Below, piece by piece: positions 1 to 64,000 of a stretch of DNA of 64,000 nucleotides; position 1 is the stretch's first letter; every line of letters begins with the position of its first letter. The notes beneath the pieces were generated by a model. That model was not told the DNA's origin. It saw nothing but the letters and a program-made list of their open reading frames with translations, and ran no database searches. Location: the NCBI RefSeq assembly GCF_000732625.1, contig NZ_JPJI01000004.1, positions 1-64,000 of the forward strand, read 5' to 3'. The position numbers and the translations under genes are program-made. The stretch is from Nonlabens ulvanivorans (GTDB taxonomy: Bacteria > Bacteroidota > Bacteroidia > Flavobacteriales > Flavobacteriaceae).

Positions 1-160
1 TATAAGCCTTTAAAACGTCTCAATCGCCATTATACAACGTTCTTGTTTGTTTCCTAGCGGCTGGCGATAATTGGGTAAGTACAAGCTGACTATAGCTCAA
101 GAGGTTTTACAGCTTTGCCATTATTGTCTCCGACGAGCGCAGCGAGAGGAAGACAGTTGA

Positions 161-281
161 GTAGGTTGGGAGACTTGTGATTTATAATTACTAAAGCTGG
201 TTGATCTTTTGCAGCGTTATTGCAGTTCTAAAGTTTCTAATCCGAAGAGTGTAATTATAAATTACAAAAGCGAAAACCTAC
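161..281. repeat. Long imperfect hairpin in gene-free DNA
   Basis: Positions 177-191 (GTGATTTATAATTAC) pair with 251-265 (GTAATTATAAATTAC) at 14 of 15 positions. Further out, GTAGGTT at 161-167 pairs with AACCTAC at 275-281, with 9 unpaired bases on each side between the two stems. No open reading frame is evident in positions 1-301. The segment lies in what would be the next cassette of the array, so it may be a non-coding cassette or part of a recombination site. Confidence 0.5.
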
Positions 282-301
282 GGCCGCAGGCAATGGACTA
301 G

Positions 302-491
302 AACGGTCTGATATAAGAATAGTAGGGCTGAAAATAGACAGTTACTATTCGGTTAAACACAAGCCGAATTTTTTAATTTTTCTTATTATCTTTTTTTCTC
401 GACAAGCCAAATTTAAAAATTTGGCGATCTTGCAAATATGCCAATATCATTGGGTTAAGCACTCATTGCCCTATTATTTTTATACGTTGTT
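302..491 (-). repeat. attC-like site 1 (downstream of the SIR2 gene)
   Basis: On the plus strand: AAC (302-304), a 6-nt spacer, an arm at 311-327, a variable middle, an arm at 469-485, a 3-nt spacer and GTT (489-491). The arms TATAAGAATAGTAGGG and CCCTATTATTTTTATA pair at 14 of 16 positions, and both exceptions are G-T. The middle holds GCCAAATTTAAAAATTTGGC (406-425), an apical hairpin shared with site 3. Total length is 190 bp. The stop codon of the SIR2 gene (490-492) lies inside the site. Confidence 0.65.
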
Positions 492-1980
492 ATGTAGCGT
501 TTGTTCTCAATTTCTCTAATAATGATGGTACTTCTTTATGATCTTCATACCATATAACATTTAATCCAATTTTATTGAAGGTGTCTTCTTGAATTTTATG
601 ATGTAGTTTTGAAAATTCTTGATACTTTTTAGATTTACTAATTATCGTGGATTTAATTTCTCTTTCTAATAAAATATAATGCTTACATCCATCGTATTTT
701 TCAGAATGAATACTGAATAGTCGTCTTAAGTTTGGGTCTATTCCAGATAAACCAATCAAAACGCACGTTTTTTCACGAAGTGCTTTGATTTGTACAATAT
801 TAGACCAAGAATATGGATCTGATTGCATTTGTAAATACCCATCTTCACTAAACACCAAAACAGATTGATCAAGATTAGTATAAAGTTTTTCATCCCTTGG
901 AATGAACCCGTGAACGTGATAGATGGGTAACTTTGTCATTTCCTCTTGATCAGCTTCACGATACATACTTTTAAATTCTACGCCATTTTTTTTAAGGTGC
1001 TTTTCAAGTAGATCATCAAAATTATATGTAATAATTGACTCAATTCCTACTTTTCTTCTTCGTGGCTGAGCAAGTTTGGATATTGTTTCTAGCAATGGTT
1101 GATCTTTAATTGGCTTTACTGTTCTGTACAAAGCCTTTTTAATTTCATTCTTGAAATTTTCTCCTAAAGCACTTCTAATATAAGAAGCACTTACAATTGG
1201 AGCACCATTTTGTATGCTTACCAGTTCATCTGCTATTTCATCTTTCTCCGCAATAGTAAGCTTATCTGAAATTTTTTCATTTATTATCGAAAGATTCAGT
1301 TTTTTGAGAAGCTCGTTCCAACTTGGTACACCAGCATCCTTTGACGCACCTGCTCCTAACATTAGTATTATTTCATCGTTTTCGTAGGCTTTTTTTAATT
1401 TGACTAGCTTTTGATCTCTTTCTAGTATCCAGTCATCAGACGATTTTTTCGCATATTCAATAGTTTGATTAAAAACTTCTTTACCAATATTGCTAAGTAT
1501 CTTGAGACTGAGGTCTTCGTTACTCTTAATTAGCTTTAATACTTCATTATTATCCCAAATAATTAAACTTAATCCTCTTCTTTTTGCAATTCCAATAGCT
1601 CGATCTTTATCATCTAAACTAATCTCATCAGCAAAAATTAAAAGAACTGATTTATATCCTGAATTTGTTTGAACTATTCTATTTAAAATTGTTGATAATA
1701 GTAATTTTGAAAATCTAGATTTGATTTCTACAAGAGTGTTGTCTGGAATATTCAAAAATCCATCTTCGATTATTGCATCCAATTCAATTTTACGAGCAAT
1801 TTGATCTTTAGTGATAAATTCAAACTTAGGATATCTATGAAGTCTTTTCTTTCCTTCTTGTTTTGCGAGGTCGTCCAATAACCCTAATAGTAGTACTTCA
1901 AATTCTCTTCTATATTCTTTGTCGAATATATTTACGTAATTCCTAGATTTTTCATCATTTAGATGTGTAAAAAAGAACAT
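490..1980 (-). CDS. PD-(D/E)XK nuclease-like and SIR2-domain protein (putative anti-phage defence)
   Basis: 496 residues, two domains. The N-terminal part (about 1-160) looks like a restriction-endonuclease fold: E66-x-D68 followed by VEIKSRF at 84-90 (E85, K87). The C-terminal part is a SIR2-like NAD-binding domain: GAGASKDAGVPSW at 209-221, TYNFDDLL at 318-325, YHVHG at 354-358 (candidate catalytic His357) and GLSGIDPNLRRL at 410-421. SIR2 domains in bacterial defence proteins commonly degrade NAD+ on infection, and fused nuclease-like domains may act as sensor or second effector; that role is inferred here. It is the leftmost complete cassette of the array. The stop codon overlaps the flanking inverted repeat. 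No Bacteroidota promoter was seen upstream. Confidence 0.85.
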   Translation of the reverse strand: MFFFTHLNDEKSRNYVNIFDKEYRREFEVLLLGLLDDLAKQEGKKRLHRYPKFEFITKDQIARKIELDAIIEDGFLNIPDNTLVEIKSRFSKLLLSTILNRIVQTNSGYKSVLLIFADEISLDDKDRAIGIAKRRGLSLIIWDNNEVLKLIKSNEDLSLKILSNIGKEVFNQTIEYAKKSSDDWILERDQKLVKLKKAYENDEIILMLGAGASKDAGVPSWNELLKKLNLSIINEKISDKLTIAEKDEIADELVSIQNGAPIVSASYIRSALGENFKNEIKKALYRTVKPIKDQPLLETISKLAQPRRRKVGIESIITYNFDDLLEKHLKKNGVEFKSMYREADQEEMTKLPIYHVHGFIPRDEKLYTNLDQSVLVFSEDGYLQMQSDPYSWSNIVQIKALREKTCVLIGLSGIDPNLRRLFSIHSEKYDGCKHYILLEREIKSTIISKSKKYQEFSKLHHKIQEDTFNKIGLNVIWYEDHKEVPSLLEKLRTNAT

Positions 1981-2036
1981 ATTTTTTTGATTGGTTTATT
2001 TAAATTTTAAACCATATGCTTGTTAAAATGCTACAT

Positions 2037-2160
2037 AACGTGTTTGTATATGGTTTGTTGCGTCGTTTAAGCACCTAATTTAGCAAATAAAAACCGAATA
2101 GAAAGTCCGCGAGGATTTTCGTAAGTAGGCGAGTACTAGCAATGAATTATACACGGTGTT
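2037..2160 (-). repeat. attC-like site 2 (between cassettes 1 and 2)
   Basis: Plus strand: AAC (2037-2039), 6-nt spacer, arm GTATATGGTTTGTTGC (2046-2061), variable middle, arm GCAATGAATTATACAC (2139-2154), 3-nt spacer and GTT (2158-2160). Eleven positions pair canonically, four are G-T and one is a mismatch. The site is 124 bp, shorter than sites 1 and 3, because the middle is different and lacks the AAATTT hairpin. Spacer geometry is the same as in the other two sites. Confidence 0.6.
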
Positions 2161-2172
2161 ACCTGCTGGTTT

Positions 2173-3090
2173 TTATCTTATGATTGTATTTATATTAAAA
2201 TTTTCAGCTTCTTGTTCATTCAGTATAAAGTGTCTGAACGTGCCAACACTAAATTGGCTTAAGTATTCAACAACTCCATTTTTGAATCTACGAATCTCAT
2301 CAGCATTTCCTATGTCAGAACGATAGACCATTATTAAAATTAAAGTAGGACTTCTTTTACTTGAATTAAAAATGTGATTTCGCATTCTTACCAAAGCGCT
2401 AAAAGACTTTTTTACAATGTCCATATTTAATTTTGTTTGTAAATATTTAACCTCAATAATTATATCTGGATTTTTCCTTTTATTATTTGGTGTTAAAACA
2501 ATATCAGCCTCAAATTTATCGTCAATTTTTACATTTGCTTTTGGCTCATAAGCAAATGAATTAAACTCAATTATTTTATCATAAAAGAGTTTTTCCATTC
2601 CGATTAAGTTAGTTTTTAGTTTTTCAATTTCTTCTTTGCTTTTTGCTTTTGGTTTCTCATCTTTTATTTTTTCACTCGAAGTGCTTTCTTGAATTTCTTC
2701 TTGTACTTCCATTTCCGCTTTTTCATCAATTTCTTCTGAATCCAATTGCTTTGTAGCTCGAAGTAACTCTAACTTAATTCCGTCTGTTTCATCAATGCCA
2801 TCTTGTTTTTTCTTCCATTTTTTAAAACCTATGAAAATTAATAAACATCCAAATAAGAATAAACCAATAGAGATAAATGGAAGTGCTTTAATTACGATTA
2901 AATTCAAACTAATTCTATTGTCAACAAGGTCTTTCGATGATTGAATTAATCCATTATAGTCTGTTGAGGATATTACACCCAATTCCTGTTTCATAAATAA
3001 CCAAGGAATTATGAATGAAGAGGCTATAAAAATTAGCCCTATAGATGTTAGGAATCTGTATAAATCTGAAAATTCAATTTTGTTTAGCAT
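2173..3090 (-). CDS. Membrane-anchored PD-(D/E)XK nuclease-like protein
   Basis: 305 residues; family not recognised by name. Two hydrophobic segments (about 13-33 and 68-89) predict an inner-membrane hairpin. A charged Glu/Lys-rich linker (about 110-165) follows, likely coiled coil. The C-terminal domain has a PD-(D/E)XK-like signature: D196 in EADIVLT, then IIEVKY with E213 and K215, and a downstream helix-rich part. This suggests a nuclease or nuclease-like domain facing the cytoplasm. It is the middle cassette of the array, flanked by GTTACCTGC (2158-2166) and GCAGGTAAC (3107-3115). A defence role is inferred from its neighbours and domain type, not shown. Confidence 0.75.
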   Translation of the reverse strand: MLNKIEFSDLYRFLTSIGLIFIASSFIIPWLFMKQELGVISSTDYNGLIQSSKDLVDNRISLNLIVIKALPFISIGLFLFGCLLIFIGFKKWKKKQDGIDETDGIKLELLRATKQLDSEEIDEKAEMEVQEEIQESTSSEKIKDEKPKAKSKEEIEKLKTNLIGMEKLFYDKIIEFNSFAYEPKANVKIDDKFEADIVLTPNNKRKNPDIIIEVKYLQTKLNMDIVKKSFSALVRMRNHIFNSSKRSPTLILIMVYRSDIGNADEIRRFKNGVVEYLSQFSVGTFRHFILNEQEAENFNINTIIR

Positions 3091-3112
3091 AATGTTTTTT
3101 CAACTTGCAGGT

Positions 3113-3301
3113 AACGGTCTTGTATATGGCTCGTAGCGTGTAAATTAGAAAATTATTTTCGAATTAAGCACAAGCCAGATTTTTAAATTTTACTATTTAT
3201 CTTATTTATCGGAAATCGTCAAATTTAAAAATTTGGCGATTTCCCAAATATGTCTTAACTTCGATTAGGCAACTAATTAGCTATGAGCTATATACGTTGT
3301 T
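3113..3301 (-). repeat. attC-like site 3 (between cassettes 2 and 3)
   Basis: Plus strand: AAC (3113-3115), 6-nt spacer, arm GTATATGGCTCGTAGC (3122-3137), variable middle, arm GCTATGAGCTATATAC (3280-3295), 3-nt spacer and GTT (3299-3301). Arms pair at 14 of 16 positions and both exceptions are G-T. The middle carries a 34-nt hairpin at 3211-3244 (16-bp arms with one G-T, around AA). Length 189 bp. The body aligns with site 1, but the arm sequences differ, so pairing rather than sequence is conserved. Confidence 0.7.
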
Positions 3302-3316
3302 GTGCATAGTTATTTT

Positions 3317-4150
3317 CTAGTACGCACAGTCTCTCAATAACTTCTCACATTCATCAATTATATTGTCATAATGTAATATTATTATTCCATTTTTTCGGCT
3401 TTCTCTAGCAAGTCGATAAGTCTTTTCATTAAAATCATCTCTTTTTCCTGCTACTACAACATAATTCATTCTTGTATTGTCATATTCTAAAAATTCTCGA
3501 GGAATATTTTTTGAAGGATTTTTATGTTTGTCAAAGACATTTCTCAGAGTTCCAAAGTTTTTATCATTCCAATGCTTCCAATCTGCAATTTGTTCAATTC
3601 CTTTTCGAAAGGTTTGTCCAAAGCTTCCATTTCCGATAGTTATATTTTTAGATGGGTTTTCTAATTCCACAAAGACGAAGTGATATCCATTCGAATTTTT
3701 GCCAACAATTAGAAAATCAACCTGAAAATTTGGTGGTAATTGAAATTCAGGAAAAATATATCTATCGTGATGACCAAAAACAGTATAGTTTTTCAGAATA
3801 GAACCGATAATAAAGTGAGCTTCGTTATCTTTTATAAAGTTCAAAATATTCCTTTCTGTCGTATCTGCATTATTTAGCAATAATTTGAAATCAGCTAGTT
3901 TTTGTTCGTAGTCTTTTTTTCTAATTGCTAAGTCAGCTTCGTTTAGAAAATTATTTGGAAAATAAGATGCAACATTTAAAAGAAAAGGATGTTTTCCAAC
4001 TAATTCTAAAAGTTCAAAAGGATTTTTCATTTCTTTTGAATTCTGTATCATTTTTTCAATCGATTCAGTTGCGTTTAATCTGTCATATTCTTTAGTTAAC
4101 TTAATTTCATCTTCGTTTAACTTAAAAAAATCTCTTGAAAATATGCTCAT
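3317..4150 (-). CDS. Shedu-like DUF4263 nuclease (putative anti-phage defence)
   Basis: 277 residues. The C-terminal half resembles the DUF4263 domain of Shedu protein SduA: QVDFLIVG (D145) followed by HFVFVELENPS (E162, E164) and a Gln/Trp-containing helix (GIEQIADW, about 184-191). These are the positions of a PD-(D/E)XK-type active site. The N-terminal 100 residues are helical and of unknown function. Shedu is known as a single-gene anti-phage system; membership here is judged from the motif pattern only. It is the rightmost cassette, flanked by GTTGTGCATA (3299-3308) and TATGCACAAC (4172-4181). Confidence 0.75.
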   Translation of the reverse strand: MSIFSRDFFKLNEDEIKLTKEYDRLNATESIEKMIQNSKEMKNPFELLELVGKHPFLLNVASYFPNNFLNEADLAIRKKDYEQKLADFKLLLNNADTTERNILNFIKDNEAHFIIGSILKNYTVFGHHDRYIFPEFQLPPNFQVDFLIVGKNSNGYHFVFVELENPSKNITIGNGSFGQTFRKGIEQIADWKHWNDKNFGTLRNVFDKHKNPSKNIPREFLEYDNTRMNYVVVAGKRDDFNEKTYRLARESRKNGIIILHYDNIIDECEKLLRDCAY

Positions 4151-4181
4151 TTATTGGTTTCGGTTTTTAATTATGCACAAC

Positions 4182-4494
4182 GTTAGTACATACAAACCTA
4201 AGCAAAATCTTACAACATTATGGTACTCTATTTGACTTAAAGCAAACCTTTTAGCAGTGTCGATCATAACTCAAAAAAGGTAGTAAATGCAAACCTTTTC
4301 GTTTTAAACGTTTCATATCGGCTTTTTCAACACTCTAAAATTTCACGTTTCGTTTTGGTATAAAGTCATAAGTTGATTAGTGCAATAGGATGATGCTTTT
4401 TACACTTTCGCGCAAGCGGTATTTAAAAATATAATGTAGTGAGATGCTGCAGTGTGTGCATAGATTTATTTTCTATAGCTCATTTTTATCGCAT
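4182..4494. other. Array boundary, no gene; relic cassette end
   Basis: No credible gene is seen between cassette 3 and the lysA terminator. Next to the AAC core at 4179-4181 there is a single arm-like sequence (4188-4203) with no complementary partner to the right. Positions 4455-4475 repeat 3301-3319 (TGTGCATAG plus TTATTTTCTA) with a 2-bp insertion, which suggests a decayed second copy of the 3' end of cassette 3. A direct repeat GCAAACCTTTT occurs at 4242-4252 and 4289-4299. Confidence 0.45.
4404..4418. repeat. Dispersed palindrome, degenerate copy
   Basis: ACTTTCGCGCAAGCG, a degenerate copy of the CGCTTTCGCGAAAGCG element, intergenic, at the border between the cassette array and core genes. 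Confidence 0.45.
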
Positions 4495-4524
4495 AAAAAA
4501 AAGCCCAACCTTGCGGTTGGACTT
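4495..4524 (-). terminator. Terminator of lysA
   Basis: On the minus strand, GTCCAACC-GCAA-GGTTGGGC forms a stem followed by a run of eight T. It lies 36 bp after the lysA stop codon. Confidence 0.85.
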
Positions 4525-4560
4525 CTCTATGATATAACTGCAATGGCAGTATTCCCGATT

Positions 4561-5784
4561 TTAAACCAGTTCTTCTAGTGCTAGTTCTACAGGTACCTGA
4601 TGTTTTAAAATGTCTTCCATGGTCTCGCGTTCTCTGATTAAATGCGCCTCGCCGTTGTACCACAGCACCTCTGCCGGACGGTATCTACTGTTATAGTTAC
4701 TGGTCATAGAGTAGCAGTAGGCACCAGCGTTTGCAAATGCGAGTATGTCACCTTCTGTGATCTCGCTGATCTGGCGGTTTTGTGCAAAGGTATCGGTCTC
4801 ACAGATATAACCTACCACGCTGTAAAAACGATTGCGGCCAGTCTCATTAGAGATATTTTTAATACCGTGGTACGATCCATATAACATAGGACGTATCAGG
4901 TGATTAAATCCACTATCGATACCAGCAAAAACGGTAGACGTGGTTTGTTTTACGACATTCACTTTGGCAAGAAAATATCCTGCCTCACTTACTAGAAACT
5001 TTCCAGGTTCAAAGGCTAGTGTGATATCACGTCCATAATCTTTACAAAATTTATTGAAACGCTCGCTTAACTGCTCACCTAAATCCTCAATGTCTGTAGA
5101 AACGTCTCCTTCTTTATAAGGTACTTTAAATCCACTACCAAAATCGATAAACTCCAGGTCCTTAAACTTTGCTGCGGTCTCAAAAAGGATTTCTGTCGCA
5201 TATAAAAACACGCCTATGTCTAGAATGTCACTACCCGTATGCATGTGCACACCGTTAACGGTCATTTTAGTATTTTCTACAATGCGCAGTAAATGCGGTA
5301 TCTGGTGGATAGAGATCCCAAATTTTGAATCGATGTGTCCTACAGATATGTTTGCATTACCACCAGCCATAACGTGTGGATTAATACGCACACATACCGG
5401 TATGGTAGGATGCTTAGAGCCAAATTGTTCAAGGATCGATAAATTATCAATATTGATTTGCACGCCCATGGCAGCGACTTGTTCAATCTCTTCTAGCGAC
5501 ACACCATTAGGCGTGTAAATGATCTTGTGCGGCTCTACACCAGTAGCAAGACCCAACTGTACTTCTTGTAGACTCACGGTATCGAGTCCAGCGCCTAACT
5601 GTTTAAACAGCTTCAAGATGGATAAGTTTGATAATGCTTTAACGGCATAATGTATTCTCAGTGATTTCGCTTGCGCGAAAGCCGAGGTCAAACGTTCATA
5701 CTGCGACACGATACGATGCGCGTCGTACACATAGACAGGACTACCGTGTTCCTGTGCAATGTTCAATAAATCTTGTGATTGCAT
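4561..5784 (-). CDS. lysA: Diaminopimelate decarboxylase
   Basis: 407 residues, a normal length for LysA. It converts meso-diaminopimelate to lysine, the last step of lysine synthesis, in the cytoplasm. It is a fold-type III PLP enzyme: PLP lysine K49 in YAVKALSN, His180 in GVHMHTGSD, glycine loop GSGFK at 216-220, EPGKF at 259-263, CETD at 328-331 and the C-terminal NAGAYCYSM at 352-360. It stands alone between the cassette array and sucC. A copy of the dispersed palindrome lies in the coding sequence and encodes AFAQA at about residues 35-39. A TAnnTTTG promoter lies upstream and a strong terminator downstream. Confidence 0.95.
   Translation of the reverse strand: MQSQDLLNIAQEHGSPVYVYDAHRIVSQYERLTSAFAQAKSLRIHYAVKALSNLSILKLFKQLGAGLDTVSLQEVQLGLATGVEPHKIIYTPNGVSLEEIEQVAAMGVQINIDNLSILEQFGSKHPTIPVCVRINPHVMAGGNANISVGHIDSKFGISIHQIPHLLRIVENTKMTVNGVHMHTGSDILDIGVFLYATEILFETAAKFKDLEFIDFGSGFKVPYKEGDVSTDIEDLGEQLSERFNKFCKDYGRDITLAFEPGKFLVSEAGYFLAKVNVVKQTTSTVFAGIDSGFNHLIRPMLYGSYHGIKNISNETGRNRFYSVVGYICETDTFAQNRQISEITEGDILAFANAGAYCYSMTSNYNSRYRPAEVLWYNGEAHLIRERETMEDILKHQVPVELALEELV
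5668..5682. repeat. Dispersed palindrome copy within lysA
   Basis: CGCTTGCGCGAAAGC, one base off the core. Inside lysA it is read as Ala-Phe-Ala-Gln-Ala. Confidence 0.7.
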
Positions 5785-5802
5785 GCTTAAAAATTAAGCC
5801 TA

Positions 5803-5810
5803 CAAAATTA
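5803..5810 (-). promoter_or_regulatory. -7 element of lysA
   Basis: Minus-strand TAATTTTG matches the Bacteroidota TAnnTTTG -7 consensus, 18 bp upstream of the lysA ATG. No clear -33 TTG was found. Confidence 0.55.
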
Positions 5811-6146
5811 CTAGGTTAGGACTAATATTTATTAATAAAATGATAAATCTTTCTTATGAGCTGGTATAATGATGGCGCCATCGGTTTATGGGTAGCATCC
5901 ATTTATAGAAATAGGGATACAAATTACCTTTCTGTATCATAGAAAGGGCATGCCTGTAATGCAGCGTTAATTATCTGTCTATGGCTTTTAAACACAACGG
6001 TTGTTATAGAATGATGTTCATAAAATCAATTCTGATTCTGTATAAGTGGGAACTATAAATTCATCACTTAAAGTCTAAATTTTTGGCTTACTCATAACCT
6101 GTTCTTAAAAAATATATTTTTATTTCAAATTCAAGGTTCACTTTCT

Positions 6147-6154
6147 TATTTTTG
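6147..6154 (+). promoter_or_regulatory. -7 element of sucC
   Basis: TATTTTTG matches TAnnTTTG, 32 bp upstream of the sucC ATG. Confidence 0.6.
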
Positions 6155-6186
6155 CTGTACTTAAAATTGAACCTTAAAGAACATTT

Positions 6187-7380
6187 ATGAATCTTCACGA
6201 ATATCAAGGAAAAGAAATATTAGCTAGTTATGGTGTAACTATACAGCGAGGTAAAGTAGCAACTACTGCTGCAGAAGCTGTAGCGGCTGCAAAAGAATTA
6301 ACTGAAGAAACTGGTACTGGATGGCACGTTATAAAAGCCCAAGTACACGCCGGTGGACGTGGTAAAGGTGGTGGAGTAAAACTTGCCAAAAATCTTGAAC
6401 AAGTTGAAGAAATAGCTGGACAGATCATAGGTATGGACCTAGTAACACCACAGACTAGTGCTGAGGGAAAACGTGTTCACCAAGTTCTAGTGGCAGAAGA
6501 TGTATATGAGCCAGGTGAAGTAGAGGTAGAAGAATTCTACATGTCTGTACTTCTAGACCGTGCACAAGGAAAAAACATGATCATGTATTCTACAGAAGGT
6601 GGAATGGATATCGAGACCGTTGCAGAGGAGACGCCACATTTAATCTTTACAGAGACGATAGACGCATCACATGGTTTACAAGGTTTTCAAGCAAGACGTA
6701 TCGCGTTTAACTTAGGTTTAAGCGGTAAGGCATTTAAAGAAATGACAAAGTTTGTTGCTGCTTTATACAATGCATATGTAGGATCTGATTCTGCTTTATT
6801 TGAAATCAATCCAGTATTAAAAGCTAGTGATAACCGTATCATCGCAGTAGATTGTAAAATCACACTAGATGAAAACGCATTATTCCGTCACAAAGATCTT
6901 GAAGCAATGAGAGATACACGTGAGGAAAACGCTACTGAGGTAGAAGCAAAAGCGGTAGGATTAAACTATGTAGATCTAGATGGTAATGTAGGTTGTATGG
7001 TAAACGGTGCAGGACTTGCAATGGCAACGATGGACCTTATCAAACAAGCTGGTGGAGAACCTGCTAACTTCCTAGATGTAGGTGGTACTGCAGATGCAAA
7101 ACGTGTTGAAGAAGCTTTTAAAATTATCCTTAAAGATAAAGGTGTGAAAGCAATTCTTGTAAACATCTTTGGTGGTATCGTACGTTGTGATCGTGTAGCA
7201 CAAGGTATTATAGATGCAAAGAAAAGTATGGGTGATGCGATGAATGTACCATTGATTGTAAGACTACAAGGAACTAATGCAGAGATTGCAAAGGATCTTA
7301 TCGACAACTCTGGAATGGATGTTCAAAGTGCTACAGAATTTCAAGAAGCTGCAGATAAAGTACAAGCGGTAATCGCTTAA
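6187..7380 (+). CDS. sucC: Succinyl-CoA ligase (ADP-forming), beta subunit
   Basis: 397 residues. Beta subunit of the TCA-cycle enzyme that converts succinyl-CoA and NDP to succinate, CoA and NTP. The ATP-grasp N-terminus MNLHEYQGKEILASYG is diagnostic, the nucleotide-binding VHAGGRGKGGGVKLAKN lies at 53-69, and the C-terminal CoA-ligase domain has NIFGGIVRCDRVAQGI near 324-339. It is transcribed alone with its own promoter and terminator. The alpha subunit gene sucD is about 14.5 kb away at 21923 rather than adjacent as in many bacteria. Confidence 0.97.
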   Translation: MNLHEYQGKEILASYGVTIQRGKVATTAAEAVAAAKELTEETGTGWHVIKAQVHAGGRGKGGGVKLAKNLEQVEEIAGQIIGMDLVTPQTSAEGKRVHQVLVAEDVYEPGEVEVEEFYMSVLLDRAQGKNMIMYSTEGGMDIETVAEETPHLIFTETIDASHGLQGFQARRIAFNLGLSGKAFKEMTKFVAALYNAYVGSDSALFEINPVLKASDNRIIAVDCKITLDENALFRHKDLEAMRDTREENATEVEAKAVGLNYVDLDGNVGCMVNGAGLAMATMDLIKQAGGEPANFLDVGGTADAKRVEEAFKIILKDKGVKAILVNIFGGIVRCDRVAQGIIDAKKSMGDAMNVPLIVRLQGTNAEIAKDLIDNSGMDVQSATEFQEAADKVQAVIA

Positions 7381-7416
7381 TACTGATTTAGAGAATAAAT
7401 TCTCGATTAAATATAT

Positions 7417-7450
7417 AAAACCACGTTGAAGTTTATCAACGTGGTTTTTT
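7417..7450 (+). terminator. Terminator of sucC
   Basis: AAACCACGTTGA-agttta-TCAACGTGGTTT followed by T residues, 40 bp after the sucC stop. Confidence 0.9.
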
Positions 7451-7484
7451 TATGTGTTGAAAGTTTTAAATCAAATCAGTTTAT

Positions 7485-7492
7485 TAAATTTG
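7485..7492 (+). promoter_or_regulatory. -7 element of the T9SS cargo gene
   Basis: TAAATTTG lies 18 bp upstream of the ATG at 7511. It sits downstream of the earlier in-frame ATG at 7454, which argues for the 7511 start. Confidence 0.6.
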
Positions 7493-7510
7493 AGTATAAA
7501 CCAACACATT

Positions 7511-8287
7511 ATGAAACACTTATACTCTTTTTTAATTTTTGCCATTTTTACGATAACAGCCCAAGCTCAATATATCGAGTTTGATTTTGATAATGCAACC
7601 ATTAATGGGAATACGGTGACACAAGATGTTACTGTTAATGGGATAGGATACCGTTTAACAGCTGTACATGGTTCTAATAGTACAGCAGCGTTATTTGATG
7701 ATGGAACAGGTGATTTGTCTTTAAGAGGTACCGGTGGCTCTAGACCAGAACAAAACTGGACCATTTCATTAATAAAAGCTGGATCTGCAGAGAATTTTGA
7801 TTTTGTAAGTGTGGACTATTTTAATAATAGTGGTTCAACACATACCTTTATTGTAGGTGATAGTAATAATAATGCCATATCTGCACAGACTAACATTCCG
7901 CCTAGCGATGCAGGAACGATACTAGTAGCCACACCAGCAAATGCGACTAACTTACCATCGTGTTTGATCTTTGGTTTGACATTTTTTGCGACTACAGACA
8001 CTTATTTTGATAACTTAAGTATCAGACCGGTTTCTTTATTATCTAATGAAGATGAAACACTAGAAAGTGTGCAGTATTTTCAAAACAGTCAACAAAACTT
8101 AGTTTTATCACATCGCGAGTTAGAAGGAGCAACGATAGAAATCATGAATCTTAACGGACAGCTGTTAACCAGTACAACGGCAGATGCGATAGATTATGTA
8201 GTGGATGTTGCAAATCTAGCGAGTGGATTGTATGTCGCGCGTGTGACCATGGATGATCAGGTAGAAACGATTAAATTTATAAGATAG
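7511..8287 (+). CDS. Secreted protein with T9SS type A C-terminal sorting domain
   Basis: 258 residues from the ATG at 7511, chosen because it begins a clear signal peptide (MKHLYSFLIFAIFTITAQA, cleavage near residue 19) and because the promoter lies between it and the upstream ATG at 7454. The body is a beta-rich module with no recognised catalytic motif. The last ~75 residues form a por-secretion sorting domain: IEIMNLNGQLL, then LASGLYVARV and a terminal VETIKFIR. Such proteins are exported to the periplasm by Sec and then across the outer membrane by the type IX system, and are released or anchored at the cell surface. The substrate is unknown. Confidence 0.85.
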   Translation: MKHLYSFLIFAIFTITAQAQYIEFDFDNATINGNTVTQDVTVNGIGYRLTAVHGSNSTAALFDDGTGDLSLRGTGGSRPEQNWTISLIKAGSAENFDFVSVDYFNNSGSTHTFIVGDSNNNAISAQTNIPPSDAGTILVATPANATNLPSCLIFGLTFFATTDTYFDNLSIRPVSLLSNEDETLESVQYFQNSQQNLVLSHRELEGATIEIMNLNGQLLTSTTADAIDYVVDVANLASGLYVARVTMDDQVETIKFIR

Positions 8288-8306
8288 CCCTTAATTATAA
8301 TTATAA

Positions 8307-8339
8307 TAAAAAAGCCTCTTTTCATAAGAGGCTTTTTTA
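8307..8339. terminator. Bidirectional terminator
   Basis: AAAAGCCTCTT-ttcat-AAGAGGCTTTT with A and T tracts on both sides, between the convergent genes ending at 8287 and 8353. Confidence 0.88.
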
Positions 8340-8352
8340 TTAATTAAAAGGT

Positions 8353-8670
8353 CTAATCTTCTTTGGATTCATCAGACTCTTCATCTTTAGGTTGTTCTAG
8401 ATCCATGTCTGGTAAAGCATCTGGATCATTCATTTCCTTCTCATCATAGTCGTCTTCATCAAAGGCTTCCATTTGCATCGATAAGCGCTTAGATATCTTA
8501 ACGAGGTACTTGGTGTCTTCGGTTTTTACTTCTACCGCTTCAATTAATTCATTTTTATGGTTTTTAAATGATATGATATCATCGTCACCATAACCATCTG
8601 GATATCTTTCTACTAAAAGTGATAACACATCTGGTGTAAGTTTCTTATAATCTACAATTACATTTTTCAT
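8353..8670 (-). CDS. Conserved hypothetical protein with acidic tail
   Basis: 105 residues, no recognised domain. The first 70 residues (MKNVIVDYKKLTPDVLSLL...) look like a small mixed alpha/beta fold. The last 35 are strongly acidic (Asp/Glu-rich, ending DEESDESKED) and probably disordered. It lies just downstream of aroB on the same strand (71 bp), so the two could be cotranscribed. No function is proposed. Confidence 0.7.
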   Translation of the reverse strand: MKNVIVDYKKLTPDVLSLLVERYPDGYGDDDIISFKNHKNELIEAVEVKTEDTKYLVKISKRLSMQMEAFDEDDYDEKEMNDPDALPDMDLEQPKDEESDESKED

Positions 8671-8741
8671 AATAACATTTAGAGATAAACTAAAGTATAT
8701 AAAAAACTGAAATCACCCAATGGGTTTGTGTAAACTGTAGA

Positions 8742-9809
8742 TTATTTTTTTAGCTCTTTAAAAGCTGTTATAATGTCTTCATTAGCAACGACTTGATTGG
8801 TCACAAAAGAGCCTATGCTTTCTAGTAAGACAAATTTAATCTCGCCGTTACTATTCTTTTTATCGTATTTCATAAGGTCAATCATCTCCATCACTTCATC
8901 ATCAGTAAATGAAAATGTGAAATTTAAAGAAGTGTACCAGTCTTTAATCTCTTGATAAGCATCCATCGATAAACTAGCATATTGAACACTTAAAAAAGAT
9001 TCAACAACGATACCTGCTGCGATAGCTTCACCATGTAGAACAGCTTCACGTTCCTCATGATCCATTAAAAAAGATTCTATAGCGTGACCTGCTGTATGTC
9101 CATAGTTAAGAGCCTTGCGTGCTCCTTTCTCAAATGGGTCCATGGTAACAATATCACTTTTAATAATCGCACTTTGATAGATTAGGGAATTAAAGGTTTC
9201 ATTTAAATAGTCAGTCACCTTAAGCATGTCTTTCCAGTACACACGATCACTAATTAAACCATGTTTAAACATTTCAATACTACCATTAACTAAATGTTGC
9301 TGTGGTAATGTTTTTAAAAATGCAGGATCTATTATGGTCATGATAGGTGGATTGATCACACCTATTTGATTTTTAAGATGGCCTAGGTCTACACCATTTT
9401 TACCACCTATAGCAGCATCTACCATACCTAATAAACTAGTAGGAATGTGTATAAACGGAATACCTCTCTTAATAGTAGAAGCTATAAAACCACCTAGATC
9501 AGTAATCACGCCACCACCTAGATTAATCATCAAGCTGTTGCGGTCACATCCCAATTCAACTAGTGCACTCCATACACCAGCACAGGTATCGATGTTTTTG
9601 AATTCCTCGCCATGATCGATTTCTATCACTTCTATAATTGCCGTTGTTTCAATCTGTGGCATTAAGTAAGGATAGCAGTTTTCCATCGTCTTATCGTCTA
9701 CAAGAATAAAAATAGTAGATGGTTTATTTTCTTTAATCCATTTGTTGATGGCCTCAAAGCCTTGGTTTTCAAAGTAAATGGTAAAGTCTTTAATAGTAAT
9801 AGGGTTCAT
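8742..9809 (-). CDS. aroB: 3-dehydroquinate synthase
   Basis: 355 residues, normal length. It converts DAHP to 3-dehydroquinate, second step of the shikimate pathway, using NAD+ and a divalent metal. Visible signatures are the NAD-binding GGGVITDLGGFIAST (glycine-rich loop), PTSLLGMVDAAIGGKNGVDL, and the metal ligands in SIEMFKHGLI (Glu), NYGHTAGHAIE (His) and LHGEAIAAG (His). A copy of the dispersed palindrome lies 10 bp upstream of the ATG, between it and the divergent proline dehydrogenase gene. Confidence 0.96.
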   Translation of the reverse strand: MNPITIKDFTIYFENQGFEAINKWIKENKPSTIFILVDDKTMENCYPYLMPQIETTAIIEVIEIDHGEEFKNIDTCAGVWSALVELGCDRNSLMINLGGGVITDLGGFIASTIKRGIPFIHIPTSLLGMVDAAIGGKNGVDLGHLKNQIGVINPPIMTIIDPAFLKTLPQQHLVNGSIEMFKHGLISDRVYWKDMLKVTDYLNETFNSLIYQSAIIKSDIVTMDPFEKGARKALNYGHTAGHAIESFLMDHEEREAVLHGEAIAAGIVVESFLSVQYASLSMDAYQEIKDWYTSLNFTFSFTDDEVMEMIDLMKYDKKNSNGEIKFVLLESIGSFVTNQVVANEDIITAFKELKK

Positions 9810-9818
9810 GTTTTGTAA

Positions 9819-9833
9819 GCTTTCGCGGAAGCG
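9819..9833. repeat. Dispersed palindrome copy between aroB and proline dehydrogenase
   Basis: GCTTTCGCGGAAGCG, one base off the core, in the divergent intergenic region. Confidence 0.75.
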
Positions 9834-9877
9834 TTAAAAGTACAATCTATGTAGCTATTATTTAACTCCTTTGCTAC

Positions 9878-9885
9878 TATATTTG
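9878..9885 (+). promoter_or_regulatory. -7 element of proline dehydrogenase gene
   Basis: TATATTTG ends only 4 bp before the ATG at 9890. The transcript would start at about the ATG, so the mRNA may be leaderless or use the in-frame ATG at 9896. Confidence 0.6.
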
Positions 9886-9889
9886 CGAC

Positions 9890-11062
9890 ATGAATATGGA
9901 AAATCCTTTTAACAACACAGAGATTGCTTTTTCATTAAAGAGTAATCGAGAGCTACGCAAAGCTCATTTTCTATTTAAGATGATGGGTTACCCGTCATTG
10001 ATCAATTTTGGGTCTGCTGTGATGATGAAATCGTTGCAGTGGAGACTGCCAGTTAAAGGGTTGATTAAACACACCGTTTTTGAACATTTTTGCGGTGGTA
10101 CCACAGAAGAAGAGTGCAAGTCTGTAGTGGATAATATGTACTTAAAAGGTGTGAGTAGTATCCTAGACTACTCTGTAGAAGGAAAAGAAGATGAGGCAGA
10201 TTTTAATGCTGTGGTGGATAAGAAATTGAAACTTATTAAACATGCTGCTCATTCTGATGCCTTACCATTTGAAGTAGTGAAACCTACTGGTATCGGTAGA
10301 TTTTATATCTGGCAAAAAGTTACCGAGAAAAAAGAACTGACTGCTGCAGAACAAGCAGAATGGCAACGTATTAAAGATAGAGTATTGCTACTATCTCAAA
10401 CGGCATATGATAATGATATCGCTTTACTTTTTGATGGTGAAGAAAGCTGGATGCAGGATGCGGCAGATGAATTGATACGTGACATGATGTTACAATTCAA
10501 TAAAGAAAAAGCCATTATTTATAACACATTGCAATGTTATAGGCATGACAGACTGGATTACATTAAAGAGCTTTATAATGACGCTATAGAAAATAACTTT
10601 ATAGTAGGAGTAAAGATTGTGCGCGGTGCATATATGGAAAAAGAGCGCGCTCGTGCTGAAGAGATGAATTATGAGTCACCTATCTGTGCTAATAAAATGG
10701 CGACGGATGAGATGTTTAATAGCGCCATGTATTTTATTCTAGATCATCTAGACGTCATTAAGTTATGTATAGGAACGCATAATGAGTCTAGTACATTGCA
10801 AGCAATGGAAATTCTTACAAAGAAAGGTATTGCTGCAAATAATAAAGATGTATGGTTTGGACAGCTATATGGTATGAGTGATAATCTTACTTTTAACCTA
10901 GCGCAAATGAATTATAATACGTTTAAGATTTTGCCCTTTGGTCCTATAAGAGATGTGATGCCTTATTTAATACGTAGAGCTCAAGAAAACACCTCTGTCG
11001 CTGGACAAACTGGACGTGAATTGATATTGATCAGGCAAGAAATGAAAAGGCGTGGTCTTTAA
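9890..11062 (+). CDS. Proline dehydrogenase
   Basis: 390 residues, a single-domain PRODH of the Bacteroidota type (not the PutA fusion). It oxidises proline to pyrroline-5-carboxylate with FAD and passes electrons to the quinone pool. The TIM-barrel core carries YNTLQCYRHDRLDY, VGVKIVRGAYMEKERARAEE, CIGTHNESS, FGQLYGMSDNLTFNLA and the C-terminal PYLIRRAQENTSV with the Arg pair that binds proline. The start may be ATG 9890 or ATG 9896. The stop codon overlaps the convergent gene's stop by 4 bp. Confidence 0.93.
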   Translation: MNMENPFNNTEIAFSLKSNRELRKAHFLFKMMGYPSLINFGSAVMMKSLQWRLPVKGLIKHTVFEHFCGGTTEEECKSVVDNMYLKGVSSILDYSVEGKEDEADFNAVVDKKLKLIKHAAHSDALPFEVVKPTGIGRFYIWQKVTEKKELTAAEQAEWQRIKDRVLLLSQTAYDNDIALLFDGEESWMQDAADELIRDMMLQFNKEKAIIYNTLQCYRHDRLDYIKELYNDAIENNFIVGVKIVRGAYMEKERARAEEMNYESPICANKMATDEMFNSAMYFILDHLDVIKLCIGTHNESSTLQAMEILTKKGIAANNKDVWFGQLYGMSDNLTFNLAQMNYNTFKILPFGPIRDVMPYLIRRAQENTSVAGQTGRELILIRQEMKRRGL

Positions 11063-11439
11063 TCGTTATCGTTATAAATAATTTTTTCTACCGTTGCATA
11101 GCGTTCACAATTCTTTACCCATAAAGTAGTATTAGCTAATTCTTCACGACCAGAAATGTGGTAAAATTTACATGGTGTTGCGTCTCGATCTGATTTTGAA
11201 AAATTGACATCTCCATACTTTAAGATCAGTTGAATACTTAAGGTATCGATATCATTTTGAGCTAGATTTTCTCTTAATTCTGGAGAAAGTCTAATGGATT
11301 TCTTACCGATGTCTGCAAGTACTCTAGATTCTGGAAACCAGGTACATTGTGTTCTTTTACCAGTAAGAAAGAAAACTAAAAATATTAAACCTATGGAAAC
11401 GCCACCTAGGTAAAAACTCAATCGTTGAATAAATTTCAT
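11059..11439 (-). CDS. DUF4258-like membrane-anchored protein
   Basis: 126 residues. One N-terminal membrane helix (about 8-27) is followed by a short soluble domain with RVLADIGKKSIRLS, an acidic middle and TLWVKNCERYATVEKI near the C-terminus. The pattern resembles the DUF4258 family that often follows alanine dehydrogenase genes in Flavobacteriaceae; this is from memory of the family. It lies 9 bp downstream of the alanine dehydrogenase gene on the same strand, so they likely share a transcript. Function unknown. Confidence 0.7.
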   Translation of the reverse strand: MKFIQRLSFYLGGVSIGLIFLVFFLTGKRTQCTWFPESRVLADIGKKSIRLSPELRENLAQNDIDTLSIQLILKYGDVNFSKSDRDATPCKFYHISGREELANTTLWVKNCERYATVEKIIYNDND

Positions 11440-11448
11440 TGCTGCTCT

Positions 11449-12648
11449 TTAAAAGATGAGCAAATTTACGTCGCTATAAGGTAAGTTATACCATGAACCT
11501 ACAGATTTGTTTGTGATGATACCATGATACATATAGATACCACATTTAAGACCTTTATCCATTCTTATGGCATGTTCAATTCCGCCATCTTCAGCAATGT
11601 TTAATAAATAAGGCGTAAAAATGTTACTTAAAGAAATAGATGCGGTTTTTGAGTAACGCGACGGTATGTTAGGAACACAATAGTGAGTAACTCCATATTT
11701 TTCAAAAGTAGGTTTATCATGTGTGGTGACTTCACTCGTTTCAAAACAACCACCCATATCGATACTTATGTCCATAATTACAGATCCTTGCTTCATATTT
11801 TCTACCATCGTCTTAGTCACTACTACAGGAGCTCTATTGCTTCCAGATAAAGCACCTACCACAACATCACATCTTCTCAAGGCTTTAAGTAGATATTTGG
11901 GTTGTAGGGTAGAGGTATATAACTGCTGACTTACCTTATCTTGAAGGTTGCGCAATTTTGTAATAGAGTTGTCAAAGACTTTCACATTTGCACCTAATCC
12001 TAAGGCCGTACGAGCCGCAAATTCACCTACAACTCCAGCACCCATAATGACAACATCGACAGGTGGAACGCCAGTGATGTTACCAAACAATTGTCCGGTA
12101 CGATTTGCGCCACTGCTTAATAATTCACTTGCAATAAGAATGGAAGCAATTCCTGAAATTTCGCTTAATGCGCTGACTGCAGGATAATTACCACTGTCAT
12201 CTTGAATAAATTCAAAAGCAAGTGCGGTTACTTTTTTTGCAGCTAATTTTTCAAAATAAATTTTGTTCCTTGTTTTTATCTGTAGTGCAGATATTAAAAC
12301 GCTTTGTGGTTTAATAAGCTCTATCTCTTCTAATGATGGTGGAGCAACTTTTAATATAGTAGGACAAGAGAATACTTTACTGCGGTCGGAAGTAAGTTCT
12401 GCTCCAGCCTCATTATATTGAGAGTCTGTAAAGTTAGATCCGTTTCCAGCTCCTTTCTCCATTAAGATACGATGGCCATGTGCTGTAAGTGCAGCCACAG
12501 CATCTGGAGTTAAAACAATACGTTTTTCTTGATGTTGTGTTTCTTTAGGAATCCCTAAAAGTAATTCTTGCTTAGAGCGTTGTATCTCTAGGCGTTCCTC
12601 TTGTGGTAAGAGTTGATCTTTAGTAAATGGAGATAATTGTTGACTCAT
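11449..12648 (-). CDS. ald: Alanine dehydrogenase
   Basis: 399 residues. NAD-dependent interconversion of alanine and pyruvate plus ammonia. N-terminal LLLGIPKETQHQEKRIVLTPDAV holds the substrate-binding Arg and Lys region; GAGNGSNFTDSQY follows; the Rossmann motif VVIMGAGVVGEFAARTALGLGANVKVFDN lies near residues 200-230; TKPTFEKYGVTHYCVPNIPS is the conserved C-terminal segment. The N-terminal 30 residues extend beyond typical Ald, as in other Flavobacteriaceae. A small membrane protein gene follows 9 bp downstream. Confidence 0.92.
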   Translation of the reverse strand: MSQQLSPFTKDQLLPQEERLEIQRSKQELLLGIPKETQHQEKRIVLTPDAVAALTAHGHRILMEKGAGNGSNFTDSQYNEAGAELTSDRSKVFSCPTILKVAPPSLEEIELIKPQSVLISALQIKTRNKIYFEKLAAKKVTALAFEFIQDDSGNYPAVSALSEISGIASILIASELLSSGANRTGQLFGNITGVPPVDVVIMGAGVVGEFAARTALGLGANVKVFDNSITKLRNLQDKVSQQLYTSTLQPKYLLKALRRCDVVVGALSGSNRAPVVVTKTMVENMKQGSVIMDISIDMGGCFETSEVTTHDKPTFEKYGVTHYCVPNIPSRYSKTASISLSNIFTPYLLNIAEDGGIEHAIRMDKGLKCGIYMYHGIITNKSVGSWYNLPYSDVNLLIF

Positions 12649-12680
12649 AAGAACTAGTATAATCCCTAAAATTAGTCAAT

Positions 12681-13157
12681 TTAACTGAAGAATCGATCAC
12701 TAGGTTTTTTAATACCATCTTCAATTTCAGAGATGTCTATTCCATGAATTTTATCAAATACTTTAATACGAGCTAGATAACTAGCAGAAAGCGACCCGAT
12801 AACTACTGGAATAATAAAATAGATTTCATGATGGTCTATATATTCTAAGTTTGGTAAGAACACCGATATTAATTGGAAAAAATACATAGAAAAAGGTATA
12901 ATGATAACATGATACCACCAATGTTTGCAGGTTAAAAACCATAAAAAGAATAGAAGAGCTGGAAGTAGTTTTATCATTATTAACCAAGTAGTTACATAAG
13001 GATCTCCACCAAAACTTTCATTAACAGCTTTCAAAGCTTCTATTTCCCATAAGCTTTCAGGAACAGCCTCGTAACTATAAAATAAATAAGGTATAACAGC
13101 TAGGATGACAGCAACTACGGTACCGTATATCAGTGAACTTGAACTATTATTTGGCAT
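12681..13157 (-). CDS. Hypothetical four-helix membrane protein
   Basis: 158 residues with about four transmembrane segments (near 9-28, 57-77, 83-101 and 110-128) and a charged cytoplasmic tail ending GIDISEIEDGIKKPSDRFFS. No domain recognised. It is 32 bp upstream of ald on the same strand and could belong to that operon. Confidence 0.75.
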   Translation of the reverse strand: MPNNSSSSLIYGTVVAVILAVIPYLFYSYEAVPESLWEIEALKAVNESFGGDPYVTTWLIMIKLLPALLFFLWFLTCKHWWYHVIIIPFSMYFFQLISVFLPNLEYIDHHEIYFIIPVVIGSLSASYLARIKVFDKIHGIDISEIEDGIKKPSDRFFS

Positions 13158-13184
13158 TTATTTATTTAATCTATTATGTAACAA

Positions 13185-13214
13185 AAAAAATCTTCGTTTT
13201 CACGAAGATTTTTA
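13185..13214 (-). terminator. Terminator of the small peptide gene
   Basis: AAAAATCTTCG-ttttca-CGAAGATTTTT with flanking A and T tracts, 20 bp after the stop of the 55-residue gene. Confidence 0.85.
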
Positions 13215-13234
13215 AAGATAATAAAAACAATGGA

Positions 13235-13402
13235 TTAACCTAATAGTCCGTTTGCTTTTGCAACTGCTAATTTCTTAGCTAGTGTTTTTTTCTCAATTTT
13301 CTTCGATGTTGGCGCTTGTGGCGCAAATTGTACTGCAGCTCCTGCTATCGATACACTGAATATCGCTAACAAAGCCATTGCTTTGAGGGACTTGTTGTTC
13401 AT
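13235..13402 (-). CDS. Small secreted or membrane peptide
   Basis: 55 residues from the ATG at 13402; a longer frame extends to 13462 but would put 20 extra residues before a natural signal sequence. The N-terminus MNNKSLKAMALLAIFSVSIAGAA is a signal peptide or membrane helix, followed by a Lys-rich tail (SKKIEKKTLAKKLAVAKA). Function unknown. It has its own terminator. Confidence 0.6.
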   Translation of the reverse strand: MNNKSLKAMALLAIFSVSIAGAAVQFAPQAPTSKKIEKKTLAKKLAVAKANGLLG

Positions 13403-13573
13403 AATAATTTGGTTTAAGTAAATAAGTGATACTAATGTATAGTGTTTATTCCTGTAAACCAATAAAAAAATAAAGAAAAAGATTAAGGAATTCGATAATC
13501 GGGCAAAACGTCAGTTATGTTAAAATGATTAACAATGTTTTTAACAACTGTTAAAATTACATTTATTTAGCAA

Positions 13574-13975
13574 TTATGGAAGTATTACTTTTCTTTGATT
13601 CACGCTTAAATTCTCAATCGTTATTGTTGTAAAGCTCTCTAAATAAGGCGTTAACAGTTCTGGCCATTCTACAAATAAATAGGCTTCAGAATCAAGATAT
13701 TCTTCTATTCCGATGTTTAAAAGCTCTTCTTTATCTTGTAATCTATAAAGATCAAAGTGATAAACGGTTACTTTATCGGATTTATACTCGTTAACTATAG
13801 AAAAAGTAGGAGAAGAGGTTACTTCATTTATTCCCAATTGTTTACACATCGCATTTATAAGCGTTGTTTTACCAGCACCCATAGGTGCATTGAATAAAAT
13901 CACCTTCTCTGTGGTATGTGCTAATATTTGACGCGCTACTTGTTCAATATCGTCTATATGATATGTAATATTCAT
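13574..13975 (-). CDS. tsaE: tRNA threonylcarbamoyladenosine biosynthesis ATPase TsaE
   Basis: 133 residues. P-loop ATPase that works with TsaB and TsaD to make the t6A modification at position 37 of ANN-decoding tRNAs. Walker A is APMGAGKTT at 30-38; the family signature TSSPTFSIVNEY and HFDLYRL follow; the C-terminal VEWPELL is typical. Its ATG directly follows the porX stop codon (TAG then ATG), so the two genes are translated from one transcript. Confidence 0.95.
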   Translation of the reverse strand: MNITYHIDDIEQVARQILAHTTEKVILFNAPMGAGKTTLINAMCKQLGINEVTSSPTFSIVNEYKSDKVTVYHFDLYRLQDKEELLNIGIEEYLDSEAYLFVEWPELLTPYLESFTTITIENLSVNQRKVILP

Positions 13976-15526
13976 CTATCTCGGATTAAAAACGGCAAAT
14001 GGTATGAGCATTTCTTCTAGAGAAACACCACCATGTTGATAGGTGTTTCTGTAATAGCTTACATAATGGTTGTAATTATTAGGATAAGCAAAAAATAAAT
14101 CACCTTTTGCAAATATGAAGCTACTGCTCATATTGATTTTAGGTAGTTTTATAGTGCTTGGGTCTTTGGCCGCTAAAACATCTTTATCCTCATAACTTAA
14201 ACTACGACCTGTTTTGTATCTTAAATTAAGGCTAGTATCTCTATCGCCTACAACTTTACTTGGGTTGGTCACGTTAATGGTTCCGTGATCAGTGGTTAAT
14301 ATTAATTTGAAACCTAAATCTTGTGCTCGTTGAATAATCTCTAATAAAGGAGAGTTTTTAAACCAGCTCAACGTTAATGAACGATAAGATTTATCATTAC
14401 TCGCTAGATCTTTGATGACCTTCATTTCAGTTTTGGAATGAGAAAGCATATCCACAAAATTGTAAACGACAACAGTTAAATCATTATCCTTTTGAGATTT
14501 AAAATTTTCTGCAAGTTTTCTTCCTTGTTGTTCACTTGTTATTTTATGATATTGATGTGTTAATCCTAAGCCCAATCTTTTAAGTTGTGCAGTAAGAAAA
14601 GCATCTTCATGCATATTTTTTCCTCCTTCATCTGTGTCATTTAACCATAAGTCAGGATGCCTTTTGGCCATATCTTCTGGCATCAGACCAGAGAACAATG
14701 CATTTCTAGCATACTGTGTTGCTGTAGGTAGTATAGAGCAGTACGTTTCTTCGGTTTCTTTTTTATAATGACCATTTATAATGTTTTCAAACACTTTAAA
14801 TTGATCATAACGTAAATTGTCTACAACCACTAATAGAACAGGTTTGTCTTTCTTTAAATGTGGTGCAATTCTTTTCTTAAACAAATTATGAGACATAATA
14901 GGTGCCTCGTCGTCCTCGTCAAACCACTCAGGATAGTTGCGATCTATAAATTTGCAAAACTGATTATTAGCTTCATTTTTTTGAGTCGTTAAAATTTCAA
15001 GCATTCCGCTATCATCAATATCTTCTAGCTCTAATTCCCAATAAATCAACTTTTGATATAATTGAACCCATTCTTCATATGAATTAATCATCGATAGGTC
15101 CATAGAGATTTTTCTAAATTCTCTTTGATAGTCAGAAGTAGTTTTATTAGATACTAATCTCGAGTGATCTAGATTCTTTTTTAAAGAAAGTAAAATCTGA
15201 TTAGGGTTTACAGGTTTAATTAAGTAATCAGCGATTTTAGAACCTATCGCTTCTTCCATAATATACTCTTCTTCACTCTTAGTAATCATGATTACAGGTA
15301 GTTGAGCCTGTTTTTCTTTAATTTCATGTAATGTTTCAAGACCCGTAAGGCCAGGCATATTTTCATCTAGTAATACGATATCATAATTGACTTCTTCAAT
15401 GGCTTCTAAAGCTTCTGTACCACTTACTCGAGTATCGATACTGTACCCTTTATTTTCTAAAAATATAATGTGTGGCTTTAATAAATCCACTTCATCATCT
15501 ACCCAAAGGATTTTTATGTCTGTCAT
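13976..15526 (-). CDS. porX: PorX: response regulator with PglZ phosphatase domain (T9SS regulator)
   Basis: 516 residues from the ATG at 15526; the frame is open to a TTG at 15568, but MTDIKILWVDDE starts the receiver fold exactly. The REC domain (1-125) has the acidic pocket D10-D11 with E12, phosphoacceptor D54 and K104. The C-terminal PglZ-like alkaline-phosphatase-superfamily domain (about 190-516) has VVVDNLRYDQF, FVDMLSHSKTEM and TTDHGTINV metal-site motifs. PorX with the sensor PorY and a sigma factor controls type IX secretion genes and hydrolyses cyclic oligonucleotides in characterised species. This fits the T9SS cargo gene at 7511. Confidence 0.93.
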   Translation of the reverse strand: MTDIKILWVDDEVDLLKPHIIFLENKGYSIDTRVSGTEALEAIEEVNYDIVLLDENMPGLTGLETLHEIKEKQAQLPVIMITKSEEEYIMEEAIGSKIADYLIKPVNPNQILLSLKKNLDHSRLVSNKTTSDYQREFRKISMDLSMINSYEEWVQLYQKLIYWELELEDIDDSGMLEILTTQKNEANNQFCKFIDRNYPEWFDEDDEAPIMSHNLFKKRIAPHLKKDKPVLLVVVDNLRYDQFKVFENIINGHYKKETEETYCSILPTATQYARNALFSGLMPEDMAKRHPDLWLNDTDEGGKNMHEDAFLTAQLKRLGLGLTHQYHKITSEQQGRKLAENFKSQKDNDLTVVVYNFVDMLSHSKTEMKVIKDLASNDKSYRSLTLSWFKNSPLLEIIQRAQDLGFKLILTTDHGTINVTNPSKVVGDRDTSLNLRYKTGRSLSYEDKDVLAAKDPSTIKLPKINMSSSFIFAKGDLFFAYPNNYNHYVSYYRNTYQHGGVSLEEMLIPFAVFNPR

Positions 15527-15531
15527 ATCAG

Positions 15532-15539
15532 TATCTTTG
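15532..15539 (+). promoter_or_regulatory. -7 element of the HD-domain gene
   Basis: TATCTTTG, 20 bp upstream of the TTG start at 15560, and only 6 bp from the divergent porX start. Confidence 0.5.
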
Positions 15540-15559
15540 TAATTAAATCGCTGTTCCTT

Positions 15560-16786
15560 TTGAATCAACAGAACAAACTTAAAATATTAAACGATCCCAT
15601 TTATGGTTTTATTACCATTCCTAATGAGGACTTATTTACAATAATAGAACATCCTTTTTTTCAAAGGTTGCGTCGCATCACTCAAATGGGATTGAGCTAC
15701 CTGGTTTATCCAGGTGCACATCACACTCGATTTCATCATGCATTAGGTTGCTTGCACTTAATGCAAAAAGCTGTCCAAGTACTTCGTTCTAAAGATGTTG
15801 AAATATCTATAGAAGAAGAAGATGCTCTTTATAAGGCAATATTATTACATGATATTGGACATGGTCCATTCTCACATGCTATGGAACACAGCTTTGTAAA
15901 TAATGTTAGTCACGAAGATATTTCTATCCTTTTTATGGAGGCTCTTAATAAAGAGTTTAACGGTAGTTTAACGCTAGCCATTAAAATATTTAAGGGAGAA
16001 TATCATCGTCCCTTTATGATGCAGCTTATATCTAGCCAGCTTGACATGGATCGATTAGACTATTTAAAGAGAGATAGTTTTTACACAGGTGTCGCAGAAG
16101 GTAATATTAATAGTCAGCGTTTAATTGCGATGCTTAATGTAAAAGAAGATGAATTAGTTGTTGAACAAAAAGGGATATATTCTGTCGAGCATTTTTTAAG
16201 CAGTCGTAGATTGATGTACTGGCAGGTCTACCTTCATAAAACAGGAATAGGAGCAGAGCATTTATTACAATCCGTTTTTGTACGTATTAAAGAGTTGATT
16301 AAATCTGGTGAAACAATGGAAATCCCAGCAGATTTATTCTTTTTTCTTAAAAATGAGGTCTCTTTAAGCGATTTTGATCTCGATACTTTAAGCAGATTCT
16401 CAAGATTAGATGATACCGATTTGATAAGCACCTTGAAATTTGGTTCTCAACACAACGATTTTGTGCTTAAAGAATTATGTCAAATGATTCTTAACCGACA
16501 ATTGCTCAAAATCAAGTTTACAAAACAGCCTGTTACCGCTTCAAAACTTGATAAGAAAATCAAAACTTTAAAGACCGTATATGACCTTTCTGACCACGAG
16601 GCAAGATATTTTGTTTTCTCAGGTGCTGTTCATAATCTCGCTTACGCGAAAGCAAAACCTATAAAAATCCTTTTCAAAAATGGGAAATTAGTAGAGCTCA
16701 TAAAGGCTGGCGAGGAAGCAAGCTTTAAAGCACTCACTAAACAAGTGACTAAATATTACTACTGCTATCCTAAGATTCAGGATTAA
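15560..16786 (+). CDS. HD-domain phosphohydrolase
   Basis: 408 residues from a TTG start, chosen because the frame begins NQQNKLKILNDPIYGF, as in relatives, and a promoter element lies 20 bp upstream. HD-superfamily metal-dependent phosphohydrolase of the dNTPase/YdhJ-like type: HHTRFHHALG (54-63) and LLHDIGHGPFSHAMEH (H97, D98) give the metal ligands, and LDMDRLDYLKRDSF gives the distal Asp. The substrate (dNTP or another nucleotide) cannot be told from sequence. A palindrome copy near the 3' end reads LAYAKAK. It ends 23 bp before lpxD. Confidence 0.88.
   Translation: MNQQNKLKILNDPIYGFITIPNEDLFTIIEHPFFQRLRRITQMGLSYLVYPGAHHTRFHHALGCLHLMQKAVQVLRSKDVEISIEEEDALYKAILLHDIGHGPFSHAMEHSFVNNVSHEDISILFMEALNKEFNGSLTLAIKIFKGEYHRPFMMQLISSQLDMDRLDYLKRDSFYTGVAEGNINSQRLIAMLNVKEDELVVEQKGIYSVEHFLSSRRLMYWQVYLHKTGIGAEHLLQSVFVRIKELIKSGETMEIPADLFFFLKNEVSLSDFDLDTLSRFSRLDDTDLISTLKFGSQHNDFVLKELCQMILNRQLLKIKFTKQPVTASKLDKKIKTLKTVYDLSDHEARYFVFSGAVHNLAYAKAKPIKILFKNGKLVELIKAGEEASFKALTKQVTKYYYCYPKIQD
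15574..15581 (-). promoter_or_regulatory. Possible -7 element of porX
   Basis: Minus-strand TAAGTTTG, 47 bp upstream of the porX ATG. It lies inside the first codons of the divergent HD-domain gene, so the two promoters overlap. Confidence 0.45.
16639..16653. repeat. Dispersed palindrome copy in the HD-domain gene
   Basis: CGCTTACGCGAAAGC, one base off the core, read in frame as Ala-Tyr-Ala-Lys-Ala. Confidence 0.7.
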
Positions 16787-16796
16787 CTAAAATTAC

Positions 16797-16804
16797 TATT
16801 TTTG
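16797..16804 (+). promoter_or_regulatory. -7 element of lpxD
   Basis: TATTTTTG ends 5 bp before the lpxD ATG, so a near-leaderless transcript is predicted. Confidence 0.6.
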
Positions 16805-16809
16805 CGATA

Positions 16810-17829
16810 ATGAAATTTACCGTACAACAAATTGCAGATATACTAGAAGGAACTATTGTAGGTGACTCTGAAACACAAGTTTCTAAGCTCTCTAAAATAG
16901 AAGAAGGTGAGGCTGGTAGTATCAGCTTTTTATCAAATACTAAGTATACTCCATTTATATATACCACAAAGGCAAGCGCAGTCATCGTAAACGCTGATTT
17001 TGTTCCAGATCAAAGTGTATCTACAACGTTAATTCAAGTAGAAGACTCTTATAGTGCTTTTACTAAATTGCTTGAATACTATCAAATGATCAAGCTTAAT
17101 AAAAGTGGCATAGAACAACCTAGTTTTATACATGAATCAGTGGTTAAAGGCGACGGTTTTTACCTAGCCGCATTTGCATATGTTTCTCAAAATGTCAAAC
17201 TAGGTGATAACGTGAAAATATTTTCACAAGTTCATATTTCAGATAATGTTACCATAGGAGATAACTGTGTCATACATGCTGGCGCAAAAATTATGTCGGA
17301 CACGATAATAGGTAATAATGTAACTATTCATGCGGGAGCTGTTGTAGGAGCAGATGGGTTTGGTTTTTCACCTAATCCGGATGGGACGTATAATAAAATC
17401 CCTCAAACAGGTATCGTTATTATAGAAGACAATGTTGATATAGGAGCGTTAACCACTATAGATAGAGCAACCTTGGGTGCTACCATTATTAAAAAAGGAG
17501 CTAAACTTGATAATCAGATACAAATCGGGCATAATGTAGAAATAGGTGAAAACACCGTTATTGCTGCTCAGACAGGTGTTGCTGGTTCATCAAAAGTAGG
17601 CAGAAACTGTCGTATAGGTGGTCAAGTAGGTATCGCAGGACATATAACTATAGGTGATAATGTTGGAATACAAGCACAAAGTGGTGTAGGTAAAAACATT
17701 AAAAATGATATGGTGATACAAGGTTCTCCAGCATTTGATTATGGTGATTGGAGCCGATCTTATGTATATTTTAAAAATTTAAAAAAGCTAGACAGCAGGA
17801 TTGCTGATCTTGAGAAAAAGAATTCATAG
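16810..17829 (+). CDS. lpxD: UDP-3-O-(3-hydroxyacyl)glucosamine N-acyltransferase
   Basis: 339 residues, normal length. Third step of lipid A synthesis: adds the N-linked 3-hydroxyacyl chain from acyl-ACP. The N-terminal uridine-binding domain (about 1-100) is followed by a left-handed beta-helix of hexapeptide repeats (GDNVKIFSQVHI, GDNCVIHAGAKI, GNNVTIHAGAVVGADGFGF) with the catalytic-region QIGHNVEIGE and a C-terminal helix. It heads the cluster lpxD-lpxC/fabZ-lpxA-efp-lpxD2, with direct stop-start contact to the next gene (TAG then ATG). Confidence 0.96.
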   Translation: MKFTVQQIADILEGTIVGDSETQVSKLSKIEEGEAGSISFLSNTKYTPFIYTTKASAVIVNADFVPDQSVSTTLIQVEDSYSAFTKLLEYYQMIKLNKSGIEQPSFIHESVVKGDGFYLAAFAYVSQNVKLGDNVKIFSQVHISDNVTIGDNCVIHAGAKIMSDTIIGNNVTIHAGAVVGADGFGFSPNPDGTYNKIPQTGIVIIEDNVDIGALTTIDRATLGATIIKKGAKLDNQIQIGHNVEIGENTVIAAQTGVAGSSKVGRNCRIGGQVGIAGHITIGDNVGIQAQSGVGKNIKNDMVIQGSPAFDYGDWSRSYVYFKNLKKLDSRIADLEKKNS

Positions 17830-19230
17830 ATGACAACTACAGATTTTAAACAAACGACTATATCTAAAGATATTTCCTTAACAGGTGTAGGATTGCACAC
17901 AGGAAACAATGTTACTTTAGTCTTTAAACCGGCACCAGCAAATCATGGCTATAAATTTCAGCGTGTTGATTTAGAAGGTCAACCAGTAATTGAAGCAGAT
18001 GCTAACTATGTAACAGATACCAAACGCGGTACCACGTTAGATAAAAATGGTGTTCACATTAATACTTGTGAGCATGTCCTAGCAGCCCTAGTAGGTTTAG
18101 AAATAGATAATTGTCTTATTGAAATAGATAATAGTGAACCACCTATCATGGATGGGTCATCAAAATTCTTTATCGAGGCTTTAGAGAAAGCAGGTATTGA
18201 TGATTTAGATGCAAACCGTAAAGAATATGTCGTTAAAGACGTTATATCTTATCGTGATGAAGAGACTGGTAGTGAAATTATTCTTATGCCTTCAGACTCT
18301 TACCAAGTAACAACGATGGTAGATTTTGGAACTAAGGTTTTAGGAACTCAAAATGCTACCTTAGAAAAATTATCTGACTTTAAATCGGAAATATCAGATT
18401 CTAGAACTTTTAGTTTCTTACATGAAATTGAAATGTTATTAGAACATGGGTTAATAAAAGGTGGAGATTTAAATAACGCTATAGTTTATGTAGATAAAGA
18501 GTTGTCTACTAAAACGATGGAAAACCTTAAGAAGGCTTTTAATAAAGATAATGTCTCTGTAAAGCCTAATGGGATTCTAGATAATCTAACATTACACTAT
18601 CCTAATGAAGCTGCACGTCACAAATTACTAGATGTAATTGGTGATCTAGCCTTAGTCGGCACTAGAATCAGAGGTAAAGTTATTGCAAATAAGCCTGGGC
18701 ATTATGTAAATACTCAATTTGCAAAAAAACTATCTAAACTTATCAAGTTAGAAGCTCGTAATAATGTGCCTAAAGTAGATTTTAATAAAGAGCCTTTAAT
18801 GGATGTGGTGAAAATTATGGAAGTTTTACCGCACAGGCCACCATTTCTTTTAATTGATAAGATTTTTGAACTATCAGATAGTCATGTCATAGGATTAAAA
18901 AATGTGACGATGAATGAGCAGTTCTTCAATGGTCACTTTCCAGGTGCTCCTGTGATGCCTGGTGTTCTTATCGTAGAAGCAATGGCGCAAACTGGTGGTA
19001 TACTAGTCTTAAGTACGGTACCAGATCCAGAAAATTATTTAACATTCTTCATGAAGATGGATAATGTAAAGTTCAAGCGTAAAGTTTCTCCAGGAGACAC
19101 GCTTATATTTAAATGTGATTTAATAACTCCTATTAGAAGAGGTATATGTCACATGCAAGCTTATGCTTATGCAAACGGTGTACTATGTGCCGAGGCTGAG
19201 TTAATGGCACAAATCTCAAAAGTAAAATAA
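17830..19230 (+). CDS. lpxC/fabZ: Bifunctional UDP-3-O-acyl-GlcNAc deacetylase / 3-hydroxyacyl-ACP dehydratase
   Basis: 466 residues, a fusion found in Bacteroidota. The LpxC part (1-305) removes the acetyl group in the committed step of lipid A synthesis: GVGLHTG at 19-25, zinc ligand in NTCEHVLAAL (H82), FNKDNVSVK region and LHYPNEAARHKLLDVIGDLAL with the other ligands. The FabZ part (about 318-466) dehydrates 3-hydroxyacyl-ACP: MEVLPHRPPFLLIDKI, catalytic H369 in NGHFPGAPVMPG and E383 in IVEAMAQ. Coupling both activities in one chain lets them compete for or share 3-hydroxyacyl-ACP. The stop overlaps the lpxA ATG (TAATG). Confidence 0.96.
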   Translation: MTTTDFKQTTISKDISLTGVGLHTGNNVTLVFKPAPANHGYKFQRVDLEGQPVIEADANYVTDTKRGTTLDKNGVHINTCEHVLAALVGLEIDNCLIEIDNSEPPIMDGSSKFFIEALEKAGIDDLDANRKEYVVKDVISYRDEETGSEIILMPSDSYQVTTMVDFGTKVLGTQNATLEKLSDFKSEISDSRTFSFLHEIEMLLEHGLIKGGDLNNAIVYVDKELSTKTMENLKKAFNKDNVSVKPNGILDNLTLHYPNEAARHKLLDVIGDLALVGTRIRGKVIANKPGHYVNTQFAKKLSKLIKLEARNNVPKVDFNKEPLMDVVKIMEVLPHRPPFLLIDKIFELSDSHVIGLKNVTMNEQFFNGHFPGAPVMPGVLIVEAMAQTGGILVLSTVPDPENYLTFFMKMDNVKFKRKVSPGDTLIFKCDLITPIRRGICHMQAYAYANGVLCAEAELMAQISKVK

Positions 19231-20015
19231 TGAATCAACCATTAGCATACGTACATCCAGGAGCAAAAATAGCCAAGAATGTAGTTATAGAACCCTTTAC
19301 AACAATTCACAATGACGTCATTATAGGTGAAGGGACATGGATAGGATCAAATGTTACTATCATGGAAGGTGCTCGCATCGGTAAGAACGTAAGTATTTTT
19401 CCAGGAGCGGTAATAAGCGCCATTCCACAAGATAAAAAGTTTGAGGATGAAGACACCACCACAGTAATAGGTGATAACACAACGATTAGAGAATGTGTAA
19501 CTATCAATCGAGGAACGTCTGATCGAATGAAAACCGTAATAGGTAAGAATTGCTGGATTATGGCTTACTGTCATATCGCACATGATTGCGTAGTTGGAGA
19601 TAACTGTATTTTTTCAAACAACAGTACTCTTGCAGGACACATAACCGTAGGAGATCACGTTGTACTAGCTGGTATGGCTGCTGTTCAACAGTTTTGTCAG
19701 ATAGGTAGTCATGCGTTTGTAACCGGTGGATCATTGGTAAGAAAAGATGTGCCACCATTTGTAAAAGCAGGACGTGAACCATTAAGTTATGTAGGTATCA
19801 ATTCTGTAGGTTTAAGAAGAAGAGGTTTTGAATTAGAGAAAATCAGAGAAATTCAAGATATTTACCGCATTCTTTATCAAAAAAATTATAACGTATCTCA
19901 AGCTGTTCAAATAATAGAAGCAGAAATGAGTGCGACTAATGAAAGAGATGAAATAATAGAATTTATAAAAAACTCAAAGCGAGGTATCATGAGAGGATAC
20001 GTAGCTAGTAATTAA
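19230..20015 (+). CDS. lpxA: UDP-N-acetylglucosamine O-acyltransferase
   Basis: 261 residues, normal length. First step of lipid A synthesis. Left-handed beta-helix with repeats such as IGEGTWIGSNVTIMEGARIGKNVSIF; catalytic His118 in HIAHDCVVGDNC, matching His125 of the E. coli enzyme; GMAAVQQFCQIGSHAFVTGGSLVRKDVPPF and a C-terminal helical domain with RRRGFELEKIREI. Overlaps the preceding stop by one base. efp follows 6 bp later. Confidence 0.97.
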   Translation: MNQPLAYVHPGAKIAKNVVIEPFTTIHNDVIIGEGTWIGSNVTIMEGARIGKNVSIFPGAVISAIPQDKKFEDEDTTTVIGDNTTIRECVTINRGTSDRMKTVIGKNCWIMAYCHIAHDCVVGDNCIFSNNSTLAGHITVGDHVVLAGMAAVQQFCQIGSHAFVTGGSLVRKDVPPFVKAGREPLSYVGINSVGLRRRGFELEKIREIQDIYRILYQKNYNVSQAVQIIEAEMSATNERDEIIEFIKNSKRGIMRGYVASN

Positions 20016-20021
20016 TAAGAT

Positions 20022-20585
20022 ATGGCAAGTACAAGCGACATTAGAAAAGGATTGTGTATTAGATACAATCACGATATTTATAAAATAGTTGAATTTTTAC
20101 ACGTTAAACCAGGTAAAGGACCAGCATTTGTAAGAACAAAATTAAAAAGTGTTACTAATGGTAAAGTGATTGATAATACTTTTTCTGCAGGACATAAAAT
20201 TGAAGATATTAGAGTAGAAACTCAATCATTTCAATTTTTATATCAAGATCCTGAAGGTTATCATTTCATGAATACCGATACTTATGAGCAAATTCAATTA
20301 CAAGAATCAGTATTAGATGCTCCAGGTCTATTAAAAGAAGGTGAAGTAGTAAAAATTCAAATTAATACTGAAGATGATTCTCCACTTTCTGTAGATATGC
20401 CACAATATGTAGTTTTAGAAGTTACAGCAACAGAACCTGGCCTTAAAGGTAATACAGCTACAAACGCTACTAAGCCAGCAACAGTAGAAACAGGTGCAGA
20501 GGTTAATGTACCTCTTTTCATCAATGAAGGAGATAAAATACGTATTGATACAGATAAAGGTGCTTATCACGAGCGCATGAAGTAA
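20022..20585 (+). CDS. efp: Translation elongation factor P
   Basis: 187 residues, normal length. Relieves ribosome stalling at polyproline stretches. Three beta-barrel domains: KOW-like N-terminus with the tip KPGKGPAFVRTKLK, where K32 is the residue equivalent to the modified lysine of E. coli, then the OB domains, ending GDKIRIDTDKGAYHERMK. Its place within the lpx cluster (6 bp after lpxA, 3 bp before the second lpxD-like gene) suggests cotranscription. Confidence 0.96.
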   Translation: MASTSDIRKGLCIRYNHDIYKIVEFLHVKPGKGPAFVRTKLKSVTNGKVIDNTFSAGHKIEDIRVETQSFQFLYQDPEGYHFMNTDTYEQIQLQESVLDAPGLLKEGEVVKIQINTEDDSPLSVDMPQYVVLEVTATEPGLKGNTATNATKPATVETGAEVNVPLFINEGDKIRIDTDKGAYHERMK

Positions 20586-20588
20586 TAC

Positions 20589-21515
20589 ATGAAGTTCTCA
20601 CAAACACATCGTTTAAAGGATATCGCTGCACTCATAGATTGTGAGTATGTAGGTGATGATCAATTTCCGGTTACTGGTATGAATGAGATTCATGTAGTGA
20701 CACCAGGAGATATTGTGTTTGTGGATCATCCCAAATATTATGATAAGGCCTTGCAAAGTGATGCGACTATTGTTTTAATTAATAAAAAAGTAGAAGCACC
20801 TTCTGGTAAAGCTCTTTTAATATCAGATGATCCTTTCAGAGACTTTAATAAACTAACACAACACTTTGCTCCGTTTCACGCTTTCGCGGAAGCGAATACC
20901 AAAGCGCCTATAGTAGGTGAAGGATCCATAATACAACCTAATGTCTTTTTAGGTAATGATGTTGTCATCGGAACAAATTGTGTCATACACAGTAATGTTT
21001 CAATTAATGATCGATGTATCGTTGGTGATAATGTCACTATTCATTCGGGAACTGTGTTAGGGGCAGACGCTTTCTACTACAAACGTAGACCAGAAGGTTA
21101 TGATAAATTACTAAGTAATGGACGCGTTGTCATTGATAACGATGTAGAGATTGGTAGTTTATGTACGATTGATCGTGGTGTGAGTGGTGATACAACGATA
21201 GGTAGCGGTAGTAAATTAGATAATCAAGTCCATATAGGACATGACACAGTAATTGGTCAACATGTTCTTATCGCTAGTCAAACTGGTATTTCAGGCTGTG
21301 TAATCATTGAAGATGAGGTGAAGATTTGGGGTCAAGTAGGGATACGTAGTGATATAAGACTAGGAAAGGGATGTGAAATAATGGCACAAAGTGGTGTCTC
21401 AAAAGATGTTAAACCAGGTGATGTATTATTCGGTTCACCAGCCTCAAATGCTAAAGAAAAGTTTAGAGAGCTGGCAGCTATAAGAATGTTACCTAACTTT
21501 ATCAAAAATAAATAA
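20589..21515 (+). CDS. Second LpxD-like N-acyltransferase
   Basis: 308 residues. A paralogue of the LpxD at 16810: uridine-binding-like N-terminal domain (LKDIAALIDCEYVGDD..., DIVFVDHPKY), hexapeptide beta-helix (GNDVVIGTNCVIHSNVSI, GDNVTIHSGTVLGADAFYYKRRPEGY), QVHIGHDTVIGQ and a C-terminal IKNK. It is shorter and lacks the long final helix of the first copy. It may acylate a different sugar or use another acyl chain. A palindrome copy encodes HAFAEANT at about residues 97-104. Confidence 0.9.
   Translation: MKFSQTHRLKDIAALIDCEYVGDDQFPVTGMNEIHVVTPGDIVFVDHPKYYDKALQSDATIVLINKKVEAPSGKALLISDDPFRDFNKLTQHFAPFHAFAEANTKAPIVGEGSIIQPNVFLGNDVVIGTNCVIHSNVSINDRCIVGDNVTIHSGTVLGADAFYYKRRPEGYDKLLSNGRVVIDNDVEIGSLCTIDRGVSGDTTIGSGSKLDNQVHIGHDTVIGQHVLIASQTGISGCVIIEDEVKIWGQVGIRSDIRLGKGCEIMAQSGVSKDVKPGDVLFGSPASNAKEKFRELAAIRMLPNFIKNK
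20879..20894. repeat. Dispersed palindrome copy in the second lpxD-like gene
   Basis: CGCTTTCGCGGAAGCG, one base off perfect, read as Ala-Phe-Ala-Glu-Ala at the junction of the N-terminal domain and the beta-helix. Confidence 0.8.
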
Positions 21516-21890
21516 ATGTCAGCAGCAGCTAAAAAAATTATAAGATCATTCTTAGAATCAGATATGTTTATCAATCCTGATCTATTTAAAGATTTCATAC
21601 ATCCAGATTTTAGAACACACTGGCATGCTAGTTCTGGTTATAGAGAATACAATTATAATGAATATTATAGACTGACTGAGTCAACTGCGTCGTCATATGA
21701 AAGTATGAGAACAGAAATCACGCACATGATCAGTGAAAAGGATGAAGTAGCAGCACGATTTACTGTGTTTGTAAAAACCGTAGAAAATCCTCGAGAAGAA
21801 ATTCCTATAGGGTATTTTATTTCTATCTTTAAAGTCTCAGAAAATAAAATCATAGAGATTCATCAAACGAGTCACCCAAGCGAAAAGTAA
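21516..21890 (+). CDS. NTF2-like (SnoaL-type) protein
   Basis: 124 residues; start codon directly follows the preceding stop. The pattern (FLESDMFINPDLFKDFIHPDFRTHWHASSGYREYNYNEYYR, then ARFTVFVKTVENPREEIPIGYFISIFKVSENKIIEIHQTSHP) fits a single-domain NTF2-like cone fold that could bind a small ligand. No catalytic role can be assigned. It is likely cotranscribed with the lpx cluster and sucD. Confidence 0.75.
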   Translation: MSAAAKKIIRSFLESDMFINPDLFKDFIHPDFRTHWHASSGYREYNYNEYYRLTESTASSYESMRTEITHMISEKDEVAARFTVFVKTVENPREEIPIGYFISIFKVSENKIIEIHQTSHPSEK

Positions 21891-21922
21891 AAAAAAATAA
21901 AACTCAACTTAAATATATATAA

Positions 21923-22795
21923 ATGAGCGTTTTAGTAAACAAAGATTCTAATATTATAGTACAAGGTTTCACTGGTAGTGAAGGAACATTCCACGCTGGC
22001 CAGATGATTGAATATGGTACAAACGTAGTAGGTGGAGTAACACCAGGTAAAGGTGGACAGACTCACTTAGATAAGCCTGTTTTCAACACTGTTTCTGAAG
22101 CGGTTGAGAAAGTTGGAGCAAACGTAACTATCATTTTTGTGCCACCAGCATTTGCTGCAGATGCAATTATGGAAGCTGCAGACGCAGGAATTGAAGTAAT
22201 TATCACAATTACTGAAGGGATTCCAGTAGCTGATATGGTAAAGGCTGCAGACTATATTAAAGATAAAAACTGTCGATTAGTAGGTCCTAACTGTCCAGGT
22301 GTTATCACTCCAGGAGAAGCAAAAGTAGGTATCATGCCAGGTTTTGTATTTAAAAAAGGAAAAGTAGGTATTGTTTCAAAATCAGGAACACTTACTTATG
22401 AAGCATCTGACCAAGTTGTAAAACAAGGTTATGGAATATCAACAGCTATCGGAATAGGTGGAGATCCTATCATAGGAACTACAACAAAAGAAGCTGTAGA
22501 ATTATTTATGAACGATCCAGAAACTGAAGCTATCGTTATGATAGGAGAGATAGGTGGCCAATTAGAGGCTGATGCAGCACAATGGATTAAAGCAACTGGT
22601 AACAAGAAACCGGTCATAGGCTTTATAGCAGGAGAAACTGCTCCAGCTGGTCGTACTATGGGGCACGCAGGTGCTATTGTAGGTGGATCTGAAGATACTG
22701 CACAAGCTAAAAAAGCGATCATGAGAGAATGTGGAATTCACGTTGTAGATTCTCCAGCAGAAATAGGTAAAAAAGTAGCTGAAGTAATAGGCTAA
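21923..22795 (+). CDS. sucD: Succinyl-CoA ligase, alpha subunit
   Basis: 290 residues, normal length. CoA-binding and catalytic subunit partnering SucC (6187). N-terminal [19 protein letters not shown] and [32 protein letters not shown] for CoA, and the phospho-histidine loop GHAGAIVGG with His248. It is the last gene before a strong terminator at the end of the lpx-efp cluster. Confidence 0.97.
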
Positions 22796-22810
22796 TTTTT
22801 AAATCATATG

Positions 22811-22851
22811 GTCTAGACTTTTCTTTTATGAAGAGAAGTCTAGACTTTTTT
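22811..22851 (+). terminator. Terminator of the lpx-sucD transcript
   Basis: Long stem GTCTAGACTTTTCTT pairing with AAGAGAAGTCTAGAC (one G-T), 5-nt loop, then TTTTT; 15 bp after the sucD stop. Confidence 0.92.
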
Positions 22852-22864
22852 AATTGAACCAACT

Positions 22865-23611
22865 ATGAAATTACTTGAAGGTAAAACGGCTCTTATTACA
22901 GGAGCTAGTAGAGGTATAGGTAAAGGAATTGCACAAGTCTATGCACAGCACGGAGCAAATGTTGCATTTACATACAGCAGCTCTGAAGCACCTGCCTTAG
23001 AATTAGAAAAAGAACTCATCGCACTAGGCGTTAAAGCCAAAGCTTATAAAAGTAATGCTGCTAGTTTTCAAGAATCACAAGACCTAGTTGTACAGGTTGT
23101 TGAAGATTTTGGGACTGTTGATATATTAATCAATAATGCAGGTATTACAAAGGATAATCTTTTAATGCGTATTAGTGAAGAAGACTTTGATCAGGTAATA
23201 GAAGTGAATCTAAAGTCTGTGTTTAATATGACTAAAGCTGTTCAACGTACGATGTTGAAAAAGCGCTCAGGTAGTATTATAAACATGAGTAGTGTCGTAG
23301 GAGTAAAAGGTAATGCTGGACAGACTAACTATGCCGCTAGTAAAGCAGGAATTATAGGTTTCTCAAAATCTGTAGCGTTAGAACTAGGATCTAGAAATAT
23401 TAGATGTAACTCTATTGCTCCAGGATTTATTGAGACAGAAATGACTGGTAAATTAAATGAAGATGTCGTTCAAGGATGGAGAGATGCTATTCCATTAAAA
23501 CGTGGTGGCTCTCCAGTAGATGTTGCAAATGCGTGTGTATTTTTAGGTAGTGATCTTTCAACTTATGTGACTGGTCAGACTCTTAACGTGGATGGTGGTA
23601 TGCTTACCTAG
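22865..23611 (+). CDS. fabG: 3-oxoacyl-ACP reductase
   Basis: 248 residues. Short-chain dehydrogenase that reduces 3-oxoacyl-ACP with NADPH in fatty acid elongation. TGASRGIGKGIA is the cofactor loop, NNAG is present, and the catalytic set is Ser in NMSSVVG, Y156 and K160 in NYAASKAG; GFIETEMTGKL and VTGQTLNVDGGM are typical of FabG. The gene starts 14 bp after the sucD terminator, so it needs its own promoter, which was not identified. Confidence 0.94.
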   Translation: MKLLEGKTALITGASRGIGKGIAQVYAQHGANVAFTYSSSEAPALELEKELIALGVKAKAYKSNAASFQESQDLVVQVVEDFGTVDILINNAGITKDNLLMRISEEDFDQVIEVNLKSVFNMTKAVQRTMLKKRSGSIINMSSVVGVKGNAGQTNYAASKAGIIGFSKSVALELGSRNIRCNSIAPGFIETEMTGKLNEDVVQGWRDAIPLKRGGSPVDVANACVFLGSDLSTYVTGQTLNVDGGMLT

Positions 23612-23627
23612 TAAATAGATTGATTAT

Positions 23628-25649
23628 ATGACAATATTTTGGATTATTCTTGCGGCTATTGTTGCAGCCCTTGTAGCCTTATTCCAGTATGGTTATATAT
23701 TTTCTAATAAAAAAAATAATAAAAGAAAACCGTGGTTTGCCTTATTAAGGTTTCTCACGGTTTTTACTATTTTAATTCTTTTTTTAGACCTTAAGTTTGA
23801 TAAAACAACTTATCAAACTATTAAACCATTATTATTATTAGAACTTGATAATTCTAGTTCTATAGTCCAATTAAAAGCTGATGAAGAATTAAAAGCAGAT
23901 TACAATTCTTTAATCAATCATCCATCTATAAAGGAAAATTTTGAAGTTCAAGAATTTCTATTTTCTGATGTTATTAAACCATTAGATAGTTTAAAATTCG
24001 CTGGTGTTGAAACTAATATCTTTAACGCTATTGAACAGCCACAAAAATTATTCAAGGATCGTAATAAAGCCATTATAATCCTTACCGACGGTAATCAAAC
24101 TAGTGGTAATAGTTATAGCTATGCTTCTATTGATGCAAAATCTGCTGTTTTCCCTGTGATTTATGGGGATACTACAAATTATCCTGATCTTAAGATCACT
24201 CAGCTCAATGTTAATCGGTACTCTTATTTAAATAATGAATTTCCTGTAGAAATTTTCACAACTTATAGTGGATCAGATGCTATCACTACTCAGTTTAAAA
24301 TAACGAGTGGAAATATGACTTTGCATCAAGAACAAATACGTTTCTCTAAAGACAACCCTTCTCAGATTGTTAACCTTAATCTAACGAGTAAAAAAGTAGG
24401 TACCCAATCTTTAAAGGCATCGCTCACACCACTAACGTTAGAGAAAAACATAAGCAATAATAATCGCAATTTTGCTGTAGAAGTAATTGATCAACAGACT
24501 AAAGTATTGATTTTAAGTAACGTCTTACATCCAGATATTGCAGCCCTCAAAAAAGCGATAGCTTCAAACCAGCAGCGTGACGTTAGTATTCAAAATACAG
24601 ACGATAATCCAGATTTAAATGACTATAACATGGTCATTTTTTATAGTCCTGATAACGCTTTCGCGAAAGCGTATAACCAAGCCAAACAGCTTAATAAAAA
24701 TACATGGACTATTACAGGACCTAGTACGGATTATGAATTTTTAAATAGTCAGATGACCGCTTATAGTATTGAAGTGGATGAAGAAGTCGATGAGGTACAA
24801 CCCATTTTAAATACATCGTACACAACTTTTAATTTAGAAGACTACAGTTATGACGATTATCCGCCGGTACAAGTTCCCTTTGGAGCAGTAAAGATGAATA
24901 CAGCACCTGATGTTTTAATTTACAAATCTATAGGTGATGTAGAGACACAACAGCCGTTGTGGTTTACTTATGAAGAAAATGAGACAAGACACGCAGTGTT
25001 TCTTGCTGAAGGATTCTGGAGATGGCGAGCACAAAGCTATCTGGACGAAAAAGATTTTAAAAATTGGGATGAGTTAGTAGGTAGTCAGATACAATACCTT
25101 GCTTCAAATAAAAGGCGTAATCGATTAGAACTTGATTACAAGACTTTTTATTATCAAAACCAAAAAATCATTATTAATGCTCAATACTTAGATAAGAATT
25201 ATGAGTTTGAAGATAATGGTATACTCAATATAACATTAATTCATAAAAAATCTAACAATCGTACGGTAAGACCTTTTATTTTAGATGGGAATAGCTATAC
25301 AGTGGATTTAAGTGGATTAGAAGCTGGTGATTATAAATTCACCGTTAAGGTAGAAAATGATCAATTGAGTCAAAGCGGTGCGTTAAGTATTTTAGAATTT
25401 GACGTAGAAAAACAATTTATCAGCGCACATGATCAAGGTATGAAAAAATTAGTGGGCATTGATGGAGTTTATTATCAAGGTCAGATAGAAGATGTTATTA
25501 CTCAATTATTAAATAATCCTCTTTTAAAACCTGTGGAACGTTCTAGTACGAGCTATGCTAGTTTAGTAGATTGGCAGTATTTACTAGGTTTCATTCTTTT
25601 GTTATTAGGTCTAGAATGGTTCTTAAGAAAATACAGTGGTCTTATATAA
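23628..25649 (+). CDS. BatA/von Willebrand-type membrane protein
   Basis: 673 residues. Two N-terminal membrane helices (about 3-23 and 38-56) and one C-terminal helix (about 646-664) frame a large periplasmic or cytoplasmic part. The segment LLLELDNSSSIVQLK to AIIILTDGNQTSGNS resembles a degenerate VWA domain: DNSSS is a MIDAS-like DxSxS and TDGNQ its second part. The middle contains a glutamine-amidotransferase-like fold segment (NMVIFYSPDNAFA...). Such proteins in Bacteroidota are of unknown function. A perfect palindrome copy encodes NAFAKAY near residues 343-349. It follows fabG by 16 bp. Confidence 0.75.
   Translation: MTIFWIILAAIVAALVALFQYGYIFSNKKNNKRKPWFALLRFLTVFTILILFLDLKFDKTTYQTIKPLLLLELDNSSSIVQLKADEELKADYNSLINHPSIKENFEVQEFLFSDVIKPLDSLKFAGVETNIFNAIEQPQKLFKDRNKAIIILTDGNQTSGNSYSYASIDAKSAVFPVIYGDTTNYPDLKITQLNVNRYSYLNNEFPVEIFTTYSGSDAITTQFKITSGNMTLHQEQIRFSKDNPSQIVNLNLTSKKVGTQSLKASLTPLTLEKNISNNNRNFAVEVIDQQTKVLILSNVLHPDIAALKKAIASNQQRDVSIQNTDDNPDLNDYNMVIFYSPDNAFAKAYNQAKQLNKNTWTITGPSTDYEFLNSQMTAYSIEVDEEVDEVQPILNTSYTTFNLEDYSYDDYPPVQVPFGAVKMNTAPDVLIYKSIGDVETQQPLWFTYEENETRHAVFLAEGFWRWRAQSYLDEKDFKNWDELVGSQIQYLASNKRRNRLELDYKTFYYQNQKIIINAQYLDKNYEFEDNGILNITLIHKKSNNRTVRPFILDGNSYTVDLSGLEAGDYKFTVKVENDQLSQSGALSILEFDVEKQFISAHDQGMKKLVGIDGVYYQGQIEDVITQLLNNPLLKPVERSSTSYASLVDWQYLLGFILLLLGLEWFLRKYSGLI
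24656..24671. repeat. Dispersed palindrome, perfect copy
   Basis: CGCTTTCGCGAAAGCG within the BatA-like gene, read as Ala-Phe-Ala-Lys-Ala. Confidence 0.85.
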
Positions 25650-25766
25650 AAAGGTATTAAACACCTACAATTCTAGATTTTAGTTATACAGCTTTTTAAC
25701 TAGACATTGCCATCAATTCATTTGTTGTGTTGTATTTTAACACTTCAAAACTAAATTTAGATTATA

Positions 25767-26582
25767 ATGGAAAAATTACCCAAGGCAGGATTAGTTGCCA
25801 TCATAGCAGTTGTTTTATTAATCATTGTTATTCTTAAAAGTTCTGTGGTAATAGGAGCAGGACAAGCAGGTGTTTTATTTAAGACTTTAGGAAATGGTGT
25901 AGATCTTGAAAATACATATGGAGAAGGTTTTCACATCATCGCGCCGTGGAATGATATGATTATATATCCAACTAGACAGCAATCAGTGTCTGATAAAATG
26001 CAGGTTCTATCAGTAAATGGACTGGAAGTAAAAGTAGATGCTACTGTATGGTTTCAGCCTGAATATGATAAATTACCATTTTTACATCAAGAAAAAGGTA
26101 CTCAATATGAGTCTGAAATTCTTGCTCCAGCTATTAGTGCAGCAGCGCGTAGTGTTGTCGGTCGTTATACACCAGAGCAATTATATTCTAGTAAAAGAGA
26201 TGTCATCCAACAAGAGATTCTTGAAGAAGTGCAAAAAGAGCTTAAAACTCAATATGTCATTGTGAATAGAGTTTTAGTAAAGGATGTTACTTTGCCTATT
26301 AAAATTAAAGAAGCTATCGAGCGTAAGTTAAAGCAAGAGCAGGAATCATTAGAATATGAATTCCGATTAACTAAGGCAACTAAGGAAGCAGAACGTCAAA
26401 AAATTGATGCCGAAGGTAAAGCGGTTGCAAACCGTATTTTAAGTGCCTCACTTACAGATAAGATTTTAACTGAAAAAGGTATAGAGGCAACACTGATGCT
26501 TTCTCAATCTCCTAATTCAAAAGTTATCGTAATAGGTGGTAGCGAGAGCGGTGGTTTACCTATTATACTGGGAAATCAATAA
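25767..26582 (+). CDS. Prohibitin-type SPFH-domain membrane protein
   Basis: 271 residues. One N-terminal membrane helix (about 8-27), an SPFH/band-7 domain (GAGQAGVLFKTLGNGVDLENTYGEGFHIIAPWNDMIIYPTRQQ), and a coiled-coil C-terminal part rich in Lys/Glu (ERKLKQEQESLEYEFRLTKATKEAERQKIDAEG) that mediates ring assembly. These proteins scaffold membrane complexes and proteases. It ends before a bidirectional terminator. Confidence 0.9.
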   Translation: MEKLPKAGLVAIIAVVLLIIVILKSSVVIGAGQAGVLFKTLGNGVDLENTYGEGFHIIAPWNDMIIYPTRQQSVSDKMQVLSVNGLEVKVDATVWFQPEYDKLPFLHQEKGTQYESEILAPAISAAARSVVGRYTPEQLYSSKRDVIQQEILEEVQKELKTQYVIVNRVLVKDVTLPIKIKEAIERKLKQEQESLEYEFRLTKATKEAERQKIDAEGKAVANRILSASLTDKILTEKGIEATLMLSQSPNSKVIVIGGSESGGLPIILGNQ

Positions 26583-26603
26583 GTAAATAAGCAAGTAAAA
26601 TAA

Positions 26604-26635
26604 AAAAAGCGCAAATCGTCAGATTTGCGCTTTTC
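26604..26635. terminator. Bidirectional terminator
   Basis: AAAGCGCAAATC-gtca-GATTTGCGCTTT with A and T tracts on both sides, between convergent genes. Confidence 0.92.
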
Positions 26636-26662
26636 TATTTTATGACTTTTAAAGTTTGAGAA

Positions 26663-27214
26663 TTATTTCTCTTTATTTTTAAGCTTTAATAGTGCAGCAG
26701 CTTGACCTTTCCAATCATCTCTATGTATACGTCCTGGAAAAAACTCAATAAGTGTGGTTATTGCTTCGGTATCCTGATCGCGTAGTTTTGAGAGTTGTTC
26801 ATAACTGTTTATCCCTATACTTTTAAGTTTTTCTTCTACGAAAGGACCGATTCCAACAATCTTTTGGAAATCATCGGAACGTGAAGGATTGCCTTTACCT
26901 ATGAATTCTAGGTCTAGAACACTTTCAACAATCTCAGTTTTAGCATCATCAGACAATTTACCAGTTCGATCTCTAGTCTTCATAGCACGCACTTGACCAG
27001 GTTCACTTAAATCTGATATTTCGACACGTTTTTCTACACGGTCTAACTTGCGTTCTACTTCTCGCACTTGTGCAACAACCTGTTTAACTTTATCATTAAC
27101 AACTTGTTTTTCATCCTTTTGATTACCAAAAAGATATCCAATTAAAAACGCACCTAGTAACATCAAAAAGAGAACTAAGTATATACCCCATTGGGAATTT
27201 AAAAATGACTCCAT
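26663..27214 (-). CDS. Membrane-anchored helix-hairpin-helix protein
   Basis: 183 residues. N-terminal membrane helix (about 9-30), a coiled-coil region (DEKQVVNDKVKQVVAQVREVERKLDRVEKRVEI), and a C-terminal HhH-like domain (FQKIVGIGPFVEEKLKSIGINSYEQLSKL, about 121-149). The HhH part resembles a domain often labelled flap-endonuclease-like, but no nuclease site is visible. It lies 4 bp downstream of the OmpA-type gene and is probably cotranscribed, so an envelope role is plausible. Confidence 0.75.
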   Translation of the reverse strand: MESFLNSQWGIYLVLFLMLLGAFLIGYLFGNQKDEKQVVNDKVKQVVAQVREVERKLDRVEKRVEISDLSEPGQVRAMKTRDRTGKLSDDAKTEIVESVLDLEFIGKGNPSRSDDFQKIVGIGPFVEEKLKSIGINSYEQLSKLRDQDTEAITTLIEFFPGRIHRDDWKGQAAALLKLKNKEK

Positions 27215-27218
27215 ATCT

Positions 27219-28346
27219 CTATTTTACGATAACTACTATACTGCGATTATTGCCAGTGGCACCAGAAGATTCTTCTCCTTTTGATATAGAAACAATACGA
27301 TTAGACGTAATTCCATTTTGTATCATTAGACGTCTTGCTGTGTTAACATTATCCTTTCCTATGTTAAAGTTGTCTGTTGCATTACCTACAGTATCCGTAT
27401 ATGCATATACATAAACTTTTTTACTAGGATTTTCACTTAAATAGTTCTCTATATCTTTTATATAGGCTGTAAAAGCTCTATTGCCATAAAAGAAATCACC
27501 TTGATATCCTTTAGTAAATCTCTGATAAGCATATGGTCCTGATCCTGCGGTAACAGATGGTTTTGCTGCCGTTACTATAGTAGATTTTGTAGAATTACTG
27601 ATTGAAGAATTCTCATTTATGTTTAGTACTTGAATATCTATTCCACCTTGTGCAATACCTGATTTAAATGGGATATCTTTTATGGCACTTTTAAGTGTAA
27701 TTTGATTGTCGTTCACACCTATGTTAGTTAATAGTCTCTTTACATATTGTGCTCTTCTCATTCCCATATCTGCATCTTCTGTAGATGAGGCATAACCATT
27801 GATTATAATTTGAGCTTTAGGATTAGTATTGATAATTTCCTTCAATTCATTACCATATGCTCTACAAGGATATGGTATTTTGACTTTAGGGTTGTTTTTA
27901 TAAATAGTGGTAAAGGTGGTACAATTAGTTAATTGATTTCCATGTTGATCGGTGATTATAAAAGTATTGGCTTCATAAACTGTTGTTTCTTTATTGTTTA
28001 AAGCCATGTTTGATTCATCATTCAAATCATGCTGTACCGTATCTGTATCTATAATATTGTTTTCTATTGGGATAAGAGAATCTTCACTGGTCAAAATAGA
28101 ATTAGTCATGGCTTTTGCAGCAGCTATTGAATCTAATTGTTGATCTAGGGTAGTATTGGTTGAAGGAGTGGAATCGATTTCAATTGCGATTAATTCATCG
28201 ATAATCGGTTCTTCTTCAATAATATTATGGTCTACTAAGTTCGTATCATCAACAGATAGTCGACCTATAAAAAAATAGCCGAAAACAGCTAAGCATAAGC
28301 CTGCGTAGACTATAAAGGCTAATGTGCCTGTAAAAAAGTTCTTCAC
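27219..28346 (-). CDS. Membrane-anchored protein with two OmpA-like domains
   Basis: 375 residues. An N-terminal membrane helix (about 7-27) and an acidic linker are followed by two OmpA-C-like modules: about 145-250 (AQIIINGYASSTEDADMGMRRAQYVKRLLTNIGV) and about 275-375 (KKVYVYAYTDTVGNATDNFNIGKDNVNTARRLMIQNGI... NNRSIVVIVK). Each has the (Y/G)YxDTxG-type and Arg-rich helix that bind peptidoglycan. It is anchored in the inner membrane rather than the outer, judging by the uncleaved helix. Followed 4 bp later by the HhH protein gene. Confidence 0.8.
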   Translation of the reverse strand: MKNFFTGTLAFIVYAGLCLAVFGYFFIGRLSVDDTNLVDHNIIEEEPIIDELIAIEIDSTPSTNTTLDQQLDSIAAAKAMTNSILTSEDSLIPIENNIIDTDTVQHDLNDESNMALNNKETTVYEANTFIITDQHGNQLTNCTTFTTIYKNNPKVKIPYPCRAYGNELKEIINTNPKAQIIINGYASSTEDADMGMRRAQYVKRLLTNIGVNDNQITLKSAIKDIPFKSGIAQGGIDIQVLNINENSSISNSTKSTIVTAAKPSVTAGSGPYAYQRFTKGYQGDFFYGNRAFTAYIKDIENYLSENPSKKVYVYAYTDTVGNATDNFNIGKDNVNTARRLMIQNGITSNRIVSISKGEESSGATGNNRSIVVIVK

Positions 28347-28406
28347 TAAATTAAATTTAACGCTAAATATAAGAAACCTAGACCTTTGATAAACAAATGA
28401 TTCATT

Positions 28407-28817
28407 CTACTTATGTAGGAATTTATCACGTAACTCTTCCGTAGGGATCATACAGCTCTCTTGCTTTCCAAACCATTTATATCTATTTCTGGCTATATAA
28501 TCATAGATAGCATTAGAGATAAACTTTGGAATTATGATTAAAATATAAAGTAGAGGCCACAATCCACTCAATTTCTGAGCAATGTGCAAGGCAGCACTTG
28601 CTTTAACATAAGCACGTTCACCACGTATTAAAACTATACTATCGACCTCTTCAGGATCGATATTATGTTTTTTTAAATATAGGACACCTATATCGCTTTC
28701 TAAAGCAGCAAACCTGAAATGATTTTTACGGTCTCTTTTAATAATAAAAGTTACGGCGCCATTGCATAAGTTGCAAACACCATCAAAGAGAATCACATCA
28801 TTTTGCTTATTCTTCAT
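28407..28817 (-). CDS. DCC-family thiol-disulfide oxidoreductase-like protein (DUF393)
   Basis: 136 residues. The N-terminus has ILFDGVCNLCNGAVTFIIKRD with the CxxC pair C15/C18 that names the DCC family, followed by HFRFAALES and a membrane-proximal C-terminal half (LYILIIIPKFISNAIYDYIARNRYKWFG). Thioredoxin-like redox chemistry is assumed for the family, but substrates are unknown. The ATG overlaps the mutS2 stop by one base (TAATG on the minus strand), so translation is likely coupled. Confidence 0.85.
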   Translation of the reverse strand: MKNKQNDVILFDGVCNLCNGAVTFIIKRDRKNHFRFAALESDIGVLYLKKHNIDPEEVDSIVLIRGERAYVKASAALHIAQKLSGLWPLLYILIIIPKFISNAIYDYIARNRYKWFGKQESCMIPTEELRDKFLHK

Positions 28818-30979
28818 TATACCTTTTCTAATTGTTCTACAGAAACAATGGTAGTAAACATGCCATAATTAACTGTAGCCTTTCCTTTTTCAATCTGATC
28901 TATTGTTCCTACAGATTTTGAGTCCAGTAAGCGTACGCGATCATTCTTTTTAAGTGTTACCTTAGGTTTAGGAGCAACAACAGGCTTTGGGTTTTTCTTT
29001 TTCTGTTCCCTAATTTTTGCAACCTTTTGGATAACCTCATTTTCTAGTTGCTTCTTTTTACCTTGTTCTTGCTTGTGCTTTTTTGCCTCAGTTTTTTTAG
29101 GTGCTGGCTGGCGTTTTACGTTTTCAGTGATGACCATCTTCATAAGCTCATCAACTAATAATTTTTTCTTTTTGTTATTTGAAAAATCCTTAGCCAGTCC
29201 GTCAAATTTCTTCCCTAACTGTATATAGCGTTGATAGCTATCATACATTTCTTGGAAGTCCAGTAATTTTTGCTGCACACGATCTTGAGTATCGTCTAAC
29301 TTATTAACTTTTTGAGTGGCTTTAATCTCACGTTCTCTAAGAGCCTCATTGTTTTTACGCAAATTAGAGCGCTCTTTTTGTAATGCAGCGATAGATTTAT
29401 CAAATCTTATTTTACCGCGCTCTACTTTCTTTTTTGCTTTATTGATAAGCGAGTAGGGTATACCATTCTTTTGCGCTACTTCAAATGTAAATGAACTACC
29501 AGCTTCCCCTAGTTGTAATTTATAAATAGGCTCTAGTGATTGCGCATCAAAAAGCATATTTGCATTAGTCATCTCTGGCAATTCATTTGCCAGCATCTTT
29601 AAGTTCGTATAATGTGTGGTGATGATACCAAAACTTTTACGGCTATAGAGTTCTTCTAGCATACTTTCTGCCAGTGCGCCACCTAGTTCTGGATCTGATC
29701 CTGTACCAAATTCGTCAATAAGAAACAGCGTTTTATCATCGGCCTTTTTAAGAAAACCTCGCATATTTTTCAAACGATAGCTATAAGTACTCAAGTGATT
29801 ATCGATACTTTGATTATCACCTATATCAGTAAGAACATGCTTAAATATGCTCATTCTACTTTTCTCATGAACTGGAATTAAAAATCCAGCTTGTATCATC
29901 AATTGTAATAAACCTATTGTTTTAAGAGTAATGGATTTTCCACCAGCATTAGGTCCTGATATCACAATGATGCGATTGTCTGCTTTAAGACCTATGGTTT
30001 GTGGATAGGTTTTTTCATTTCGCGCTCTATTAGATACTAGCAATAACGGGTGATAAGCATCAACTAATTCTAGTTCTCGATGTTCTACCATAATAGGTAA
30101 AAGAGCATTGATGGATTGTGCATATCGAGACTTTGCCGCGATAATGTCTGTGTGAGTTAAATAATCTCTATAAATCTTAAATTCTTCTAGAAACGGACGT
30201 AATGTCTCTGTTAGAGCTTTAAGAATACGGTGGATTTCTTCTGCCTCTTCAATTTCTAGTTCAGCAAGCTTTCGCGAAAGCGTTAACACACGTTCTGGTT
30301 CGATATAAGAAATGCTTCCCGTTTTAGAACTTCCCATTACCTTACCTTTTACTTTACGGCGGTACATGGCTTTAACGGCTAAAACGCGACGGTTTTCAAT
30401 CACCGTTTCACGGATTTCATCGAGATAATCCATTTGAGAGTAATGACTGAGTGCTGCGCCAAAGCTACCATTGAGCTGGCCTTTAACACTATTCATTTCT
30501 CTTCTTAAGTTTTTAAGATCAGGTGATGCGTCATCTTTAACCTCACCAAAACGATCTAGAACAGCGTCTACTGCTTGTGGGACATATTCATTCTTTTCTA
30601 TCTTCTCCAGTCTAGAAAATAGTTTAGGAAATAAAAGCTGCTGCTTTTTAAAGAAGGTAAGATGTTCATTTACAGTACGTGGCAGTACTGCTAGTTTACG
30701 AATACTGTCTTTTTCTAATGTCGAATTTTCTATACCTAGTAATTGCAATTCCTTCTCTATAGGGTCAAACCCATGATTAGGTATGCGGTACTCACTAGCA
30801 TACGATTGTAAATACTCATTTGTATGTTGTAAAGAGTCTTTAACCGCATTGCGATAGGTAAGTGGCTCAAGTAAAAGCATGTTTTTCTTACCATCTGTTG
30901 TGGTGCAAAAAGAAGATGCCTGATCCAACACTACGTTGAATTCTAAATCTTGAATGGTTTTATTGGAAATTTTACTCAT
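28817..30979 (-). CDS. mutS2: MutS2 family ATPase without an Smr domain
   Basis: 720 residues from the ATG at 30979. A TTG-free extension to 31006 exists, but the -7 element at 30990-30997 lies inside it, so 30979 is preferred. MutS2 acts on recombination intermediates and/or stalled ribosomes. Clamp and lever domains are followed by Walker A GPNAGGKS (342-349), Walker B LFLIDEFGTGSD and a long coiled coil (about 515-620). The C-terminus (KKNDRVRLLDSKSVGTIDQIEKGKATVNYGMFTTIVS) is a KOW-like module; the usual Smr nuclease domain is absent, as is common in Bacteroidota. A palindrome copy lies within at 30268. Confidence 0.92.
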   Translation of the reverse strand: MSKISNKTIQDLEFNVVLDQASSFCTTTDGKKNMLLLEPLTYRNAVKDSLQHTNEYLQSYASEYRIPNHGFDPIEKELQLLGIENSTLEKDSIRKLAVLPRTVNEHLTFFKKQQLLFPKLFSRLEKIEKNEYVPQAVDAVLDRFGEVKDDASPDLKNLRREMNSVKGQLNGSFGAALSHYSQMDYLDEIRETVIENRRVLAVKAMYRRKVKGKVMGSSKTGSISYIEPERVLTLSRKLAELEIEEAEEIHRILKALTETLRPFLEEFKIYRDYLTHTDIIAAKSRYAQSINALLPIMVEHRELELVDAYHPLLLVSNRARNEKTYPQTIGLKADNRIIVISGPNAGGKSITLKTIGLLQLMIQAGFLIPVHEKSRMSIFKHVLTDIGDNQSIDNHLSTYSYRLKNMRGFLKKADDKTLFLIDEFGTGSDPELGGALAESMLEELYSRKSFGIITTHYTNLKMLANELPEMTNANMLFDAQSLEPIYKLQLGEAGSSFTFEVAQKNGIPYSLINKAKKKVERGKIRFDKSIAALQKERSNLRKNNEALREREIKATQKVNKLDDTQDRVQQKLLDFQEMYDSYQRYIQLGKKFDGLAKDFSNNKKKKLLVDELMKMVITENVKRQPAPKKTEAKKHKQEQGKKKQLENEVIQKVAKIREQKKKNPKPVVAPKPKVTLKKNDRVRLLDSKSVGTIDQIEKGKATVNYGMFTTIVSVEQLEKV
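30268..30282. repeat. Dispersed palindrome copy in mutS2
   Basis: GCTTTCGCGAAAGCG. Here it is read as Leu-Ser-Arg-Lys-Leu rather than the usual Ala-Phe-Ala-Lys-Ala. Confidence 0.8.
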
Positions 30980-30989
30980 AATTGTTATA

Positions 30990-30997
30990 CAAAAATA
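30990..30997 (-). promoter_or_regulatory. -7 element of mutS2
   Basis: Minus-strand TATTTTTG, 10 bp upstream of the ATG at 30979; it decides against the longer frame start at 31006. Confidence 0.6.
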
Positions 30998-31129
30998 CAC
31001 TAGCACAGTGTAGTAGTCGCAGGTTTTAGAATTAATTATAAGTAAGTTTTATAATTATAACTTAAGGATCTATTTTGATCTGCGATTTACAAATTGTTTT
31101 GTATGCCTTTATTACAACAGCTATTTTTT

Positions 31130-31137
31130 TAAATTTG
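31130..31137 (+). promoter_or_regulatory. -7 element of ung
   Basis: TAAATTTG ends 5 bp before the ung ATG; a near-leaderless transcript is predicted. Confidence 0.6.
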
Positions 31138-31142
31138 AAACT

Positions 31143-31808
31143 ATGGAAGTATCAATAGAAAGCAGCTGGCAAAAAGTACTACAAGATGAATTTAATAGTG
31201 ATTACTTTAAAGAATTATCTGAGTTTGTAAAAGCAGAGTATTCAAATCAAATCGTTTATCCACCAGCTAGTAAAATCTTTGCGTCTTTTGATGCGGCACC
31301 TTTAGATCAAGTTAAAGTGGTCATCATAGGTCAGGATCCTTATCATGGTGACGGACAGGCAAACGGTTTGTGTTTTTCAGTTGCTGATGGAATCGCACAT
31401 CCTCCATCACTAAAGAATATATTTAAAGTGATAGAATCTGATCTTTCCTTACCTATTCCTGAAAGCGGAAATCTAGAACGATGGGCAAAGCAAGGTGTAC
31501 TATTATTAAACGCAGTTCTTACAGTACGAAAATCTGATGCTGGATCTCATGCAAAAAAAGGTTGGGAACGTTTTACAGATGCCGTTATTAAAACTATTTC
31601 TCAAGAAAGAGAAGATGTTATATTTCTTCTTTGGGGTGGATTTGCAAAAGGAAAAGCAAAGCTTATCGATAAGAAAAAACATCACATCCTTACTAGCGGT
31701 CATCCATCACCATTAAGTGCAAATCGTGGATACTGGTTTGGGAATAAACATTTTTCTCAGGTGAATGAGATACTTCTAAAGATGGGTAAAGAGACTATCC
31801 AATGGTAA
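31143..31808 (+). CDS. ung: Uracil-DNA glycosylase
   Basis: 221 residues, normal family-1 UDG length. Removes uracil from DNA. The water-activating loop GQDPYHGDGQANGLCFSV has catalytic D65; LLLNAVLTV provides the uracil-recognition Asn; the minor-groove loop HPSPLSANRG starts at H187. Monocistronic, convergent with the substrate-binding protein gene 14 bp downstream. Confidence 0.97.
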   Translation: MEVSIESSWQKVLQDEFNSDYFKELSEFVKAEYSNQIVYPPASKIFASFDAAPLDQVKVVIIGQDPYHGDGQANGLCFSVADGIAHPPSLKNIFKVIESDLSLPIPESGNLERWAKQGVLLLNAVLTVRKSDAGSHAKKGWERFTDAVIKTISQEREDVIFLLWGGFAKGKAKLIDKKKHHILTSGHPSPLSANRGYWFGNKHFSQVNEILLKMGKETIQW

Positions 31809-31822
31809 ATGAAGTCATTTAA

Positions 31823-32695
31823 TTATTCTTCTTCATCCGTTTTGGGAATATCATAGATCAGCTCATCTAAAGCGACTTTTCTATCGATAATACCTACAGC
31901 ACTAAATTCCTCATTAATTTTATCGACTGTAGAGTTCCATAATTGGTCATCACTAAATTCTGTGCGTAACAACCATTGTTGTACATCACCAACCTGTAAA
32001 TCATAATGCGATGCTATAGTCCGGTCTATGGAAGGTATTTGCTTAAAATCTGCTGTATAACGATTTATGATTGCTAGCATTTTTCCTAGGACTTCTTCTT
32101 TTTCTGAAATACAATCTTGCGTTGCAGCAATAACAAAACTAGGCCATGGTGTAGCGATGGTCTCTAACCTTTTAAATATACCTTGATCGACTATAGGTTG
32201 TGTCATGTAACGTTCCCATAAGAAAAGTTGTGCTTTGTTTTGAGAGAGAGCATCAACAGCACCATCTAATGTGTTTACTAATTCAAAGCTTAGGTCTTCA
32301 ATATCCCAACCATGTCTTTTGGCCAATAAATAGCTCATCAAATGAGAACCACTACCATATCTACTAATTGCAAACTTACCGTCTTCTAGTTGTTGTGTCT
32401 TTTCTGCTTCAATAGTTCCTGGCGCATGAACGCCCCATAATAGAGGAGATGCTACATACACTTGTAAAATACGAGTTGGGTTTCCTGCAATAATATCTTT
32501 AACGATTCCGTCTGTAAGAATACACGCCACATCCAGTTCTTGAGTGCGCAGTAATTTACTCATGCGTCCAGTACCTTCTGGAACATCTTGCCACTGTAAA
32601 TCAATTCCTTCTTTTTCAAAGGCTCCATCTTCTATAGCAAAATGCCATGGTAGATTAAAATGCTCTGGTACGCCGCCTATCTTTATTGTAGTCAT
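31823..32695 (-). CDS. Orphan NMT1/SsuA-like substrate-binding domain protein without signal peptide
   Basis: 290 residues. The fold pattern (TIKIGGVPEHFNLPWHFAIEDGAFEKEGIDLQWQDVPEGTGRMSKLLRTQELDVACILTDG...) is that of type-2 periplasmic binding proteins of the ThiY/SsuA group. It starts directly with the first beta strand, so no signal peptide is present, and no permease or ATPase gene is nearby. It may be a cytoplasmic ligand-binding protein or an enzyme derived from a binding protein. Ligand unknown. Confidence 0.8.
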   Translation of the reverse strand: MTTIKIGGVPEHFNLPWHFAIEDGAFEKEGIDLQWQDVPEGTGRMSKLLRTQELDVACILTDGIVKDIIAGNPTRILQVYVASPLLWGVHAPGTIEAEKTQQLEDGKFAISRYGSGSHLMSYLLAKRHGWDIEDLSFELVNTLDGAVDALSQNKAQLFLWERYMTQPIVDQGIFKRLETIATPWPSFVIAATQDCISEKEEVLGKMLAIINRYTADFKQIPSIDRTIASHYDLQVGDVQQWLLRTEFSDDQLWNSTVDKINEEFSAVGIIDRKVALDELIYDIPKTDEEE

Positions 32696-32712
32696 AATGA
32701 GTAAAAGTCTAA

Positions 32713-32720
32713 CAAAGATA
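32713..32720 (-). promoter_or_regulatory. -7 element of the substrate-binding protein gene
   Basis: Minus-strand TATCTTTG, 17 bp upstream of the ATG. Confidence 0.55.
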
Positions 32721-32878
32721 GATTACTTCATCCTAATGTTTACTTAATAATTTGTTGGTACTTGTAATAAATAATCACATAATGTGAATAAATAGGTGCC
32801 TTGTTCTGTTCGTGTTTCGGTAAGTATGGTATGTTTGTTGAAGGTAATTACTTATAAATACTTTGAAAAATTAATCTT

Positions 32879-33244
32879 ATGAAATCAATATTTATACTAT
32901 TGACCATATGTTTTATCACTATTTCATGCACACCAGACGATAATTTTGAAACCTTAAGTGGAGAAGCTAATGTCACATTAAATATAGATGAGGAGTTTAA
33001 AACCTTACTTAATGGAGCTGCTTACCATGAGATATATGAAATTACACGACAAGCAAATATTTATAATACGAGTGAAATAACACTTGATAATAGTACAGGA
33101 ACAGACCTATATTTTTATACGTTTAAACCAGCGATGTCGTATGAAGGATCACAGTCGGTGATTATCGTAACAAAGGAATTATCAGAAAACTCATCCAACG
33201 TGAGAAGAGTTTTAACGACCACCTATAATTTTACGATCCGATAA
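32879..33244 (+). CDS. Small lipoprotein
   Basis: 121 residues. Signal sequence MKSIFILLTICFITISC with a lipobox cysteine at residue 17 followed by TPDDN. The mature part is a short beta-rich domain with no recognised family. Likely attached to the outer membrane; the residues after the cysteine are acidic and small, and surface display is possible but not shown. Confidence 0.7.
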   Translation: MKSIFILLTICFITISCTPDDNFETLSGEANVTLNIDEEFKTLLNGAAYHEIYEITRQANIYNTSEITLDNSTGTDLYFYTFKPAMSYEGSQSVIIVTKELSENSSNVRRVLTTTYNFTIR

Positions 33245-33265
33245 CCATCAGCTTGTCAATCCTAT

Positions 33266-35332
33266 CTAATGATGTTTTTTTAAAAGATAAGAGTATATTT
33301 CAAATTGTGATCTAATCTCTTTTTCTTGATTATGAACCATTGTATTATCCTCATTTATAGTATGAACACGCGCTTTTACGTTGTCTGATAATTGAATGTT
33401 TAAAATATCGTCTAGTTCATTAAAGATATCTTCATCATAAATAGGTGTCAGAACTTCAATTCTTCTATCTAGGTTGCGCGTCATCCAGTCCGCACTACCT
33501 GTATAAATAAGAGGAGCTCCATTATTATGAAATTTATAAATACGACCATGTTCTAAAAATTGGTCTACAATACTGGTCATGTATATGTGTTCGCTTATTT
33601 TATCTAGACCTGGGATAAGTCTGGAAAATCCTCTAACAATTAACCTAATAGGTACACCAGATTGACTTGCTTTATAGAGTAGTTTGATCATCTTCTCATC
33701 CTCGAGCTGATTCATTTTTGCGGTGATACCACACGGTTTTCCTGCAATGGCAGCATCTATTTCATTTCTTATAAGTTCTTCAAAGGTAGAGCGAGTGGTA
33801 AAAGGTGATATCAATAGATTTTTTGCTCTAGGAATAATCATATCTCCTTGTAGCACTTTAAAAACTCTATGTAACTCTTTGGTAATTTTATTGTGAGCTG
33901 TAAATAGTCCGTGATCACAGTAAAACTTTGAAGTCTGTGCATTAAAATTACCAGTACCTATATATGCATATCGTTGTACTTTACCTTTCTCTTCTCGCAG
34001 GATTAGTAACACCTTACTATGTACCTTGATTTTAGGATAACTATAAATGACTTGAGCACCTTTTTCTTCAAAGATGCGTCCCCATTTAATATTGTTCTCT
34101 TCGTCAAATCTAGCTTTAGCTTCAATAAAAACAGTTAGTTTTTTACCATTTTCTAATGCCAGAAGTAGAGCATCTGTTAAGGCAGAATGATCTGCAACAC
34201 GATATAAGGATATCTTAATTTCTAAAACATCTTGATCTGTTGCAGCCTGGTTGATTAAATTTTGCACATAGTCAAAGGACATATATGGAAAATGTACTAG
34301 TTGATCTTTTTCTTTAATAACTTTAAAATAATCCTTAGTTCCATGTAAAGACCTATGCTTAATAGGATCCAGTTTTTTAGCTTTCAAGGATTTGTTATTT
34401 GTTAAATCCGGAAATTTAATGAAATCATCAAAGTTGTGATAATTACCACCGGCAACCATGTCTATTTTTCCTAAACCAAGACTTTTCCTTAAGTTTTTAC
34501 GAACTTCTTTAGGAAGAGTACTGTCATATAGTAATCTAGTAGGTTGACCATTTAATCGCTGACTTAACGACTCATAAATTTGATCTGCTAGCGTTTGATC
34601 TACATCCACCTCTTGTTCTAGATACAACTCTGCATCGCGTGATAATTTGATTGCATAAGCTCTTAAAACATCTTGTTTTTGAAACAATGTTTGTAACTGA
34701 GACTTTACAATATCATCTATAAAAGCAATCACATGCGTGCCGTCTTTTACCTTTAATGGGATAAATCTTTTTAACTTATCTGACGGTATATTTACGATGC
34801 CATAGTGATGTTCTGACATAAAAGTGACTAGAAAATACAGCTCGCTATTTTCAAGAAACACGCCTGAATCGGTAGTAGCTTTAATCGTTATTGGTTCTAT
34901 TAACTCTTCTATGTGTTCTTTAAAATAACTCTGTGCTTCTTCATTATAATTCTCTATGAGCTCTTCATAAGATAGCAATTGAATACCATTTTCCTTTAAT
35001 TCTGGTACAATAGACTCATAAAAGATAGCGCCCAATTCTTCTTGCTGCTCATTTACTTTTAATAATATCTCTTTGAGAATTTTATTGGGTCTTAGGGCAA
35101 GCTTCTTTCGCAGTTTCTTTTTTACCTTTTTAATCTGGCGCAACTGAGAAACACGCACTCTAAAAAACTCATCAAGATTTGAAGAAAATATACTGATAAA
35201 TTTTAATCGCTCGTATAGTGGATTTGAAGAATCATTTGCTTCTTGAAGTACACGGTCGTTAAAGCTTAACCAGTTAAGGTCTCTATGTCTTATGGGATAT
35301 TTAGTTTGTTTTTTCACATTTGAAAAATACAA
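33266..35332 (-). CDS. ppk1: Polyphosphate kinase 1
   Basis: 688 residues if read from a TTG at 35332; a GTG at 35317 (giving MKKQTKYPIRHRDLNWLSFN) is an equally plausible and more family-like start. It reversibly makes polyphosphate from ATP. N-terminal RDLNWLSFNDRVLQEA, middle HFPYMSFDYVQNLINQAATD, then the phospholipase-D-like catalytic domains with VHSKVLLILREE, YIGTGNFNAQTSKFYCDHGLFT and IYTGSADWMTRNLDRRIE. The autophosphorylated His is expected in the VHSK segment. It is the last gene of a leftward set. Confidence 0.94.
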   Translation of the reverse strand: MYFSNVKKQTKYPIRHRDLNWLSFNDRVLQEANDSSNPLYERLKFISIFSSNLDEFFRVRVSQLRQIKKVKKKLRKKLALRPNKILKEILLKVNEQQEELGAIFYESIVPELKENGIQLLSYEELIENYNEEAQSYFKEHIEELIEPITIKATTDSGVFLENSELYFLVTFMSEHHYGIVNIPSDKLKRFIPLKVKDGTHVIAFIDDIVKSQLQTLFQKQDVLRAYAIKLSRDAELYLEQEVDVDQTLADQIYESLSQRLNGQPTRLLYDSTLPKEVRKNLRKSLGLGKIDMVAGGNYHNFDDFIKFPDLTNNKSLKAKKLDPIKHRSLHGTKDYFKVIKEKDQLVHFPYMSFDYVQNLINQAATDQDVLEIKISLYRVADHSALTDALLLALENGKKLTVFIEAKARFDEENNIKWGRIFEEKGAQVIYSYPKIKVHSKVLLILREEKGKVQRYAYIGTGNFNAQTSKFYCDHGLFTAHNKITKELHRVFKVLQGDMIIPRAKNLLISPFTTRSTFEELIRNEIDAAIAGKPCGITAKMNQLEDEKMIKLLYKASQSGVPIRLIVRGFSRLIPGLDKISEHIYMTSIVDQFLEHGRIYKFHNNGAPLIYTGSADWMTRNLDRRIEVLTPIYDEDIFNELDDILNIQLSDNVKARVHTINEDNTMVHNQEKEIRSQFEIYSYLLKKHH

Positions 35333-35363
35333 ACTCTGTTAAAGGATTTGCGTAAAAGCCTTG

Positions 35364-36233
35364 TTAATTATCAACGATTTGTTGTAAGGTAAATGTTATC
35401 AATTTTTCTACAATCGACTTAGGGTTTTTAGAAAATTCTCCAGTCGCTCTATTGGCTAGAATAGCATTTAAAGATACGGCACGATGTCCTAACAGACTGG
35501 ACATAGCATAGATTCCCGCAGTTTCCATCTCGAGATTTGTTAATTTTTCTCCATCATAGTTAAATGATTCAATACTCGAATTTAAATGAAGATGAGCAGG
35601 CTTCAATCGCAACTGTCTACTTTGCGGACCATAAAATCCTACGTTAGTAATCGTATTTCCTATTAATACTTCATCGCTTTTAAAAATTTCAGCAAGTTGT
35701 AGATCGCAATTCACAGTATAAGGTCTTGCTGCTAGTTCTGATAGGTATAATTGTTCTGCCACCGCTTTCGCGAAAGCGGAATCACCACCATCATTGTCAT
35801 ACCAGTGAAATAAAGTATCAAAACCAATTCCTCGCTGTGATAATAGGAAAGAATCCACTGGAATATCAGATTGTACAGCTCCAGAAGTTCCAACTCGAAT
35901 AATATCTAATTGTGTCAATTGCGATTTAATGGTGCGTGTTTCAAAATCAATATTAACTAACGCGTCTAGTTCATTAAACACAATATCTATGTTATCAGTA
36001 CCAATACCAGTGGATACGACACTAATACGTTTACCTTTTAAAGTACCTGTATGCGTGTGAAACTCGCGTTTCCCTACACGGTGCTCAATGGTGTCAAAGT
36101 GTTTTGAAACTTCACCTACACGATCAGGATCACCTACCGTTATAATGGTGTGTGCTAGTTGATGCGGCTGTAAGTTGAGATGATAGATGCTTCCATCATC
36201 GTTTAATATAAGTTCTGATGCTTCTAGAGACAT
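35364..36233 (-). CDS. Uridine phosphorylase-type nucleoside phosphorylase
   Basis: 289 residues. Phosphorolytic cleavage of a nucleoside, by the NP-I fold: TVGDPDRV near residue 32, GKREFHTHTG, VSTGIGTDNIDIVFNEL, VGTSGAVQSDIPVDSF and the C-terminal NLEMETAGIYAMSSLLGHRAVSLNAI that binds ribose and base. Closest to uridine phosphorylase but base specificity is not certain. RidA gene ends 2 bp upstream, so they are cotranscribed. A perfect palindrome copy encodes DSAFAKAVAE around residue 155. Confidence 0.88.
   Translation of the reverse strand: MSLEASELILNDDGSIYHLNLQPHQLAHTIITVGDPDRVGEVSKHFDTIEHRVGKREFHTHTGTLKGKRISVVSTGIGTDNIDIVFNELDALVNIDFETRTIKSQLTQLDIIRVGTSGAVQSDIPVDSFLLSQRGIGFDTLFHWYDNDGGDSAFAKAVAEQLYLSELAARPYTVNCDLQLAEIFKSDEVLIGNTITNVGFYGPQSRQLRLKPAHLHLNSSIESFNYDGEKLTNLEMETAGIYAMSSLLGHRAVSLNAILANRATGEFSKNPKSIVEKLITFTLQQIVDN
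35763..35778. repeat. Dispersed palindrome, perfect copy
   Basis: CGCTTTCGCGAAAGCG inside the nucleoside phosphorylase gene, read as Ala-Phe-Ala-Lys-Ala. Confidence 0.85.
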
Positions 36234-36235
36234 AA

Positions 36236-36631
36236 TTAAAAAGTCATTGCGATTACTGAAATTTCAACGTTTACATACTTAGGTAGATTAGCTACTTCTA
36301 CCGTTTCTCTGGCAGGTGCAGTAGCTTCATTAAAATAACTGCCGTATACTTCATTAACTATCGCAAAATTGCTCATATCACTCAAAAAAATGGATGTCTT
36401 TATCACATTTTCAAAGGTCATATCAACTTGTTTTAATAAACTTTCTAGGTGTTTCATCACTAGATGAGTTTCTTCTTTAAGGTCATCTATTTTTAATTCT
36501 CCAGTTGCTGGATCGATAGCGATCTGTCCACTAGTATATAAAGTTTTTTGATGTGGTGTGTCTACGAGTACAGCTTGATTATAAGGTCCTATAGGACTAG
36601 GAGCAAGGTCTGTGTATATGATTTTTTTCAT
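36236..36631 (-). CDS. ridA: RidA-family enamine/imine deaminase
   Basis: 131 residues, full length. Hydrolyses reactive enamine and imine intermediates formed by PLP enzymes. APSPIGPYNQAV, LYTSGQIAIDPATGEL and the catalytic Arg (R108) in APARETVEVANLPKYVNVEISVIA are all present. Followed 2 bp later by the nucleoside phosphorylase. Confidence 0.93.
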   Translation of the reverse strand: MKKIIYTDLAPSPIGPYNQAVLVDTPHQKTLYTSGQIAIDPATGELKIDDLKEETHLVMKHLESLLKQVDMTFENVIKTSIFLSDMSNFAIVNEVYGSYFNEATAPARETVEVANLPKYVNVEISVIAMTF

Positions 36632-36669
36632 TAGATAAATATAGTTAAAAATAGGAGTAGAGGCGCGTT

Positions 36670-39402
36670 CTAGAACTGCGGATCTGGTTGCTTACGTTGA
36701 TCCCACTTAATGTCACTTAATGCACCAGATTTAATACCGATAAAGAAGAACCAGCTGTTTTGCGGTCCTATAGGAGTCCAGTTAAAACTTAATCTCCAGC
36801 TTTCTAGGTCTCGGTTAAAACGCAATGTGGTAAAGGATACACCTTTATTTGCAAAATCATATCCTGTATTACCACCGACACTCCATCGTGGAGATAGTTC
36901 TATATCACCAGATACCATTAAAGACTGATTGTTGATTTCATTTTGTCTTTGCGCATTATTATAGGTCATCGTGTAAGCAAAGTTCAAATTCCATGGTATT
37001 TTGAAACGATATCTAGTTTTGTCTATATCAACGTTTTCTTTTTCAGGTTCTCGTTGATCATAGGTAGTACCGTCGGCATAGTCTATGGATGCTCCAAAGA
37101 GATCATCTTCACGTCCACCATTTTGTAAATTTCTATTTTGTAAAGGATCGTCTGGTTTGTCATCCTTTTTATCGGTCTGTTTTTCAAAGTCTGTATTACT
37201 CAATCTAAAATTAAATCGAGCACCGGCACGCGTTAAACGGAATAAACTACCACCATTATTGATGTTGAATCGATCGATGCGTTGATTTGTATTATCTAAT
37301 GCATATGGATCTAAATTTGCATCCAGATTTAAATCAATATTTTTATAAATAGGGATAACACCTCTCAATTGTAAAGGACTCCAGTTTAAAGAATCTCCTG
37401 CGAGATTGTAGGATGTGTTAACGTTAAATGATTTGATTAAAGATATCTTTTTGAGTTCGGTTTTAGTAGAATCTCTGTCTCTTACCTTTGCCTCAAGTGT
37501 ATTTTGAAGACCTATACCTAAACTACTAGAATATACCCTACCAGGCGCATTATAAAGCGTACCTTCAAAACGACTATAGAAACGTTCTTCTTCAGACACG
37601 TCTAGCCCTTGCTCATCCAATAATCGATCATAATACTGTTCAAAACTAGGATTTGCACTATAGGTTACACTAGGTCTCATCACGTGTCTTATGGCCTGTA
37701 TCTTAGACTCTTTATCAGTCGATTTCCAGTTACCATAAACTGTAGTTCCTATACTAGCACCATAGTTATAAGTACGATATGCGTCAAAACCGCTTACCGT
37801 ATCACGTACTGTATTAAATCCTCCAGATCCGTTGTCTTCGAGAAACTGTCTATAGGTTTCAAAAACCCATGATTCATCATAACTCGCATTTAAACCAACA
37901 GAGAAGTAATTTGCTATTTTAAAATTTGTAGAAATAGGAATCGTGTGACGTAAACCACTTATGGCACCATCAAACATTTTACTGGTTAAAAAATCATCAT
38001 CAGTAGTAGCAATACGATTTTCTCCTCTCAAATTGTATTGAAGGTTAATGTTATGGATTAACCCTTTTTTTGCACCTTCCTTAGGTGCAAATGGGAAAAC
38101 TCTAGACACACTAGCCTGTAAAGTTGGTAAGGTCAGGTTGACTACATCTGTATTGGTGTTCTGGTTATGAGAAACTGTGGTGGTAACATTTACTTGAGGT
38201 TCACCAGGAAAAGTTTTTGAATATGAAATAGAGGAACTCAAGTTGTTTACCAGTGTGGCACTTTGATTAACTTGATTAAATGATTGTCTAAAAAATTGAC
38301 TACTTCCTAGGTTTACACTAGCGCTGAAACGGCTATTAGGATTACTTTTTGCGTCCTGACTGTGTTGCCAGTTGATGTTATAACGATTGGTTTGCTGGAA
38401 GTCAGAAAAGCCTCGTTCACTTTGAATTTGATTTTCATATAAAAAACGGAAACTACCATTAAATGCATACCGTTTTCTATAGCTACTCTCGATTCTAGAA
38501 CCCCAACTACCATTTGTAAAATAATCACCTAATACAGTAAGGTCAACATAATCATTGATGGCAAAATAATAACCACCATTTTGTAAAAAGTATCCTTGAT
38601 TATTGTTGTTACCAAAAGAAGGAATAATTACACCACTTTTACGATCTGTAGTCATCGGGAAATATGCAAAGGGTAATCCTATAGGTGTAGGAACATCTGC
38701 TATATACATATTGACCAGTCCAGTAACGATCTTCTCTCCTGGAACAAATTTTATTTTACGGGCAAGAAAGTAATAATCAGGATTATTCGGGTCCTTAGAA
38801 GTCGTGAAAATGGCTCTTTTCATATAGTAAACAGAGTCATTCACTCGCTTTGTTACTTCGGCTTTAACATTAAACTCGCCTTGTGCTGTAATAGAGTTAT
38901 AAGTAAGAGCCTTGCGTGTGTCTTTATTAAAGATAATAGAGTCTGGTTTAACGACATTTTGTCCTTGAGTAAATATCGGTTTTTGAACATAAACACCTGC
39001 TGTGTCAATTACACCGTAGGCAAAAATATCACCGGTATTCATATTCATAATAATCTTACCAGCCTCTAGAGTAATGTCACCGTATATAATTTTTGCCTCA
39101 TTATAGAGCGTGATGGTATTGTTAATACGGTCAATTTCTTTATAATCTGTTGCACTAGAGATAAGCTTGTGCTCTAGGATAGGTTTACGCTTAGTAGAAT
39201 CTTTAGGTTTATTAAGTTGTAAAGTGTCTAAATCTATTTCTATAGTTTCTGCAACAGGTTGTTGTGGTTTTTTATCCTCATTCTCAACTGGTTTTTCAGC
39301 AGGAATTGGGGTACTGTTATTAGGCAGCTCTTGAGCATGACAGATCAGGCTCGCTGTTAAAAAAACTATTGATAAAATAATGTACCTCTTCAAATAATGC
39401 AA
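36670..39402 (-). CDS. lptD: LptD-like LPS assembly outer membrane protein
   Basis: 910 residues, long as in Bacteroidota. Signal peptide (about 1-23, ending SLICHAQ), a Pro/Lys-rich linker, an OstA-like beta-jellyroll domain (about 85-200: NNTITLYNEAKIIYGDITLEAGKIIMNMNTGDIFAYG) and a large beta-barrel. It would deliver LPS to the outer leaflet, completing the path that starts with the lpx genes in this window. The cysteine pairs of the E. coli protein are not obvious. It is divergent from the amidase gene. Confidence 0.9.
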   Translation of the reverse strand: MHYLKRYIILSIVFLTASLICHAQELPNNSTPIPAEKPVENEDKKPQQPVAETIEIDLDTLQLNKPKDSTKRKPILEHKLISSATDYKEIDRINNTITLYNEAKIIYGDITLEAGKIIMNMNTGDIFAYGVIDTAGVYVQKPIFTQGQNVVKPDSIIFNKDTRKALTYNSITAQGEFNVKAEVTKRVNDSVYYMKRAIFTTSKDPNNPDYYFLARKIKFVPGEKIVTGLVNMYIADVPTPIGLPFAYFPMTTDRKSGVIIPSFGNNNNQGYFLQNGGYYFAINDYVDLTVLGDYFTNGSWGSRIESSYRKRYAFNGSFRFLYENQIQSERGFSDFQQTNRYNINWQHSQDAKSNPNSRFSASVNLGSSQFFRQSFNQVNQSATLVNNLSSSISYSKTFPGEPQVNVTTTVSHNQNTNTDVVNLTLPTLQASVSRVFPFAPKEGAKKGLIHNINLQYNLRGENRIATTDDDFLTSKMFDGAISGLRHTIPISTNFKIANYFSVGLNASYDESWVFETYRQFLEDNGSGGFNTVRDTVSGFDAYRTYNYGASIGTTVYGNWKSTDKESKIQAIRHVMRPSVTYSANPSFEQYYDRLLDEQGLDVSEEERFYSRFEGTLYNAPGRVYSSSLGIGLQNTLEAKVRDRDSTKTELKKISLIKSFNVNTSYNLAGDSLNWSPLQLRGVIPIYKNIDLNLDANLDPYALDNTNQRIDRFNINNGGSLFRLTRAGARFNFRLSNTDFEKQTDKKDDKPDDPLQNRNLQNGGREDDLFGASIDYADGTTYDQREPEKENVDIDKTRYRFKIPWNLNFAYTMTYNNAQRQNEINNQSLMVSGDIELSPRWSVGGNTGYDFANKGVSFTTLRFNRDLESWRLSFNWTPIGPQNSWFFFIGIKSGALSDIKWDQRKQPDPQF

Positions 39403-39491
39403 TCTTCAGTAAACTATATTCGTTAATAGAAATGGTCTGGTTTTTGAAACCTCAAAACTACGTATAATTTTTATGCGTTTTATTGTAATTA

Positions 39492-39507
39492 CGCTTTCGC
39501 GAAAGCG
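39492..39507. repeat. Dispersed palindrome, perfect copy
   Basis: CGCTTTCGCGAAAGCG between lptD and the amidase gene, 27 bp before the amidase ATG. Confidence 0.85.
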
Positions 39508-39533
39508 TAGTTATCAAAAGCACCTTAACACCT

Positions 39534-40649
39534 ATGAACACTATAATGAAAACGTATATACTTTTAATTATTGCATTAATCACTTTTCCTGTTGTAATTC
39601 AGGCAAATACGCCTTTAGATTCTACCATTGTAAGTAGTAAAAAGTTCACTATAGTACTAGATGCTGGTCATGGTGGAAATGATCCAGGAAAGAAAGTAGG
39701 AAGCGTAAATGAAAAGGATATCGCTCTCAAAGTGGTTAAGAAAATAGGCGCTTTACTAAATAAAAACCCTGATATTAAAGTTGTTTATACACGTACTACA
39801 GATAAGTTTTTAGAATTACATGAACGTGCATCTATTGCAAATAAGGCAAAAGCCGATCTTTTTGTGTCTGTACATTGTAATGCTGCGGCAAATAAAAGTG
39901 CCAAAGGAAACGAAACATGGGTGCTAGGCCTGCATCGCAGTGATGATAATCTAGAAGTAGTTCAAAGAGAGAACTCTGTAATTCTATTAGAAGATAATTA
40001 TGAAGAGAAGTATGCAGGATTTGATCCTAATGACCCTTCGTCATTTGCAGCAAGCCTTTTAACACAAGAAGATTTTTTAGATAACAGTATAGAAATGGCT
40101 GCAAATGTGCAGACCAAATTTGAAGAAGCTTTAAAAAGAAAAAATCGTGGTGTAAAACAAGCTGGATTTGCAGTGTTACGATTATCCTACATGCCTAGTG
40201 TTTTAATTGAAACTGGGTTTATAACAAATACCGAAGAGCGTAATTTCTTAAATAGTAATGCGGGACAAGATAAAGTAGCACAGTCTATTTTTAAGGCTAT
40301 TCTTAATTATCAAAAAAATAGGGACATCAATAACTTTGAGGTAGAGCCTGTTGATATTGAAGAAGGTAACGGGTCTCAAATTATTGCTCCTAAGGAAAGC
40401 GTTGAAAAGGCATCTATCGTTTACATGGTTCAAATTGCTGCAAGTTCTAATGAAGTAGCTGCAAAATCTTATAATTTTAAAAAGCTTCCTGAAATCTCTA
40501 GAGAGAAATCAGGCGGTATTTATCGATATTATACTGGTAAATTAAGCAATCTTGAAGCTGCAGTCGAGCTTAAAAAACGCGCCAATAACGCAGGATATGA
40601 TGGCGCTTTTATAGTCGTTGTAGAGAATGGTGTGACCAGACGTTTATAA
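39534..40649 (+). CDS. N-acetylmuramoyl-L-alanine amidase
   Basis: 371 residues (an ATG at 39546 is an alternative start). Signal peptide ending near residue 25 (VIQA). Amidase_3 zinc domain at 37-275: H46 in LDAGHGGNDPG, E60, H114 in FVSVHCNA and catalytic E226 in VLIETGFITN. The C-terminal ~80 residues (VYMVQIAASSNEVAAKSYNFKKLPEI... AVELKKRANNAGYDGAFIVVVENG) look like a SPOR-type septum-targeting domain. It cleaves stem peptides from glycan strands during division. mlaD follows. Confidence 0.92.
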   Translation: MNTIMKTYILLIIALITFPVVIQANTPLDSTIVSSKKFTIVLDAGHGGNDPGKKVGSVNEKDIALKVVKKIGALLNKNPDIKVVYTRTTDKFLELHERASIANKAKADLFVSVHCNAAANKSAKGNETWVLGLHRSDDNLEVVQRENSVILLEDNYEEKYAGFDPNDPSSFAASLLTQEDFLDNSIEMAANVQTKFEEALKRKNRGVKQAGFAVLRLSYMPSVLIETGFITNTEERNFLNSNAGQDKVAQSIFKAILNYQKNRDINNFEVEPVDIEEGNGSQIIAPKESVEKASIVYMVQIAASSNEVAAKSYNFKKLPEISREKSGGIYRYYTGKLSNLEAAVELKKRANNAGYDGAFIVVVENGVTRRL

Positions 40650-40698
40650 TGTATTGCTAAATATGTTGAGAATAGGCTACAAAATAGGTAGCTTTATT

Positions 40699-40706
40699 TA
40701 AATTTG
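40699..40706 (+). promoter_or_regulatory. -7 element of the MCE gene
   Basis: TAAATTTG, 17 bp upstream of the GTG start at 40724. Confidence 0.55.
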
Positions 40707-40723
40707 TCAAAAACACCGTATCT

Positions 40724-41677
40724 GTGAAATTATCCAAAGAAGTTAAAGTAGGTATTCTTACCGTAGTAGCGATAGCGCTGTTTATTTTTGGTTACTCGTA
40801 TTTGAAAGGTAGTAATCTTTTAGAGGATAATAGAGTCTATTATGCTGTATACGATAATGTTGAAGGACTTACTAAGTCTGCTCCTGTAACTATTAATGGT
40901 TTAAGAGTAGGTAATATAGACGATATTAAATTTTTAGATGATAGTGGTAGGCTTATTGTAAAATTTCATGTGAATGGAGAATTCTCTTTTTCATCTGAAA
41001 GTACAGCTAGTGTTTACAGTACTAGTCTTATAGGAGGGAAAGCTCTGGCTATCGTTCCTAATTTTGAATCTACCGCCATTGTCGCAAAATCTGGAGACAC
41101 CTTAAAGTCTAAACTAGATAAAGGTTTACAAGGTGAAGTTATGGATCAATTTATTCCTTTAAAAGATAAGATTGAACATATGGTAGTAAGTGCAGATAGT
41201 GTGCTAGTTGCGGTTAATAAAACTCTTAATCCTGATGCTAGAGCTGCGATTACTTCCTCATTAGAAGAGCTTAATAAGACACTTGTAGAATTTAAGGCTT
41301 TATCTCGCAATGCAAATACATTGTTAGCAGATAATAAAGAAAGTCTAGGGAGAACTATTAAGAACCTAGATGTCACAACAGAGAATTTTGCTAAAATATC
41401 TGATACTCTTGCACAAGTAGAAATAGCTGGTACAGTAAAACAGTTAGAGGAAACGATAGGGAAATTTAATACTGTACTTGATAAAGTAAGTAATGGAGAA
41501 GGCTCGTTAGGGAAGTTAATGACCGACGACAAACTTTATACAAATTTGGAAAGAGCAACAGAACAAGCAGCAGACTTGTTGCAGGATATGAAGCTTAATC
41601 CTAAACGTTATGTCCATTTCTCTGTCTTTGGAAAGAGACCAGGACCATACGAAGAACCAGAAGACCCAACTAAATAA
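40724..41677 (+). CDS. MCE/MlaD-family lipid transport protein
   Basis: 317 residues from a GTG start. One N-terminal membrane helix (about 8-25), a single MCE domain (VYYAVYDNVEGLTKSAPVTINGLRVGNIDDIKFL...SLIGGKALAIVP, about 38-120) and a long helical coiled-coil C-terminus. MCE rings move phospholipids across the periplasm, in most systems with an ABC ATPase and permease, which are not in this window. The promoter element upstream supports the GTG. The iron-sulfur protein gene follows 9 bp later. Confidence 0.88.
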   Translation: MKLSKEVKVGILTVVAIALFIFGYSYLKGSNLLEDNRVYYAVYDNVEGLTKSAPVTINGLRVGNIDDIKFLDDSGRLIVKFHVNGEFSFSSESTASVYSTSLIGGKALAIVPNFESTAIVAKSGDTLKSKLDKGLQGEVMDQFIPLKDKIEHMVVSADSVLVAVNKTLNPDARAAITSSLEELNKTLVEFKALSRNANTLLADNKESLGRTIKNLDVTTENFAKISDTLAQVEIAGTVKQLEETIGKFNTVLDKVSNGEGSLGKLMTDDKLYTNLERATEQAADLLQDMKLNPKRYVHFSVFGKRPGPYEEPEDPTK

Positions 41678-41686
41678 TTTTTATAC

Positions 41687-43030
41687 ATGGAATACATTCC
41701 ACAAATCATTTTTGCCCTTTTATTAATCGCTGGTGTAGGTTACTTTACAAGTAACATTCGCAAGATGATACGCAATATCAAGCTAGGTAGAGAAGTTGAT
41801 CGCTCAGATAACAAAAAAGAACGATGGGCCCAAATGGCACGTATCGCTTTAGGGCAATCCAAAATGGTACGCAGGCCTATTGCTGGTTTCTTACATGTTG
41901 TTGTATATGTAGGTTTTGTGATTATCAATATAGAAGTCCTAGAAATTATTATTGATGGACTTTTTGGTACACACCGCATATTTGCACCTTACCTAGGTGG
42001 TGTTTATGATTTTCTGATCGGTACGTTTGAAATACTAGCTTTATTAGTATTAGTAACTGTTGTCGTTTTTTGGATAAGAAGAAATGCAATGAACATCAAA
42101 CGATTCACTATGGGTGAGTTAAAAGGATGGCCTAAAAATGATGCCAACTACATTCTATATTTTGAAGTTGTATTAATGAGTTTATTTTTAATAATGAACG
42201 CAACAGATTTTATCCTTCAAACTAGAGGCGTGGAAGGTTATGCTCATGCAGGCGAGATATTTGGATCGTTTCCAGTTTCTCAATTTGTAGCAGTGTTTTT
42301 TGAAAACATGGCTGATACTACTCTTATCGTTATAGAAAGAGCGGCATGGTGGATTCACATCGTTGGGATTCTTATTTTTTTAAACTATTTATATTGGTCT
42401 AAGCATTTACACATCATGCTTGCTTTCCCTAATGTTTATTTTGCAAAATTAACTCCTAAAGGAAAGTTTACAAATATGGAAGCTGTGACTGCTGAGGTGA
42501 AACTGATGATGGATCCAGATGCTGATCCATTTGCTGCGCCAGATCCTGCCGCGATGGATGAAGATCCAGCCTCATTAGGAGCTAGCGATATTTTTGACCT
42601 TGATCAAGTCCAGCTATTAAACGCATACACTTGTACAGAATGTGGTCGTTGTACCTCAGAATGTCCGGCAAATATTACTGGTAAAAAATTAAGTCCACGT
42701 GCCATAATGATGAAGACACGTGATCGACTAGAGGAAGTAGGATCTGTTATTAATAAAGAAGGTGAATGGAAAGATGATGGGAAAAAGCTATTAAATGATC
42801 ATATCACAACAGAAGAGTTATGGGCATGTACAACATGTAATGCTTGTGTTGAAGCTTGTCCTATTGGTATTGATCCATTAAGTATCATCATGGATATGAG
42901 AAGATATCTAGTACTAGAAAATAGTGCTGCACCTACAGATTTAAATAATGCTTTAACAAATATTGAAAATAACGGTGCACCATGGCCATATAACCAAATG
43001 GATCGATTAAACTGGGCAGACGAATTATAG
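41687..43030 (+). CDS. Membrane (4Fe-4S) heterodisulfide-reductase-like subunit
   Basis: 447 residues. About five membrane helices in the first 245 residues form a cytochrome-b-like or HdrE-like part, followed by a two-cluster ferredoxin domain: CTECGRCTSECP (C316, C319, C322, C326) and CTTCNACVEACP (C381, C384, C387, C391). With the CCG-domain protein at 43518 it would make a split HdrDE- or GlcF-like enzyme that exchanges electrons with the quinone pool. The electron donor cannot be told. Cotranscribed with mlaD and the following HAD gene (2 bp gap). Confidence 0.88.
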   Translation: MEYIPQIIFALLLIAGVGYFTSNIRKMIRNIKLGREVDRSDNKKERWAQMARIALGQSKMVRRPIAGFLHVVVYVGFVIINIEVLEIIIDGLFGTHRIFAPYLGGVYDFLIGTFEILALLVLVTVVVFWIRRNAMNIKRFTMGELKGWPKNDANYILYFEVVLMSLFLIMNATDFILQTRGVEGYAHAGEIFGSFPVSQFVAVFFENMADTTLIVIERAAWWIHIVGILIFLNYLYWSKHLHIMLAFPNVYFAKLTPKGKFTNMEAVTAEVKLMMDPDADPFAAPDPAAMDEDPASLGASDIFDLDQVQLLNAYTCTECGRCTSECPANITGKKLSPRAIMMKTRDRLEEVGSVINKEGEWKDDGKKLLNDHITTEELWACTTCNACVEACPIGIDPLSIIMDMRRYLVLENSAAPTDLNNALTNIENNGAPWPYNQMDRLNWADEL

Positions 43031-43031
43031 T

Positions 43032-43460
43032 ATGAAAGAAAAAAACGAATACCTAGAAGCAAAAAATGATGATGGTTCTTTAGCGAGTCCTGTATTACCA
43101 GAAGGCGTTAAGAATTATTTAATCGATATTGATGGAACTATTACTGATGATGTGCCTAATGAAGAACCTGAACGCATGGCAACTTGCGCTCCTTTTCCAG
43201 ACGCATTAAAAACGCTTAATGAGTGGTTTGATGCAGGTCACGTGATTTGTTTTTTCACCTCTAGAACAGAAGAACATAGAGAGGTAACAGAAGTATGGTT
43301 AAAAAAGCATGGTTTTAAATACCATAGTTTATTGATGGGTAAACCTAGAGGTGGTAACTATCATTGGATCGATAATCATATGGTACGTGCGACTAGATAT
43401 AAAGGTAAATTTACGCATCTAGTAGAGCAAGAAGTAACAATAGAAGTGTTTAAAAAATAG
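43032..43460 (+). CDS. HAD-like phosphatase
   Basis: 142 residues. KNYLIDIDGTITDDVP is the HAD nucleophile motif (DIDGT), ICFFTSRTEEHREVTEVWLKKHG gives motif II (S/T and helix) and GGNYHWIDNHMV the acidic motif end. Short cap-less form. Its substrate is unknown. It is inserted between the two subunits of the iron-sulfur enzyme, with a palindrome copy just after its stop. Confidence 0.8.
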   Translation: MKEKNEYLEAKNDDGSLASPVLPEGVKNYLIDIDGTITDDVPNEEPERMATCAPFPDALKTLNEWFDAGHVICFFTSRTEEHREVTEVWLKKHGFKYHSLLMGKPRGGNYHWIDNHMVRATRYKGKFTHLVEQEVTIEVFKK

Positions 43461-43474
43461 AAAGATGATGATTT

Positions 43475-43490
43475 TGCTTTTGCGAAAGCA
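43475..43490. repeat. Dispersed palindrome copy, diverged ends
   Basis: TGCTTTTGCGAAAGCA: outer bases changed on both sides (TGC...GCA), keeping complementarity there, with one central change. Intergenic. Confidence 0.65.
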
Positions 43491-43517
43491 TAGTAAAGAT
43501 ATCTCAACATAACAATT

Positions 43518-44309
43518 ATGAGTGAATTGATAAAAGTACCTACAGCAGCAGAGTTTATAGCTCAAGGAAAAACTCCAGAAGTTTTATTTTGGGTAGGATG
43601 TAGTGGAAGTTTTGATGACCGTTCAAAGAAGATTACAAAAGCGTTTGTAAAGTTATTGAATAAAGCTGGTGTTGAATTTGCCGTTTTAGGAGCAGAAGAA
43701 AGCTGTACAGGTGATCCAGCAAAAAGAGCTGGAAATGAATTCCTATTTCAAATGCAGGCCATGATGAACATTGAGGTTCTTAATGGTTATGAAATTAAAA
43801 AAATAGTGACGGCATGTCCTCATTGCTTTAATACACTTAAAAATGAATATCCTGAATTAGGTGGTAATTATGAAGTTATCCACCATACCTCATTCTTAAA
43901 AGATCTTATAGCAAACGGTAAATTAACTATATCTGGCGGGAAATTTAAAGGCAAAAAAATCACTTATCACGATCCGTGTTATTTAGGACGTGCAAACGAG
44001 ATTTATGAAGCACCAAGAGAACTTATAGAAAAATTAGACGCAGCACTAGTAGAAATGAAGCGCAGTAAGCGCAACGGTTTGTGTTGTGGAGCTGGTGGAG
44101 CCCAAATGTTTAAAGAACCAGAACCAGGTAATAAAGATATTAATATTGAGCGCACAGATGAAGCACTAGATACAGGTGCAGATATTATAGCAGCTGCCTG
44201 CCCTTTCTGTAACACAATGATGAGCGATGGAATCAAAGCGGCAGAGAAAGAAGGTAATGTGGAGGTTTTAGACATTGCAGAGATGATTGCAAGTGCCGAA
44301 GATCTTTAA
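43518..44309 (+). CDS. (Fe-S)-binding CCG-domain protein
   Basis: 263 residues. Two CCG repeats: the first around WVGCSGSFDDR...SCTGDPAKRAGNE...VTACPHCFNTLKNEYP, the second around YHDPCYLGRANEIYEAPRELI...GLCCGAGGAQMF...AACPFCNTMM. CCG domains bind a 4Fe-4S cluster and handle thiols or quinone in HdrB/HdrD and GlcF-type enzymes. It is the likely catalytic partner of the membrane subunit at 41687. Confidence 0.9.
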   Translation: MSELIKVPTAAEFIAQGKTPEVLFWVGCSGSFDDRSKKITKAFVKLLNKAGVEFAVLGAEESCTGDPAKRAGNEFLFQMQAMMNIEVLNGYEIKKIVTACPHCFNTLKNEYPELGGNYEVIHHTSFLKDLIANGKLTISGGKFKGKKITYHDPCYLGRANEIYEAPRELIEKLDAALVEMKRSKRNGLCCGAGGAQMFKEPEPGNKDINIERTDEALDTGADIIAAACPFCNTMMSDGIKAAEKEGNVEVLDIAEMIASAEDL

Positions 44310-44310
44310 A

Positions 44311-44520
44311 ATGAACAATAACGAGCCCGATAAAATTCCATGGAAAAATCGAATAGTTCTAGGCTTATTTTCTGGTTTAGTCTATGCAGGAATCATGGCG
44401 GCATTTGATTATGCCAGTGATTTACCTTTTCATGAAGTAAAGTTCGTTTTTAGTACATTAATTTTTGGAACATTTATGGCCATTGCTACTCGGTGGATGG
44501 TGAAAAAAAAGAAAAAGTAA
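44311..44520 (+). CDS. Small membrane protein
   Basis: 69 residues from the ATG at 44311, 1 bp after the preceding stop; an ATG at 44287 overlaps the upstream gene and is not preferred. Two membrane helices (about 15-34 and 44-61) and a basic C-terminus (VKKKKK). Conserved-looking position in the operon but no known function. Confidence 0.65.
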   Translation: MNNNEPDKIPWKNRIVLGLFSGLVYAGIMAAFDYASDLPFHEVKFVFSTLIFGTFMAIATRWMVKKKKK

Positions 44521-44526
44521 AACCTG

Positions 44527-45153
44527 ATGAAATTTAAAATTACACTCGTACTATTTTTGGTTACTTTAGTTTCTAATGCACAAAAGTTAGAAGAAGAAGT
44601 GCTAGATAAATTATCTAACAGTATATGTTCACATCTAAAAGAACAAGGTGATATAGATAACTTAACCAGTGTTGAAGCCTTGAAGGTCTTCACAGAGAGT
44701 ATGTTTAAAGCATATGCTACTGATCCAGAGTATTATAAAGAAAATGGATTGGACTTTACTGCTGGTGATGAGGTGCTCGAGGCATATGGAGAACAATTAG
44801 GGATGCATATGGTAGTTAATTGCCCGTCATCTATATCATTATTCCTGTCCATGGCAGGTGATGAAGATTTTGAAGAAATGGGTTATACCTCAGAAAGTGT
44901 TCCAATGACTTTTACCTTGACAGGTAAGGTTGTAGATTTTTCTAATGAACAATTTTATACCATTAATATAAAAGATGAGACCGGAAGAGTACGTAAGTTC
45001 CTCTGGTTAGAATATGTAGAAAATGATCACTTGTTAGAAATAGCAATGAAAAAAAAGAAGAAGTACACCTTTACTTATGTAGAAAAAAACATGTATGATC
45101 TTAGGATACAGGAATATAGAAACATGTTAGTACTCACTAAAATAGAAGAATAA
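44527..45153 (+). CDS. Secreted hypothetical protein
   Basis: 208 residues. Signal peptide MKFKITLVLFLVTLVSNAQ (cleavage near 18). The mature part starts helical (LEEEVLDKLSNSICSHLKEQ) and ends in a beta-rich module (PMTFTLTGKVVDFSNEQFYTINIKDETGRVRKFLWLEY). Not recognised. Lies 6 bp after the small membrane protein and 2 bp before the next gene. Confidence 0.7.
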   Translation: MKFKITLVLFLVTLVSNAQKLEEEVLDKLSNSICSHLKEQGDIDNLTSVEALKVFTESMFKAYATDPEYYKENGLDFTAGDEVLEAYGEQLGMHMVVNCPSSISLFLSMAGDEDFEEMGYTSESVPMTFTLTGKVVDFSNEQFYTINIKDETGRVRKFLWLEYVENDHLLEIAMKKKKKYTFTYVEKNMYDLRIQEYRNMLVLTKIEE

Positions 45154-45155
45154 CT

Positions 45156-45638
45156 ATGCACGCAAATTTTAAAGATTTACCAGAAGAAGCTAGAGTGTGG
45201 ATCTATCAAGCAAATAGACCATTTACAACAGATGAGCTTAATGAATTAAAGCCTCAAATGGATAACTTTTTACAGCAATGGACAGCTCATGGTAAGGATT
45301 TAAAAGCTGGTGTAGAGTATCCATATAATAGGTTTATTGTAATAGGATTAGATCAAACTACAGCTGGGGCAACTGGTTGTTCTATAGATGCTAGTGTACG
45401 TTTTATACAATCGATAGAAAAATCTTTTAGGATTGATCTTATGGATAAAATGAATGTCACTTTTAAAAATGGTCAATATGTGGCGCATAAAGAATTAAGC
45501 GACTTTAAAAAAATGGCCAAAGCAAAGTCTGTTTCTCCTAACACAATCGTTTTTAACAACCTTGTGACTAATGTAGGTGAGTACCGTGAGCATTGGGAAG
45601 TTCCTGCAAGTGAGAGCTGGCATTCACGCTTTTTCTAG
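45156..45638 (+). CDS. Conserved Bacteroidota protein of unknown function
   Basis: 160 residues, soluble. Sequences of this type (EEARVWIYQANRPFT... FIVIGLDQTTAGATGCSIDASVRFIQSIEK) are often named ABC transporter ATPase in databases, but no Walker A, signature or Walker B motif is present here, so that name is not supported. Last gene of the iron-sulfur operon. Confidence 0.75.
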   Translation: MHANFKDLPEEARVWIYQANRPFTTDELNELKPQMDNFLQQWTAHGKDLKAGVEYPYNRFIVIGLDQTTAGATGCSIDASVRFIQSIEKSFRIDLMDKMNVTFKNGQYVAHKELSDFKKMAKAKSVSPNTIVFNNLVTNVGEYREHWEVPASESWHSRFF

Positions 45639-45764
45639 TTGATAAGCTAGTTTAAAAGTCCGCTATTATTTTCTCTTTATTAACTTAAGATGAAGCGTTA
45701 AGTCTTTATCTTGTTGCTTTAGGAACGGTTCTTGAAACCTTTTCCTTAAATGCTATTGTACATT

Positions 45765-48701
45765 ATGAATAGGACACTTTTACAAAGTTTGATTTTGATA
45801 TTCGCTTTCGCGAAAGCGTATACCTCACAAGCTCAATTCTCTTCTCATGACCCTTTAATTACCAATGATTCTATTGCCCAAATAAAATGGGTTGATAGTG
45901 TTTATAACAGTTTGAATCAACGTGAAAAAGTTGGTCAATTGTTTATGGTTGATCTTTTTTCAAATAAAGGAAAAGCCCATGTTGCTGCGGTTAGAAAATT
46001 AGTTAAAGAACAAAAAATAGGAGGAATTATTTTTTCTAAAGGTGGACCTCTTCAACAAGCTCATTTAACAAATGAGCTACAAGCCAAGTCTAAAACACCA
46101 ATGCTTATTGCAATGGATGCAGAATGGGGCTTGAGTATGCGATTAGACAGTACATATGCTTTTCCGTGGAATATGACACTAGGAGCAACACCTAGCACAC
46201 GATCTAGTTATGATGTAGGTAGACGTATAGGGCAACATTGCAAGAGATTAGGAGTACATATCAATTTTGCACCGGATGTTGATATAAATACAAATCCAGA
46301 TAACCCGATTATAGGTAATCGTAGCTTTGGTGAGGATATGTATAACGTGACAGATAAATCACAAGCATTTATGAAAGGTATGCAGAGTACAGGAACTTTG
46401 GCCTGTGCTAAGCATTTTCCTGGACATGGAGATACAGATCAAGATAGCCATAAAACATTGCCTACTGTGGATTTCAGTGCAGAGCGTATCGATAGTGTAG
46501 AGCTGTATCCATATCGTAAACTTTTTAAAGAAGGAATGGCCAGCGTTATGGTTGCGCATTTAAATATACCTAGTTTAGAACCTAGACCAGGTTACCCAAC
46601 CAGTATAAGTGAGAAAGTAGTTACAGATTTATTAAAAAATAGAATGGGTTTTAAAGGTCTTATTTTTACAGATGCTTTAAATATGAAAGGAGCGTCTAAT
46701 TTTAGTGAGCCTGGACAGATAGATTTACAAGCTTTTAAGGCAGGTAATGATGTGCTGCTTATTTCTGAAAATGTCCCTAAGGCAATTGATAAAATTATTG
46801 CATCATGGAATAGTGGAGAAATTACTGATAAGCGCATAGAGCATTCAGTTAAAAAGATTTTAAAGGCTAAATATGTATCTGGTTTACACAAATATCGTCC
46901 TATAAGTACTTTTAATCTTATTAATGATTTAAATACAGAGAGTGATGACGTAGTGTATGAAAGAGCTATTTCTGAAGCGGTAACTGTCTTGCGTAATAAA
47001 GATTCCATTTTACCACTAAAAAATCTAGAACTTAAAAAAATTGCATATGTTGAATTAGGCGATGATAGTGGAGCTATTTTTCTTAAGGAATTAAATAAAT
47101 ACTCAAAAGTTACACAAGTAAAAGCAACTCAACTAAATGAGTTACTTAGAAAACTAGAATCCTACAATACAGTTATTGTTGGTTTGCATCGCAGCAATGA
47201 AAGCCCTTGGAAAGGTTATCAATTGAAATCCACACAATTGACATGGTTGTATGAAATAGCAAGAACGCATGAAGTTATTTTTGATGCATTTGTTAGACCT
47301 TATATGCTTGCACAGCTCAATACCATTGAAAATTTTGAGGGTATCTTAATGAGTTATCAAAACAGTGAATGGAGTCAGAAGGTTAGTGCTCAAATTATCT
47401 TTGGAGCTAGACCAGCGGTAGGAAGATTGCCTGTGACCGCAGGTAGCCAGTTTCAAGTAGGTGATGGTGTAGATACACCTTACCTGCGTCGTCTAGCTTA
47501 TGGCAATACGCCTAGCAGTGTAGGCTTAGATACTTATAAACTTTCTAAGATTGATAGTATTGCAAACCATACCGTTAATAGTTTAGGTGCTCCAGGTATG
47601 CAGATATTAGTTGCCCGTCGTGGTAAAGTTGTTTATCAGAAAAATTTTGGATTTCATACTTATTCCAAAGAGCTTGCTGTTAAGGATGAAGATGTTTATG
47701 ATATAGCCTCGTTAACTAAAATTATGGGGACCTTACCACTAGTCATGGAGCTTGAAGAAAATGGTGTTATAGATTTAGAAGATTCAATTGGTACTTTAAT
47801 TCCTGCGCTATCTACTACAAATAAAAAGGACATTACAATTAAATCTATGCTGTCACATTATGCAAGATTACAGGCATGGATTCCTTTTTATAGATATACT
47901 TTAGATAGTATAACATCTAGACCGATGTCACAATATTATAGTAGTTCAAAGTCATCAGTTTATAATGTAGAGGTAGCACAGAATTTATTTACAAATAGAA
48001 TTATACAGGATACTATATTCAATAGAATTGCAAATAGTGAACTGAGAAGCCGTCAGGAGTATAAATATAGTGACCTGCCATACTACTTGCTTAAAAAATA
48101 TATGGAGGATAGGTCTAAAAAAACTTTACATGAATTAACTACTAATCATTTTTATAAAAGAATGGGAATGAATTATATGGGTTATTTACCATTACAACGT
48201 TTTTCTAAAGATGAAATAGTGCCTACTGAAAATGATATGGCATATCGAGGTCAGTTAATACATGGTTTTGTACATGACCAAGGCGCAGCAATGCAAGGTG
48301 GGATAGGTGGTCACGCTGGATTATTCTCTAATGCAAATGATGTTGCAAAAATGATGCAAATGTATTTGCAAAATGGTAGCTATGGAGATGTTACTTATTT
48401 TAAACCAGAAACAATATCTAAATTTAATACCTGCTATTATTGTGATCAAGAAGTGAGACGTGGTGTAGGGTTTGATAAACCACAATTAGATGAAGTTGGT
48501 CCTACCTGTGGTTGTGTTAGTATGACTAGCTTTGGTCATAGTGGTTTTACAGGAGCCTATACTTGGGCAGATCCAGACTCGGAAATAGTATATGTGTTTT
48601 TGTCAAATCGTATTTTCCCTAGTGCAGAGAATAGATTTCTTCTATCTGAAAATATAAGAACTAATATCCAGCAAATCATTTATGATGCAATAATTGATTA
48701 G
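45765..48701 (+). CDS. GH3 beta-N-acetylhexosaminidase fused to a beta-lactamase-type serine hydrolase
   Basis: 978 residues from the ATG at 45765; an ATG at 45750 only adds five residues before the signal peptide (MNRTLLQSLILIFAFAKAYTSQAQ). The GH3 part (about 40-590) has the NagZ signature KHFPGHGDTDQDSHKTLP starting at K216 and catalytic-region FTDALNMKGA. The C-terminal part (about 600-978) is a class-C/penicillin-binding-like serine hydrolase with SLTK at 649-652, a YSD motif and HSGFTGAY. Together they suggest turnover of peptidoglycan: glycan cleavage plus peptide or ester hydrolysis. The dispersed palindrome encodes part of the signal peptide. Confidence 0.93.
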   Translation: MNRTLLQSLILIFAFAKAYTSQAQFSSHDPLITNDSIAQIKWVDSVYNSLNQREKVGQLFMVDLFSNKGKAHVAAVRKLVKEQKIGGIIFSKGGPLQQAHLTNELQAKSKTPMLIAMDAEWGLSMRLDSTYAFPWNMTLGATPSTRSSYDVGRRIGQHCKRLGVHINFAPDVDINTNPDNPIIGNRSFGEDMYNVTDKSQAFMKGMQSTGTLACAKHFPGHGDTDQDSHKTLPTVDFSAERIDSVELYPYRKLFKEGMASVMVAHLNIPSLEPRPGYPTSISEKVVTDLLKNRMGFKGLIFTDALNMKGASNFSEPGQIDLQAFKAGNDVLLISENVPKAIDKIIASWNSGEITDKRIEHSVKKILKAKYVSGLHKYRPISTFNLINDLNTESDDVVYERAISEAVTVLRNKDSILPLKNLELKKIAYVELGDDSGAIFLKELNKYSKVTQVKATQLNELLRKLESYNTVIVGLHRSNESPWKGYQLKSTQLTWLYEIARTHEVIFDAFVRPYMLAQLNTIENFEGILMSYQNSEWSQKVSAQIIFGARPAVGRLPVTAGSQFQVGDGVDTPYLRRLAYGNTPSSVGLDTYKLSKIDSIANHTVNSLGAPGMQILVARRGKVVYQKNFGFHTYSKELAVKDEDVYDIASLTKIMGTLPLVMELEENGVIDLEDSIGTLIPALSTTNKKDITIKSMLSHYARLQAWIPFYRYTLDSITSRPMSQYYSSSKSSVYNVEVAQNLFTNRIIQDTIFNRIANSELRSRQEYKYSDLPYYLLKKYMEDRSKKTLHELTTNHFYKRMGMNYMGYLPLQRFSKDEIVPTENDMAYRGQLIHGFVHDQGAAMQGGIGGHAGLFSNANDVAKMMQMYLQNGSYGDVTYFKPETISKFNTCYYCDQEVRRGVGFDKPQLDEVGPTCGCVSMTSFGHSGFTGAYTWADPDSEIVYVFLSNRIFPSAENRFLLSENIRTNIQQIIYDAIID
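45803..45818. repeat. Dispersed palindrome, perfect copy in a signal peptide
   Basis: CGCTTTCGCGAAAGCG in the signal-peptide region of the GH3 fusion gene, read as Ala-Phe-Ala-Lys-Ala. Confidence 0.85.
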
Positions 48702-48731
48702 TTTTAGTAACCAATTATAAAATAAATTTAA

Positions 48732-49871
48732 ATGAAAATTGCAATAGTATGTTATCCTACCTATGGTGGTAGTGGAGTAGTGGCAACCATGTTAGGGACT
48801 GCTCTTGCTCAACGAGGACATGAGATTCATTTTGTGACTTATAAACAACCAGTAAGACTAGAACTACTTGCAAAAAATATTTTCTTTCATGAAGTTAATG
48901 TAGAAGAATATCCATTATTCCATTATCAACCATACGATCTTGCTTTATCTAGTAAACTCGTTAATGTCGTGCAAGAATATGATATAGAGTTATTGCACGT
49001 GCATTATGCCATTCCACATGCATATGCCGGTTATATGGCGCAACAAATGTTGAAGGATTTAGGTATAAAATTACCTATGGTGACTACCTTGCATGGAACA
49101 GATATTACATTGGTAGGTAACCATCCTGTCTATAAACCTAGTGTAACCTTTAGTATCAACAACAGTGATGTGGTCACGTCAGTTTCTGACAGTCTTAAAA
49201 GAGATACTTTAGATTTATTTGACATAACAAAGCATATTGATGTAGTACCTAACTTCATTGATATGTCTAATTATAAAACAGAGTTTACAGATTGCGACCG
49301 AACAGTGATGGCTTTTCCAGAAGAGCGTATTATCACTCATGTAAGTAATATGAGACCTGTAAAACGTATCATGGATGTGGTAAAGATCTTTGAGAAGATT
49401 CAAGAAAAAATTCCTGCTATTTTAATTATGGTAGGAGATGGACCAGAACGTTTTGAAGCAGAGGAATATGCCAAATCTAAGAAGTTGCAATTGCAAATTA
49501 AATGGGTAGGAAATAGTACTGAGATAGATCGTATTTTATGTTTTACAGATTTATTTTTACTGCCATCTGAGAAAGAAAGTTTTGGGCTAGCGGCTCTAGA
49601 AGCAATGGCAAATAAAACTCCTGTTATATCATCAAACACTGGTGGTTTACCAGAGGTTAACGAAGATGGAGTCACAGGTTTTACGAGCAATGTAGGCGAT
49701 ATTGATGAAATGGCACAAAAGGCTATTCATATTTTAGAAGAAGATGAGAGACTATTAAAGTTTAAAAACAACGCTTTCGCGAAAGCAAAAGAATTTGACA
49801 TTCAGTTAATAATACCACAATATGAAAAATTATATAAAAACGTTCTCTCTGTTGTTTCTAGCAATAAGTAG
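48732..49871 (+). CDS. bshA: N-acetyl-alpha-D-glucosaminyl L-malate synthase (bacillithiol)
   Basis: 379 residues. GT4 glycosyltransferase that joins UDP-GlcNAc and L-malate, first step of bacillithiol synthesis. IAIVCYPTYGGSGVVATMLG is the family-specific N-terminus, HVHYAIPHAYAGYMA and TTLHGTDITLVG follow, and the C-terminal KESFGLAALEAMANKTPVISSNTGGLPEV is the GT-B donor-binding motif. bshB and bshC are not in the window. The last 50 bp overlap the next gene in another frame. A palindrome copy encodes NAFAKAKEF near residue 350. Confidence 0.95.
   Translation: MKIAIVCYPTYGGSGVVATMLGTALAQRGHEIHFVTYKQPVRLELLAKNIFFHEVNVEEYPLFHYQPYDLALSSKLVNVVQEYDIELLHVHYAIPHAYAGYMAQQMLKDLGIKLPMVTTLHGTDITLVGNHPVYKPSVTFSINNSDVVTSVSDSLKRDTLDLFDITKHIDVVPNFIDMSNYKTEFTDCDRTVMAFPEERIITHVSNMRPVKRIMDVVKIFEKIQEKIPAILIMVGDGPERFEAEEYAKSKKLQLQIKWVGNSTEIDRILCFTDLFLLPSEKESFGLAALEAMANKTPVISSNTGGLPEVNEDGVTGFTSNVGDIDEMAQKAIHILEEDERLLKFKNNAFAKAKEFDIQLIIPQYEKLYKNVLSVVSSNK
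49772..49786. repeat. Dispersed palindrome copy in bshA
   Basis: CGCTTTCGCGAAAGC near the 3' end of bshA, read as Ala-Phe-Ala-Lys-Ala. Confidence 0.82.
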
Positions 49872-50301
49872 TTTAACTTTAACTACAGGCTGTGGAGGCA
49901 AAAAAATGGATACACCAGAAAAAACATTTGGGCTTACTTCTTACTACGATGTCATGCTAGAAGGCAACAATAGTAATCATGAAAATCAAGAGGCTATTAT
50001 AGTAGAATCTGAAGAAGCCATGCAAGAGATGATGGCGCAAATCAATAGTACTCGCAAACCAGGTTTAAAAATACCTAGCGTTAATTTTAAAAAAGAGGCC
50101 TTAATCTTTGCTTATGGAGGTCAGAAATCAACAGGTGGATTCTCTGTCGAAGTTACTGAGGTGCGCAATGAGAAGAGTTTATTACATTTTAACTTTGAGC
50201 TCATTAAAGCAGATGGTGACATGGCCACTATGAGTATAACAACACCATTCAAGATTATAAAGGTGGAACGTGATGATAAAAAAATAACGGCTTCTTTTTA
50301 A
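49822..50301 (+). CDS. PrcB-like lipoprotein overlapping bshA
   Basis: 159 residues. Signal sequence and lipobox (MKNYIKTFSLLFLAISSLTLTTGC, Cys at residue 24). The mature part (SEEAMQEMMAQINSTRKPGLKIPSVNFKKEALIFAYGGQKSTGGFSVEVTEV) resembles the PrcB C-terminal domain family. The first 50 bp lie within bshA in a different frame; the later in-frame start would destroy the signal peptide, so the overlap looks real. The stop codon is inside the terminator hairpin. Confidence 0.8.
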   Translation: MKNYIKTFSLLFLAISSLTLTTGCGGKKMDTPEKTFGLTSYYDVMLEGNNSNHENQEAIIVESEEAMQEMMAQINSTRKPGLKIPSVNFKKEALIFAYGGQKSTGGFSVEVTEVRNEKSLLHFNFELIKADGDMATMSITTPFKIIKVERDDKKITASF

Positions 50302-50312
50302 GAAGCCGTTAT
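50284..50312. terminator. Terminator overlapping the lipoprotein stop codon
   Basis: ATAACGGCTTCTT-ttt-AAGAAGCCGTTAT, a perfect 13-bp stem; the TAA stop (50299-50301) lies at the loop. No long T tract follows on the plus strand, so it may act mainly as an mRNA 3' stabiliser. Confidence 0.7.
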
Positions 50313-50336
50313 CGGTTATTGTTATTTAGATATTTC

Positions 50337-50834
50337 TTAGAACTGATATCTCAAACCTAATGCGATGTCTAGATCATTACCATCTCTAAAATCTCCAAAA
50401 TAAAATTCTGGCCTTACATCGAGCGATATCAATAAAGGAATATCAAAATTGTATTCTATCCCAACTTGCGCTGCTCCAAAAAGAAATGTTTCAGAATCAT
50501 CGTCAAAATTACCTCTTCCCGGAAAATCGTCATCTAGACTTACTGTTCCTAAACCACCACCAGCACCTGCATACCAGTTAAAGCCACCTTCAATATTCCA
50601 AATCCACTGGTATAAACCTGTTGCTTTAAATCCGTCAAAGTTGTCTCCATCTTCATAACCTAGGTCGATTTCAAGTCTATTGTTATCACTTAAGGCTCTT
50701 TGGTAAGATATTTCAGTACCAAAACCATCACCATCACCAGCTCTTATACCTATTGCGTTTTCAGATACTGTTTGAGCATTTGTCATAAATGCTGTGCTAA
50801 ATGCAATTCCTAGAATCAAAAGTGTTTTTTTCAT
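50337..50834 (-). CDS. Small outer-membrane beta-barrel protein
   Basis: 165 residues. Signal peptide (MKKTLLILGIAFSTAFMTNAQ, about 20). Alternating amphipathic strands with Gly/Asp turns (IGIRAGDGDGFGTEISYQRAL, NRLEIDLGYEDGDNFDGFKATGLYQWIW) and a C-terminal aromatic (LGLRYQF) indicate an 8-strand-like barrel. Function unknown. Confidence 0.8.
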   Translation of the reverse strand: MKKTLLILGIAFSTAFMTNAQTVSENAIGIRAGDGDGFGTEISYQRALSDNNRLEIDLGYEDGDNFDGFKATGLYQWIWNIEGGFNWYAGAGGGLGTVSLDDDFPGRGNFDDDSETFLFGAAQVGIEYNFDIPLLISLDVRPEFYFGDFRDGNDLDIALGLRYQF

Positions 50835-50851
50835 AATTATTTATTTTGATT

Positions 50852-50859
50852 CAAATTTA
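50852..50859 (-). promoter_or_regulatory. -7 element of the small barrel gene
   Basis: Minus-strand TAAATTTG, 17 bp upstream of the ATG at 50834. Confidence 0.6.
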
Positions 50860-50926
50860 CAATGGTTGCTTTGTTGAATGTTTTATATTTTGTTAATTAT
50901 TATGAGAATACCTTAAAATTTTAAGA

Positions 50927-53371
50927 TTACCCTTCGAATTCAAAATCATCACCATCACCACCACCATTACTACGACTGTTTTTCTTCTTTTGATTAAATC
51001 TATATACAAAACTTAAGTTCACTTGTCTTTCTCTCCATTGAAACTCGCTATCTGTTATAAAATCGTCGGTTATTGTAGTGCTTTGTCTCTTACGACTATT
51101 AAATAAATCGCTAACGTTTAAGGATATAGTCGCGTCATCACCCATGATATCTTTACTAGCTGCAAGATTCATAGTGAAAATTCCGTCATTAGTACTTTGT
51201 GCGTTCTCTGATGCGCCTCGATAATTTAATCTAGTTTGTAAATCGATACCAGAAGGAATACTAAATTTTTGATTTAATCTAGCAAAGTAAGAAGTATTCT
51301 CATTATCAAAATTAGTCCCGTTAAAATCACCATCTGTAGTTGCATGGAATAAATTGAAGTCAGTATTTATAGTCCACCATTTAAAAGGTCTATAGGTAAG
51401 TGTTAGTTCATACCCTATACGTTCTTGCGTAGATAGGTTTACTGGTGTACGTCTGATGATAGGGTCTCCATTATCTGTTATCTCACCTGTATCTTCTTGT
51501 ATGAATTCCCAGTTATCATCACTACGGTTGTAATATATAGAAGTGCTTAAGGTTACTTTTTTCCATCTTCTTAAATATCCTAAATCTAAAGAGTTTGTAA
51601 AAGTAGGATCTAAATCTACATTACCTTGAAACACATTAGATTCACTAGATCTACTAGGGAAAGGGTTTAAGAAACGACCACGTGGTCTTCTTACACGTCT
51701 ATTGTATCCTAAAGTAATATTTTCACCATCTTGGATTTCATAACCTAAGTTAAGAGTAGGGAAGAGGCTGCTATAATCTTTCTTCTCTTCAGTATCAACT
51801 GTTTCTTGTCTTATGGTTACGTTGGTTTGCTCAAACCTTAAACCAGCAAGGAATGAGAATTTACCATATTCTTTACCGTATTGACCATAAACAGCATTTA
51901 CTAATTCTTCATAATCAAAGGTATTATTAAGACCAGCATCTGGCACAAGAGGACCAGTAGGGAAAGTTAATTGTTCTTCTAAGTAAAAGGAGTTACTAAT
52001 ATCGCGGTAATTTCCTCTATAACCAGCCTCAAATTGAGTATCTTCTCCTATAGGTAATACATAGTCAAATTGTGCCGTGGCATTTTGCTCATCTTCCTCA
52101 CTTAGTGTTCTCTCCACATCATTAATCGTATTTGTGGTTGTTTCAGTCTCTAAGATATTTGCATTTTGATCTTCCACTGACGTTGAGTATTGAATACTAG
52201 CTGTAATCTTCTGGCCGTTATCATCAAGATCATTTTTGTAATCTAATGAATACTGTATTCGCGTATCATCTTCTGATTCTGCTTCAGTACGAGAGGTAGC
52301 TTCATTTAGGTTACCATTTGCGTCTAAACGGTCAATAATGTTAGTGTTTAAATCATCGTCATTACCTAAACGATAAACAATGTTTGCTACAATACTAGAT
52401 TGATCATTAATAAAATACTCTGCACCTAAACTGGTAAAAAAGTTTCGACCTAATCGATCAAATACGCGCTCTTCATTCACAAAACTGTTTTGAGCTGTAG
52501 GTGATAAATATTCTGTGCTTGTGGTACTATTACCTGGTGTTTCTCTGTATCTAAAACCTGTATTTGTAAATAAGTTCCATTTCTCACTACGTAAGTTACC
52601 ATTAAATGATAATCCTAACTGTGGATTATAACCGGTGTCTAATTGCATAGAACCATTAAAGCCTAAAAGCTTATTTTTTCTAAGAATAATATTCAATATA
52701 CCTGCTGTACCTTCTGCATCATAACGTGCGCTTGGAGAAGTAATTACCTCTATCTTCTCAATTGCGTCAGATGGAATTTGTCTTAAAGCTTCGGCTCCAT
52801 TAAAACCAACGAGCGCACTAGGTCTTCCGTCGATTAAAATAGTTACATTGTCATTTCCTCTTAGGGCTACATTACCTTCTACATCTACAGATACTGATGG
52901 TACATTGTCTAATACGTCACTGGCGCTACCACCGCGTACAGTTAAATCTTTACCTATATTATATATTTTTTTATCTAATCGTATATCAACAGTCGTTTTC
53001 TCTGCAATAACAATTGCTGCATCTAATTCTGCAACATCAATTTCAAGTTCTATTGTACCATAATCCTTATCGGCAGTTAGAACTTCTGCTTTTTTAATTA
53101 AGGTCTTAAATGTGATGTATTCCCACTTCACATCATAAGTTCCAGGAGTTACTTGAATATTGTATTTTCCATCGATGTCAGTTATTCCACCTTGAGGAGT
53201 TGATCCTGGTTCAGTGCTTAGTAAAGATACGGTTGCAAATTCTAGAGGGCTTTTAGTAGACTGATCAACTAGAGTACCAGAAATGGTTATCATACCATCG
53301 GAATCTGGTTTTTGTGCTATCGCAAGAATAGGAAGGATTAAAATTGCGAGAAATAAGTATTGTAGTTTCAT
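50927..53371 (-). CDS. TonB-receptor-like outer membrane beta-barrel protein
   Basis: 814 residues. Signal peptide (about 1-19), carboxypeptidase-regulatory-like domain (TISGTLVDQSTKSPLEFATVSL... GGITDIDGKYNIQVTPGTYDVKWEY, about 28-100), plug domain (DLTVRGGSASDVLDNVPSVSVDVEGNVALRGNDNVTILIDGRPS, RYDAEGTAGILNIILRK) and a large barrel. It ends in a Lys/Asn/Gly/Asp-rich tail (NQKKKNSRSNGGGDGDDFEFEG) rather than an aromatic strand end. No SusD partner is adjacent, so a polysaccharide role is not indicated. Confidence 0.88.
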   Translation of the reverse strand: MKLQYLFLAILILPILAIAQKPDSDGMITISGTLVDQSTKSPLEFATVSLLSTEPGSTPQGGITDIDGKYNIQVTPGTYDVKWEYITFKTLIKKAEVLTADKDYGTIELEIDVAELDAAIVIAEKTTVDIRLDKKIYNIGKDLTVRGGSASDVLDNVPSVSVDVEGNVALRGNDNVTILIDGRPSALVGFNGAEALRQIPSDAIEKIEVITSPSARYDAEGTAGILNIILRKNKLLGFNGSMQLDTGYNPQLGLSFNGNLRSEKWNLFTNTGFRYRETPGNSTTSTEYLSPTAQNSFVNEERVFDRLGRNFFTSLGAEYFINDQSSIVANIVYRLGNDDDLNTNIIDRLDANGNLNEATSRTEAESEDDTRIQYSLDYKNDLDDNGQKITASIQYSTSVEDQNANILETETTTNTINDVERTLSEEDEQNATAQFDYVLPIGEDTQFEAGYRGNYRDISNSFYLEEQLTFPTGPLVPDAGLNNTFDYEELVNAVYGQYGKEYGKFSFLAGLRFEQTNVTIRQETVDTEEKKDYSSLFPTLNLGYEIQDGENITLGYNRRVRRPRGRFLNPFPSRSSESNVFQGNVDLDPTFTNSLDLGYLRRWKKVTLSTSIYYNRSDDNWEFIQEDTGEITDNGDPIIRRTPVNLSTQERIGYELTLTYRPFKWWTINTDFNLFHATTDGDFNGTNFDNENTSYFARLNQKFSIPSGIDLQTRLNYRGASENAQSTNDGIFTMNLAASKDIMGDDATISLNVSDLFNSRKRQSTTITDDFITDSEFQWRERQVNLSFVYRFNQKKKNSRSNGGGDGDDFEFEG

Positions 53372-53400
53372 TGTAGTTAATTTAGTTTCTACTAGGACTA

Positions 53401-53408
53401 CAAATCTA
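53401..53408 (-). promoter_or_regulatory. -7 element of the TonB-receptor-like gene
   Basis: Minus-strand TAGATTTG, 29 bp upstream of the ATG at 53371. Confidence 0.55.
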
Positions 53409-53511
53409 TCAGACGGTTTAAGCCGTCATTACTAAAGTTAAGTTAACTTAATGTTGGTTTTTTTTACAAATTTAAATTGACTATTTACACTTAACTACCA
53501 TGTGACTAGGC

Positions 53512-54618
53512 TTATAACTCATCGGACGGTTTTTCTTGACCACTTTCCATTAAGAAGGCTTTAAGAAACGCATCGATATCACCGTTCATAACGGCATCAA
53601 CATTACCGGTTTCGTGACCAGTTCTCACATCTTTAACTAACTTATAAGGATGCATTACATAATTACGTATTTGCGAGCCCCATTCTATCTTCATCTTTCC
53701 AGATTCTATCTCATCTCTCGCGGCATTACGTTTTTGTAGCTCAATTTCAAAAAGTTGAGATTTCAACATTTGCATTGCTTTTTCACGATTTTCTAATTGA
53801 GATCTGGTTTCCGAATTATGAATAACGATACCAGATGGATGGTGCGTCAGTATTGCTTTAGTCTCTACTTTGTTAACGTTTTGTCCACCAGCACCACTTG
53901 ATCTTGCAAAATCCCATTTAATATCTGCTGGATTGATATCTATTTCTATAGTATCATCTGCAAGAGGATAAACGTAAACAGAGGCAAATGAAGTGTGACG
54001 TTTTGCATTAGAATCAAATGGAGATATACGTACTAATCGATGTACACCGTTTTCTCCTTTTAACCACCCAAAACTATAATCGCCCTCAATTTCTAAGGTT
54101 ACCGTTTTAATACCTGCAACATCACCAGCTTGAAAATTGAGCTCTTTTACTTTATAATTATTTTTTTGCGCCCACATCATGTACATTCTCATCAACATCT
54201 CTGCCCAGTCGCAGGATTCTGTTCCACCAGCGCCAGCAGTTATTTGTAAAACAGCACTCATGTCATCACCTTCATTAGAAAGCATATTTTTAAACTCTAA
54301 CTTTTCTGTGATGTCAATCGCGGCATTATATTTAACCATGACTTCTTCTTCAGTAGCGTCACCTTCTTTAAAGAATTCATAAAGAACTTCTGCATCTTCG
54401 GCTAGAGTTGTGGCAGTGTCATAATCTGTAGTCCATTGTTTCTTATTACGCAATTCTTTCATGATCAGTTCTGCGGCCTTTGCGTCATTCCAGAAGTCAG
54501 GAGAAAAAGTCTTCTCTTCAAGATTAGTAATCTCGATTTCCTTAGCATCTATTTGTAGATAATCTTTTAAAGCGATAACACGTTCTTGTAACGTTTTGAG
54601 CTGATCTGTTGTGATCAT
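53512..54618 (-). CDS. prfB: Peptide chain release factor 2
   Basis: 368 residues, full length. Terminates translation at UGA and UAA. GGQ motif at 244-246 (SGAGGQNVNKVETKA) and the SPF anticodon-like tripeptide at 199-201 (RISPFDSNAKRHTS). The frame is open throughout, including the position near codon 22-26 where many bacteria carry a programmed +1 frameshift with an in-frame UGA (here ALKDYLQIDAKEI), so autoregulation by frameshifting is not present. Confidence 0.96.
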   Translation of the reverse strand: MITTDQLKTLQERVIALKDYLQIDAKEIEITNLEEKTFSPDFWNDAKAAELIMKELRNKKQWTTDYDTATTLAEDAEVLYEFFKEGDATEEEVMVKYNAAIDITEKLEFKNMLSNEGDDMSAVLQITAGAGGTESCDWAEMLMRMYMMWAQKNNYKVKELNFQAGDVAGIKTVTLEIEGDYSFGWLKGENGVHRLVRISPFDSNAKRHTSFASVYVYPLADDTIEIDINPADIKWDFARSSGAGGQNVNKVETKAILTHHPSGIVIHNSETRSQLENREKAMQMLKSQLFEIELQKRNAARDEIESGKMKIEWGSQIRNYVMHPYKLVKDVRTGHETGNVDAVMNGDIDAFLKAFLMESGQEKPSDEL

Positions 54619-54638
54619 ATATGGACTATGTTTAATTA

Positions 54639-54646
54639 CAAAAATA
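54639..54646 (-). promoter_or_regulatory. -7 element of prfB
   Basis: Minus-strand TATTTTTG, 20 bp upstream of the prfB ATG. Confidence 0.6.
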
Positions 54647-54738
54647 GGATTATTATCTGTCTTCTCAGCTATAGCAATAGGTCTATAATATATGAGAACT
54701 TACTAGGATGATATGTATGGCAGTTGTTATTTTTATCT

Positions 54739-54754
54739 CGCTTTCGCGGAAGCG
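54739..54754. repeat. Dispersed palindrome copy before the aldolase gene
   Basis: CGCTTTCGCGGAAGCG, one base off perfect, 14 bp before the aldolase ATG. Confidence 0.8.
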
Positions 54755-54768
54755 TAATTAATACAGAC

Positions 54769-55779
54769 ATGAAAATAGATTTAAGGAGTGATACAGTAAC
54801 AAAACCTACTGCTGCCATGATGCAGGCTATAATAAATGCTAATGTGGGCGATGACGTTTATAAGGAAGATCCAACAGTGAACCTGCTAGAGCAACGTATT
54901 GCAGAAATGTTTGGTATGGAAACAGCTTTATACTTTCCTACAGGTAGTATGGCAAATCAGGCAGCTATAAAGCTACATACGCAACCTGGTGAGCAATTGA
55001 TATGTGATAAGTATGCTCATGTTTATAATTATGAAGGTGGTGGTGTTTCATTTAATAGCGGTGTTTCTTGTAAATTGGTTGATGGTCATCGCGGTATGAT
55101 TACCGCCCAGCAGGTAGAGGATCATATTAATCCGCCAGATTTTTATCATAGTCCTTTAACGACATTAGTATGTTTAGAAAACACTACAAATAAAGGTGGA
55201 GGCGCTTGTTATTCCCTAGATACTTTTAGAGAGATAAAAGCAGTAACAGATAAACATCAACTGGGACTACATCTAGATGGTGCACGTTTATGGAATGCAC
55301 TGGTTGCCACCAATCAAGATCCTAAGTCGTATGGTGAGATCTTTGACACGATATCTGTATGCTTATCTAAAGGAATGGGAGCACCTATGGGAACTGTTTT
55401 AATAGGGGAAAATGAAATAATGAAAAATGCCATAAGAGTACGTAAGGTTCTAGGTGGTGGAATGAGACAAGTAGGGTTTATGGCAGCGGCAGGATTACAT
55501 GCATTAGATCATCATTTCCCACTATTAAAAGAAGATCATAATAGGGCAAAGCAGCTAGCGATTGCTTTATCTGAAATGAGTGCTGTTACCAAGGTGGAAC
55601 CTGTAGAAACCAACATTGTTATTTTTAATGTGAATAATGAAGATGCCTTCACAAAATACCTTGATAAGCATCAAATTATTTATAGTGATATGGGGCATGG
55701 AAAATTAAGATTAGTTACCCATTATGATTACACTGCAGAAATGCATGAACAAATGTTGGCTGTTTTAAGAAAATTTTAA
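54769..55779 (+). CDS. Low-specificity L-threonine aldolase
   Basis: 336 residues from the ATG at 54769, where the family-typical MKIDLRSDTVTKPT begins; the frame extends to 54724 but that part includes the dispersed palindrome. PLP enzyme that cleaves threonine or allo-threonine to glycine and acetaldehyde. YFPTGSMANQAAIKLH, LVCLENTTNKGGG, LHLDGARLWNA and the PLP lysine in SVCLSKGMGAPMG, followed by RKVLGGGMRQVG, are all present. Confidence 0.94.
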   Translation: MKIDLRSDTVTKPTAAMMQAIINANVGDDVYKEDPTVNLLEQRIAEMFGMETALYFPTGSMANQAAIKLHTQPGEQLICDKYAHVYNYEGGGVSFNSGVSCKLVDGHRGMITAQQVEDHINPPDFYHSPLTTLVCLENTTNKGGGACYSLDTFREIKAVTDKHQLGLHLDGARLWNALVATNQDPKSYGEIFDTISVCLSKGMGAPMGTVLIGENEIMKNAIRVRKVLGGGMRQVGFMAAAGLHALDHHFPLLKEDHNRAKQLAIALSEMSAVTKVEPVETNIVIFNVNNEDAFTKYLDKHQIIYSDMGHGKLRLVTHYDYTAEMHEQMLAVLRKF

Positions 55780-55941
55780 TATATTTATAGTTGTAGAGTC
55801 CTGTTTTTATGTAGTTGGTCGATGATAGTGGTCATTTTAACAAACTGTTGTCATTTAGTAGAGAAAATATTCTAGTAAAACTTCTTATTGACTGACCTTT
55901 GCAACTCAAATTAATTATTAAAACAAATTAACACCTCAAAA

Positions 55942-57048
55942 ATGAAAAGACTAATACTTTCTTTAGTAGCTGTAGCTACTGCGACTGTAGGTTTTGCACA
56001 AGACTTACCTTCTAATCCAGAGCCAGGAAAATGTTACGTTCGTTGTACTACACCAGATGTGTATGAAAATGAAACTGTATCAATACAATCTACACCTTCT
56101 TATAAGAAGTTAAGTGTTGTACCTGCAACTTATGAAACTGTAACTGAAAGAGTTCTTGTAAAAGAAGCTTCTAAGCAATTACGTGTTATACCTGCAACTT
56201 ATAAGACTGAAACTCGTACTTATGTAAAGAAACAAGCAGGATCTACTATTACTATTTCTCCAGCTTCTTTTGGTAAGTCAACTGAAACTATTGAAATTAA
56301 GCCGGCTTATGCACAATGGGAAATGAGTTCTGTACCACCAGCAGAGTGTACTTCTTCTAACCCAGATGACTGTCGTTACTGGTGTTATAAAGGTTACCCA
56401 GCTGAGTATACTACAGTTTCTGTAACTACTCTTGCAAATGACGCTAGCTTTAACAGAGTACCTGTAGCTGAGCAATCAGGTACTTATACTGTACGTGTAG
56501 TTGATCAACCAGCACGTGTTGAAGAAATTGATATCCCTGCAGAATATGCTAACATCACTCGTACTATCCTTAAGTCTGATGCTGCTACTACAGAGTCTGT
56601 AGTTCCTTCAACTCAACAAACTATTACTCGTGAGAAGTTAGTTTCTAAAGGTGGTCTTACTGTATGGTCTGAGGTTGATTGTGCTCTTGTTGAAGAGAAC
56701 AACCTTCAAATCAACTGGGCAACTGGAAGTTCTACATTAACTTCAGCTGATAAAGCTGAGATCGATGCAAAGTTACTTTCTGTTCTTAACAACACTCCAG
56801 GTTCTAAAGTAGAAGTTGCTTCACATACAGATTCTAGAGGTTCTAAGACTTCTAACCAAGCTTTATCTGAAAGACGTGCACAGTCTGTTGCTAACTACTT
56901 AATCTCTAAAGGTATCAACAACTCTCGTATCGTTGCAAATGGTTATGGTGAAAACCGTCTTAAAAACCGTTGTGCTGATGGAGTTTCTTGTACTGAGCGT
57001 GAGCACAAAGCAAACCGTCGTACTACATTCCGTTTAATCAACAACTAA
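55942..57048 (+). CDS. OmpA-family protein with tandem Pro-Ala-Tyr repeats
   Basis: 368 residues. Signal peptide MKRLILSLVAVATATVGFAQ. Residues 55-235 hold about six repeats of roughly 18-20 residues around PA(T/E)Y, for example VVPATYETVTERVLVKEA, VIPATYKTETRTYVKK and IPAEYANITRTILK. The C-terminal OmpA domain (about 252-368) has LQINWATGSSTLTSADKAEID and ASHTDSRGSKTSNQALSERRAQSVANYL for peptidoglycan binding. Eight cysteines (31, 35, 136, 144, 148, 247, 344, 350) suggest disulfides. Codon choice is strongly uniform (ACT, TCT, GCT, AAC), suggesting high expression. Probably an abundant outer-membrane-associated structural protein. Confidence 0.88.
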   Translation: MKRLILSLVAVATATVGFAQDLPSNPEPGKCYVRCTTPDVYENETVSIQSTPSYKKLSVVPATYETVTERVLVKEASKQLRVIPATYKTETRTYVKKQAGSTITISPASFGKSTETIEIKPAYAQWEMSSVPPAECTSSNPDDCRYWCYKGYPAEYTTVSVTTLANDASFNRVPVAEQSGTYTVRVVDQPARVEEIDIPAEYANITRTILKSDAATTESVVPSTQQTITREKLVSKGGLTVWSEVDCALVEENNLQINWATGSSTLTSADKAEIDAKLLSVLNNTPGSKVEVASHTDSRGSKTSNQALSERRAQSVANYLISKGINNSRIVANGYGENRLKNRCADGVSCTEREHKANRRTTFRLINN

Positions 57049-57083
57049 TCATTGATTAGTAGTCGATAGACTATCAAGTATAA

Positions 57084-57118
57084 AAAAATCCCGTCTAGTA
57101 AACTAGACGGGATTTTTG
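57084..57118. terminator. Terminator of the OmpA gene
   Basis: AAATCCCGTCTAG-taaa-CTAGACGGGATTT with A and T tracts on both sides, between convergent genes. Confidence 0.93.
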
Positions 57119-57176
57119 CTTTTACAATGTTTTATAATTCCGCGGCGATGTTACATCGTTTATATTGTGATTAATA

Positions 57177-57500
57177 TTATTTAAACATGTCCATACCAGG
57201 GATATTAGGCATTCCGTCCTTTGCAACCGCTGCTACTTCATTTTCATAAATGCCTTCTGCTTTATCTAAAGCTTTATTAAGTATTAAAATCAGATAATCT
57301 TCTAACTGTTCTTTATCTTCTAATAACGCATCATCAATATGAATACTTTTAATGATACGACTTGCTGTAACGGTTACATTTAGTAAATCATCAGATGATT
57401 TTTCATCGACAAGAACGGTATCCATTCTTTTCTTTGTCTCTTCAACTTTTTGCTGGGTTTCTTTAAGTTTCCCCATCATACCCATCATATCTCCAAACAT
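57177..57500 (-). CDS. YbaB/EbfC-family nucleoid-associated protein
   Basis: 107 residues. Small dimeric DNA-binding protein: an N-terminal helix with Met-rich start ([29 protein letters not shown]), a central beta sheet ([18 protein letters not shown]) and a C-terminal helix ([19 protein letters not shown]). The usual dnaX/recR neighbours are absent. Confidence 0.9.
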
Positions 57501-57526
57501 AATTTATAAGTTTTAATTGTTTGCAA

Positions 57527-57534
57527 CAAAATTA
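57527..57534 (-). promoter_or_regulatory. -7 element of ybaB
   Basis: Minus-strand TAATTTTG, 26 bp upstream of the ATG at 57500. Confidence 0.55.
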
Positions 57535-57604
57535 TAACATCCGTTAAACCTCACCTAAATAAGAGGTCTGTTTTATATATTGCAACGTTTTTTAATAAGC
57601 ACGA

Positions 57605-59662
57605 ATGAAAGAGCATCAAGCACCGATTGCAAAAAAAATACCTCACGTACACGAGGCTCATGGACATCAACGAATCGATAATTACCACTGGATGACACAA
57701 CGAGATGCTCCAGAAGTAATTAATTATCTTAATCAAGAGAACGATTATTATGAAAAGATGACAGCTCATACTAAACAGTTGAAGGTTGATCTATTTGAAG
57801 AAATTAAAAGTCGCATTAATGAGGATGATGAATCAGTTCCTTATTTCTGGAATGGTTACTGGTATTACACTAAAATGAAAAAAGGAGAAAGTTATCCTTT
57901 TTACTATCGTAAAAAAGAATCTCTTTCTAATAAAGAAGAGCTGCTTTTTAATGTAAACGAGATGGCAATCGGTCATGAGTTTTTTCAATTAACTGGTATG
58001 AGTGTATCGCCAGATAATACAATGGTTTCTTATGGTGTAGATACTGTAGGAAGACGTCAATACACCATTTATATTAAAGACCTGCAAACTCATAAAGTTA
58101 TGCCTCAGGCATTAGAGTTAACTACCGGTGGTGCTGTTTGGGATGCAAATAATAACACACTATTTTTTGTTAGAAAAGATGAACAAACTCTAAGAGCAAA
58201 TCAGATTTTTAAATATAAATTGGGTGCTCATCCAGATACAGCCACTATTGTCTATCAAGAGGATGATGAGATTTACAATTGTTATGTATATAAATCAAAG
58301 TCTAGAGAATACATCATGATTAAATCATCATCAACATTAACTGATGAAGTAAGATTTATAAAAGCAAATCAACCTGATAGTGAATTTAAAGTAGTACAAC
58401 CTCGTACAGACCAAATTGAATATAGTGTACTACATTACGGTGATCATTTTTATATAATGACTAATAAAGATGATGCGACCAACTTTAAAATAATGAAGAC
58501 TGAGGTTACTAAACCTGAAATGGAGAATTGGGTAGATGTAATTCCTCATCAGTCAGATGTACTTCTAGAAGATTTTGAAATTTTTAAAAAATACCTTGTA
58601 ATATCTGATCGTTTTAATGGTCTCAATAGAATCCGTATTAAATCGTGGGATGATACCGTAGATTACTTTCTGCCTTTTGATAATGAAACTTATACCGCAT
58701 TCACTGGAGGTAATTATGATTTTGATACTGTAAAATTAAGATATCAATATAATTCATTAACCACGCCACCTTCTGTTATTGAATTTGACATGGATAGTAG
58801 GGAAGAAGAAGTACTTAAAATTCAAAAGGTACAAGACCCTAAGTTTACACCTGATGATTACACATCAGAACGAGTTTGGGCAACGGCCGCCGATGGTGTT
58901 AAAGTTCCAATAAGCCTTGTCTATAAAAAAAGTCTAAAGAGGAGTTCTGGTAACCCTTTACTATTATATGGTTATGGTAGTTATGGATCGACAATAGATC
59001 CTTACTTTTCAATCTCTAGATTAAGTTTATTAGATCGTGGTTTTATATATGCTATTGCACACATACGTGGAAGTGAGTATTTAGGTAGGCCATGGTATGA
59101 AGACGGTAAAATGTTTGCAAAACGCAATACTTTTACTGATTTTATTGCGTGTAGTGAACACCTTATTAATAACAACTTCACATCGCCATCACATTTATAC
59201 GCAAGTGGTGGTTCTGCTGGTGGTTTATTAATGGGTGCCATTATGAATATGGCTCCACAATTATATAACGGTATTCTAAGCGCTGTTCCATTTGTAGATG
59301 TGGTCACAACGATGCTCGATGACTCCATTCCATTAACTACTGGAGAATATGATGAATGGGGAAATCCCAACCATAAAGATAGCTATGAATACATGTTGAG
59401 TTACTCACCATATGATCAAGTGGCTAAACATGATTACCCTAACGTACTTATCACAACCGGTTATCACGATTCACAAGTTCAGTATTGGGAACCTGCAAAA
59501 TGGGTTGCAAGGTTAAGAGAACTTAAAACAGATAACAATTTATTGTTATTTAAAACAGACATGACTAGCGGTCATAGCGGTGCTTCTGGAAGATATGATG
59601 CTTTAAAAGAGGTGGCGATAGACTATGCATTTTTGCTAGATTTAGAACAAATAGAAAGCTAG
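57605..59662 (+). CDS. Prolyl oligopeptidase-family peptidase (oligopeptidase B-like)
   Basis: 685 residues. N-terminal seven-bladed propeller gating domain (starting IPHVHEAHGHQRIDNYHWM, with NQENDYYEKM) and a C-terminal alpha/beta-hydrolase: YGSYGSTIDPYFSISRLSLLDRG, nucleophile S537 in ASGGSAGGLLMG, YHDSQVQYWEPAKW with the Asp and SGHSGASGR with the His. The HSGASGR ending is typical of oligopeptidase B, which cuts short peptides after basic residues. No signal peptide, so cytoplasmic. Confidence 0.93.
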   Translation: MKEHQAPIAKKIPHVHEAHGHQRIDNYHWMTQRDAPEVINYLNQENDYYEKMTAHTKQLKVDLFEEIKSRINEDDESVPYFWNGYWYYTKMKKGESYPFYYRKKESLSNKEELLFNVNEMAIGHEFFQLTGMSVSPDNTMVSYGVDTVGRRQYTIYIKDLQTHKVMPQALELTTGGAVWDANNNTLFFVRKDEQTLRANQIFKYKLGAHPDTATIVYQEDDEIYNCYVYKSKSREYIMIKSSSTLTDEVRFIKANQPDSEFKVVQPRTDQIEYSVLHYGDHFYIMTNKDDATNFKIMKTEVTKPEMENWVDVIPHQSDVLLEDFEIFKKYLVISDRFNGLNRIRIKSWDDTVDYFLPFDNETYTAFTGGNYDFDTVKLRYQYNSLTTPPSVIEFDMDSREEEVLKIQKVQDPKFTPDDYTSERVWATAADGVKVPISLVYKKSLKRSSGNPLLLYGYGSYGSTIDPYFSISRLSLLDRGFIYAIAHIRGSEYLGRPWYEDGKMFAKRNTFTDFIACSEHLINNNFTSPSHLYASGGSAGGLLMGAIMNMAPQLYNGILSAVPFVDVVTTMLDDSIPLTTGEYDEWGNPNHKDSYEYMLSYSPYDQVAKHDYPNVLITTGYHDSQVQYWEPAKWVARLRELKTDNNLLLFKTDMTSGHSGASGRYDALKEVAIDYAFLLDLEQIES

Positions 59663-59674
59663 CAAAATTTTATG

Positions 59675-59682
59675 TAAATTTG
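59675..59682 (+). promoter_or_regulatory. -7 element of the cysteine-synthase-like gene
   Basis: TAAATTTG, 47 bp upstream of the ATG at 59730. Confidence 0.55.
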
Positions 59683-59701
59683 CCAAGTTTTTGGAATGTT
59701 C

Positions 59702-59711
59702 TGAACGTTCA
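59702..59711. promoter_or_regulatory. Palindromic operator candidate
   Basis: TGAACGTTCA, a perfect 10-bp palindrome between the -7 element and the ATG of the cysteine-synthase-like gene, in the leader region. It could bind a repressor; no factor is assigned. Confidence 0.35.
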
Positions 59712-59729
59712 AAAAATTAAACCCTATTT

Positions 59730-60770
59730 ATGAATAAAGACATAAAAGCTTACGATAGTGTGCTAGATCTTATAGGTGATACTCCACTTATTAAACTATC
59801 AACTACAACAGCTCATTATACTGGAGAATTTTTTGCAAAAGTAGAAGCATTCAATCCAGGTCACTCCTCAAAGGATCGAATAGCTCTTCATATCATTGAA
59901 GAAGCAGAACGTAAAGGAATATTAAAACCAGGCGATACTATAATTGAAACTACCTCTGGTAATACAGGTTTTAGTATAGCCATGGTAAGTCGCATTAAAG
60001 GATATGATTGTATTCTTGCTGTAAGTTCTAAATCAAGTGCAGATAAAATTGACATGCTCAAATCAATGGGAGCAAAAGTTTATGTATGTCCTGCACATGT
60101 TAGTGCTGATGATCCTCGCAGTTATTACGAGGTCGCTAAGCGTCTACATGAAGAGATTAAAAATAGCATATACATCAATCAATATTTCAATGAACTTAAT
60201 ATAGAAGCTCATTATAGAAGTACAGGTCCTGAAATTTGGGAACAAACTGGCGGACAGATTACGCACCTAGTAGCCTGTAGTGGTACTGGTGGTACGATAT
60301 CTGGTACCGCACGTTTTCTTAAAGAGCAAAACCCTGATATCGAGATTTTAGGAGTTGATGCTTATGGTAGTGTTCTTAAAAAATACCACGAAACTAAAGA
60401 ATTTGACTCAGAAGAGATTTATCCATATCGTATTGAAGGTCTAGGTAAAAATTTAATTCCTACCGCAACAGATTTTGACAACATCGATTACTTTGTAAAA
60501 GTTAAAGATGAAGATGCAGCACATATGGCTCGTAAAATATCTCAAACCGAAGGCCTTTTTGTTGGGTATACTAGTGGTGCAGCAATGCAGGCAGTAAAAC
60601 TTCTCAATGACGAAGGGCGATTTGATGAGAACTCTAAAGTAGTCATCATTTTTCCTGATCATGGCTCACGTTATATGAGTAAAATTTATAATGATCAGTG
60701 GATGCAGGATCAAGGCTTTTTTGACTCTAAATCGACGGCTACAGAGCAGCATATAGAGTACATTAAGTAA
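59730..60770 (+). CDS. PLP-dependent cysteine-synthase/cystathionine-beta-synthase-like enzyme
   Basis: 346 residues. Fold-type II beta-family PLP enzyme: PLP lysine K48 in [20 protein letters not shown] at 74-80, phosphate loop [10 protein letters not shown] (183-192) and SGAAMQAV. It lacks CBS tandem domains and is longer than CysK. The next gene is an alpha-oxoamine synthase. In Bacteroidota a CysK/CBS-like cysteate synthase (phosphoserine plus sulfite) and a serine-palmitoyltransferase-like enzyme make the sulfonolipid base capnine; the adjacency makes cysteate synthase a good alternative to cysteine or cystathionine synthesis. Upstream sits a palindrome TGAACGTTCA. Confidence 0.85.
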
Positions 60771-60795
60771 TCTTAATATTTTTTTCACATAACAT

Positions 60796-60832
60796 AAGCC
60801 ACTGTCTTTTAATAAGATAGTGGCTTTTTTTT
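60796..60832 (+). terminator. Terminator of the cysteine-synthase-like gene
   Basis: AAGCCACTGTCT pairs with AGATAGTGGCTT (one G-T), followed by eight T. Confidence 0.88.
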
Positions 60833-60834
60833 AT

Positions 60835-60848
60835 GCTTCGCGAAAGCG
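60835..60848. repeat. Dispersed palindrome copy, shortened
   Basis: GCTTCGCGAAAGCG, with one T missing from the left arm, directly after the terminator T tract. Confidence 0.7.
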
Positions 60849-60949
60849 TAAAAACTAACACATGTTAACTATCTATTTATCAACAGTTTATTGTTATAAA
60901 CTTATTTCCTATGCATGCATAATGAATGGTCAATTTGCGTTTAGAATTG

Positions 60950-60957
60950 TATCTTTG
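60950..60957 (+). promoter_or_regulatory. -7 element of the oxoamine synthase gene
   Basis: TATCTTTG, 18 bp upstream of the ATG at 60976. Confidence 0.6.
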
Positions 60958-60975
60958 CATGTTTAAAATATTCTT

Positions 60976-62232
60976 ATGAAGGATTTATTTGATAAAATAT
61001 ACAAGGATAAAGGACCATTGGGTAAATGGGCTTCTGTGGCCGAAGGTTATTTTGTGTTTCCAAAGCTAGAAGGTCCGATTGCAAATCGTATGCAGTTTAA
61101 AGGTAGAGAAGTAATTACCTGGAGTGTGAACGATTACCTAGGGTTAGCAAATCATCCTGAAGTACGTAAAGTAGATGCAGAGGCTGGTGCTCAATTTGGT
61201 AGTGCTTATCCTATGGGTGCTCGTATGATGAGTGGTCATACAGATTTACATGAACAATTACAAAATGAGCTAGCTGCATTTGTACAAAAAGAAGCAGCTT
61301 ATTTATTGAACTTTGGTTACCAAGGTATGGTGTCTACGGTAGATGCATTAGTGTCTAAAGATGATGTTATTGTATATGATGTGGATGCACATGCTTGTAT
61401 CATAGATGGTGTTAGATTACACCATGGTAAGCGTTTTACCTATAAGCACAATGATATTGAAAGTATAGAAAAGAATTTACAACGTGCTACTAAAATTGCA
61501 GAACAAACTGGTGGTGGAATTCTTGTGATTTCTGAAGGTGTATTCGGTATGCGAGGTGAGCAAGGTCGCTTAAAAGAAATTGTTGCCCTTAAGAAAAAGT
61601 ATAATTTCCGTTTATTTGTTGACGATGCACATGGTTTTGGTACCTTAGGTAAAACTGGTGCTGGAGCAGGAGAAGAGCAAGGAGTACAAGATGAAATTGA
61701 TGTTTATTTTGCAACTTTTGCAAAGTCTCTAGCGAGTACAGGTGCTTTTATAGCAGCAGATAAAGAGATTATTGATTACTTAAAGTATAATTTAAGATCT
61801 CAGATGTTTGCAAAATCATTACAATCACAATTGGTTGTAGGTGCTTTAAAGCGTTTAGATATGTTACGTACCATGCCAGAACTTAAAGAAAAGTTATGGG
61901 TAAATGTTAACGCACTACAAAACGGATTAAAAGAAAGAGGTTTTGACATAGGGACAACACAATCTTGTGTGACTCCAGTTTATCTTAAAGGTAGTATTCC
62001 AGAGGCTATGGCACTGGTTAAGGATTTAAGGGAAAACTTTGGTGTTTTCTGTTCCATAGTGGTGTATCCTGTAATACCTAAAGGATTGATCTTATTAAGA
62101 CTGATACCTACGGCATCGCATACGTTAGAAGATGTTAATGAAACACTAGATGCATTCTCTGCTATACGTGATCGATTAGAAGGTGGTATTTATAAAAGGT
62201 TAAGTGCTTCAGTAGCTGCTGCATTTGAATAA
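60976..62232 (+). CDS. Alpha-oxoamine synthase (serine palmitoyltransferase-like; possible cysteate acyltransferase)
   Basis: 418 residues. PLP-dependent decarboxylating condensation of an amino acid with an acyl thioester. VNDYLGLANHPEV is the N-terminal family motif, YPMGARMMSGHTDLHEQLQNELAAF the substrate region, VDDAHGFGTLGKTGAG at 215-230 holds the PLP-binding Asp and His, and K250 in TFAKSLASTG is the PLP lysine. Similar enzymes make 3-ketosphinganine or, in sulfonolipid producers, 3-ketocapnine. The neighbouring cysteine-synthase-like gene supports the latter. It has its own promoter and terminator. Confidence 0.88.
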   Translation: MKDLFDKIYKDKGPLGKWASVAEGYFVFPKLEGPIANRMQFKGREVITWSVNDYLGLANHPEVRKVDAEAGAQFGSAYPMGARMMSGHTDLHEQLQNELAAFVQKEAAYLLNFGYQGMVSTVDALVSKDDVIVYDVDAHACIIDGVRLHHGKRFTYKHNDIESIEKNLQRATKIAEQTGGGILVISEGVFGMRGEQGRLKEIVALKKKYNFRLFVDDAHGFGTLGKTGAGAGEEQGVQDEIDVYFATFAKSLASTGAFIAADKEIIDYLKYNLRSQMFAKSLQSQLVVGALKRLDMLRTMPELKEKLWVNVNALQNGLKERGFDIGTTQSCVTPVYLKGSIPEAMALVKDLRENFGVFCSIVVYPVIPKGLILLRLIPTASHTLEDVNETLDAFSAIRDRLEGGIYKRLSASVAAAFE

Positions 62233-62245
62233 ATAGATAATTTTA

Positions 62246-62258
62246 CGCTTGTGCGAAA
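62246..62258. repeat. Dispersed palindrome, degenerate copy
   Basis: CGCTTGTGCGAAA, a decayed copy 13 bp after the oxoamine synthase stop codon. Confidence 0.4.
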
Positions 62259-62265
62259 AAATATT

Positions 62266-62300
62266 ATAAAAAAAGCTCTAGGAAACTAGAGCTTTTTTTG
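62266..62300. terminator. Terminator of the oxoamine synthase gene
   Basis: AAAAGCTCTAG-gaaa-CTAGAGCTTTT with long A and T tracts on both sides, between convergent genes. Confidence 0.93.
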
Positions 62301-62406
62301 TTGTTTAAAATGACATTACTTTGATATACATTTTTAATTCATGAATATCAGAAAGGTTAATAAATAATCTTAAACTGCAAAAATTTTTAAGATGTGATTC
62401 AACTTA

Positions 62407-62985
62407 CTACTCTTTAAACAATACAGCCTTTTGCATTACAGAAAGAGGATAGTTTTTTACAATGGCACTTTCTTCATTACCTGTCATAGACGTATCTTGA
62501 ACACGAGCCATGGTAATCATAAATTCCATATAATCATCGTGAAATACTTCTGTACAGTTTAATAGGTTGCCCATTACCTCATAGGTGCTGAACAAAGTTT
62601 GATCTGCATATGCCGTTTCTAATACAATTCCATTATTCTCATCAACTAGGTATAGATTAGGATTATGTGTCTTTTTTAAATTATAAGCTCTTTCAGATCG
62701 CTCTTCACCATAGAAGATTTTATATTGATAGTTCAAACTGTCAGTCGTTTCTAATAAGTGAAACTCCATAGGTATGGATTCCTTACCTCTACTAGTGGTA
62801 ATGTTGAGTTTACCTTTATAAGCACCTAGAAAATCTTGCGGAAATATTTTGTCGGTAGATAGTATGTTCTTATTGGCGGTTAATTGCGATTCTACATTAT
62901 CGTTATAGACAGTGGTGCTAGTCTCTTGCGCTTCTTTACAGCCAACGCTAGAAATTAAAAGTAGTAAAAGGAGTAGTTGTTTCAT
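62407..62985 (-). CDS. Lipoprotein of unknown function
   Basis: 192 residues. Signal sequence and lipobox MKQLLLLLLLISSVGC (Cys16) followed by KEAQET. The mature part (FPQDFLGAYKGKLNITTSRGKESIPMEFHLLETTDSLNYQYKIFYGEERSERAYNLKK) looks like a lipocalin-type or similar beta-barrel fold. Not recognised as a named family. Probably outer-membrane attached. Confidence 0.75.
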   Translation of the reverse strand: MKQLLLLLLLISSVGCKEAQETSTTVYNDNVESQLTANKNILSTDKIFPQDFLGAYKGKLNITTSRGKESIPMEFHLLETTDSLNYQYKIFYGEERSERAYNLKKTHNPNLYLVDENNGIVLETAYADQTLFSTYEVMGNLLNCTEVFHDDYMEFMITMARVQDTSMTGNEESAIVKNYPLSVMQKAVLFKE

Positions 62986-63007
62986 GCCATAAAAATAGGT
63001 ATAAATG

Positions 63008-63300
63008 AGGAAATCCCGAGTTGTCGCAATGACTTCTCAGGATTTCCTACTAACCAACCAAAAAACTTTATGAATGTAAATTACTCTAATAATTACCTTC
63101 ATCTATTATATGACAAATTGCGTGCCAAACTATTATGCATGCATAGTTAATTTATAAACTGACAAGTCTATAAAAGAAGAATTCTCAAGAGCATAATGCA
63201 CCTTGAGAATTCTCACTAACCAACCAAAAACTTTATGAAAGAAACTACTCTTACATTTTCTCTTTCAATTATAACAATTCAATTTGTGTGCCATAAATGG
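63008..63300 (+). repeat. Two tandem hairpin-leader units
   Basis: Unit A (63008-63135): hairpin AGGAAATCC/GGATTTCCT (63008-63016, 63040-63048), then ACTAACCAACC, an A run and CTTTATGAA. Unit B (63178-63300): perfect 12-bp hairpin AGAATTCTCAAG/CTTGAGAATTCT (63178-63189, 63202-63213), then the same block. The hairpin arms differ in sequence between units but both fold. The units share a 3' block ending near GTGCCA. Each has a short frame (26 codons at 63070-63150, 22 codons at 63235-63303) that does not look protein-conserved, so regulatory RNA or relic leader DNA is more likely. No T tract follows the hairpins. No other gene is seen in 62986-63475. Confidence 0.6.
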
Positions 63301-63475
63301 TAAAACTGAATTTACATTTTATAATATGTTAGTCTATGACGAGAGCGGTACCTTACAGTATATATAAGAATTTGAGTAGGTGAGATAAATTACATAATAA
63401 ACTATTATCCATTACATCATCTTGCTAAAACTTGATATTAGATGTTGGATATCTGATAATGTATAATAATAAAAA

Positions 63476-64000
63476 TTACAGCCATTTTTTCCATTTAAAG
63501 AAAGTAAGAAGCACTATAAAGATACCACCGCTCATAATCCAGAAATACTGATAACCGTCTTCCCAACTTAATTCTGGTATATGTTCAAAATTCATCCCAT
63601 AAATACCAGCTAGAAATGTCAGAGGTATAAAAATAGAAGACATGATGGTTAACACCTGCATGATTTGGTTCATCTTATGGCTTACACTAGATAAATACAT
63701 GTCTTTAAGTCCAGTATTGATTTCTCTATAGGATTCTATTGTCTCTGTGATTTGTATACAATGATCATAAGCATCATGAAAATAAGTCACAATTTTAGGG
63801 TCTATTAAATGACTTTGTTCTTTTAGCAATTTACTAATCGATTCTCTTAAAGGATATATAGCACGTCTTAAGGCTAGTAACAATCGTTTATTGCGTTGTA
63901 CCTTATTAAGAGACTCTTTATCAGGTTCTTCAAAAATTTCGTCTTCTAGGTCATTTAAATATTCACCTATTTGTTCTACAGCAATAAAATAGTGGTCAAT
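63476..64000 (-). CDS. corA: CorA-family magnesium transporter, C-terminal part
   Basis: Partial: about 174 C-terminal residues, the 5' end lies beyond position 64000 and the frame is open to the window edge. DHYFIAVEQIGEYLNDLEDEIFEEPDKES begins the visible part, a long stalk helix follows, and the C-terminus has two membrane helices with the YGMNF signature (AGIYGMNFEHIPEL) between them and a Lys-rich end (FFKWKKWL). Pentameric Mg2+ channel of the inner membrane. The stop codon is at 63476. Confidence 0.93.
   Translation of the reverse strand: MDHYFIAVEQIGEYLNDLEDEIFEEPDKESLNKVQRNKRLLLALRRAIYPLRESISKLLKEQSHLIDPKIVTYFHDAYDHCIQITETIESYREINTGLKDMYLSSVSHKMNQIMQVLTIMSSIFIPLTFLAGIYGMNFEHIPELSWEDGYQYFWIMSGGIFIVLLTFFKWKKWL

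What the first reader, a model, noticed from the sequence alone, without database searches (positions are those of the whole stretch)
63008..63300. Tandem hairpin plus conserved-leader units before a gene-poor stretch
Two units of about 120-130 bp have different hairpin stems (AGGAAATCC/GGATTTCCT versus AGAATTCTCAAG/CTTGAGAATTCT) followed by the same block ACTAACCAACC-A run-CTTTATGAA and a similar 3' block near GTGCCA. Stem sequences differ while pairing is kept. The ATG in the common block opens frames of 26 and 22 codons with unrelated peptides, so the RNA or DNA is conserved rather than the peptide. No downstream gene on the plus strand lies close by.
Basis: seen in the sequence. Interest (0 to 1): 0.6.

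Follow-up and report, generated by a model that had tools for sequence, protein, structure and literature searches.

The report
Tandem sigma-54 small RNA genes
Two neighbouring stretches of DNA in a marine flavobacterium look like a pair of small-RNA genes, read from the opposite strand to the one first suspected and apparently switched on by the alternative sigma factor RpoN; their most conserved piece recurs across the bacterial family, so it may be an undescribed regulator of outer-envelope protein production.

Summary
The repeat is real but was read on the wrong strand. Predicted RNAs: 63101-62998 and 63267-63167. A covariance model finds exactly these two copies in this genome and 1-5 in all 23 genomes of the genus (Nonlabens, by inference). 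29 of 30 aligned units keep the promoter; rpoN is in 23/23 genomes. No peptide frame is conserved. The 17-nt 3' module plus terminator recurs across Flavobacteriaceae (101 exact hits against 5 for the reversed control in 299 genomes), either behind a sigma-54 promoter as a stand-alone RNA or just after envelope-protein genes, most of which have TGGCAC-type promoters. The genome has no Hfq or RRM-protein hit. SusC leaders are not enriched in complementary sites; exported-protein start regions are modestly, and one DUF6029 gene keeps a pairing site in diverged relatives. Best reading: sigma-54-dependent antisense sRNAs acting on envelope mRNAs. No expression data exist.

The parts
63112..63127 (-). 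Unit A sigma-54 promoter TGGCACGCAATTTGTC (-24/-12)
   Evidence: Sequence; TGGCA[CT]-N5-TTG in 29 of 30 aligned units; rare in intergenic DNA
63134..63145 (.). Palindrome TATGCATGCATA ending 6 nt upstream of the unit A promoter (centre about -38); putative regulator site; absent from unit B
   Evidence: Found in 16 of 29 units, 15 of them at the same 6-nt distance
62998..63101 (-). Predicted sRNA A, about 104 nt, +1 near 63101
   Evidence: Promoter geometry; covariance model R1 full-length hit, E 4.9e-15 (rough calibration, and this sequence is in the model)
63071..63101 (-). 5' hairpin of sRNA A
   Evidence: Fold; the 5' hairpin starts 0-3 nt from predicted +1 in 28 of 29 units
63049..63069 (-). 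Constant module AAAGTTTTTTGGTTGGTTAGT of sRNA A (candidate seed)
   Evidence: GGTTGGTTAG in 30 of 30 blast-found units; 17-mer enriched family-wide
63008..63048 (-). Terminator hairpin of sRNA A, followed by U-rich tract to about 62999
   Evidence: Inverted repeat; 7 of 12 helix pairs with changes on both sides
63278..63293 (-). Unit B sigma-54 promoter TGGCACACAAATTGAA
   Evidence: Sequence; intergenic site
63167..63267 (-). Predicted sRNA B, about 101 nt, +1 near 63267
   Evidence: Promoter geometry; R1 full-length hit, E 1.2e-11
63236..63267 (-). 5' hairpin of sRNA B (GAAAGAG..TTTCTTTC)
   Evidence: Fold
63215..63234 (-). Constant module AAAGTTTTTGGTTGGTTAGT of sRNA B (one T fewer)
63178..63213 (-). 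Terminator hairpin of sRNA B, followed by U-rich tract to about 63170
   Evidence: Inverted repeat, 100% paired
62407..62985 (-). Downstream gene, predicted 192-aa lipoprotein, no Pfam match; follows the units in most but not all relatives
63476..64000 (-). Upstream gene corA (continues past the window)
   Evidence: PF01544, E 3.7e-45

Best explanation
Two tandem small-RNA genes on the minus strand. Sequence and comparison show: a sigma-54 type promoter, a predicted RNA of about 100 nt starting with a hairpin, a constant single-stranded 3' stretch AAAGUUUUUUGGUUGGUUAGU, and an intrinsic-type terminator whose stem varies but stays paired. Inferred from these: RpoN holoenzyme with an NtrC-type activator transcribes them under a specific, possibly envelope-related, signal; the constant stretch is a seed that pairs with ACC-rich start regions of exported and outer-membrane protein mRNAs (a DUF6029 gene is the best candidate) and blocks translation, without Hfq; the same seed-plus-terminator module at the 3' ends of envelope genes elsewhere in the family yields equivalent 3'UTR-derived RNAs. 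Rough step confidence: sRNA genes on the minus strand 0.9; sigma-54 dependence 0.85; action by antisense pairing through the module 0.55; envelope-protein mRNAs as main targets 0.4.
For: TGGCA[CT]-N5-TTG in 29 of 30 units from 23 genomes; 5' hairpin starts 0-3 nt from the +1 that this promoter predicts in 28 of 29; rpoN in 23 of 23 genomes and two clear sigma-54 activators in this one; terminator helix with 7 of 12 pairs changed on both sides; exactly two model hits here and 1-5 in every genome of the genus; start codon and reading frame not conserved. Module: 101 exact hits against 5 for the reversed control in 299 family genomes, hairpin behind 103 of 105 against 10.7% of random positions, stand-alone sigma-54 or 3'UTR contexts. 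Targets: complement 7-mers 3.0-fold enriched at starts in 1,064 genes (6 of 200 shuffles reach this), half of them before exported-type genes (2 of 200 reach this); DUF6029 site kept in five diverged orthologues, -14.1 kcal/mol against -9.3 for shuffled seeds (1 of 1000). In F. psychrophilum the experimentally mapped sigma-54 regulon includes envelope-stress genes and a putative regulatory RNA, Rfp36 (PMC9723704).
Against: No expression data. Units were found by similarity that included the promoter, so its conservation is partly ascertained; at a second genomic locus one copy of each pair (L120, L128, L133) has no sigma-54 site. The U-tracts are interrupted (TCATTTAT, TTCTTTTAT). SusC start regions show no enrichment. 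Duplex energies over all start regions are not beyond shuffled seeds (16 genes below -16 kcal/mol, shuffles mean 9, maximum 25), so the target signal rests on the 7-mer tests and one gene picked for its score. The two module-bearing 3'UTR genes of this genome (L004, L007) lack a sigma-54 site upstream.
Confidence: 0.7

Rival explanations
1. Cis-acting leader: the sigma-54 promoters drive the downstream lipoprotein gene and the hairpins are attenuators in its 5'UTR.
For: In most relatives the lipoprotein gene follows in the same direction; here its ATG is 23 bp beyond the last hairpin. At a second locus the units also precede an exported-protein gene.
Against: The downstream gene changes between loci and is convergent or different in L039 and L049; copies are tandem, each with its own promoter and terminator; the same module ends stand-alone transcripts and genes in other genera.
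Confidence: 0.12
2. The conserved module is a protein-binding or RNA-stabilising 3' tag on RNAs of this regulon, not a pairing seed.
For: Always directly 5' of the terminator (103 of 105), like the U-rich binding stretch of Hfq sRNAs; found on both mRNAs and stand-alone RNAs.
Against: No Hfq or RRM protein found in this genome; complementary sites are enriched at start codons and kept in DUF6029 orthologues.
Confidence: 0.2
3. Plus-strand duplicated leader of outer-membrane receptor genes, partly decayed.
For: The plus strand reads ACTAACCAACC-A run-CTTTATGAA, resembling a leader plus start codon.
Against: No other copy in the genome at up to 3 mismatches; no downstream plus-strand gene; SusC leaders not enriched; conserved in the whole genus with both strands' features explained by the minus-strand reading.
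Confidence: 0.03

Closest known systems
Qrr sRNAs of Vibrio (sigma-54 dependent quorum regulatory RNAs)
   Same: Small RNAs with -24/-12 promoters, in several copies per genome, ending in an intrinsic terminator (Qrr papers listed; details from general knowledge).
   Different: Unrelated sequence; Qrr need Hfq, here no Hfq was found; here the copies lie in tandem and the 3' module is shared with 3'UTRs of other genes.
FopS / GibS sRNAs of Bacteroides thetaiotaomicron
   Same: Paralogous Bacteroidota sRNAs with a single-stranded conserved seed and terminator; one member is 3'UTR derived (PMC11697453).
   Different: FopS use the housekeeping sigma promoter, carry the seed at the 5' end, bind the RRM protein RbpB and repress susC; here sigma-54, seed next to the terminator, no RRM hit, no SusC enrichment. 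No Rfam family reaches its threshold.
Rfp36, putative sigma-54 controlled RNA of Flavobacterium psychrophilum
   Same: A flavobacterial RNA downstream of an experimentally mapped sigma-54 type promoter (PMC9723704).
CpxQ (cpxP 3'UTR) and RybB/MicA (sigma-E) of enterobacteria
   Same: Works-like comparison only: stress-regulon RNAs, some cut from 3'UTRs, that repress envelope-protein mRNAs (general knowledge).
   Different: No sequence relation; Hfq dependent; different sigma factor.

Membership tests
sigma-54 dependent promoters | TGGCAC-N5-TTGC-type -24/-12 element | tested here: met
   29 of 30 units; the base after TTG varies, so the -12 match is often TTG rather than the full TTGC
sigma-54 dependent promoters | rpoN and an enhancer-binding activator in the genome | tested here: met
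   rpoN 23/23; two strong PF00158 proteins
sigma-54 dependent promoters | Transcription lost without RpoN | not testable with these tools
   needs an experiment
trans-encoded base-pairing sRNA | Own promoter and intrinsic terminator, no conserved ORF | tested here: met
trans-encoded base-pairing sRNA | Conserved pairing sites in target mRNAs | tested here: inconclusive
   7-mer enrichment and one conserved candidate; overall duplex energies not enriched
Hfq-dependent sRNA | Hfq in the genome | tested here: not met
   no PF17209 match, control genomes ring
FopS sRNA family | Match to the published family / RRM partner | tested here: not met
   no Rfam hit at threshold, no RRM match
Qrr sRNA family | Sequence match to the family | tested here: not met
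   no Rfam hit
SusC/TonB receptor leader | Block found in leaders of such genes | tested here: not met

The most novel reading that the evidence does not exclude
Flavobacteriaceae carry a shared 3' module (GUUUUUUGGUUGGUUAGU plus terminator) that marks transcripts of the sigma-54 envelope regulon, whether mRNA 3' ends or stand-alone RNAs, and turns them into interchangeable Hfq-independent antisense regulators of envelope-protein synthesis, in part including the module-bearing genes' own 5'UTRs (gene B leaders contain CCAACCAAAA).
Probability: 0.35. Interest if true: 0.78.

Novelty: new variant of a known kind. Interest (0 to 1): 0.62.

Why it matters
Very few sRNAs are understood in Bacteroidota, and most members lack Hfq, so how their sRNAs work is open. 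A short module conserved across many Flavobacteriaceae genera, tied to sigma-54 promoters, gives a defined seed, promoter and candidate targets for direct tests, and would add a post-transcriptional arm to the flavobacterial sigma-54 regulon, parallel to sigma-E/Cpx sRNAs in enterobacteria.

Tried and rejected
Plus-strand leader reading. Peptide on either strand: plus-strand frames unrelated; minus-strand ATG at +1 replaced by AAG, GGG, ACG, GCG, TAG in other units and frame broken by indels. Known Rfam family: none at gathering score; best sub-threshold match BTnc201 25.8 bits against 105 needed. SusC genes as targets: not enriched. Strict TTGC[AT] promoter scan of 1.2 Mb found no intergenic site upstream of a gene, so the looser TTG form was used. 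RNA-binding partner Hfq or RRM protein: none found. Some TGGCACGATGATTGG matches upstream of the module are coding sequence for Trp-His-Asp-Asp-Trp and were not counted as promoters.

Full report
What is there. The window (contig C4 of genome G000) holds two units at 63008-63300 as described. blastn finds the stretch in all 22 other genomes of the genus and nothing comparable outside it.

Strand. Read on the minus strand, 30 units from 23 genomes align as: TGGCA[CT]-N5-TTG (29 of 30), about 10 nt, a 5' hairpin, AAAGTTTTTTGGTTGGTTAGT, a hairpin of variable sequence, a U-rich tract. The element is the sigma-54 -24/-12 promoter. Counting from -24, the predicted +1 falls 0-3 nt before the 5' hairpin in 28 of 29 units, an independent check of the geometry. 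Terminator stems covary: 7 of 12 pairs have changes on both sides. In 1.2 Mb of another contig, intergenic TGGCA[CT]-N5-TTG sites number 5, against 0-1 for spacing or reversed controls. rpoN is in 23 of 23 genomes; this genome has two clear activators. A palindrome TATGCRYGCATA lies 6 nt upstream of TGGCAC in 16 of 29 units, including A but not B, so the two copies may differ in control.

Copies. Covariance model R1 (built without the promoter; its own training sequences match by construction) finds 62998-63101 and 63167-63267 and no others in this genome, and 1-5 copies in every genome of the genus. Units sit at two main places: corA (or uvrA, L105) - units - lipoprotein gene, and, in other species, before a different exported-protein gene. 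At the second place one of each pair lacks a sigma-54 site. The changing neighbours argue for a free-standing RNA over a leader.

Beyond the genus. The exact 19-mer AGTTTTTTGGTTGGTTAGT is found in 65 stretches, nearly all Flavobacteriaceae. The 17-mer has 101 hits in 74 of 299 family genomes against 5 for the reversed pattern. A hairpin follows in 103 of 105 against 10.7% of random positions; 49 hits lie within 40 nt of the stop of an ORF of at least 100 aa, 37 others have a sigma-54 site within 100 nt. The 3'UTR genes are mostly two exported-protein families (here 'gene A', 'gene B'), many with TGGCAC-type sites 50-90 nt before the ATG (23 of 53 by the strict pattern against 1 on the reverse strand; many others have TTGG). 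In Gramella (L121) the gene is Spy/CpxP-like (LTXXQ, below cut-off). Gene B leaders contain CCAACCAAAA, complementary to the module: a possible feedback loop, not tested.

Targets. SusC-type genes are not enriched. Over 1,064 genes, total duplex energies are not beyond shuffled seeds, but complement 7-mers at -30..+3 are 3.0 times the upstream background (6 of 200 shuffles reach it) and half of the hits precede exported-type proteins by a crude rule (2 of 200 reach it). The region and the tests were chosen after looking, so this is suggestive only. A DUF6029 gene (C32:1059519) was picked for its score; in five diverged orthologues, not used for picking, pairing energy averages -14.1 against -9.3 +/- 1.5 for shuffled seeds (1 of 1000).

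Literature. In F. psychrophilum mapped start sites give a sigma-54 regulon with chaperones, proteases, Skp, gliding genes and a putative RNA Rfp36 (PMC9723704). B. thetaiotaomicron FopS sRNAs repress susC (PMC11697453). No paper in the held library joins the module sequence with flavobacteria; subscription papers are not covered.

Verdict. Two tandem, very probably sigma-54 dependent sRNA genes (shown by sequence and comparison, not by expression). Antisense action on envelope mRNAs is the most likely mechanism and remains inference.

Noticed in passing
L089, L094, L125, L130 and genomes G145, G200, G122, G033: Two exported-protein families ('RYYNSQEIRFVENGVLY', about 205 aa; 'SYIFVEGGVEFSVFPDGQFDFVY', about 430 aa with an Arg/Ser-rich C-terminus) lie in tandem about 1.5 kb apart, each with the module 3-20 nt after its stop and a TGGCACGG-type promoter.
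   Followed up: partly
L004 (G000:C26:145812) and L007 (G000:C32:1097442): Two more GGTTGGTTAGT-plus-terminator modules in this genome, after predicted lipoprotein genes; no sigma-54 site upstream of either gene.
   Followed up: partly
L121 (Gramella sp. AN32), 7400-7900: Module directly after a Spy/CpxP-like (LTXXQ/DUF4890, sub-threshold) gene, reminiscent of CpxQ from the cpxP 3'UTR.
   Followed up: partly
L074, L081, L092 and others, leaders of 'gene B': 5'UTR contains conserved CCAACCAAAA complementary to the module in the 3'UTR of the same mRNA; possible autoregulation.
   Followed up: partly
window 63134-63145: Palindrome TATGCATGCATA at a fixed 6-nt distance from the sigma-54 promoter in about half of the units; unusually close for an activator site.
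   Followed up: partly
L098, L111, L117, L123, L131: TGGCACGATGATTGG reads Trp-His-Asp-Asp-Trp in a coding frame and mimics a sigma-54 site; a trap for promoter scans.
   Followed up: yes
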